The position numbers and the translations under genes were made by a program. A DNA stretch of 38,723 nucleotides, taken from positions 1 to 38,723 of the forward strand of contig JALSJU010000127.1 in assembly GCA_026989145.1 (NCBI GenBank), read 5' to 3'. Below are positions 1 through 38,723 of this stretch, one piece after another. This stretch comes from Thiotrichaceae bacterium (GTDB taxonomy: Bacteria > Pseudomonadota > Gammaproteobacteria > Thiotrichales > Thiotrichaceae). Positions within the stretch are counted from its first letter, which is position 1, and each line of letters starts with the position of its first letter. The notes beneath the pieces are model-generated. The model saw nothing but the letters and a program-made list of their open reading frames with translations. It ran no database searches and was not told where the DNA came from.

Positions 1-1
1 G

Positions 2-280
2 CTTCAAGCTGATGTGCAGGCGTTATATGAGTCTCGTTATGAAAATGAGCCTTTTGTTGATGTGTTGCCTGAAGGGTCACACCCTGAGACTCGGTTTGTA
101 AAAGCATCTAATATTTGTCAAATTGCGTTGCATAAAAAAGAATCAAGCAATCAATTGGTCATTTTATCTGTGATTGATAATTTAGTAAAAGGGGCTGCAG
201 GTCAGGCGGTGCAAAATATGAATATTATGTTAGGCTTGGATGAAACCTTTGCGCTATCGCAACCGGCATTGCTACCTTGA
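2..280 (+). CDS. argC: N-acetyl-gamma-glutamyl-phosphate reductase, C-terminal part (truncated by window start)
   Basis: Frame is open to the window edge ([46 protein letters not shown]...[25 protein letters not shown]). This is the typical ArgC C-terminus. Confidence 0.9.
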
Positions 281-493
281 GGAAATCCTGATCAAGTCCA
301 ATTATTTTTTGCTTGCCAAATCTGCCGATATTTTCCACGTAGATTGGCGCAGTAGAGTGACTATTACGACTCACTTCATGAAAAATAGCGACAGATTTTT
401 CTGCGCTAAATTCTAATCGACTTACTCAGGTTCTCCTTAAGAAAGTATGTTTGGTATGATTAGAAAGACCTGTAAATCAACTTGGAAAGTTTA

Positions 494-871
494 ATGTTTG
501 GATCAAAGAAAAAAGGTAAAGAGCGTTTACGAACGCAAATTAATACACTGATAGGTGAGGGTACTACGGTAACGGGTGTGATCCAGTTTGAGGGTGGCTT
601 GCATGTGGTTGGCACGATTAAAGGTGGTGCTAAGTCTGAAGATACTAATTCAGTGTTAATCGTGAGTGAAGGTGCACTTATTACGGGTGATATTCATGTA
701 AATCATCTGATTGTTAATGGTCAGGTTGATGGCAATATTTATGCGACAGGCAAGGTTGAGTTGTTTGATCAAGCATGTGTTAACGGTGATGTTCATTACG
801 ATGTGCTTGAGTTACCTGCTGGGGCTGAGGTGAATGGTAAGCTAATTCGGCAAACGGATGAGACCGCGTAA
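494..871 (+). CDS. Bactofilin / polymer-forming cytoskeletal protein
   Basis: Repetitive beta-helix protein (GEGTTVTGVIQFEGGLHVVGTIKGG...GDIHVNHLIVNGQVDGNIYATGKVEL). The track ORF begins at TTG 482; the internal ATG at 494 (MFGSKKKGK) is the more likely start. Confidence 0.88.
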   Translation: MFGSKKKGKERLRTQINTLIGEGTTVTGVIQFEGGLHVVGTIKGGAKSEDTNSVLIVSEGALITGDIHVNHLIVNGQVDGNIYATGKVELFDQACVNGDVHYDVLELPAGAEVNGKLIRQTDETA

Positions 872-894
872 GCTTTTATGGAAGTTTACGCGGT
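863..894. terminator. Hairpin overlapping the bactofilin stop codon, possible bidirectional terminator between convergent genes
   Basis: ACCGCGTAAGCTT (863-875) / AAGTTTACGCGGT (882-894): 13-bp stem with one G-U pair and a 6-nt loop. Confidence 0.55.
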
Positions 895-918
895 TGTGTA
901 GTGTTAGGATTTCTTTAC

Positions 919-1779
919 CTATGCTGTCTCTTTAACCGCTGTATTAAAATTTTCTAACCATGTAGTTACGCGATTGAGCGTTTCTTGTAGCTTGTCACTT
1001 TTAACTGGCTTTGTCAGATAGGTCGTTGCACCGGCAATAACGCCTTGAACTTCGTCTAGCGGTGATGTTTTTCCACTTAACATGATAATTGGGGTTTTTT
1101 TGTAATCGGTAATATCACGCATGCGTTTGCAAGTTTCATAGCCATCAATTCCTGGCATGATAATGTCGAGGAACACTAAATCGTACTGGGTTTCTTTAAT
1201 CATTTCTAATGCTTGTTCACCCGATTCTGCAAAGTCAGCACTGATATTTGCATCTCGTAATTCTAGCTCTAACTGTTTTCTGATTGCAGCACTGTCGTCA
1301 ATCACTAAGGCGTGATGGTTGTATTGGGCTGTCTCCTGTGTAGATAATTCTTCATGTGTTTGAGTTGATTTTTCTATAACGGTAGGCTTACTGCTTGTAT
1401 TTTCAATAATAGCTGGTTGGATAATATCTTTTTTAATAGGAGTGTTGTTTTTCAACTCTATTTTTAATGCTGTTAGATCAATTGCTTGCTGTAATGTTTT
1501 CATAACACGAGTGATTAGTAGTGGTCGTGTTGTTTGAAAGTCACCCAGTTTACAATTTACGTCGTTACTGATAACAAGATGTACTGTGTTTTCATCATTT
1601 TTACTAATACTAGCAGATTCACTTTCACTGAGTATAATGAGATTAGCGCTATCAGCACTTGTGCTCTCATGTTGAACTAATCCATGGGTTACACTAAAGG
1701 CAATAACTCTGTTAAAAACGGCTATTTCTTTTGGGTCTAAGCCTACTGTGTAAATGCCAATACTATTTTCAATGCTCAT
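919..1779 (-). CDS. Response regulator with C-terminal REC domain and uncharacterised N-terminal domain
   Basis: C-terminal receiver: ALVIDDSAAIRKQL...DLVFLDIIMPGIDGYETCKRMR...IIMLSGK...GATTYLTKPV. Confidence 0.85.
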   Translation of the reverse strand: MSIENSIGIYTVGLDPKEIAVFNRVIAFSVTHGLVQHESTSADSANLIILSESESASISKNDENTVHLVISNDVNCKLGDFQTTRPLLITRVMKTLQQAIDLTALKIELKNNTPIKKDIIQPAIIENTSSKPTVIEKSTQTHEELSTQETAQYNHHALVIDDSAAIRKQLELELRDANISADFAESGEQALEMIKETQYDLVFLDIIMPGIDGYETCKRMRDITDYKKTPIIMLSGKTSPLDEVQGVIAGATTYLTKPVKSDKLQETLNRVTTWLENFNTAVKETA

Positions 1780-1819
1780 GTTTATTCTTCTCTTCTTTTT
1801 AGTTTTTAATTGGGTGTAC

Positions 1820-4800
1820 TTAAGCTAGGCTTGTTGTTTTTAACCATGTATCCATTGCAGCGTGTAAATCCTCTGTGATTACAGGTTTTGTTAAGTAATC
1901 ATCTACGCCTGCCTTTGTGGCAAGATCTTGGTGTTTCTTCGTGGTACGCGAGGTGACCATCACAATAGGTAGGTCTTTTTTGTCATCCCATACGCGTATC
2001 GCTTGGGTTAATTCAAGGCCGTTCATACGTGGCATTTCTAAATCGGTGAATACCATATCTATATGCTTATCATTGATTATATTAAGTGCATCTAGCCCGT
2101 CTACCGCTGTTAGCACATCATAATCAAGCTGTTCGATAATTAAGCTAAGTGCTTTACGGTTGCTGAGTGAGTCATCAACCACTAATATTTGAGGTCTCGC
2201 TTGTGTTGTGACAGGTGCTGCTTCAATGAGCTGTTTAGTAGCATTATTTTTATTTGTGCCACTAGTATCATTCTCTAACAACTGTGGAAGATTTATTACA
2301 GGCGCAACTGAACCATCAGCTAAATGACAAGCACCAATGATCCCTTTTCTATTTGTAAACCATGGATCAAGAGTTTTTATTACAAGCTCACGTGAGTTAA
2401 TAATTTTTTCTACATGAACAGCATGAATTTTATTATTACTTTTAACAATAATTATGTTTTGTGCTTTGCTATAGTCAATTTCAGTTGCTGGCCATGATAA
2501 TAAGTTAGGCAGGGCTTGGATGACAATGTCTTTTTTATTATATTTAATATAATGTGCATTATTTTTGTGAATTACTTCCTTAGGTGTTAAATAGGTAAGT
2601 TGCTCAATAGAATCCACAGGTAACGCAACACGATTATTTGCCGTTTCAAGTAATAGTGTTCCTGAGGTAACCAGTGTTAGTGGAATTTTAATCGTAAAAG
2701 TTGAGCCTTTTTTGGGTGTGCTCTCGATATCGATGGTTCCTTTCAGCTTTTCTACATTGGTTTTTACAACGTCCATGCCCACACCGCGACCGGAAATATT
2801 GCTAATACTATCTTGTGTAGTAAAACCTGGTAAAAGTATGAGCTTTAATGCCTCATCTTTTGAGAAAGACTGTTCTGGTGTAATGAGTCCTTTATCTATA
2901 GCGCGTTGGTAGATTTTATCAGGGTTGATGCCAGCTCCATCGTCTTTAAGCTTCATGACAATGAAGTTACCTTGGCGAGAGAAATCCAAGTTTATTACGC
3001 CTTGCTCTTTTTTATTCTGTTTTGTTCTTTGTTGAGAGTCTTCGATACCATGGTCGACTGAGTTTCTTAATAAGTGTAATAACGGATCGGTTAGACCATT
3101 AATAATATCATTGTCAACATTGATATTATTTCCTGTAATTATTAGTTTTGCCTTTTTTCCGGTTGTACGACAGGTTTGTCTTACTGTGCGTTCTAATCGT
3201 GGTACTAGGCTGTCTATGGATACCATGCGCGAGTTTAGTATTACCTCACTCAACTCTTTATTAAGTTGACCTTGTCGGTTTAGATGTGAGCTAAGCTCTT
3301 GGAGTTGAAGTGTTAGTTTTGATTCTATTGCTTCACCATCAAGAATGCTTTCTGTTAATAAGCCAGAAATACTATGTAGTTCATTGTAAGAATCCATTTC
3401 TAATGAGTCTAAACTATTCGTTTTTTGTGTATTAACAGTTTTGTTTTGATTTTTTTCTTGTTGTGAAATTGTATTGGATAGCTCGTTAAGCATTTCATGG
3501 ACTTTTACATCCTGTTGCTTGGTAAGTTTATTGGTTTCTATAGCTTTGTTTAATTCATCTGACACACGTGTGGCTGTGATGGATAGCTCGCCCGCTAGAT
3601 TTAGTAGTGTGTCTATGATGGATAGAGGTACACGCACATGCGCTTCACTGACTTTAGTTTGTTCTTTAGGGGGTACTGTTGTAGTGTTGGTTGTATTTGC
3701 CGTTTGAGCAAAAACTGGTGTTGTTTTCTGGTTATTACTGGCTGTTGCTGATATTTCTGAGGTACTTTCTTGTATTGAGGAATTATCAATATTTTGTTTT
3801 TCTGTTTTTTCGGCTAGGTGCTTTTCTGGGTTGATGTCATCATCTAACTTATTACTGTTAGTGATAAAATCAGGAAGCTCAGGCATATCCAGTTCATTTT
3901 CAGTAGTTTCATTTTCATCAGAAGCTAATGTTTTGGCTGATTCCGTTAATTTCTCTAAAATGGGCAAAAAGTCTTCTGGTGCTGTTTGTTGATCTTGAAC
4001 CGCCTCAAATAGGCTTTCTAAACAGTCAGAGGCTTCGGCGAGTAAATCAGCTGTTTCAGTGGGTAATTTGTGCATTACCGAGTAATCAAGTATATCTTCA
4101 AGCTTATGCGTGAACTGTACCAGTGCGTCAATACCAACAACGCCACTAGCACCTTTAATGGTATGAGCAATTCGAGCTGCGTGTTGATGCTGGTCTTTAT
4201 CTGCTTCACCTTTTGATATAGTTAGCAGTAGCGCTGCTACCTCTGATACTTGATCCGGTGTTTCTTGGAGGAAAACAGAGAGTAATTCAGGGTGTACATC
4301 GTCATCCCATTTTAGTGTGAGCTCATTGTCTCCTTCTTCATTGATGACTGTATCCAATTCAGGTGATGATTGTTCTTGGCTGCTATCATTTAAGGAGTCG
4401 TTTATAAGTAAACTTTGATCGGCTTCTGGGTTTTGTAAGAATAAAATGAAAGACTCTAAATCCTCAATAGGGAATACCTCAGCCCAGTCTTCTCGCATTA
4501 GTTCGGCAGTTACCGCCGGCAATAGTGAAATATCATCAGGATTGTTGAGACTTGCATTGGTTAGTTCTAACCATGTCCAGCATTCGCCGCTAGCAATAAA
4601 GTTTGTTGACTCTGCTGATTTTTTAGTCGAAAAGGTTTGAATATTTTTTTCACACCAATCACTTGCTTTTGCAATTGCAGCGTAGTTAGTAAGTTCAGAT
4701 AATAAATGTAAACGTTGTAATTCAGCGCTATATTTATCGGTATTGTTAAATATATCTTCAGGCGATTCACTGATTGTAGCTAACGTCATAATGATATCGT

Positions 4801-5668
4801 CAACTTCAGCTGTGAAGCTGCTTAGCGCAGTGTGATTACTGTCAATCTGATTGGCAGTAATTGAGTCTTCATTTACTAGAGCATGTTTATCATCTTCGTT
4901 AGGTGAATGCTCTTGATTAAGCTTTACTTCTGTTTGGATAACCTCATTTTCAGGGATATCATCGACCATATCGATGATATCAATTTCAATACTCCCCTCA
5001 AATTCTTCTTGATTGGGTGTAGCACCTGATAATTCAGCTAATATGGCAAGATCATCATTTGTGCTTCGTTCAGTATTCACTAGTAGATCATCAATAGAAT
5101 TTACATGTGAGCTATTTTCAAATAGGTTAACACTCGTTTTTTCAGTTTCAAATGAAGGTTGATGGATACTGTTTGCTGATGATAGTGTGTTTAATGCATC
5201 GGCTTTAATAATTTTTTCATCGCTATTCACTGTGTCATTTGTATTGTTTTCTCGATTAGTTACCGAGGTGTTTAACCATTGATTAAGCATTTTAAGCGAT
5301 GTCTCTGAAAGAGGGGAAGGCCATTTAGTATCTGTTAGTTCTGTAATTAGTGAGGTAACTAAACTTGAGTCCTGTTCACGCAATAACGCAGCAAGCATAT
5401 CGATCCAATTTGAGAAGTGCCCCTCAGATAATAAGAAATGTAGCTGTTTTTCATTCTTTTCATTGATAGCTGTATTTAAAATCATCCAGCTATTGACGGA
5501 TTCTAAAGCAGGTACTTCTAATAATTGAGCCAGCATTTCTATACGCTGTAACTCCATCACTACAGTCTCAAGGGCGCTCTTTATATCGGTTGAATCTAGC
5601 ATTGCTAATTGCAAAGCAATGTCTTCTAGCTCATTCGCGATAGCAATATTGTTATTATTATCATGCAT
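1820..5668 (-). CDS. chpA: ChpA-like chemosensory hybrid histidine kinase (Hpt, HATPase, CheW-like, REC)
   Basis: Hpt motif HAARIAHTIKGASGVVG; ATPase motifs LLHLLRNSVDHGIE and GRGVGMDVVKTNVEKLKG; CheW-like region; C-terminal REC (ILVVDDSLSNRKAL...VFTDLEMPRMNG...KPV). Long variable N-terminus and gene order match Chp clusters. Confidence 0.85.
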   Translation of the reverse strand: MHDNNNNIAIANELEDIALQLAMLDSTDIKSALETVVMELQRIEMLAQLLEVPALESVNSWMILNTAINEKNEKQLHFLLSEGHFSNWIDMLAALLREQDSSLVTSLITELTDTKWPSPLSETSLKMLNQWLNTSVTNRENNTNDTVNSDEKIIKADALNTLSSANSIHQPSFETEKTSVNLFENSSHVNSIDDLLVNTERSTNDDLAILAELSGATPNQEEFEGSIEIDIIDMVDDIPENEVIQTEVKLNQEHSPNEDDKHALVNEDSITANQIDSNHTALSSFTAEVDDIIMTLATISESPEDIFNNTDKYSAELQRLHLLSELTNYAAIAKASDWCEKNIQTFSTKKSAESTNFIASGECWTWLELTNASLNNPDDISLLPAVTAELMREDWAEVFPIEDLESFILFLQNPEADQSLLINDSLNDSSQEQSSPELDTVINEEGDNELTLKWDDDVHPELLSVFLQETPDQVSEVAALLLTISKGEADKDQHQHAARIAHTIKGASGVVGIDALVQFTHKLEDILDYSVMHKLPTETADLLAEASDCLESLFEAVQDQQTAPEDFLPILEKLTESAKTLASDENETTENELDMPELPDFITNSNKLDDDINPEKHLAEKTEKQNIDNSSIQESTSEISATASNNQKTTPVFAQTANTTNTTTVPPKEQTKVSEAHVRVPLSIIDTLLNLAGELSITATRVSDELNKAIETNKLTKQQDVKVHEMLNELSNTISQQEKNQNKTVNTQKTNSLDSLEMDSYNELHSISGLLTESILDGEAIESKLTLQLQELSSHLNRQGQLNKELSEVILNSRMVSIDSLVPRLERTVRQTCRTTGKKAKLIITGNNINVDNDIINGLTDPLLHLLRNSVDHGIEDSQQRTKQNKKEQGVINLDFSRQGNFIVMKLKDDGAGINPDKIYQRAIDKGLITPEQSFSKDEALKLILLPGFTTQDSISNISGRGVGMDVVKTNVEKLKGTIDIESTPKKGSTFTIKIPLTLVTSGTLLLETANNRVALPVDSIEQLTYLTPKEVIHKNNAHYIKYNKKDIVIQALPNLLSWPATEIDYSKAQNIIIVKSNNKIHAVHVEKIINSRELVIKTLDPWFTNRKGIIGACHLADGSVAPVINLPQLLENDTSGTNKNNATKQLIEAAPVTTQARPQILVVDDSLSNRKALSLIIEQLDYDVLTAVDGLDALNIINDKHIDMVFTDLEMPRMNGLELTQAIRVWDDKKDLPIVMVTSRTTKKHQDLATKAGVDDYLTKPVITEDLHAAMDTWLKTTSLA

Positions 5669-5703
5669 TGGTAAATCTCCTGAGTATCGATATTTTCGAT
5701 CAA

Positions 5704-7560
5704 TTATACTTTTGCATTGTTATTATTTTCTGCAGGTTTTGAATCCAGTGTAAATACACCTACTGATTGTACTAAGCGCTGTGCATACTCAGACATGTTG
5801 CGACTTAGACCTGTTAATGATAAAAGTTCCTGTCCTGTAGACTGTGTGGATTTAAGGATACTTTCTGCTTTATGCTTAAGTACCTCAGTAATACCAACCT
5901 GTTCACGAGATGTTTCGGCAATATGGTTAACAGCCTCAACGAGTTGTGAGGTTGTTTCTAGTACTTCTTTCATCTGAGTTGCAGCATCTTCTGCTTTTAC
6001 TGAACCGTTAACTACTTGTTCAATAGTCTGATCCATAGTTGCGATAGTGGTATTGGTTTCTTGTTGAATATTGCGAACTAAGGTTGAAATTTGTCCTGTA
6101 GATTCGCGTGAGCTTTCTGCAAGACGTTGGATTTCCTCGGCGATTACTGAGAAACCTTTACCGGCATCACCAGCAGCTGTTGCTTGCATTGAAGCATTTA
6201 GGGCAAGTACTGTGGTTCGTTCAGCTATCGTATTGATGATTTCAATAACATGAGAAATCTCTTGAGATCGTTCGCCGAGTTGTTTAATACGTTTACCAGT
6301 TTCTTGTACAGTTTCACGTATATCAGCCATACCCGTTAGTGTTTGAGTTACTGAATCATGTGCTTTTTTAGTGGAAATACTGGTATTTCCTGCCATTGTA
6401 TTGGTTTCGGCGGCAGTGTTTGCAATACCGTCTAGGCGTTGGAGCATATGCTCCATTTGTTCTGCCGTTTCAATTGCCTGTTCTTGCTCTTGCATGGCCA
6501 ATTTATTAACGGACATAAGGTGAGTATTTACACGCTGTGATGCAGTATTTACTTCTAATGCAATGTTTTTAACTTGGCTTAGGGTTGCTGATGTTTCTTC
6601 TGCTAGTAAGTTAATCGCATCTGCCACTGGACCTGTAGCATCCTCTGTAACGGTAGCACGAATAGTAAGGTTACGTTCACTCAACTCGGCAACAGCTTGA
6701 AGTAAATGGAAAATAGATTGGTTAAGTTCTTTATGTTCTGTATCCACGCTTATGAGTGTAGATTCACGTTCATCTAATAAATTATTAAAGGCATTACCTA
6801 AATTTGATAATTCATCGCTACCTTTGATTTCAGCTCGAGCGTCAAATTCACCTTCAGATAATCGATAAACAACGTTAGTTAAATTCTTAACTGGTTTTGT
6901 AATTGACTTCATAATCATGATGCCAATGAATAGTAGTAATAAAGTACCACCAATAATTATCCAGGTTATTTTATTAATCCATTCATCTGCATGCTTAATA
7001 ACATGTTTTGCTTCTTTTTTTGAAGCACTTCGAGTTTCATTTGCAAAGGCTTGTAACTGAGATGTTAAGGCATTGCTTAATGGATACATCTTTTTAATCA
7101 CATACTTAGCTAAAACGGCCTTATTAACATCATTTCCTTCTTTTTTGAAAATAGGTTGTAATGCTTTATATGATTGAATCAGTCTGTCATAACTTGAAAA
7201 TATTTGTTTTATTTGGGGGGTATTTCTTTGCTCGGGAGTCCAATAAGTATTAATTTCACTTGCAAGCTTACTTGTTATTTTATCCATTTTAGCGATAGCT
7301 TTTGTTGTTCTTTTATCAGCAGCACTCCAAAAGATAAAGCCTGAATTGATGTTAGTTAATAGCGTTGTGAATCCTTTGTTTACTTCTAGGTTTGTTTTGT
7401 AGGCATAAGTAAAAATATCTGTATGGCCATGCACTAACTGTGAGGTTGCTTTGTTAGTCTTTATCGCTGTCAATGAAGTGTAGCCAAGAGCAGCCAAAAT
7501 AAGTGCAGGGATAATGATAAGTGTTAGAATTCGTGTATTGATTGATAGTTTGTTTAGCAT
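5704..7560 (-). CDS. pilJ: Methyl-accepting chemotaxis protein, PilJ-like
   Basis: Two TM segments, a HAMP region and the MCP signalling hairpin (ERTTVLALNASMQATAAGDAGKGFSVIAEEIQRLAESSRESTGQI); lies between CheW and CheA genes. Confidence 0.85.
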   Translation of the reverse strand: MLNKLSINTRILTLIIIPALILAALGYTSLTAIKTNKATSQLVHGHTDIFTYAYKTNLEVNKGFTTLLTNINSGFIFWSAADKRTTKAIAKMDKITSKLASEINTYWTPEQRNTPQIKQIFSSYDRLIQSYKALQPIFKKEGNDVNKAVLAKYVIKKMYPLSNALTSQLQAFANETRSASKKEAKHVIKHADEWINKITWIIIGGTLLLLFIGIMIMKSITKPVKNLTNVVYRLSEGEFDARAEIKGSDELSNLGNAFNNLLDERESTLISVDTEHKELNQSIFHLLQAVAELSERNLTIRATVTEDATGPVADAINLLAEETSATLSQVKNIALEVNTASQRVNTHLMSVNKLAMQEQEQAIETAEQMEHMLQRLDGIANTAAETNTMAGNTSISTKKAHDSVTQTLTGMADIRETVQETGKRIKQLGERSQEISHVIEIINTIAERTTVLALNASMQATAAGDAGKGFSVIAEEIQRLAESSRESTGQISTLVRNIQQETNTTIATMDQTIEQVVNGSVKAEDAATQMKEVLETTSQLVEAVNHIAETSREQVGITEVLKHKAESILKSTQSTGQELLSLTGLSRNMSEYAQRLVQSVGVFTLDSKPAENNNNAKV

Positions 7561-7605
7561 GGGTAAGACCTTTCTTATTATTTTTATGAGTTTTAATACT
7601 ATAGT

Positions 7606-8145
7606 TTAATTTTGTGTAAAGCGTAAAAGTAGTTCTGAGTGTTTAATGTCAAATAGTGATGTGTTGCCATCATTAAGGTGTCGCTTCACCCAGTTTGGCG
7701 TGTTCTTAAGGTTTTTACTTTGAGTAAATTTATCGAGGTTTATCATTGAAGGTAAGTTGTCTGTACGAAAGATGATGGGCGCATAGTCTTTGTGCTCAAT
7801 CATCATGTAATTATTTGTTATAGAGTTGGAGTTCTGTTTTTTAATTTCCAAAAAAGAATGCATGTCAATAACGGGCATTATCACACCACGAATACTAACA
7901 ATACCTAGATTGTAAGCTGGAATATTTGGTACTTTATTTATTGATAATTTTGTGAAATTCTCTACTTTTAAGTCTGCTTCTATAAGAATATTGAATTGCC
8001 CAACGGTGTAATAAAAACGTCTTACTGTTTCATTACTTACAGCGTTAGTTAGACCAATTTTTGAATTTAAAGTAGAAGTGAATGATGTTGTTGAATTACC
8101 CTTTACTTTTTCTTGATTTAGAGTGATTTTTTCAATGGTTTCCAT
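7606..8145 (-). CDS. pilI: CheW-like coupling protein (PilI-like)
   Basis: CheW-like core (YTVGQFNILIEA...IPAYNLGIVSIRGVIMPVIDMHSFLEI) in chemosensory operon context. Confidence 0.75.
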   Translation of the reverse strand: METIEKITLNQEKVKGNSTTSFTSTLNSKIGLTNAVSNETVRRFYYTVGQFNILIEADLKVENFTKLSINKVPNIPAYNLGIVSIRGVIMPVIDMHSFLEIKKQNSNSITNNYMMIEHKDYAPIIFRTDNLPSMINLDKFTQSKNLKNTPNWVKRHLNDGNTSLFDIKHSELLLRFTQN

Positions 8146-8183
8146 TGCCTTAATCTCGTTATTTTTATGATTTATTCTAAAGT

Positions 8184-8549
8184 TTATACGTTGACTAGCT
8201 TATCTAGTATTTCGGAGTCTTCATAAGGTTTAACGATATAGTCCGTCGCACCTAGTTGTTTAGCCCACTGCCTATCTACAGGATTTGATTTGCTAGAAAC
8301 CATGAATATAGGTGTATTTGTTAAGGCTGGGTTTTTTTTAATGGTTCGACAGGCTTTGTAACCATCACCATCTTCCATGATAATATCTAGCATGATAGCA
8401 TCAGGCTTCATTTTTTCACTGGCTATAATCGCTTGATTTCCAGATCTTGCAGTAACTGTATTGTAACCTGCTGCTTCCAAGATACCTTTTAAATGCATAA
8501 GCTGCGTGTCTGAGTCATCAGCTATGAGAATAGTTTGTTTAGTAGACAT
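8184..8549 (-). CDS. pilH: Single-domain response regulator (PilH/PilG-like)
   Basis: Complete receiver: ILIADDSDTQ...DAIMLDIIMEDGDGYKACRTIK...VSSK...GATDYIVKPY. Proximal gene of the operon. PilG versus PilH cannot be resolved by eye. Confidence 0.8.
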   Translation of the reverse strand: MSTKQTILIADDSDTQLMHLKGILEAAGYNTVTARSGNQAIIASEKMKPDAIMLDIIMEDGDGYKACRTIKKNPALTNTPIFMVSSKSNPVDRQWAKQLGATDYIVKPYEDSEILDKLVNV

Positions 8550-8724
8550 GGGTGCTCCTTATTTTTATTGTTAACACAATTGGTGTTTGTGCCGTTTATT
8601 GTGTAGATAGGGATAGACTACCTAAATTAATCGCTAAAGGTTAGTTGTTACAGACAAATGGTCTAAAGATCAAAGCTTATCATGAAATCTTATTCTTGAA
8701 ATTAAATTAATTAATCTAGTTGAT

Positions 8725-9414
8725 TTATTCACTTGAATTTAGAGATTTAATGCCTTTATGGGGTAAAAATATCCCGCAACCAAGTACCCTTTCATTTCCT
8801 AGGCCTTTTTGTTGTATTATTATAGATGACTCACTATCAAGGTCTGCGATCATTAAGTGCCGAGTAAGTAGTTTATCGGAGGGGGTATAAATTGAGTGTG
8901 TTTTTCCACAGAGCATTTTCTTTACAGTAAAGCCTGTCATTTTTTTAATGTCATGTGCAATCCGTTTAAGGAAGTCATTTTCGCTTTCATTGATATGACT
9001 TAGTACATGTCGTGCGAAAATAACACTGTCGTTGGTGAGTTCTTTCTTCTTCGATTTACCTATCGTGAGTTCATGCCCATCCAAAATTAATTTTTCCCCA
9101 GTCAGTTTTTTGACTTTCTTTAACTCTAAACTGGGTATTCTTAAGGTTAATTTTGTGCGACGAGAGGGGTGTAATAAGGCACCTTCCTCGTTATCATCCG
9201 GTCGCATCCAGCCATTATTGCTTTCTGCCACATGAATTTGGTGGATTCCTACACCTTTATCAATTAAACAAGGTAAGTGCTTTAGTATGGCTTGAGATAA
9301 TGACCAAGCGTGATCTAAAGGTAAGGTTTTACAGCTTATAGAAAAACTTAAATCTATAATTTCATCAGGTATTTGATAGGGAAGACTCTTGTCTTCATCT
9401 TCTTGCCAAAACAT
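8725..9414 (-). CDS. cas6: Cas6/Cmx6-like (type I-MYXAN style) CRISPR RNA endoribonuclease family protein, orphan
   Basis: Resembles the Cas6/Cmx6 family: PDEIIDLSFSISCKTLPLDHAWSLSQAI, GIHQIHVAESNNGWMRPD, RRTKLTLRIP, VKKMLCGKTHSI, LLTRHLMIADLDSESSIIIQQKGLG, and the C-terminal Gly-rich LGCGIFLPHKGI loop. No cas genes or array in window. Confidence 0.75.
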   Translation of the reverse strand: MFWQEDEDKSLPYQIPDEIIDLSFSISCKTLPLDHAWSLSQAILKHLPCLIDKGVGIHQIHVAESNNGWMRPDDNEEGALLHPSRRTKLTLRIPSLELKKVKKLTGEKLILDGHELTIGKSKKKELTNDSVIFARHVLSHINESENDFLKRIAHDIKKMTGFTVKKMLCGKTHSIYTPSDKLLTRHLMIADLDSESSIIIQQKGLGNERVLGCGIFLPHKGIKSLNSSE

Positions 9415-9464
9415 TATCTTCTCTCTAGATTAAGTTACGTTAGTTGCAGATTTCATGACTAATA

Positions 9465-9662
9465 CTATCGGGCTGATTCAAAGGCTAAGTTTAACTGTTC
9501 ATGCCAGTCATTGGGGCGATCAGAGTATACGGGTGGTTCGATATCTACTTGGAAGTAGAGCTCGCCTGTGTCAATGGCTTGTTTTTGAATCGTCTTTTTT
9601 AAGTCTTCAAAGCTTGTAAGCTTGTGCCCTTGTTCTAATAATAATTCACTGAGTGAAAGCAT
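9465..9662 (-). CDS. 65-aa protein of unknown function in the oxygenase/Cas6-like cassette
   Basis: Compact ORF between two co-directional genes, 12 bp from the upstream one; hydrophilic, no Cys (MLSLSELLLEQGHKLTSFEDLKKTIQKQAIDTGELYFQVDIEPPVYSDRPNDWHEQLNLAFESAR). Confidence 0.7.
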   Translation of the reverse strand: MLSLSELLLEQGHKLTSFEDLKKTIQKQAIDTGELYFQVDIEPPVYSDRPNDWHEQLNLAFESAR

Positions 9663-9674
9663 AAGTGGCCTCCG

Positions 9675-10565
9675 TTAGGGTTGATTAAGGGTGTCGAAAT
9701 AACGACCACGATATAGTAAGCGTTTTTTATAGGATTCTTCATAGTCCACAAAACTTGTACGGCGATGTAATATATTCCTACAAATTAACCCTTCGCCTGC
9801 TTGCAATGTATATTTAATAATATGGGGTGAGTTGCTATTAAGCAGGTTCGTAAGAAAATCAACTGCTTCTAATGTGGGGGAGGATTGTTTCCATTCAATG
9901 TTTCTGGTGCGAGCTGTAAAACGCATATGAAGCTGACCATTACTTAAGACGGAGAATACAGGTCCTGTTTGAGCTTTACGGATCATTTTATTGTTTAAAA
10001 TGTTAGCAGGAATAGTCATAGCATCAATATCCATAAATGCACGGATATATTCAGGATTTTCATCACGTAATAGAATGTAGGCAATTTCATGATCCATAAT
10101 TAGAGAAGCACCGCCGGACTTAGCGGGGTGTTTGCAATGTAACAGCATGGCATTTATTTGTTTATTTAACCTGTTGTAATAACCGTCTGTATGCCAGCTA
10201 AGGCGTTTGTTAGAGTAGGGAATATAATTGTGTTGATCTTTATGAGTAACTTGCGTTATAGAGGTGAGTTTATCTTTATCGGCACAGATATTAGCATCCA
10301 ATTTTTTCAATCCAAGTTGAGTTACGAATTGCGTGATGTGAGCTTTTTGGTTATTACTTTCATTGTTTAATCGATAAAAGCTAAAACTGTAGCGCAGACA
10401 ATTATTAAGTACTTGATCAACTTCATGAGTAGAAGGTGCTTGACAATTATGAATTGTCACAAATAATTCATTTAAATCATTCTGATAGTTTAAAGCCTGA
10501 CAGAGCTTCATATTACGCCATTTTTGGTAACTATACGTGTCAGATAAATCAAAAGGTGAAGCCAT
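9675..10565 (-). CDS. TauD/TfdA-family Fe(II)/2-oxoglutarate-dependent oxygenase-like protein
   Basis: HxD motif in RLSWHTDGYYNRLNKQINAMLLHC, KSGGASLIMDHE, distal His/Arg region GEGLICRNILHRRTSFVDYEESYKKRLLYRGRYF. Confidence 0.78.
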   Translation of the reverse strand: MASPFDLSDTYSYQKWRNMKLCQALNYQNDLNELFVTIHNCQAPSTHEVDQVLNNCLRYSFSFYRLNNESNNQKAHITQFVTQLGLKKLDANICADKDKLTSITQVTHKDQHNYIPYSNKRLSWHTDGYYNRLNKQINAMLLHCKHPAKSGGASLIMDHEIAYILLRDENPEYIRAFMDIDAMTIPANILNNKMIRKAQTGPVFSVLSNGQLHMRFTARTRNIEWKQSSPTLEAVDFLTNLLNSNSPHIIKYTLQAGEGLICRNILHRRTSFVDYEESYKKRLLYRGRYFDTLNQP

Positions 10566-10821
10566 TAAATTTCTCTAAAAGTCAATTAGGAATAGAATAA
10601 GTTACAGTAAACATTCTAAATTTCATAAGTAACGCTATCTAATTTAAGTATATTAGCATATGGTGTTGTACAGCAGTTTACTTAATTACGAGATATACAC
10701 TAAATAAAAACCGCACTATCCAAAAAGGGGTAGAATAGTTTTTGCTTAGCCTCCCATGGGTGAGGTTTATCTTTTAAGGGAATGAACTAGAATACTTACA
10801 TTCGAAAAATTGAGTGGCTTT

Positions 10822-10845
10822 TGTTTATAGGTTGATTCATAAACA
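10822..10845. promoter_or_regulatory. Inverted repeat upstream of dsrA (candidate operator or leader hairpin)
   Basis: TGTTTAT (10822-10828) - 10 nt - ATAAACA (10839-10845), in the divergent intergenic region about 86 bp before the dsrA start. Confidence 0.35.
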
Positions 10846-10930
10846 TAAGAGATTCGTTATAAGTTTGAATTTGAATGGTGGCAAGTGAATTAATCACGCT
10901 ACCAATAATTGATTTTACTAGGAGACAGTT

Positions 10931-12193
10931 ATGGCTGATATAAAGAAGTATCCTACGCCGATGTTAGATGTTTTAGAAGATGGTCCATGGCCAAGCTTCA
11001 TTACGGGTCTTAAAAAGATGCGTGATGATCATCCTGATGAGCGTATTAACAATGTTATTAATGGTCTGATGGGTCAGCTTGAGCATTCATACGAAACTAA
11101 GATGGGTTACTGGAAGGGTGGTACTATCTCTGTGTTTGGTTATGGTGGTGGTATTATTCCACGTTTCTCAGAAGTTGGAGATGCTTTTCCTGAGTCAAGA
11201 GAGTTTCATACATTGCGCGTGCAGCCGACTCCTGGTAACTACTACTCGACAGAAATGATGCGTCAACTCGCTGATAGCTGGGAGAAGTATGGGTCAGGTC
11301 TTCAGACTTTCCATGGTCAAACGGGTAATATTATGTTTATCGGTGCCGATAATGATAGTTTTCAGCACTTTTTTGATGAAATAAATGAGTACGGGTGGGA
11401 TCTTGGTGGGGCGGGTCCGTGTGTTCGTACTGCGATGTCCTGTGTGGGTGCGGCGCGTTGTGAAATGTCGAACTGTAATGAGCATGCGATCCATCGTCAT
11501 CTTGTGAATAACTTTACCGATGATGTTCATCGTCCAGCACTTCCTTATAAGTTTAAATTCAAGGTTTCAGGTTGTCCTAATGATTGTCAAAATGCCATTG
11601 AACGTGCTGACTTTGCAGTTATCGGTACTTGGAGAGATCATAAGAGAATAGATCAGGAGCAGTGGAAAGCATTTGTTGCTGACAAGGGTGTTGATTATGT
11701 GATGGATAACGTTATTTCACGTTGTACTTCAAGCTCGTTATCATTAGGTGAAGATAATTCATTAATCGCTGATGAAAGCAACTGTGTTCGTTCAATGCAT
11801 TGTATGAATGTTGTTCCTAAGGCAATTAGTCCTGGTGAAGATAAAGGTGTAACGATTCTTTGTGGTGGTAAGCGTACATTGAAGATCGGTGACTTGATGG
11901 GAACAGTACTTGTTCCGTTCATGAAGCTTGATACGCCAGAAGATTACGAGACTATCGTAGAACTTGCTGAAGAAATCATCGATTTCTGGGCAGAGAATGG
12001 TCTTGAGCACGAGCGTACAGGTGAAATGATCGAGCGTATAGGTTTGGTTAACTTCCTAGAAGGAATTGGCGTTGATCCTGATCCAAATATGATTGCTCAG
12101 CCACGAAACGTATCTTATGTGCGTACCGATGGTTGGGATGAGGCTGCTGAAGAGTGGTTTAACCGTAAGCGTGAAGAGAAGGCTGCTAGCTAA
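10931..12193 (+). CDS. dsrA: Reverse-acting dissimilatory sulfite reductase alpha subunit
   Basis: Siroheme/[4Fe-4S] Cys motifs CVRTAMSCVGAARCEMSNC...VSGCPNDCQNAIERADFAVIGTW; first gene of dsrABEFHC...; RBS AGGAG before ATG. Confidence 0.97.
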   Translation: MADIKKYPTPMLDVLEDGPWPSFITGLKKMRDDHPDERINNVINGLMGQLEHSYETKMGYWKGGTISVFGYGGGIIPRFSEVGDAFPESREFHTLRVQPTPGNYYSTEMMRQLADSWEKYGSGLQTFHGQTGNIMFIGADNDSFQHFFDEINEYGWDLGGAGPCVRTAMSCVGAARCEMSNCNEHAIHRHLVNNFTDDVHRPALPYKFKFKVSGCPNDCQNAIERADFAVIGTWRDHKRIDQEQWKAFVADKGVDYVMDNVISRCTSSSLSLGEDNSLIADESNCVRSMHCMNVVPKAISPGEDKGVTILCGGKRTLKIGDLMGTVLVPFMKLDTPEDYETIVELAEEIIDFWAENGLEHERTGEMIERIGLVNFLEGIGVDPDPNMIAQPRNVSYVRTDGWDEAAEEWFNRKREEKAAS

Positions 12194-12273
12194 CTCAGTT
12201 CATCTAGAAGATATATTAACTTTTAAACTGGATGGGTTTCTCATTCAGTTAGTACAAGATTTAGGAGCAAATT

Positions 12274-13350
12274 ATGGCAGCACCAGAAATGCGCGAACCG
12301 ATTGAATCAGGTTGTCCTGACGGTTTTCAATATATGCACCCCACTATGCGTCGAAACTTCGGCCTTTGGGATTATCATGAAGATCCACAGCCGGGTGTTA
12401 TGGTTCATGTCGCAAAAAGCGGTGATAAAGTTTGGACTGTAAAAGCAGGTACTCAACGTATACTAGATGTTTTCACTCTACGTGATCTTTTAGATATTGC
12501 TGATGAGTTTGCTGACGGTTATATCCGTTTTACTATTCGTAGTAATATCGAGTTTTATACCGATGATGAAGCAAAAGTTCAGCCTTTGGTTGATAAGCTT
12601 AAAGATAAAGGCTATGCGGTTGGAGGGACTAGAAACTCAGTAGCTTCAATTTCTCATACGCAGGGTTGGTTACACTGTGATATTCCTGGTACAGATGCAT
12701 CTGGCGTAGTTAAGTCTATGATGGATGAGTTGTACGACGAATTTACAAATTGGAATATGCCTAACCGTGTTCATATTACAACATCTTGTTGTCAGATTAA
12801 CTGTGGTGGTCAAGGTGATATCGCAATTAACGTACAGCATACTAAGCCGCCTAAGATTGATCACTCTCTTGTAGGTAATGTTTGTGAGCGTCCATCGGTA
12901 GTTGCACGTTGTCCTGTTGCGGCGATTCGTCCTGCAATGGTTGATGGTGAACCTTCGTTGGAAGTTGATGAAAAGAAATGTATTTGTTGTGGTGCTTGTT
13001 ACCCTCCATGTCCTCCAATGCAGATCAATGATCATGAGTTTACCCAGCTTGCTGTATGGATTGGTGGTAATCACTCAAACGCACGTGGTAAGCCAACATT
13101 CCAACGTTTAGTTGCTGCTGGTATTCCTAATAACCCACCTCGCTGGCCTGAAGCTACAGCAATCGTTAAGAAAATTCTCGATTGTTATAAAGAAGGAGCG
13201 CGTGATTGGGAGCGTATCAATGAGTGGGTTGAGCGTATCGGATGGCCTCGATTCTTTGAGGTGACTGGTCTGCCTTTCACTAAGTACCATATTGATAACT
13301 GGCGCGGTGCGCGTGCGAATCTTAATTCGTCTACGCACATTCGCTTCTAA
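12274..13350 (+). CDS. dsrB: Reverse-acting dissimilatory sulfite reductase beta subunit
   Basis: HITTSCCQINCGGQGDIAINVQHTKPPKIDHSLVGNVCERPSVVARCPVAAIRP plus ferredoxin motif CICCGACYPPCPPM. Confidence 0.97.
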   Translation: MAAPEMREPIESGCPDGFQYMHPTMRRNFGLWDYHEDPQPGVMVHVAKSGDKVWTVKAGTQRILDVFTLRDLLDIADEFADGYIRFTIRSNIEFYTDDEAKVQPLVDKLKDKGYAVGGTRNSVASISHTQGWLHCDIPGTDASGVVKSMMDELYDEFTNWNMPNRVHITTSCCQINCGGQGDIAINVQHTKPPKIDHSLVGNVCERPSVVARCPVAAIRPAMVDGEPSLEVDEKKCICCGACYPPCPPMQINDHEFTQLAVWIGGNHSNARGKPTFQRLVAAGIPNNPPRWPEATAIVKKILDCYKEGARDWERINEWVERIGWPRFFEVTGLPFTKYHIDNWRGARANLNSSTHIRF

Positions 13351-13376
13351 TATTAGTTATTAATTAGGATTTATAG

Positions 13377-13769
13377 ATGAAATTTACAATTATGATTAAC
13401 GAAGGGCCGTACCAGCATCAATCTGCTGACTCGGCCCTACAGTTCTGTCGTGCAGTGTTGGCGCAAGGGCATGAGATTTTTCGTGTGTTCTTTTACCATG
13501 ATGGTGTAAATAACGGTTCTAGTTTGAGCGTACCGCCGGGTGATGATCGTTTAATTCAAAAAGAATGGTCTGAATTGTCAAAAGAGAATGACTTGGATTT
13601 GGTTATCTGTATTGCTGCGGCTCAACGTCGTGGTCTTATGGATGAAGATGAAGCAAAGCGTCAAGGTTTTGAATCAAATAATATGATCGATGGTTTTCGT
13701 ATTTCTGGTTTGGGTCAGTTGATCGAAGGCGGGATTGAGTCTGATCGTACAGTAGTATTTGGAGATTAA
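13377..13769 (+). CDS. dsrE: Sulfur carrier protein DsrE
   Basis: MKFTIMINEGPYQHQSADSALQFCRAVLAQGHEIFRVFFYHDGV...LVICIAAAQRRGL, with the conserved Cys; dsrEFH context. Confidence 0.95.
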   Translation: MKFTIMINEGPYQHQSADSALQFCRAVLAQGHEIFRVFFYHDGVNNGSSLSVPPGDDRLIQKEWSELSKENDLDLVICIAAAQRRGLMDEDEAKRQGFESNNMIDGFRISGLGQLIEGGIESDRTVVFGD

Positions 13770-13772
13770 GAA

Positions 13773-14177
13773 ATGGCTGCTAAAAAATTCATGTTTGTTA
13801 ATCGTAAAGCACCTTACGGAACCGTATATGCGCTTGAGTCATTGGAGGTTGTATTAATCTCTGCTGCTTTTGAACAAGATGTATCCTTGGCTTTTATTGA
13901 CGATGGTGTTTATCAAATCACAAAAGGTCAAAATACAGATGGTATCGGTCAGAAGAATTTCTCAAATACATATAAAGCATTAGGTGATTATGAAATTAAC
14001 AAGTTGTACGTTGAAAAAGAATCTTTAGAAGAGCGAGGTCTAACTCAAGATGATCTTATGGATCTTGTTTGGGAAGATGAGGATGATGATTGGGCAGAAA
14101 AGCCATCAATTATTTTGGTAGATCGTTCTGAAATGGCTGATGTTATGGCTGAGCAAGAAGTTACTTTAAGTTTTTAG
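13773..14177 (+). CDS. dsrF: Sulfur relay protein DsrF (TusC-like)
   Basis: FMFVNRKAPYGTVYALESLEVVLISAAFEQDVSLAFIDDGVYQI; lies between dsrE and dsrH. Confidence 0.94.
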   Translation: MAAKKFMFVNRKAPYGTVYALESLEVVLISAAFEQDVSLAFIDDGVYQITKGQNTDGIGQKNFSNTYKALGDYEINKLYVEKESLEERGLTQDDLMDLVWEDEDDDWAEKPSIILVDRSEMADVMAEQEVTLSF

Positions 14178-14204
14178 ATTACTTTTCTTTCGGAGAATAC
14201 GAGA

Positions 14205-14513
14205 ATGGCAATGCTACATATTGTAAACAAGTCACCGTTTGAAAAGGTGTCTTTTAGAAGTTGTTTAAATCACGTAAAACCAGGTGATTCAGTTTTGATG
14301 ATCGAAGATGCTGCTGTAGGTGCACTCGATGGAACATCGTTTTCTGATAAGCTTAAAACAGCAATGGGTGATGTGTCTGTTTATGTTTTAGGCGGGGATC
14401 TTGTAGCCCGTGGTTTAAGTGAAGATCGAATGATTGACGGTATAAAAACTGTTGATTATGCAGGTTTTGTCGACTTGACTGTTAAAAATGAGACGACACA
14501 AAGCTGGCTATAA
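14205..14513 (+). CDS. dsrH: Sulfur relay protein DsrH (TusB-like)
   Basis: MLHIVNKSPFEKVSFRSCLNHVKPGDSVLMIEDAAVGAL; conserved Cys; context. Confidence 0.94.
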   Translation: MAMLHIVNKSPFEKVSFRSCLNHVKPGDSVLMIEDAAVGALDGTSFSDKLKTAMGDVSVYVLGGDLVARGLSEDRMIDGIKTVDYAGFVDLTVKNETTQSWL

Positions 14514-14608
14514 AACCTGTATCACTTATTCACTTATGAATAGATAGTACGATTTTTAGCTATATTATATTTATTATTTATATATAAACAAAAACGAGAG
14601 GAAATATT

Positions 14609-14944
14609 ATGTCATCACTAGAATTAAACGGTGAGTCAATTGAATTAGATGAAGAAGGATACTTAATTGATCTAGCATCTTGGACACCAGAGATTGGTGA
14701 AGCACTTGCAAAAGGCGAAGATGTAGAATTAACAGATGAACACTGGGATATCATTAATTTCCTACGTGAATACTATGAAGAGTATCAAATCGCACCGGCA
14801 GTACGTGTTCTAACGAAAGCTGTTGGTAAGCGATTAGGTAAAGACAAGGGTAACTCAAAGTACCTTTATTCTTTATTTCCTTATGGCCCTGGAAAGCAAG
14901 CGTGTAAATATGCTGGTCTTCCAAAACCTACTGGCTGTGTATAA
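14609..14944 (+). CDS. dsrC: DsrC sulfur-trafficking protein
   Basis: C-terminal ACKYAGLPKPTGCV with both redox Cys; WDIINFLREYYEEYQIAPAVRVLTKAVGKRLG. Confidence 0.98.
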   Translation: MSSLELNGESIELDEEGYLIDLASWTPEIGEALAKGEDVELTDEHWDIINFLREYYEEYQIAPAVRVLTKAVGKRLGKDKGNSKYLYSLFPYGPGKQACKYAGLPKPTGCV

Positions 14945-14965
14945 ATCACACAATTAAGTAAATGA

Positions 14966-15002
14966 AATTCAGGAGTGCATTTTGCGCTCCTGAGTTCTTT
15001 TT
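14966..15002 (+). terminator. Rho-independent-like terminator directly after dsrC
   Basis: AATTCAGGAGTGC (14966-14978) / GCGCTCCTGAGTT (14984-14996), a 13-bp stem with G-U pairs, followed by CTTTTT. Confidence 0.65.
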
Positions 15003-15048
15003 CACAAATTTATAATAGTTTTAGCTGTTGTTGATTTGTGAAAAAGAA
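14995..15048 (+). promoter_or_regulatory. Second stem-loop in the dsrC-dsrM spacer
   Basis: TTCTTTTTCACAAAT (14995-15009) / ATTTGTGAAAAAGAA (15034-15048): perfect 15-bp inverted repeat; the left arm includes the U-tract of the preceding hairpin and the right arm ends just before the dsrM RBS. Confidence 0.55.
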
Positions 15049-15065
15049 GCTATTTAGGAGTTAAA

Positions 15066-15830
15066 ATGGTCATAGGTGTCATATATGCAGTTCTGTTTTG
15101 GACTGCTACTATAGTATTAGTATTGGGTGTAGCCAATAAAATTCGTATTTATGCGAAAACACCTGCACCTTTAAAAATACCAACTACTCCAGCTCCTGTT
15201 ACACAGAGTGGTGTTTTCTTACGAATGTTTCAAGAGGTTTTCCTTTTTAAGAGTTTGTTTCGTGCAGATAAATTACTCTGGATTCTAGGCATGCTGTTTC
15301 ATTACACCATGTTAATTATTGTCTTACGTCATTTTCGCTATGTTCAAGATCCAGTATGGGGTGTTATTCAGTTTGTGCAGCCCTTTGGAATTTATGCGGG
15401 ATTTTTATTTGTTATTGGTCTTTTAGGATTAATGGCACGTCGTGTTTTTATAGATCGTATTCGTTATATAACCTCTCCTTCGGATATTGCGATGTTGCTT
15501 CTATTGATATTGATTGGCGTTTCTGGATTAATGATGCAATTTGTTAGTCCTACTAATATTATTATGGTGAAGGCCTTTTTTAGAGGTTTGATTGCATTTG
15601 ATTGGCAGCCATTACCCGCAGATGTGCCTTTACTTATTCACCTTGGTTTAGTTGCAACTTTAATGTTAATTTTCCCTATTAGTAAATTGCTACATGCACC
15701 GGGTATCTTTTTTAGCCCAACTCGCAACCAAATTGATAATCCACGCGAAAAACGTCACGTTTCAGCTTGGGCTGCTGAATTAGATAAGCAAGGTAAGACT
15801 TACCTTGATGAGTTGGATCAAGGAAAATAA
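15066..15830 (+). CDS. dsrM: DsrM, NarI-like cytochrome b membrane subunit of DsrMKJOP
   Basis: Multi-TM protein with His-containing TMs (FHYTMLIIVLRHFRY; LLIHLGLVATLMLIFPISKLLHAPGIFFSPT); position before dsrK. Confidence 0.94.
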   Translation: MVIGVIYAVLFWTATIVLVLGVANKIRIYAKTPAPLKIPTTPAPVTQSGVFLRMFQEVFLFKSLFRADKLLWILGMLFHYTMLIIVLRHFRYVQDPVWGVIQFVQPFGIYAGFLFVIGLLGLMARRVFIDRIRYITSPSDIAMLLLLILIGVSGLMMQFVSPTNIIMVKAFFRGLIAFDWQPLPADVPLLIHLGLVATLMLIFPISKLLHAPGIFFSPTRNQIDNPREKRHVSAWAAELDKQGKTYLDELDQGK

Positions 15831-15832
15831 AT

Positions 15833-17512
15833 ATGGCTGATTACGATATTCCAAAAATTACAGGTGAAGATGGTATAGTTGATATTCCTAATCTTCAACC
15901 TGATGCTATGAAAGGTCATGGCCCTTGGGTTTCTAAACCTGAATTCCAAGAAGATATGCATTTTCCAACTGATTTTACGATGCCTGAAAATGTAGAAAAT
16001 TATGGTGATGCTAGTACCCTTGTTGAAAACTGGAAAGAACGAGCACTTGATAAAATGGGTGACCTTAAAAGTCGCTATCGTTCATTGCAAGTTTTCTTAG
16101 ATATTTGTGTTAAATGTGGTGCGTGCACAGATAAATGTCATTATTACATAGGTACAACAGATCCTAAAAATATGCCTGTTGCCCGTCAAGACTTACTTCG
16201 CAAGGTTTATCGTCGGTATTTTACCTTTGCAGGAAAGTTTTTTGGTAAAATGGGTATGCCTGGATTTGTTGGGGCGGCTGAGCTAACAGAAGATGTTGTT
16301 AAAGATTGGTATAATTATTATCACCAATGCTCTCAATGTCGTCGTTGCTCTGTCTTTTGTCCGTATGGCATAGATACTGCTGAAATTTCAATGGCAGCAC
16401 GCGAAATTCTAGATCATATCGGTATGGGGCAGAAATACTGTACCGAAATAATGGGCAAGCTAAATAAAATTGGTAACAATTTAGGATTACCCGAGGCAGC
16501 TTTAGCAGATACTCTGGAAGGTCTTGAAGAAGATATTTTTGATGATACGGGTGTTGATGTAAAGTTACCTTTAGATAAAAAAGGTTCAGATATACTATTA
16601 ATTACTCCTTCAGCTGATTTTTTTGCAGAGCCTCATGTCGATGGTTTGATGGGATATGCAAAAGTTTTTCATGAGCTAGGTCTTGATTGGACCTTAAGTT
16701 CTTATGCTTCTGAAGGTGCTAATTTCGGCATGTTTATTGGTAGTTACGAGAATATGCGAAGAATTTCTTTACGGATTCGTAAGGCAGCACAAGATCTTGG
16801 TGTGAAACGCATAGTATTCGGCGAGTGCGGACATGCTTGGCGTGTTGCATATAGCTTCTTGAATACATTAGCTGGCCCATTTGACTTTCTTGATCAAAAC
16901 TATCCAGTACCTCAGCATGTTCTTGAGATTACAGAACCTGCACTTGCTGCAGGAAAGCTAAATATAGATAAATCACAGAATGATGACAAAGTTCTTACTT
17001 TTCATGACTCTTGTAATATTGCTCGTGGCTCACGTATGGGTGATAAACCAGGTGGTCAGTTTGTACTTCCAAGAAATGTAATTAAGGCAGTTTGTAATAA
17101 CTATGTAGATATGCCAGCAGATACAATTCATGATGCAACCTATTGTTGCGGTGGTGGTGGAGGTATATTAACCGATGATCTTATGGAAATTCGTGTTAAA
17201 GGAGCTCAGCCACGTATGGAAGCTCTGAAGCATGTGACTGATCAACATCAAGTAACTCATATGGCCGCTATCTGTGCCATATGTAAATCTCAGTTTACAA
17301 AAGTTGTACCATATTATGGCTTTACCATGGATATGATTGTTAGTGTGCATCAATTGGTGAGTAATGCCATCGTACTAAAGGGTCAACTTACTGAAGAAGA
17401 GATAGAAGCACGTGATGCTGAAGAAGAAGCTGAACGTATTGCTGCCAAAGAAGCACGTGAAAAAGCTGCTGCTGAAAAGGCAGAAAAAGAGTCAAAAGAT
17501 TCTGCGAATTAA
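15833..17512 (+). CDS. dsrK: DsrK, HdrD-like iron-sulfur subunit
   Basis: Ferredoxin motifs CVKCGACTDKCHYY and CSQCRRCSVFCPYG; CCG-domain motifs HDSCNIARGSRMG and CCGGGGG. Confidence 0.96.
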   Translation: MADYDIPKITGEDGIVDIPNLQPDAMKGHGPWVSKPEFQEDMHFPTDFTMPENVENYGDASTLVENWKERALDKMGDLKSRYRSLQVFLDICVKCGACTDKCHYYIGTTDPKNMPVARQDLLRKVYRRYFTFAGKFFGKMGMPGFVGAAELTEDVVKDWYNYYHQCSQCRRCSVFCPYGIDTAEISMAAREILDHIGMGQKYCTEIMGKLNKIGNNLGLPEAALADTLEGLEEDIFDDTGVDVKLPLDKKGSDILLITPSADFFAEPHVDGLMGYAKVFHELGLDWTLSSYASEGANFGMFIGSYENMRRISLRIRKAAQDLGVKRIVFGECGHAWRVAYSFLNTLAGPFDFLDQNYPVPQHVLEITEPALAAGKLNIDKSQNDDKVLTFHDSCNIARGSRMGDKPGGQFVLPRNVIKAVCNNYVDMPADTIHDATYCCGGGGGILTDDLMEIRVKGAQPRMEALKHVTDQHQVTHMAAICAICKSQFTKVVPYYGFTMDMIVSVHQLVSNAIVLKGQLTEEEIEARDAEEEAERIAAKEAREKAAAEKAEKESKDSAN

Positions 17513-17517
17513 ACTTT

Positions 17518-17538
17518 CATTACTTTAACAAAGTAATG
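17518..17538 (+). promoter_or_regulatory. Stem-loop between dsrK and dsrL
   Basis: CATTACTTT-AAC-AAAGTAATG: perfect 9-bp stem, 3-nt loop, 6 nt after the dsrK stop. Confidence 0.5.
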
Positions 17539-17594
17539 TGTACGATAAATTTAGATTAACTGATCCATTTACGGATTGAACTAGGAGAATAAGC

Positions 17595-19559
17595 ATGGCA
17601 ACTTCACCTAATGATAAAACATTAGACGGGTACACGTTTAGACGTTACGACGATGGCGATCACACTTGGGATAGTATGGAAGAACATATCTTCCAAGAAG
17701 ATACTTCTTATAAATGTCCAACTTACATCCAAAAAACGCCTCCTTGTCAAGGTAGTTGTCCTTCTGGTGAGGATATTCGTGGTTGGCTACAAATTGTCCG
17801 TGGAATTGAAAAGCCAACTGGCGATATGACAATGCAGGAATATGCATTCCGTCGTTCTACCACAGCTAATCCATTCCCATCAATGATGGGACGTGTTTGT
17901 CCCGCACCTTGTGAAGAAGGTTGTAACCGTAATGATGTTGATGATTTCGTAGGTATAAACTCTGTAGAACAGTACATTGGTGATGAAGCAATTGCATTGG
18001 GCTTAGGCTTTGATGACTCAGCACCTACGACTGGAAAGAGGGTTGCAATTATTGGTGGTGGTGTTGCAGGTATGGCTGCTGCTTATCAGCTCCGTAAGAT
18101 GGGCCATGCGTCTACCATTTTTGATGATCATGCGCAGCTTGGTGGAATGGCACGTTATGGAATACCTGGTTACCGCGTACCACGTGATAAGATGGATGCT
18201 GAAATTAAGCGTATTACTGATATGGATGGTGTTGAAGTAAAGCTAAACACACGTGTTGGTAAAGATGTATCTGTTGAGTCATTAGAACAAGATTATGATG
18301 CAATTCTTTGGGCTTTAGGTTGTAAAAAAGGTAGAGGTCTTTTTGTTGATAATTGGAATGATGTTCCAAATGCAATTACAGCCGTAGATTTTCTAGAAGC
18401 GTTTAATTTAGGTGATATGAAATATACTGCACCTAAAGTTGTATGTGTGGGTGGTGGAGACACTTCTATCGATGTCGTATCAGTGTCTCGTCGCATTGGT
18501 ACTTTAGCTGATTACAATGAAAAAGGGGAAGATTCCGCAACTGGTGTTATCAAACATGATGCTGAACCTACAAATAAAGTTCCTGCAGAAGTTACCTTAA
18601 CATCATTATTTCCACTTGATCAAATGACTGCTGCAGAACATGAAGTTCAAGATGCATTAATTGAAGGTGTAACAATTCTTACTGAAGTTATGCCTACTGA
18701 GATTCTTGTAGATGATAATGGTCGTGCGGTTGGGTTAAAAGTTGTTGAGTCAGTAATGGACGGTAACGTACCTAAGCCTAAAGAAGGTGGTAAAGAGACT
18801 ATTATCGAAGCAGATTTAATTGTATCTGCAATCGGTCAGTTTGGTGATCTTGACGGTGTAGAAGAGTATGGCAATGATCGCAATGCGATTGATGCTGATA
18901 ACTTCTATCAAGTACCAGGTAAAGAAGGTCACTTCGTGGCAGGAGATATCGTTCGTCCTCATCTTTTAACTACAGCCATCGGACAAGCATCTATAGCAGC
19001 TGAGACTATCAATCACTTCTTAACCCAAAAAGATGAGAAGATGGATAAACGTCCTAAAGTCGACAAGCACCACTTTGATTTACTTGACAAGCTTAAAGAA
19101 TATGAATTAGCTCCGATAGCTTATGATGAAGGTAAAGAAGAAGACTTACGTGGCACTGACAGTGATAATTATGCTGTACATAACTATGATGATCGCTCCG
19201 AGCACGAGATAGTTGAGTCAAGCGAGTTATTTCTAGGGCACTTCGAAAAAGTAGACCGAAATAAACGTACCGAAGATGTGCCCAGTAAAGATGACGTGCT
19301 AGGACATTTTGTTGAACGTATGAATGCACTTGACGAAGAACAAGTTGTAGGTGAAGCAGAGCGTTGTATGAGTTGTGGTCTTTGTTTTGAGTGTGATAAC
19401 TGTGTTATCTATTGTCCACAAGATGCCGTATTTCGGGTAAAGAAAGATCAGTCAACAACTGGCCGTTACGTTGATACTAACTATGATAAATGTGTCGGTT
19501 GTCATATCTGTGCCGATGTTTGCCCTACAGGTTACATTGAGATGGGATTAGGTGGTTAG
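17595..19559 (+). CDS. dsrL: DsrL, NAD(P)H:acceptor oxidoreductase, GltD-like flavoprotein with C-terminal ferredoxin domain
   Basis: CQGSCPSGEDIRGWLQ; CPAPCEEGC; FAD/NAD motifs (VAIIGGGVAGMAAAYQL; VVCVGGGDTSIDVVSVSRR); C-terminal CMSCGLCFECDNCVIYCPQDAV and CVGCHICADVCPTGYIEMG. Confidence 0.96.
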   Translation: MATSPNDKTLDGYTFRRYDDGDHTWDSMEEHIFQEDTSYKCPTYIQKTPPCQGSCPSGEDIRGWLQIVRGIEKPTGDMTMQEYAFRRSTTANPFPSMMGRVCPAPCEEGCNRNDVDDFVGINSVEQYIGDEAIALGLGFDDSAPTTGKRVAIIGGGVAGMAAAYQLRKMGHASTIFDDHAQLGGMARYGIPGYRVPRDKMDAEIKRITDMDGVEVKLNTRVGKDVSVESLEQDYDAILWALGCKKGRGLFVDNWNDVPNAITAVDFLEAFNLGDMKYTAPKVVCVGGGDTSIDVVSVSRRIGTLADYNEKGEDSATGVIKHDAEPTNKVPAEVTLTSLFPLDQMTAAEHEVQDALIEGVTILTEVMPTEILVDDNGRAVGLKVVESVMDGNVPKPKEGGKETIIEADLIVSAIGQFGDLDGVEEYGNDRNAIDADNFYQVPGKEGHFVAGDIVRPHLLTTAIGQASIAAETINHFLTQKDEKMDKRPKVDKHHFDLLDKLKEYELAPIAYDEGKEEDLRGTDSDNYAVHNYDDRSEHEIVESSELFLGHFEKVDRNKRTEDVPSKDDVLGHFVERMNALDEEQVVGEAERCMSCGLCFECDNCVIYCPQDAVFRVKKDQSTTGRYVDTNYDKCVGCHICADVCPTGYIEMGLGG

Positions 19560-19567
19560 TTACCTTT

Positions 19568-19609
19568 TAAATAAAGCTAAAGTCTGTTTTCAGGCTTTAG
19601 CTTTATTTA
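19568..19609 (+). terminator. Long stem-loop between dsrL and dsrJ (attenuator, terminator or mRNA-stability element)
   Basis: TAAATAAAGCTAAAGTCTG (19568-19586) - TTTT - CAGGCTTTAGCTTTATTTA (19591-19609): 19-bp stem with one G-U pair. Confidence 0.6.
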
Positions 19610-19647
19610 GGTCTTGTAATTCATTAAGAATCAAAGCTTAGGAAATT

Positions 19648-20232
19648 ATGTTAAGTCGTTATTCTAAAATAATACAAACAGTTCTTTTATCATCTTTAGT
19701 ATTGTTTCTGGCTACAGGTCTCAGTGCCTGTGATAGTAAACCACCTAAATTGATGAAAGCTGTTAAACAATTCGAAAGTAATGAAATACGTGATGCTCAT
19801 ATAAAGAATATGCGTATTAATCATATGGATGAGTTGTTGCATAAACGTGATGAAACTGTCATTAAAGGTATACGGACTAAAAAACATAGTTTAAAAGCCT
19901 GTATTAATTGTCATATTCCAGAGCAACATAATGGTAAAGAATTAAAACATACAGACCCAGAACATTTTTGTTCAACTTGTCATGGTTATGTAGCTCAACA
20001 ATTAGATTGTTTTCAGTGCCATGCGGATCGTCCTAATAATGGTAAGCAATTATCTAACAAGGCTCCTGATGATAATGTACATAAATCTATAGCTTCTGGT
20101 TCACTATCTATAGCACCTGAAAAATATTTACCATCCTCAATGGCTGGTATTAGCTCAGAGTTAAAATCAAAATTGACGTCACATATAAATACCAATATAG
20201 AAGACACGTCTAATCAGTCTGCGGGAGAGTAG
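19648..20232 (+). CDS. dsrJ: DsrJ, periplasmic triheme cytochrome c
   Basis: Three CXXCH motifs (CINCH, CSTCH, CFQCH), an N-terminal signal sequence, and position between dsrL and dsrO. Confidence 0.94.
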   Translation: MLSRYSKIIQTVLLSSLVLFLATGLSACDSKPPKLMKAVKQFESNEIRDAHIKNMRINHMDELLHKRDETVIKGIRTKKHSLKACINCHIPEQHNGKELKHTDPEHFCSTCHGYVAQQLDCFQCHADRPNNGKQLSNKAPDDNVHKSIASGSLSIAPEKYLPSSMAGISSELKSKLTSHINTNIEDTSNQSAGE

Positions 20233-20233
20233 T

Positions 20234-20962
20234 ATGAGTTATATTGATTCCTATCGTCGTAAGTTTTTAGGTGGTCTAGCTGGTACAGCAGCAGTTGCAT
20301 CCCTTGCACCCGGTGTTTTTTTACGTGAAGTACAAGCAAAACCTGCCGAACAGGCAGTTACTGATAAAGTTCGTTGGGGGATGTTAATTGATACTACAAA
20401 ATTAACCGATGGCGGTGATGCTTGTGTTAAAGCTTGTCAAAATGAACATGGTTGGGGGCATGATCCAGAGTCAAATGATGCGCAACAAGCTCAGTGGATC
20501 CGTAAAGTTACAGTTACCGAAAAACTTACAGGACACACTACTACTTTGCCTGTGATGTGCCAGCACTGTGAAACTGCTCCATGTGTTGATGTATGTCCTA
20601 CTGGTGCTTCTATGAAACGTGCCGATGGGATAGTTCAAGTCAATAAACACATTTGTATTGGTTGTCGCTATTGTATGATGGCGTGCCCTTATAAAGCACG
20701 TAGTTTTGTGCATGAAAATTTAACCGATCAACTTCCCGGTACACCTCGTGGTAAAGGGACAGTTGAATCTTGTAATATGTGTGTGAACCGAGTCGATGAA
20801 GGTAAAAATCCTGCTTGTGTAGATGCTGCTCCTCAGGCTATGTTGTTTGGCGATCTCAATGATCCTCAAAGTAGGATTAGTATTGCTCTAAAAACATATG
20901 GTGGTACACAAATTAGAGCTGATTTAGGTTTGAATACTGGCGTTAGATACTGGGGTATATAA
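20234..20962 (+). CDS. dsrO: DsrO, Tat-exported periplasmic iron-sulfur protein
   Basis: Twin-arginine motif YRRKFLGG; ferredoxin clusters CQHCETAPCVDVCPTGA and CIGCRYCMMACPYKAR. Confidence 0.96.
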   Translation: MSYIDSYRRKFLGGLAGTAAVASLAPGVFLREVQAKPAEQAVTDKVRWGMLIDTTKLTDGGDACVKACQNEHGWGHDPESNDAQQAQWIRKVTVTEKLTGHTTTLPVMCQHCETAPCVDVCPTGASMKRADGIVQVNKHICIGCRYCMMACPYKARSFVHENLTDQLPGTPRGKGTVESCNMCVNRVDEGKNPACVDAAPQAMLFGDLNDPQSRISIALKTYGGTQIRADLGLNTGVRYWGI

Positions 20963-20971
20963 GGAATTATC

Positions 20972-22189
20972 ATGGCGACAAAAGCAATTTTCAGTGAAGT
21001 TAAAAGTAATGGACTAGGGTACTGGAGTACTCTAGGTTTATTAGGTTTGGTTGTACTTGGTGGGGTATGGGCATTTACTTATATGCATCATCATGGTCAC
21101 TATGTGACGGGAATGAATAATCAAGTCGTTTGGGGTATGCCTCATGTTTTTGCTATTTTCTTGATTGTTGCCGCTTCTGGTGCTGCAAATATCGCCACTA
21201 TTGGCACTGTTTTTGGTAAAACTATTTATCAGCCTCTTGGACGACTTTCTGCCTTTTTGGCTGGGTCATTATTAGTAGGTGGACTAATTGTTCTCTTATT
21301 GGATCTTGGAAGTATTGGGCATGTAATCGAAATGGCAAAGGGCGCACTTAACTTCAAGTCTATCTTTGCATGGAATATGCTACTTTATTCAGGTTTCATC
21401 GCTATTATCGCAGTTTATCTTTGGACGATGATGGATCGTAGAAAAACAGCTAAATCGCTCTATAAACCTGTAGGTATCGCGAACATGGTGTGGCGTTTTC
21501 TACTAACAATGGGAACAGGATCAATTTTTGGTTTCTTGGTCGCACGTCAATATTATGATGCGGCAATATTAGCGCCTCTGTTTATTGTTAGCTCTTATGT
21601 TTTTGGAACTGCTATTTACACACTAGTATTGATGACATCATTTAAAATGACAGGTCGTCAATTAGGTGATTCTGTACTTAACCGTCTTCGCTATACCTTG
21701 GCTATTTTCATTGTACTCGTCTTGTTTTTTGAGTTAACACGTCACTTAACTAATCTTTATGCGACAGAGCATCATGGTGTTGAAGCCTATATTCTTTCCG
21801 GTGATAGTAAATTTACGACTATGTTCTGGTATGGACAAGTCCTATTGGGTAGCTTGGTTCCATTATTTCTAATCTGGTGTCGCTTTTTAAAGAATAATCG
21901 TACAGCATTATTTTTAGCTTCTAGCTTGGCCATTGTAGGTGGTTTTTTTCAGCTTTATGTTATTTTGATTGGTGGACAATCATTTCCTCTCATCTTATTT
22001 CCTAATGCAGACGTTTCTAGTTCTTATTTTGATGGTGTGAGTAATGCTTATAGTGCAACTACAGCGGAAATATTACTAGGCTTAGGTGGTGTAGCACTCT
22101 CACTGATTCTTGTAGTAGTTGGAATGAAAATATTTAGATTGTTACCTGTTACTTTAGCAGATGCGAATGTAGACCCTCATCATAAATAA
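20972..22189 (+). CDS. dsrP: DsrP, NrfD-family integral membrane protein
   Basis: About 10 TM NrfD-like protein at the end of dsrMKLJOP. Confidence 0.94.
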   Translation: MATKAIFSEVKSNGLGYWSTLGLLGLVVLGGVWAFTYMHHHGHYVTGMNNQVVWGMPHVFAIFLIVAASGAANIATIGTVFGKTIYQPLGRLSAFLAGSLLVGGLIVLLLDLGSIGHVIEMAKGALNFKSIFAWNMLLYSGFIAIIAVYLWTMMDRRKTAKSLYKPVGIANMVWRFLLTMGTGSIFGFLVARQYYDAAILAPLFIVSSYVFGTAIYTLVLMTSFKMTGRQLGDSVLNRLRYTLAIFIVLVLFFELTRHLTNLYATEHHGVEAYILSGDSKFTTMFWYGQVLLGSLVPLFLIWCRFLKNNRTALFLASSLAIVGGFFQLYVILIGGQSFPLILFPNADVSSSYFDGVSNAYSATTAEILLGLGGVALSLILVVVGMKIFRLLPVTLADANVDPHHK

Positions 22190-22841
22190 TAAACACCATA
22201 ATAATAGTCTATAAGCTGTAATCTCTTTCAGGAGCAGTAATTTATAACCCTATTCTATATTTTTTCTATTTGAAAGGTACTCACAATATATTTCACATGC
22301 ATGTATTGTGATGTCATTATAATTAAAATTTCTTTACTCAGTATACTATGACAAATATGACTGAATATTCTTGTGTTCCTTTATCTTTATCAACAGCATA
22401 ACTGTTTATTTTTAATAGTATAAAAATAGTATGGTTAACGAATAACCTACGTGATTATATTATAAATAGATTTATTTTATTTCTTTTGATGTTTATTTCG
22501 GTTGTTTCTAGTATAGCCAACAGCCCAAATTTATTGTTTTTTGATGATATTTTAATCTTTAACAGTCATCTATGTGCTGTTGCTATTCTATTGTTTGAAA
22601 TTGATGCTGAGTAGGTGTCGGAACACTCCAAAGTATGAAATTTCAATTACAACTATTATCTGAAATTTAACAGGTCATGTTTCTAAATATTTATTAGTGT
22701 TAAACAAGTGCTACCGTGTATTAAACTTCTAAAATTTAATATTTTAATAGCTTTAATTATTATACTCTCAAATAGAGCTACATTAATCTTAGCAAGGGCG
22801 TGTTAAGATTAGAGTTTTCGGAAACTACTACATTTATAGAT

Positions 22842-23537
22842 ATGGAAGATATGACATTTATTCCCAGTGAAAATCCTGGGGCTTTTGAGAGACACCTAAT
22901 TAGAAAAAGTGATAATCCTTTATTTGAAGATAGAAATACTTCTCTTAGTAGTGATACTTTACGCGAAGCACAAGAAAAAGATCATGAAATCTTAAAACAA
23001 TTCATGCTAGATTTTAAAGATACGATGCTTAAAGCCGTGGAGTTTAAACCAAATGAAGACAGTGAAGTGATTCTGGAAATCAAGGATTCTTTAGATAAGC
23101 TTTATGCACGATCATCCACCATTGCTGATGATCAAACACGGATTCAAGAGTCCATTAAAAAGTTTTTAAAGATTATCATGCAAGCAGTGCGTAAAGGTGC
23201 GAGTGATGATGCGCACGCTCTTCAAGATCTTGATCAAGAAGATGCTGCGCGTGAAGCTAATTTTAGTTTTTTAGCCTCAACACTTGCGGCTGATATATTG
23301 GATGCTGACTCACCGATAGAGGATGTTGATTTGGTGCCAACTTTGTTATCTGCTGGTAAGGATGACTTAGCGTTAGCTACGCAACTTTTTGATAAAGAGC
23401 AAATAGTTTATGTTTTAACAGAAGCTGAAAGTTTGTTAAATAAACTAGAGTCGAAAGGTCATGATGTCAAGTTTGCCGCTGAGAATTTTGTTTTTATTGA
23501 AGGTTATAAGCATTATTTAGAACAATTGGTTGAGTAA
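22842..23537 (+). CDS. Hypothetical acidic protein downstream of dsrP
   Basis: Intact ORF with coding-like composition; the track start is GTG 22800, with internal ATGs at 22842 and 22851 also possible. No recognisable family. Confidence 0.65.
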   Translation: MEDMTFIPSENPGAFERHLIRKSDNPLFEDRNTSLSSDTLREAQEKDHEILKQFMLDFKDTMLKAVEFKPNEDSEVILEIKDSLDKLYARSSTIADDQTRIQESIKKFLKIIMQAVRKGASDDAHALQDLDQEDAAREANFSFLASTLAADILDADSPIEDVDLVPTLLSAGKDDLALATQLFDKEQIVYVLTEAESLLNKLESKGHDVKFAAENFVFIEGYKHYLEQLVE

Positions 23538-23622
23538 TAATCGTCATAGCCTTTTTTAATTATATTCGTTAAGGTGTAGAATATATTTTATTCTATAAAG
23601 TAAAAGTAAGGTCAATGTGTAC

Positions 23623-24708
23623 ATGAAACTCATCCAAGTAATATTGTTAACCTCTATAATGCTATTTATTAGTGCTTGTGTAGCTAAGAAGACTCCGGCT
23701 AATCGACAGTCAACATATCCAGCTATTAGTAATGGGCCATATGTAGATAATAATTGTGTTAATAATGTCCAACAACAGTTTAAACAAGCTAAAACAAATG
23801 GTTTAACATGGACTCAGTATCCTTGGTCATTTAATTGGGATAAACCCTATGAACCAAATGGAACTAAACCCTCAGAATTTATGGATAATTATTTATATAA
23901 GCACGTACAAGGTTTTGTTAAAACTAACTCTTCTAAATATCCTTTTGTCGGAACTCATAGTGATGATAACGAGGGGGGGGTATTTGTTATTCAGCGTAAA
24001 AATAGTGGCTCGTTAGTATTGAGTTCTTTGCACTTGGCGGGTACTTGGCATCCTAGTGGTATCCAAGTAATTGGTAAATATGTTGTCTACGGGGCCAGTG
24101 GTGATTTGGTATTTAAAGATATGGAAAGTAATAATCAAAGTGTGGATATTAGACTTTCATTAGGTTCTGAATTTAAGTATGGTGGAGGTTTAGGGATAGT
24201 AAAACAAAGTGATGGATCTTATTTAGCAATAATGACTGGGCCTGGTGGTAATAAAGCAAAAGAGCATTACAATTACTTTTTTGAGTTTTCTATGTATGAT
24301 TCAGTTCCTTCTGAGTTGAACTATATCAATACCTCTCGTGTTGCTATGCCTTCTGATTGGCCTTCTGATTATAAGTATTCTGAAAATTTATCGGTATTGA
24401 AAGAATGTGGCACAGAGGATATATATACGATCCATGTCACAGGGGAGCTAGGTATCGGAAATGGTCCCTTTGGTGATGCTAGTTACTGGAAGTTGTCTAA
24501 GCTAAATAAAACAAATGATAGATACTCTTTAAAAAGTATAGATTACTTAGAAAGTAAGCAAAACTTAGGTAGTTGCAACCCGAGAGCAACAGGTACTGTT
24601 AGCGTAAATAGCAAACACGATTTAGAGTTTATATGTCATCAGCATAGCCAAAGAAAGGGTAATTCAGAAGAAGATAAGTATTATTTTGAGCAGGGTGTTT
24701 TAAAGTAG
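23623..24708 (+). CDS. Putative lipoprotein of unknown function containing an internal G8 homopolymer
   Basis: Signal peptide with lipobox (MKLIQVILLTSIMLFISAC); soluble beta-rich body. The track start GTG 23617 is probably 2 codons too long. Confidence 0.72.
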   Translation: MKLIQVILLTSIMLFISACVAKKTPANRQSTYPAISNGPYVDNNCVNNVQQQFKQAKTNGLTWTQYPWSFNWDKPYEPNGTKPSEFMDNYLYKHVQGFVKTNSSKYPFVGTHSDDNEGGVFVIQRKNSGSLVLSSLHLAGTWHPSGIQVIGKYVVYGASGDLVFKDMESNNQSVDIRLSLGSEFKYGGGLGIVKQSDGSYLAIMTGPGGNKAKEHYNYFFEFSMYDSVPSELNYINTSRVAMPSDWPSDYKYSENLSVLKECGTEDIYTIHVTGELGIGNGPFGDASYWKLSKLNKTNDRYSLKSIDYLESKQNLGSCNPRATGTVSVNSKHDLEFICHQHSQRKGNSEEDKYYFEQGVLK

Positions 24709-24780
24709 TGCTCGTGGAGATGCAGGCTGTATAGAATTGACTTTTATTAGAGTTTATTGCTGAGTAAGTGTGAATCAGTG

Positions 24781-25527
24781 CTAGCCCTTGTTTGGTAACC
24801 AATGTGATAAATCACATTCAGGGTCAAAGCTCCACTCTTCATGAACAAAATATTGGGTGGTTTTTAAAATACTTAAATATCCTTTTCGATCAATATTTTC
24901 AGCTCCCATGCTGGTGAGATGAGAGTTTTCAATCTGACAATCTATTAACGAGTAACCCCACTGTTGTAAATGCCAAGCGAGTGCAATAAATGCAATTTTT
25001 GAGGTATCTCGTTCATTACTAAACATTGATTCGCCGCTAAAAACACCGCCAGTAGCTACCCCATATAAACCGCCGACTAATTCATTTTTTGCGTTCCAAA
25101 TTTCAACACTGTGCGCAACACCTAGTTTGAAAAGTTGCGAATACGCCATAAACATTTCATTACTTATCCAGGTGCCGCCCGAGTTTGTACGTGCAGCGGC
25201 ACAGGATTGAACAACGCCTGAAAAGTCTTTATCAAAGCTTATTTTATAGCCTTTGTTGCGGATAGACTTGCGCAAACTACGCCGGAGAATGATTTTTTCA
25301 GGGTATAGTACGGCACGTGGGTCTGGGCTCCACCAGTAGATTGGCTCATCAGGGTTATACCAAGGGAAAATACCCGATTGGTAGGCATTAATCAATCGGG
25401 TAGGGGAGAGGTCTCCGCCAAAAGCTAATAAGCCATTGGGTTCAGTAAATGCTAGTTCGACCGGTGGAAATGGCTCATTACTAGCGTGCGGATCCAGTAG
25501 TGTTAATGGATCTTTTTCTGTTGTCAT
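24781..25527 (-). CDS. aat: Leucyl/phenylalanyl-tRNA-protein transferase
   Basis: FPPVELAFTEPNGLLAFGGDLSPTRLINAYQSGIFPWYNPDEPIYWWSPDPRAVLYP...GVFSGESMFSNERDTSKIA. Confidence 0.97.
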   Translation of the reverse strand: MTTEKDPLTLLDPHASNEPFPPVELAFTEPNGLLAFGGDLSPTRLINAYQSGIFPWYNPDEPIYWWSPDPRAVLYPEKIILRRSLRKSIRNKGYKISFDKDFSGVVQSCAAARTNSGGTWISNEMFMAYSQLFKLGVAHSVEIWNAKNELVGGLYGVATGGVFSGESMFSNERDTSKIAFIALAWHLQQWGYSLIDCQIENSHLTSMGAENIDRKGYLSILKTTQYFVHEEWSFDPECDLSHWLPNKG

Positions 25528-25574
25528 GATTACATGCCTAGTTACAAACCATTATTGCCAATTTTAATAAACTG

Positions 25575-26549
<975 letters not shown>

Positions 26550-26572
26550 CTAAATTTTGGATGCTATAAGTT

Positions 26573-26587
26573 TGTTGTACTACAACA
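26573..26587. promoter_or_regulatory. Palindrome upstream of trxB (candidate operator)
   Basis: TGTTGTA-C-TACAACA: perfect 7+1+7 palindrome, 33 bp upstream of the trxB start codon in the divergent trxB/ftsK region. Confidence 0.35.
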
Positions 26588-26893
26588 TAAGTTGTCCATT
26601 AGCTCAATTATCATTTTAGTTATTAACCTTCATTTTTATCGTTAAACATTATATACTGGGCTTTAGTATAAGGGCTTATACGAAAAAAGTTTAGATTATA
26701 AAAATAGAATCATTTCCTTGGGGAAACTTAATTCGTTCACTATTATTTCATATATAGGCGAAAAACTTCGAGATCAAACGTTTCGCGAGATGTTTGCACA
26801 GATCCTCCTAAACATTTAATTGGTCAATATTTCAGATTGGGTGATGTGGGTAGGAGTAAGAATTTAAGTTAGTCGAGGCATAGGGGAAAACGA

Positions 26894-29680
26894 GTGGCAG
26901 CAGCAAAAAAGAAACGCACTTATAAAAAAAGAGCGACAAGCAAAACTACGGCATCTAAAACAAAAAAGTTGTCTGTTGAAAAGGTTGCGTTAAACGCATC
27001 TAAAAAAAGTAGTATTAAACAAACGACGATTTTGATTCTTACCGGTGTTACAGCCTTGGTTCTTTTGGCTTTGTTAACCTATAACCCTGCAGACCCTGGT
27101 CTTTTTCAATATAATAGCGATGCCGTTATCCAAAATAAAGCAGGTTCTGCTGGTGCGTATTTAGCCGATGTGTTGTTCGGTTTTTTTGGCTATATCTCTT
27201 ACTTGATTCCAATTGCATTTATGGTTTCTGCATTTCTTATCTTTCGGTCATCGCAAGGAAACTATCGAGGAATAAACCTAGGGGTAACGTTATTTGGTGT
27301 TTTTTTAGCGCTAATAGCGGGTTGCGGCTTGGCCACCTTGTTGTGGCCTGAAAGTATTCTTTCTAATACCTCGGGTGGCTTGTTAGGCCATGGCATTGCG
27401 AAGATGTTCGTACGTCTTTTTGGTGACATTGGTGCCACCATGATTTTATTCTCTGGCTTTATAGCAGGAATTACTTTGTTTGCTGATATTCAATGGTTGA
27501 AACTTGTCGATATGATAGGTGGTTGGATTATTAGTTTAGTGGATATTATTACGCGCTCTGCTACTGCTATTATGCCGAAAGAGTCTTATGAAGGTGGTTC
27601 AATGCCTGTACAGACCGATTCAGACCAGATCACTCAACCGGTGTTAAAACGTGGTGCATCTGATTTCGATAGTAGTTTTGATAGTAGTGGCGGTGTAGCT
27701 TATTCACCTGATCAGGATGGATCAAATAATCCGCAGGGAGAAAGTGTTTTGGCTGCCGTAGCTAGTGGTTTTGCTGGATTGTTTGCTTGGAATAAAGCAA
27801 ATAGTTCAAATGATCATGTAAGTAGAAAGCCCAAAACCTTGCAGGAATATCAAGAGCCTATATTGGACCCGTTAGATGACGTTGTTTCTCAGAGTGCGCC
27901 TAATCTGTCAGAAAATACAGCGCCTGTATTAGGTGTGCCAGACTATATTTCAAATTCAGGTCATACAGATTTTCATGTTGAGATTGAGTCCTTTGAAGAA
28001 GAGGATGTAAAAGTAGCAGGCTTAAATGATGTTATTACCGCTAAGAAAAACCCCGCTGCTATTGCGCCTAAACAAGTGCAGCCGCCGGTACAACAAGATG
28101 CAGTAATGGCGGTTGACACGAAAATAGCCGTGCCGACTAAAAAACGCGTGCCTAAACCGGCTAAAACAGGAATCTCTTTAAGTAAAGCGATTACACTACC
28201 GCCAATAGATTTGTTAAATGCTGCTCCAACCAATCAAGGCAAGTTTTCAAAAGCAGAGTTGGAAGCACACGCCCGCAATATTATAGAAACTCTAGAAAGC
28301 TTTAAAATAGCGGGTGTACAGATAGATAGTTATTATCCCGGTCCGATTATTACGCGTTTTGAAATATTGTTGCCTCCGGGTGTTAAGGCTAGCCGTATTA
28401 CGGGTTTGTCTCAAGATATGGCGCGTAGTATGCGTGTTCCAAGTATTCGTGTGGTAGAAGTGATACCGGGTAAAACAACGATCGGTATCGAAGTGCCTAA
28501 TTCAAATCGTGAACTAGTCGCGATAACCGAAATCATCGCATCACCATTGTTTAAGCAGTCAAAGTCACCTTTAACCATGGCGTTAGGTAAAACCATTGAG
28601 GGTAATCCAGCTGTGGCTGATTTGGCAAAAATGCCCCACTTATTAATTGCAGGTACTACAGGTTCAGGTAAGTCGGTGGGTGTTAACGCGATGCTTATAA
28701 GCTTGTTGTATAAATCAACGCCTGATGAAGTTAAGCTAATTTTAATTGATCCAAAAATGCTCGAACTAAGTATTTATGAAGCGGTTCCGCACTTATTAAC
28801 ACCAGTTGTTACCGATATGAAAGATGCATCTAATGCATTACGTTGGGCAGTGGGTGAAATGGAGCGTCGTTACGCGCTGATGTCTCATTTAAAAGTTCGC
28901 GGTATTGCCGGTTATAATGAAAAGGTGAAAGAGGCAATTGCCAAGGGTGACCCTATTATTAACCCAACCTTTGATCCAACACAGCATGTAGATGTGCGTC
29001 CTGAAATATTAGAGCCTCTCCCTTTTATTGTAATCGTGATTGACGAATTTGCTGATATGATTATGGTTGTGGGTAAAAAAGTTGAAGAGTTAATTGCCCG
29101 TTTAGCCCAGAAGGCACGTGCTGCGGGTATCCATCTTATTTTAGCTACTCAGCGTCCGTCCGTGGATGTAATTACCGGCTTAATTAAAGCAAATATACCG
29201 ACACGTATTGCTTTTCAGGTTTCAACAAAAATTGATTCACGCACTATTTTAGATCAAGGCGGTGCAGAAACCTTGCTAGGTCATGGTGATATGTTGTACC
29301 TCCCGCCCGGTACAGGTATGCCTCAGCGTGTTCACGGTGCATTTGTGGCTGACCAAGAGGTTGAAGATGTGGTTAATTATTTAAAGCTTCAAGGGGAACC
29401 TGAATATATAACTGATGTCGTAGAAGATACGGGGTCATCTGATGCAATACCAGGTTTAGAACCCCTTGCTGATTCAGAAACCGATGCGCTGTATGATCAA
29501 GCCGTCGCTATTGTTACTGAATCTCGCAGGGCTTCTATTTCTTACGTACAGCGTCGTTTAAAGGTTGGATATAACCGTGCGGCATCGATGATCGAAGATA
29601 TGGAAATGGCGGGTGTGGTGAGTGCGGTTCAATCAAATGGAACGCGTGAAGTTTTAGCCCCTGAGCCAGTTAAAGACTAA
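26894..29680 (+). CDS. ftsK: DNA translocase FtsK
   Basis: N-terminal TMs, variable linker, motor domain with Walker A ([15 protein letters not shown]) and [15 protein letters not shown]-terminal gamma domain ([30 protein letters not shown]). GTG start. Confidence 0.96.
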
Positions 29681-29695
29681 GTTTAACCACTTAGT
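29676..29695 (+). other. Small hairpin overlapping the ftsK stop codon
   Basis: ACTAAGT-TTAACC-ACTTAGT: perfect 7-bp stem. Confidence 0.35.
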
Positions 29696-29721
29696 TATTA
29701 GCGCTTTACAGAGTAGATACT

Positions 29722-30378
29722 ATGAAAAAAGCAGGATTATTATTAACCGCATCTTTTACCTTATTGGGTGCTTTTGCATCGGTAGGTTCGAACGTAGCAA
29801 CTGCTGCTGCCCCTGATGCGGCTCGTGAAAGACTTAATGACTTTTTTACTAAAGTGAGTACCTTAAAGGGCAGCTTTAGCCAGCAAGTATTTAGTAAAAA
29901 GAATAAAATGATTCAAAGCTCTACTGGTCAAATATTTTTAAATCGACCGGGTAAATTTCGCTGGGTTTATAAAACACCGGAGCCACAAGTTATTGTCAGT
30001 GACGGAAAAAACATTTGGATTTATGATGAAGACTTAGAGCAAGTCACCATAAAGCCCATGAGCAGTGCTATTTCAAGTGCACCAATAGCTTTGCTGACGC
30101 GTAAACAGTCACCTGATGCTCAATTTCATGTTAAGCCAATGTCACTTAAAGTTGCGGGCTTAGACTGGTTTCAGCTTACGCCGCGTAAGAAAAGTAAAGA
30201 TTTTAAGTTTATCGAGATTGGTCTTGATGCTAGTGGTTTGCGTCAGATGATTATGCATGATCAGTTAGGTCAACGCACCGTGATACAACTTAATGCAAAA
30301 AAGAACGTGCCCATTAGCGGAAGTACTTTTTTCTTTAATATACCTGCAGGTGTTGATGTGATCGGTAAAGCGATATAA
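29722..30378 (+). CDS. lolA: Outer membrane lipoprotein carrier protein LolA
   Basis: Signal peptide; LKGSFSQQVF, GQIFLNRPGKFRWVYKTPEPQVIVSDGKNIWIYDEDLEQVTIKP; immediately downstream of ftsK. Confidence 0.95.
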   Translation: MKKAGLLLTASFTLLGAFASVGSNVATAAAPDAARERLNDFFTKVSTLKGSFSQQVFSKKNKMIQSSTGQIFLNRPGKFRWVYKTPEPQVIVSDGKNIWIYDEDLEQVTIKPMSSAISSAPIALLTRKQSPDAQFHVKPMSLKVAGLDWFQLTPRKKSKDFKFIEIGLDASGLRQMIMHDQLGQRTVIQLNAKKNVPISGSTFFFNIPAGVDVIGKAI

Positions 30379-30401
30379 AGTGCCGTTGAAGATTCACTTT
30401 G

Positions 30402-30429
30402 AAAGCGGCTTTTAAGTCGCTTTTTTTTT
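30402..30429 (+). terminator. Rho-independent terminator after lolA
   Basis: AAAGCGGC-TTTTAA-GTCGCTTT stem (one G-U pair) running into a T9 tract. Confidence 0.8.
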
Positions 30430-30471
30430 ATGCAGAAAATACCTTATTTTAATAACTTAGTTTGATACTTT

Positions 30472-31428
30472 ATGTCTGAATTTAATCTAATAAAAAGGTA
30501 TTTCACTTGGAATAGTAGATCAGCCAATATTGTAAAAGGAGTTGGCGATGATGCCGCTGTACTTGATATATCAAGTGATAAAAGTTTAGTAACTTCCGTT
30601 GATACATCAATTGCTGGGGTGCATTTTCCTCTGGGTACACCTGCTTTTGATGTAGGGCGTAAATCATTAGCGGTAAATTTAAGTGATATTGCAGCCATGG
30701 GGGCTACCCCAAAATGGTTTACTTTAGCGTTAACGTTGCCTTCTATTGATAAGCCAGAAAATATTGAATGGCTGGAGGGTTTTAGCCAAGGACTTAAGCA
30801 ACAAGCTGAACAATCAGGTTGTGATTTGATTGGTGGCGATACGACTCAGGGGAATTTAAGTATCACAATTCAAATCATGGGGGTTGTTGATAAAGGCACT
30901 GCTTTGTTGCGTAGTGGTGCAAGTGTTGGAGACTTAATCTATGTTACAGGTACCTTAGGTGATGCTGCTGTGGGTTTGGCTACAATTATAAATGGTTTGA
31001 AAATGGAGAGTTTGGCGGATGTGGATTATTGTCAGAAGCGTTTAAATACACCGACAGCTAGAATACTTGAAGGGCAATTTATTAAACAGTTTGCAACATC
31101 ATGTATCGATATTTCAGATGGATTTTTACAAGATTTGGGGCATATTTTAAAAGCCTCTCAAGTTGGAGCTTGTATTAATACTCAGAAAATACCGTTCTCA
31201 AATGCATTATCTAGTATGAGCAAAAGTGTGGCAATTCAGGCGGCATTATCAGGAGGGGATGATTACGAATTACTCTTCACTGTTCCGAAATCATCTAATG
31301 CTGAGTTTTTAAAAATAGCGAGTTTTAAAACAAGCTGCGTTGGTGAAATCAATACTAGTTTAAACACAATTACCGATGAAAAGGGCGACCTATTAAACGC
31401 AGCAGGCTATAATCATTTTAATGTCTAA
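30472..31428 (+). CDS. thiL: Thiamine-monophosphate kinase
   Basis: GVGDDAAVLDISSDKSLVTSVDTSIAGVHFP...SDIAAMGATPKWFTLALTLP...CDLIGGDTTQG...SGGDDYELLFTVP. Confidence 0.97.
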   Translation: MSEFNLIKRYFTWNSRSANIVKGVGDDAAVLDISSDKSLVTSVDTSIAGVHFPLGTPAFDVGRKSLAVNLSDIAAMGATPKWFTLALTLPSIDKPENIEWLEGFSQGLKQQAEQSGCDLIGGDTTQGNLSITIQIMGVVDKGTALLRSGASVGDLIYVTGTLGDAAVGLATIINGLKMESLADVDYCQKRLNTPTARILEGQFIKQFATSCIDISDGFLQDLGHILKASQVGACINTQKIPFSNALSSMSKSVAIQAALSGGDDYELLFTVPKSSNAEFLKIASFKTSCVGEINTSLNTITDEKGDLLNAAGYNHFNV

Positions 31429-31942
31429 AAATCCCATTATTCATGACTTAAATAAAACGGTATTAACCACGCCTGTGCATTTTCTCGCGTTTGGTTTTGG
31501 CAGTGGTCTTGCACCCTTTGCCCCGGGTACCTTTGGTACACTGATGGCAGTGCCTCTTTATTTATTGTTGAGCCAGTTACCCTTGCTAGGTTATTTAATT
31601 ATTACCTTGTTTATCTCTATCGTTGGGGTTTGGATTTGTGGAAAGTCTTCTGAAAAGCTTGGTGTGCATGATCATTCAGGTATTGTATGGGATGAGTTTG
31701 CAGGCTTTTTAATTACGATGATAATGGCGCCTTCTGGCTGGTTCTGGATAGTAATGGGCTTTGCTTTATTTCGCTTATTTGATATTTGGAAGCCGTGGCC
31801 CATTTCATTGTTAGATAAAAAAGTTAAAGGTGGTTTCGGTATTATGGTTGATGATATTTTAGCCGGTGTTTTTGCTTTGTTTTGTTTACAGCTTCTGAAT
31901 TATAGTGAAGTATTCAGTTATTTTAATAGTGGCTTAAATTAA
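31421..31942 (+). CDS. pgpA: Phosphatidylglycerophosphatase A
   Basis: FGSGLAPFAPGTFGTLMAVPLYLLLS...HDHSGIVWDEFAGFLITM...PWPISLLDKKVKGGFGIMVDDILAG; overlaps thiL by 8 nt. Confidence 0.96.
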   Translation: MSKNPIIHDLNKTVLTTPVHFLAFGFGSGLAPFAPGTFGTLMAVPLYLLLSQLPLLGYLIITLFISIVGVWICGKSSEKLGVHDHSGIVWDEFAGFLITMIMAPSGWFWIVMGFALFRLFDIWKPWPISLLDKKVKGGFGIMVDDILAGVFALFCLQLLNYSEVFSYFNSGLN

Positions 31943-32334
31943 TGACTAATAAAATTCTTTATTCAGTCATCGAATCACGTACGCACCCTTACTTAACACC
32001 GTTATACAATAGCTTAGGGATTGATGAGCTGTGTTTTAAGCAGATGCGGAAGTTGATTAGTAAAATAAAAAAAGTTCAACCAGATTATATTTCTGTAGAG
32101 TTTTTTTATGGTTTTGGTAATAACTATGCTGGTGTAAATATAAGCAACCTCGATGTTATGCTTTATTCCTTACAACGTTACGCACCTGCTACAAAAGTAA
32201 TTGTCTTTGTGGCAAAGGATCAGCGCCAATATGTTGATAAGCTTAATGATATATTGCCATTACATGCAGTTTTAACACTGCCTGTTGATCAGGCTGAACT
32301 AATCGCAGTATTAAAAAGGGAAATATTGCCTTAG
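31942..32334 (+). CDS. Conserved-looking protein with degenerate receiver-like pattern
   Basis: Start codon overlaps the pgpA stop by 1 nt (translational coupling); alternating beta/alpha pattern ending in VLTLPVDQAELIAVLKREIL resembles the beta5-alpha5 region of REC domains. Confidence 0.7.
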   Translation: MTNKILYSVIESRTHPYLTPLYNSLGIDELCFKQMRKLISKIKKVQPDYISVEFFYGFGNNYAGVNISNLDVMLYSLQRYAPATKVIVFVAKDQRQYVDKLNDILPLHAVLTLPVDQAELIAVLKREILP

Positions 32335-32455
32335 TGCAACATTGCACGATACAATCAAATCCTATAAAAAGTTAATGTTGGCGCTTGATAGATTGTTAGA
32401 AAGCCCCATAATTAGCTGTAATCTCAATCTAAAATTTAAGTGGAGTACATCAATA

Positions 32456-33640
32456 ATGCCTTGGAATGAACCAGGTGGTAACGATAAAGACCCGTGGGGT
32501 AAAAAATCAAATAATAGCTCCAAAGGAAGTGGTGGCTCTGATATTGAAGATATCACCCGTAAAATGAACGAAAAACTTGGTGGTCTATTTGGTAATAAAA
32601 AGTCTGGTGATGATTCTAACGGAGGACCTAATTTAGCTTCACTCGGTGTGATCGCACTTATCGCATTTTTAGGCTGGCTAGCGACAGGTTTTTATCAAGT
32701 TGATTCTGCACAACGTGGGGTTGAATTTCGATTTGGTGCTTACACCCAAACAACAAAACCAGGCTTACATTGGAAGTTTCCTTACCCGATTGATTCGGTT
32801 GAACTGGTTGATATTGACAAAAGTAGAACCGCAGATGATCAAACTCATATGCTGACAAAAGACGAAAATATTGTCGATGTTGGTATTTCTGCGCAATACC
32901 GTATTAAAGATCCAGAAGATTATTTGTTTAATATTTATTTAGCTGACTATGAGCGCAACCAAACCGTGGGAACTTTATTTCAGGTGATGCGTAGTGCGGT
33001 GCGTGAGATTGTGGGTCGTAATACCATGGATTCAATTCTTATTGAAAATCGTCAGTCTATTGCTCCTGAAACCCAGCAAGTGATGCAAAAAGTGTTGGAT
33101 GAATACAAGTCTGGCTTAGAAGTGATTAAAGTTAACTTAATTCATGCTAAACCACCGCAACAAGTAAAAGATGCCTTTGATGATGCTATCCGTGCTCGAG
33201 AAGATCGCGATAAGTTTAAAAATGAAGCAGAAACCTATGCTAAGAAAGTTGTACCTGTAGCAGAAGGTAAAGCCTCTCGTTTAAACGAAGATGCATTGGC
33301 GTATAAAAGCAAAATTGTCTCTCAAGCAGAAGGTGACGCATCACGCTTTAGTCAGTTAGTAACGGAATATAACAAAGCACCTGAAGTAACCCGTAAACGA
33401 CTTTACTTAGAAACTATGGAAGAAGTCTATGCTAATACCAAAAAAGTAATGGTAGATACAAAGTCTGGTAATAATATGTTGTATCTACCGCTTAATGAAT
33501 TACAAAGTGGTGGCTCATCAATAAACAAAAGCAACAGTAGTTTTAACCCAGCCGTAGCGGGTGGAATGCAACAACAGCGCATACAGCGAAAAACCACACG
33601 TGATGGTGTCAGGAATAGCACCAGAGAAGGGAGACGTTAA
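32456..33640 (+). CDS. hflK: HflK membrane protease modulator (SPFH/band 7)
   Basis: MPWNEPGGNDKDPWGKKSNNSSKGSGG then band-7 domain; next gene is hflC. The track start 32342 is over-extended; the canonical HflK start MPWNEPG is at 32456. Confidence 0.96.
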   Translation: MPWNEPGGNDKDPWGKKSNNSSKGSGGSDIEDITRKMNEKLGGLFGNKKSGDDSNGGPNLASLGVIALIAFLGWLATGFYQVDSAQRGVEFRFGAYTQTTKPGLHWKFPYPIDSVELVDIDKSRTADDQTHMLTKDENIVDVGISAQYRIKDPEDYLFNIYLADYERNQTVGTLFQVMRSAVREIVGRNTMDSILIENRQSIAPETQQVMQKVLDEYKSGLEVIKVNLIHAKPPQQVKDAFDDAIRAREDRDKFKNEAETYAKKVVPVAEGKASRLNEDALAYKSKIVSQAEGDASRFSQLVTEYNKAPEVTRKRLYLETMEEVYANTKKVMVDTKSGNNMLYLPLNELQSGGSSINKSNSSFNPAVAGGMQQQRIQRKTTRDGVRNSTREGRR

Positions 33641-33642
33641 AA

Positions 33643-34533
33643 ATGAAAAATATAGCTTTTATTGTTATCGCGTTGATTGCTTTTATTCTAGCAACAGCAA
33701 CTTATACGGTTGATGAGCGTGAAACAGCGATTAAATTTCGCTTTAAAGAAATTGTTGAAACGGATATTAAACCCGGTCTACACTTTAAAATGCCATTTGT
33801 GAATACCATTGAGAAATTTTCAACCTTAGTTCTTACGCTTGATGCCCAGCCAGATCGTTTTCTAACTTCTGAGAAAAAAGACGTTAAAGTAGACTTCTTT
33901 GTAAAATGGAAAATTGCTAATGTACGAACCTTTTACAATGCACTTGGTGGTGATCTAACGCGAGCTCAAAACCGGTTAGAAAGTATTATTAAAGACGGTT
34001 TAAGGAATGAGTTTAGTACCCGTACAATACAGGAAGCTGTATCAGGGGAGCGTGGCGAAATAATGACTGCATTACGTTCAAAGGCAGCCAGTGCAGTTGA
34101 GCAATTAGGCATTAAAATTATCGATGCTAGAGTTAGTCAGATTGACTTTACTGAATCAATTAGTGACTCGGTATACGAGCGTATGCGTTCTGAGCGTCAG
34201 CGTGTTGCACAGGATTTTCGTTCACGAGGCCAGGCAGAAGGTGAAAAAATACGTGCGGTAGCGGATAGAGAAGCGATTATCATTGAAGCTGATGCCTACC
34301 GCGATGCAGAAAAAATTCGTGGTGAAGGTGATGCAAAGTCAGCGGAGGTGTATGCCAGTGCTTATAAAAGTAATGCCGAATTTTATGATTTTTATCGTAG
34401 TTTAAGTGCTTATAGAAAGTCACTAGGTAATGGTGGTGGCGATATTATGGTACTTGAGCCTGATGCTGAATTTTTCCGTCATTTCAAAGGAAAAACATTA
34501 ACCCCCGCTGTTACTGTTCCAAGTACTTTTTAA
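33643..34533 (+). CDS. hflC: HflC membrane protease modulator
   Basis: Band-7 protein directly after hflK (TYTVDERETAIKFRFKEIVETDIKPGLHFKMPFVNTIEKF). Confidence 0.96.
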   Translation: MKNIAFIVIALIAFILATATYTVDERETAIKFRFKEIVETDIKPGLHFKMPFVNTIEKFSTLVLTLDAQPDRFLTSEKKDVKVDFFVKWKIANVRTFYNALGGDLTRAQNRLESIIKDGLRNEFSTRTIQEAVSGERGEIMTALRSKAASAVEQLGIKIIDARVSQIDFTESISDSVYERMRSERQRVAQDFRSRGQAEGEKIRAVADREAIIIEADAYRDAEKIRGEGDAKSAEVYASAYKSNAEFYDFYRSLSAYRKSLGNGGGDIMVLEPDAEFFRHFKGKTLTPAVTVPSTF

Positions 34534-34558
34534 CGGTTTTCGGATTAAAAATACGTCG

Positions 34559-34744
34559 ATGAATTGGCATGACTTATTCAATGCAATAGCATTATTACTG
34601 ATTTTTGAAGGCTTACTGCCTTTTGCAAGCCCTACAAGTATTAAGAAAGTGTATAAAACAATGGTAGAAACGCCTGAAAGTTCCTTGCGTCTAATGGGTT
34701 TGGCAAGTATCGTTGCAGGTCTTGTGTTACTTTATATTGTTTAA
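34559..34744 (+). CDS. DUF2065-family small membrane protein
   Basis: 61 aa, two TM stretches (LFNAIALLLIFEGLLPFASPTSIKKVYKTMVETPESSLRLMGLASIVAGLVLLYIV) between hflC and hisZ, its usual location. Confidence 0.85.
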   Translation: MNWHDLFNAIALLLIFEGLLPFASPTSIKKVYKTMVETPESSLRLMGLASIVAGLVLLYIV

Positions 34745-34828
34745 ATATTTCATGATAAAAGTTATTTTACAGACACGTCAAAGCAGGCTTAATAACGCTA
34801 GCTTGACTACATTTTGGTCTAGCAAGCA

Positions 34829-36064
34829 ATGAATACATGGTTACTGCCTGCCGGAATCAATGAATCCTTACCTGATGAAGCTGAAAAGTTAGAGGCATTA
34901 CGTCGTCATATCGTAGATTTATATGCAACTTGGGGGTATCGACTTGTTATGCCTCCTCTGGTTGAATATATGGAATCGCTAAAGGCTGGCATGGGAACAC
35001 AGCTAGACCTTCAAACCTTCAAAATAACCGATCAAGAAAATGGTCGAATGATGGGTATTCGTGCTGATATTACCCCACAAGTCGCTCGTATTGATGCACA
35101 TCGTCTATCGTATGAAGATTCTAACAACAATGAAGCAGAAAAAAGAATCATAAACCGCCTCTGTTATATGGGTACCGTGTTACGTACGCGCTCAGACGAA
35201 CAAGGCGGGTCTCGATCTCCAGTACAGGTCGGAGCTGAGTTATTTGGGCACGCTGGTATTGAAAGCGATAGTGAAATAATTTCACTCATGCTAGAAACCC
35301 TTGATAGCCTTGATATTAAAGATCTTGTACTTGATTTGGGTCATGTTGGTCTAGCGAGTGGCTTAGTTGACTATGCACAGTTGAATGATACACAGAGAAG
35401 TTATTATTTCGATATGTTATCGCGTAAGTCCATTCCAGAAATTGAAACATGGATTTCTCAGTCAGATTTTTCATCGACTGCAAGCGATATGTTATTGGCA
35501 TTACCAATGCTTAATGGTTCTCCAGAAATTATCGAACATGCTAAAAACAGCCTTAAAAACGCCGGAAATGTCGTCCTTGATGCCTTGGATCATCTACACA
35601 AAATATGCAGGTTGTTAAGCATCAAGTATCCGGAATTAACCTTGCACATTGATCTTGCAGAAATGCGTGGCTATGCCTATCACACGGGTATTATGTATAC
35701 CGTTTACCAAACAGGACGAGCAGGCTCTATCGCACAAGGTGGTCGCTATGACGGGATTGGTAAGGCTTTCGGTAATAGTCGACCTGCGATTGGTTTTAGT
35801 AGTGATTTACGTACATTAGCCAATTTGTCGTTTGGCACTACTCAGCTAATTAATTCATTAGGTGTGACTGGCATTCTTATACCCAATATAGAGGATCTAA
35901 CCTTAGAGCAACACGTCACTGACTTACGCGCGCAAGGTGAACAAGTGATTCGTTATTTAGGGTGTAGCAATACAGGTAAGTTAACAGCAGAAGAATTGAA
36001 AGGCCACGGTTGTAATAGAGTGTTACATAAGCAAAATGATGTTTGGGTGGTAAAGTCAGCTTAA
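34829..36064 (+). CDS. hisZ: ATP phosphoribosyltransferase regulatory subunit
   Basis: HisRS-like paralog: WLLPAGINESLPDEAEKLEALRRHIVDLYATWGYRLVMPPLVEYMES...IRADITPQVARIDAHR; hflC-hisZ-purA context. Confidence 0.95.
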   Translation: MNTWLLPAGINESLPDEAEKLEALRRHIVDLYATWGYRLVMPPLVEYMESLKAGMGTQLDLQTFKITDQENGRMMGIRADITPQVARIDAHRLSYEDSNNNEAEKRIINRLCYMGTVLRTRSDEQGGSRSPVQVGAELFGHAGIESDSEIISLMLETLDSLDIKDLVLDLGHVGLASGLVDYAQLNDTQRSYYFDMLSRKSIPEIETWISQSDFSSTASDMLLALPMLNGSPEIIEHAKNSLKNAGNVVLDALDHLHKICRLLSIKYPELTLHIDLAEMRGYAYHTGIMYTVYQTGRAGSIAQGGRYDGIGKAFGNSRPAIGFSSDLRTLANLSFGTTQLINSLGVTGILIPNIEDLTLEQHVTDLRAQGEQVIRYLGCSNTGKLTAEELKGHGCNRVLHKQNDVWVVKSA

Positions 36065-37375
<1,311 letters not shown>

Positions 37376-37392
37376 ATCTAGGAAAAGGGCTA

Positions 37393-38079
37393 ATGCGCCT
37401 CGATAAACTCTTATCACAGGCAACCGTTTTTACACGTTCGCAAGCAAAAATTCATATTAAAAAAGGTAAAGTCAAAGTTGATGGGGATGTTGTTAAAAAC
37501 CCTGCACAACACATTTCCGATAATGCTAATGTTGAATATATGGGCGTTTCCATTAGCAAGCCTAAATTGCGTTATATTATGTTGAATAAACCCGCAGGGG
37601 TAGTTTGCGCGAATAAAGATAAAGATCACCCTACTGTTTTTGACTCACTTTTTGTACCCAATGTTGAATCACTTCATGTAGCAGGACGATTAGATATTGA
37701 TACCACGGGGTTAGTTTTATTAACCGATGATGGTCAATGGTTGCATCAAATTACATCCCCCAAACATAATCATAGAAAAGTTTATCAAGTAGATTTAGAT
37801 ACCGATATTACTGAAAAGCAAATTCGTATTTTAAGTGAGGGTGTACAACTAAAAGCAGAGAAAGAACGCAGTAAACCAGCGCAGATTGAGGTTATTAATA
37901 AAACAAAAATTCGCATCGCAATTTCAGAAGGAAAATATCATCAAGTTAAACGTATGATGGCTGCGGTGGGCAATCATGTCATAAAATTACACCGTGAAAA
38001 AGTTGCGAATATTATGCTAGATGATACTTTAGCGGAAGGGCAGTGGCGTGATTTGGATGCCTTGGAAATTAAACTTTAA
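37393..38079 (+). CDS. rsuA: 16S rRNA pseudouridine(516)-type synthase (RsuA family)
   Basis: S4 domain (MRLDKLLSQATVFTRSQAKIHIKKGKVKVDGDVV), MLNKPAGVVCANKDKDHPTVFD, catalytic AGRLDIDTTGLVLLTDDG. ATG 37393 preferred over track start 37372. Confidence 0.9.
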   Translation: MRLDKLLSQATVFTRSQAKIHIKKGKVKVDGDVVKNPAQHISDNANVEYMGVSISKPKLRYIMLNKPAGVVCANKDKDHPTVFDSLFVPNVESLHVAGRLDIDTTGLVLLTDDGQWLHQITSPKHNHRKVYQVDLDTDITEKQIRILSEGVQLKAEKERSKPAQIEVINKTKIRIAISEGKYHQVKRMMAAVGNHVIKLHREKVANIMLDDTLAEGQWRDLDALEIKL

Positions 38080-38136
38080 TTTTCACTACTTTTTTCTTTC
38101 ATACAAAATTGTTAGAGTCGTTATGATACTTTCTTT

Positions 38137-38723
38137 TTAGGTCAACTCTTCAGCAAGAAAATCAATCAATAGTCTAACTCTTCGTGTTAAGTTTCTACTC
38201 AGTGGATAGAGTGCTGAAATAGAAATGGCAGGTAAGTAGTAATCCTCAAGCAGGAGGCATAACTCGTTTTTTTCAAGATGATGTTTGAACATGATGCTAG
38301 GGCCAAAGCAAACTCCCAGCCCTTCAAGCGCAGCATTGAGAATATATTGACCATCATTACAGCTTAAGCTACCTTGTGCATTGACAGCAATTGTTTCACC
38401 GTTGGGTAAGCGAAAAGGCCACTGTCGATTGAGTTGTGAGGCGCTGTACATTAAACAGTTATGCTGGGTAAGTTCCTTTGGCTCACTAGGTATGCCATAT
38501 TGTTTAATATATTTTGGAGAGGCCACTACTTGAAACACACAATGAGTTAGCTTGCGACACATCATGGTTGAATCTTCTAGCTCACCTATCCTCAAGGCTA
38601 AATCTATACTCTCTTCAACCAAGTCTACATTGCTTCCACTGGTAATAATGTCTAGTTCAATGTCTGGGTACGCTTGCTGAAATCTTATCAGTACCGATCC
38701 CATTTCAGACATTATAAAACTTT
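38137..38723 (-). CDS. LysR-type transcriptional regulator, C-terminal effector domain (N-terminus beyond window)
   Basis: FQQAYPDIELDIITSGSNVDLVEESIDLALRIGELEDSTMMCRKLTHCVFQVVASPKYIKQYG...ALYPLSRNLTRRVRLLIDFL; frame open to the window edge. Confidence 0.88.
   Translation of the reverse strand, partial: SFIMSEMGSVLIRFQQAYPDIELDIITSGSNVDLVEESIDLALRIGELEDSTMMCRKLTHCVFQVVASPKYIKQYGIPSEPKELTQHNCLMYSASQLNRQWPFRLPNGETIAVNAQGSLSCNDGQYILNAALEGLGVCFGPSIMFKHHLEKNELCLLLEDYYLPAISISALYPLSRNLTRRVRLLIDFLAEELT

Follow-up and report, generated by a model that had tools for sequence, protein, structure and literature searches.

A Cas6-family protein very probably tied to the oxidative Dsr pathway rather than to CRISPR in Gammaproteobacteria

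The 38.7-kb stretch of DNA analyzed here (the window) encodes a Cas6-family protein within a three-gene cassette divergent from dsrA. Cas6 proteins process CRISPR RNA and are RNA-cutting components of CRISPR immunity. Our analysis indicates that the protein very probably belongs to a Cas6 subfamily that is independent of CRISPR and linked to oxidative Dsr. Since Cas6 is found beside dsr irrespective of CRISPR adaptation genes, it was probably recruited for sulfur metabolism, and we infer with good confidence that it serves sulfur oxidation.

RESULTS

Organization of the dsr-linked cassette

Re-checking the window reproduced exactly the open reading frame (ORF) coordinates, strands, and gaps of an initial sequence-only reading, which had described a minus-strand cassette of three genes transcribed away from dsrA. 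The cassette begins with a TauD/TfdA-like Fe(II)/2-oxoglutarate oxygenase of 296 residues (positions 9675 to 10565, minus strand), followed after 12 bp by s65 (9465 to 9662, minus strand), which encodes a conserved, acidic protein of 65 residues, and after a further 50 bp by the Cas6-family ORF (8725 to 9414, minus strand), which encodes 229 residues. Across loci, s65 is found beside cas6 in Gammaproteobacteria or beside tauD in Gammaproteobacteria and other classes. A spacer (10566 to 10930) separates the cassette from dsrA (10931 to 12193, plus strand; TIGR02064, 584 bits), which served as the linkage anchor and starts at position 10931 on the opposite strand. As the sequence-only reading had stated, no cas gene besides cas6 is seen in the 38.7 kb. 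A chemosensory cluster comprising response regulators and CheA-like hybrid, MCP-like, and CheW-like proteins lies downstream of cas6 (919 to 8549) and is also present in close relatives.

The window protein belongs to the Cas6 family

Profile searches and structure prediction upheld the earlier suggestion of a Cas6-like protein. The product of the 8725 to 9414 ORF matched the Pfam Cas6 family PF09559 over residues 20 to 220 with 178 bits (cut-off, 26.7; E = 2e-52) and the PADLOC Cas6 model with an E value of 5e-52, while its score against NCBIfam cas6_cmx6 (TIGR02807), 97.8 bits, fell narrowly below the equivalog cut-off of 98.85. Its AlphaFold model (mean pLDDT of 90) found as its best solved match the Cas6 of a type I-B CAST (8fcu_B; E = 6e-16, TM of 0.73, 21% identity when structurally aligned), followed by Pyrococcus furiosus Cas6. 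Sequence profiles and predicted fold thus agree that the protein is a genuine member of the Cas6 family. No Cas6 of the PF10040 family was found in the genome from which the window derives, and no Cas6 match was found among phage records.

Cas6 follows dsrA and not cas1

To place this locus in context, 370 gammaproteobacterial genomes with completeness of at least 90%, sampled evenly across families, were searched as a single set for Cas6, DsrA (TIGR02064), and Cas1. Cas6 and dsrA occurred together in 122 genomes and were both missing from 239, with Cas6 alone in 6 and dsrA alone in 3 (phi = 0.95); dsrA was therefore present in 122 of the 128 Cas6 carriers, which span about 55 families. The Fisher p-value for this table is treated as descriptive only, because the sampled genomes are phylogenetically related and it overstates their independence. 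Where both genes were on the same contig, 90 of 93 pairs were divergent and 0.6 to 4.5 kb apart, so the linkage of the cassette to dsr proposed for the window is conserved. The corresponding association with cas1 was far weaker (phi = 0.09), and cas1 was missing in 69 of the 128 carriers; the proposal that Cas6 had been co-opted outside CRISPR is well supported by this contrast. Genomes of 1.0 to 1.1 Mb retain the whole cassette with no cas1 shown. Within the family of the window's genome, three of the most complete genomes in one genus lack both Cas6 and dsrA.

The exceptions are largely at contig boundaries. All three dsrA-only genomes break at contig edges, and one of these contigs carries dsrA, tauD, and s65 before ending where cas6 would be expected. 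Among Cas6-only genomes, G414 proved to hold a genuine I-MYXAN locus, in which Cas1 is of the MYXAN type and cas6 is followed by a long ORF of helicase size. In G171, G141, G121, G324, and G339, cas6 lies near a contig end, which can explain the missing dsrA without proving it. In G042, cas6 is intact but lacks its cassette partners, and no dsrA was found.

A second draw across the whole phylum detected Cas6 in four of four gammaproteobacterial genomes with dsrA; three of these copies were of a distant form, 30 to 32% identical, again divergently oriented from dsrAB. The same search detected no such Cas6 in 32 dsrA-bearing genomes of other classes, and a broader profile found cas6 in none of the 14 of these that were inspected. 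Cas6 is thus not essential to dsr generally. In four of the 14 (L155, L157, L158, and L159), tauD and s65 nonetheless lie beside dsrA without cas6. In L157 to L159, tauD and s65 are followed by a small ORF, which matched DUF6967 where scanned, and a gene resembling siroheme synthase.

The resident CRISPR system is probably of type I-C

Cas6 enzymes are known in general to act in trans, and the dsr-linked proteins could accordingly be normal CRISPR Cas6 proteins serving arrays elsewhere in each genome. The family matches described above (PF09559, cas6_cmx6, and PADLOC) would suit this explanation, and the genome of the window does hold a CRISPR system. Its assembly (133 contigs, 97.7% complete) encodes a sole Cas1, on contig C96, within an operon of cas3-, cas5-, cas8-, cas7-, cas4-, cas1-, and cas2-like genes. 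A toxin-antitoxin-like gene pair is located between cas7 and cas4 in this region (C96, 1 to 8830; L031/L058). A single repeat-like copy, GTTTCAATCCGCTCCCAACCGTTAGGTCGGGAG, occurs at the extreme end of C96 and nowhere else in the assembly, so that the array itself is missing from the assembled contigs. In type I-C systems, RNA is processed by Cas5 and not by Cas6. Gene order and sequence across the operon point to type I-C for the C96 system; in a published genome paper (PMC5944118), type I-C is likewise assigned on the basis of cas8c and the lack of cas6.

The description of the window copy as an orphan Cas6 consequently stands for the window itself, but the genome is not free of CRISPR. Service to an array elsewhere, which the sequence-only reading had offered as the alternative, is disfavored, since the only system found is of a type that uses Cas5 and would not be expected to need Cas6, and cas1 is missing from over half of the carriers. 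The co-absence of Cas6 and dsr inside the family and the phylogeny also argue against it: all 68 dsr-linked proteins in the tree form one clade apart from six CRISPR Cas6 proteins (UFboot of 84; 98 for the gamma type). Taken together, we regard action in trans on CRISPR arrays as very improbable and favor a CRISPR-independent subfamily. Co-divergence gave a weak result that is not counted toward the tie to Dsr, with the Mantel correlation between Cas6 and DsrA (r = 0.62) exceeding all permutations and that between Cas6 and DsrB (r = 0.31) not doing so.

Partner genes of cas6

The oxygenase encoded in the window matches TauD (PF02668; E = 3e-15) and has both the HxD...H facial triad and the arginine for 2-oxoglutarate binding, its HTD, distal His, and Arg motifs reading WHTD, LHRRTSF, and RLLYRGR. 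For s65, profile scans returned no family match, and comparison of its predicted structure with the PDB returned no match either. The usual gene order across loci, including those of the 1.0- to 1.1-Mb genomes, is tauD, s65, cas6, and then, on the same strand, a DsrC-like gene. This fourth partner, a member of PF04358/TIGR03342, is present in most lineages of the cassette. In 34 of 34 loci, the copy beside cas6 terminates in RKGGY and has neither of the two redox cysteines; the cysteines counted in a few rows are attributable to over-long start choices or do not fall at the DsrC positions. In three divergent loci, the terminus is GKGGY, again with no DsrC cysteines. The operonic DsrC, in contrast, retains both cysteines, as does the dsrC product in the window (14609 to 14944, plus strand). 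No DsrC-like gene follows cas6 in the window, and its orthologue is on contig C65 of the same genome. A DsrC-like frame that is interrupted by two stop codons and seems to be a degenerate paralogue was also noted on contig C51 (L177; G000, 19029 to 19367), as was a rhodanese-like gene located after the DsrC-like gene and before tauD in a divergent dsr locus (L133, 10210 to 11061). In loci where cas6 has separated from dsr, it is usually accompanied by s65, the DsrC-like gene, or both.

TusE functions in tRNA thiolation. Since the adjacent protein falls in the DsrC/TusE family and is thus a TusE relative, the RNA on which Cas6 acts might be a tRNA or some other housekeeping RNA of sulfur relay, so that, for instance, sulfur oxidation would be coupled to the 2-thiouridine status of tRNA. 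However, the partner is devoid of the TusE/DsrC catalytic cysteine, and cas6 tracks dsrA, whereas tRNA thiolation is far more widespread. We therefore consider such a role improbable.

Conserved and altered features of dsr-linked Cas6

The window protein carries a histidine at position 35, a glycine-rich C-terminal motif (residues 204 to 214), and an insertion, ESNNGWMRPDD, at about residues 64 to 74. H35 is retained in 89 of 91 dsr-linked Cas6 proteins, and each of the six CRISPR comparators has its histidine at the same alignment position; H35 is assumed to be the catalytic histidine. Glycines 204 and 206 are conserved in 90 of 91, and W3, G68, W69, R86, R92, E145, G170, and G214 are invariant. 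Dsr-linked Cas6 is under strong purifying selection, with a median dN/dS of 0.06. The gamma type is marked by the insertion of about 11 residues (ESGNGWxRPxD) and by the N-terminal W3, both absent from CRISPR Cas6. L125 to L127, which are 30 to 32% identical, were considered as possible CRISPR Cas6 proteins and rejected, given the dsrAB and DsrC-like genes in their surroundings; as these proteins are dsr-linked, the insertion marks only the gamma type.

Other features depart from CRISPR Cas6. The median pI of dsr-linked Cas6 is 6.1 (core, 7.9), compared to 9.3 to 10.0 for the CRISPR comparators, and the CRISPR-type tyrosines near the histidine are substituted in the gamma type. H35 is replaced by asparagine in two closely related proteins, L013 and L016, which are natural candidates for inactive enzymes. 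The near-neutral pI, the H35N pair, and the replaced tyrosines suggest that catalysis may be lost or altered, and the lost basic charge calls for caution in assuming an unchanged RNase function. The protein could have kept the Cas6 fold without acting as an RNase, serving as a factor that binds or assembles the cysteine-less DsrC-like protein, s65, or a component of Dsr. An acidic overall charge relative to CRISPR Cas6, the loss of the tyrosines along with two natural H35N variants, an insertion and invariant W3 found in no CRISPR Cas6, and the way in which s65, cas6, and the DsrC-like gene remain together when split from dsr all agree with such a factor. The near-universal histidine and glycines and the invariant R86 and R92, on the other hand, would be anticipated under selection for RNA chemistry, and we judge a noncatalytic role to be rather unlikely. 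Dsr-linked Cas6 may still cleave a cellular RNA, to which we give slightly less than an even chance.

Candidate RNA hairpins and a putative operator

The sequence-only reading had named stem-loops in the dsr operon as candidate Cas6 substrates. Two are located in the dsrC-dsrM spacer (14966 to 15047, plus strand) and one between dsrL and dsrJ (19566 to 19611, plus strand). The second dsrC-dsrM hairpin (14995 to 15047) shows two-sided compensatory change at 10 of 17 pairs among ten Thiotrichaceae, and such covariation was confined to that family. In four small cassette-bearing genomes, the same spacer measures 27 to 33 nucleotides and contains no strong hairpin. Likewise, no hairpin comparable to the dsrL-dsrJ one was found in nine other loci with an extractable spacer. 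Because they lack conservation among the carriers compared, the dsrC-dsrM and dsrL-dsrJ hairpins were rejected as a general Cas6 substrate; the long dsrC-dsrM hairpin could be a target specific to the Thiotrichaceae lineage. An Rfam scan of the window yielded no match. That the RNA cleaved by Cas6 would be a dsr transcript is doubtful.

The spacer between tauD and dsrA contains a palindrome-like element of the CACCCCATGGGTG(AGAT) type (10749 to 10767 in the window). Matches with at most 4 mismatches to its 17-base consensus were found in 18 of 28 loci compared to 2 of 640 mononucleotide shuffles, a contrast that is somewhat inflated because the consensus was derived from those same loci. The CACCCCATGGGTG element is more likely a DNA operator and represents a candidate for dsr regulation.

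DISCUSSION

We propose that Cas6 would belong, together with the TauD-like oxygenase, s65, and, in most cases, the DsrC-like protein devoid of cysteines, to a module accessory to the oxidative (reverse) Dsr pathway and encoded divergently from dsrAB. With less certainty, Cas6 would bind and cleave a structured cellular RNA via H35, jointly with its DsrC-like partner, and the outcome might be post-transcriptional regulation of genes for dsr or sulfur relay; an O2 or 2-oxoglutarate input could come from the oxygenase. We moderately favor this composite of a domesticated Cas6 within an oxidative Dsr accessory module, post-transcriptional RNA cleavage included. More tentatively, a CRISPR RNA nuclease may have been domesticated early in the Gammaproteobacteria, giving rise to a dedicated RNA-processing regulator of sulfur oxidation whose partners are a 2-oxoglutarate oxygenase and the cysteine-less DsrC-like protein and which has remained a core gene of dsr lineages down to genomes of 1.0 to 1.1 Mb.

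If dsr-linked Cas6 is indeed a metabolic gene, Cas6/Cmx6 annotations in sulfur oxidizers would be misleading, and an unstudied four-gene module would be added to one of the best-known sulfur oxidation pathways. Such a clade, accompanying a central energy pathway over about 55 families whether or not CRISPR adaptation genes are present, would also be one of the most widespread examples of an RNase from immunity becoming a metabolic gene. No earlier report tying Cas6 to dsr was found in the open-access literature searched, a scope that excludes most subscription papers.

Among known systems, type I-MYXAN Cas6/Cmx6 (TIGR02807, PF09559) resembles the window protein in family, fold, family histidine, and glycine-rich C-terminal motif. 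The window protein differs in scoring below the Cmx6 equivalog cut-off and in having dsr genes as neighbors instead of a cas operon, and dsr-linked copies differ in forming a separate clade and in being near-neutral rather than basic, with the 11-residue insertion and W3 in the gamma type. The Cas6 of type I-B CAST (PDB 8fcj and 8fcu) offers the closest solved structure to the window model but is a Cascade subunit, and no such genes were seen in the window or in the inspected dsr loci. The downstream partner of the cassette, a PF04358/TIGR03342 protein without redox cysteines, resembles the cysteine-less DsrC/TusE family proteins, which are named RspA in the literature; no published report of their association with Cas6, s65, and TauD was found. 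Finally, cas genes have been reused outside immunity, as exemplified by the Myxococcus dev genes, in which Cas proteins are likewise retained in a cellular role. The dev genes, however, belong to a CRISPR operon, whereas the Cas6 described here stands alone, within an island of metabolic genes, in lineages spanning about 55 families.
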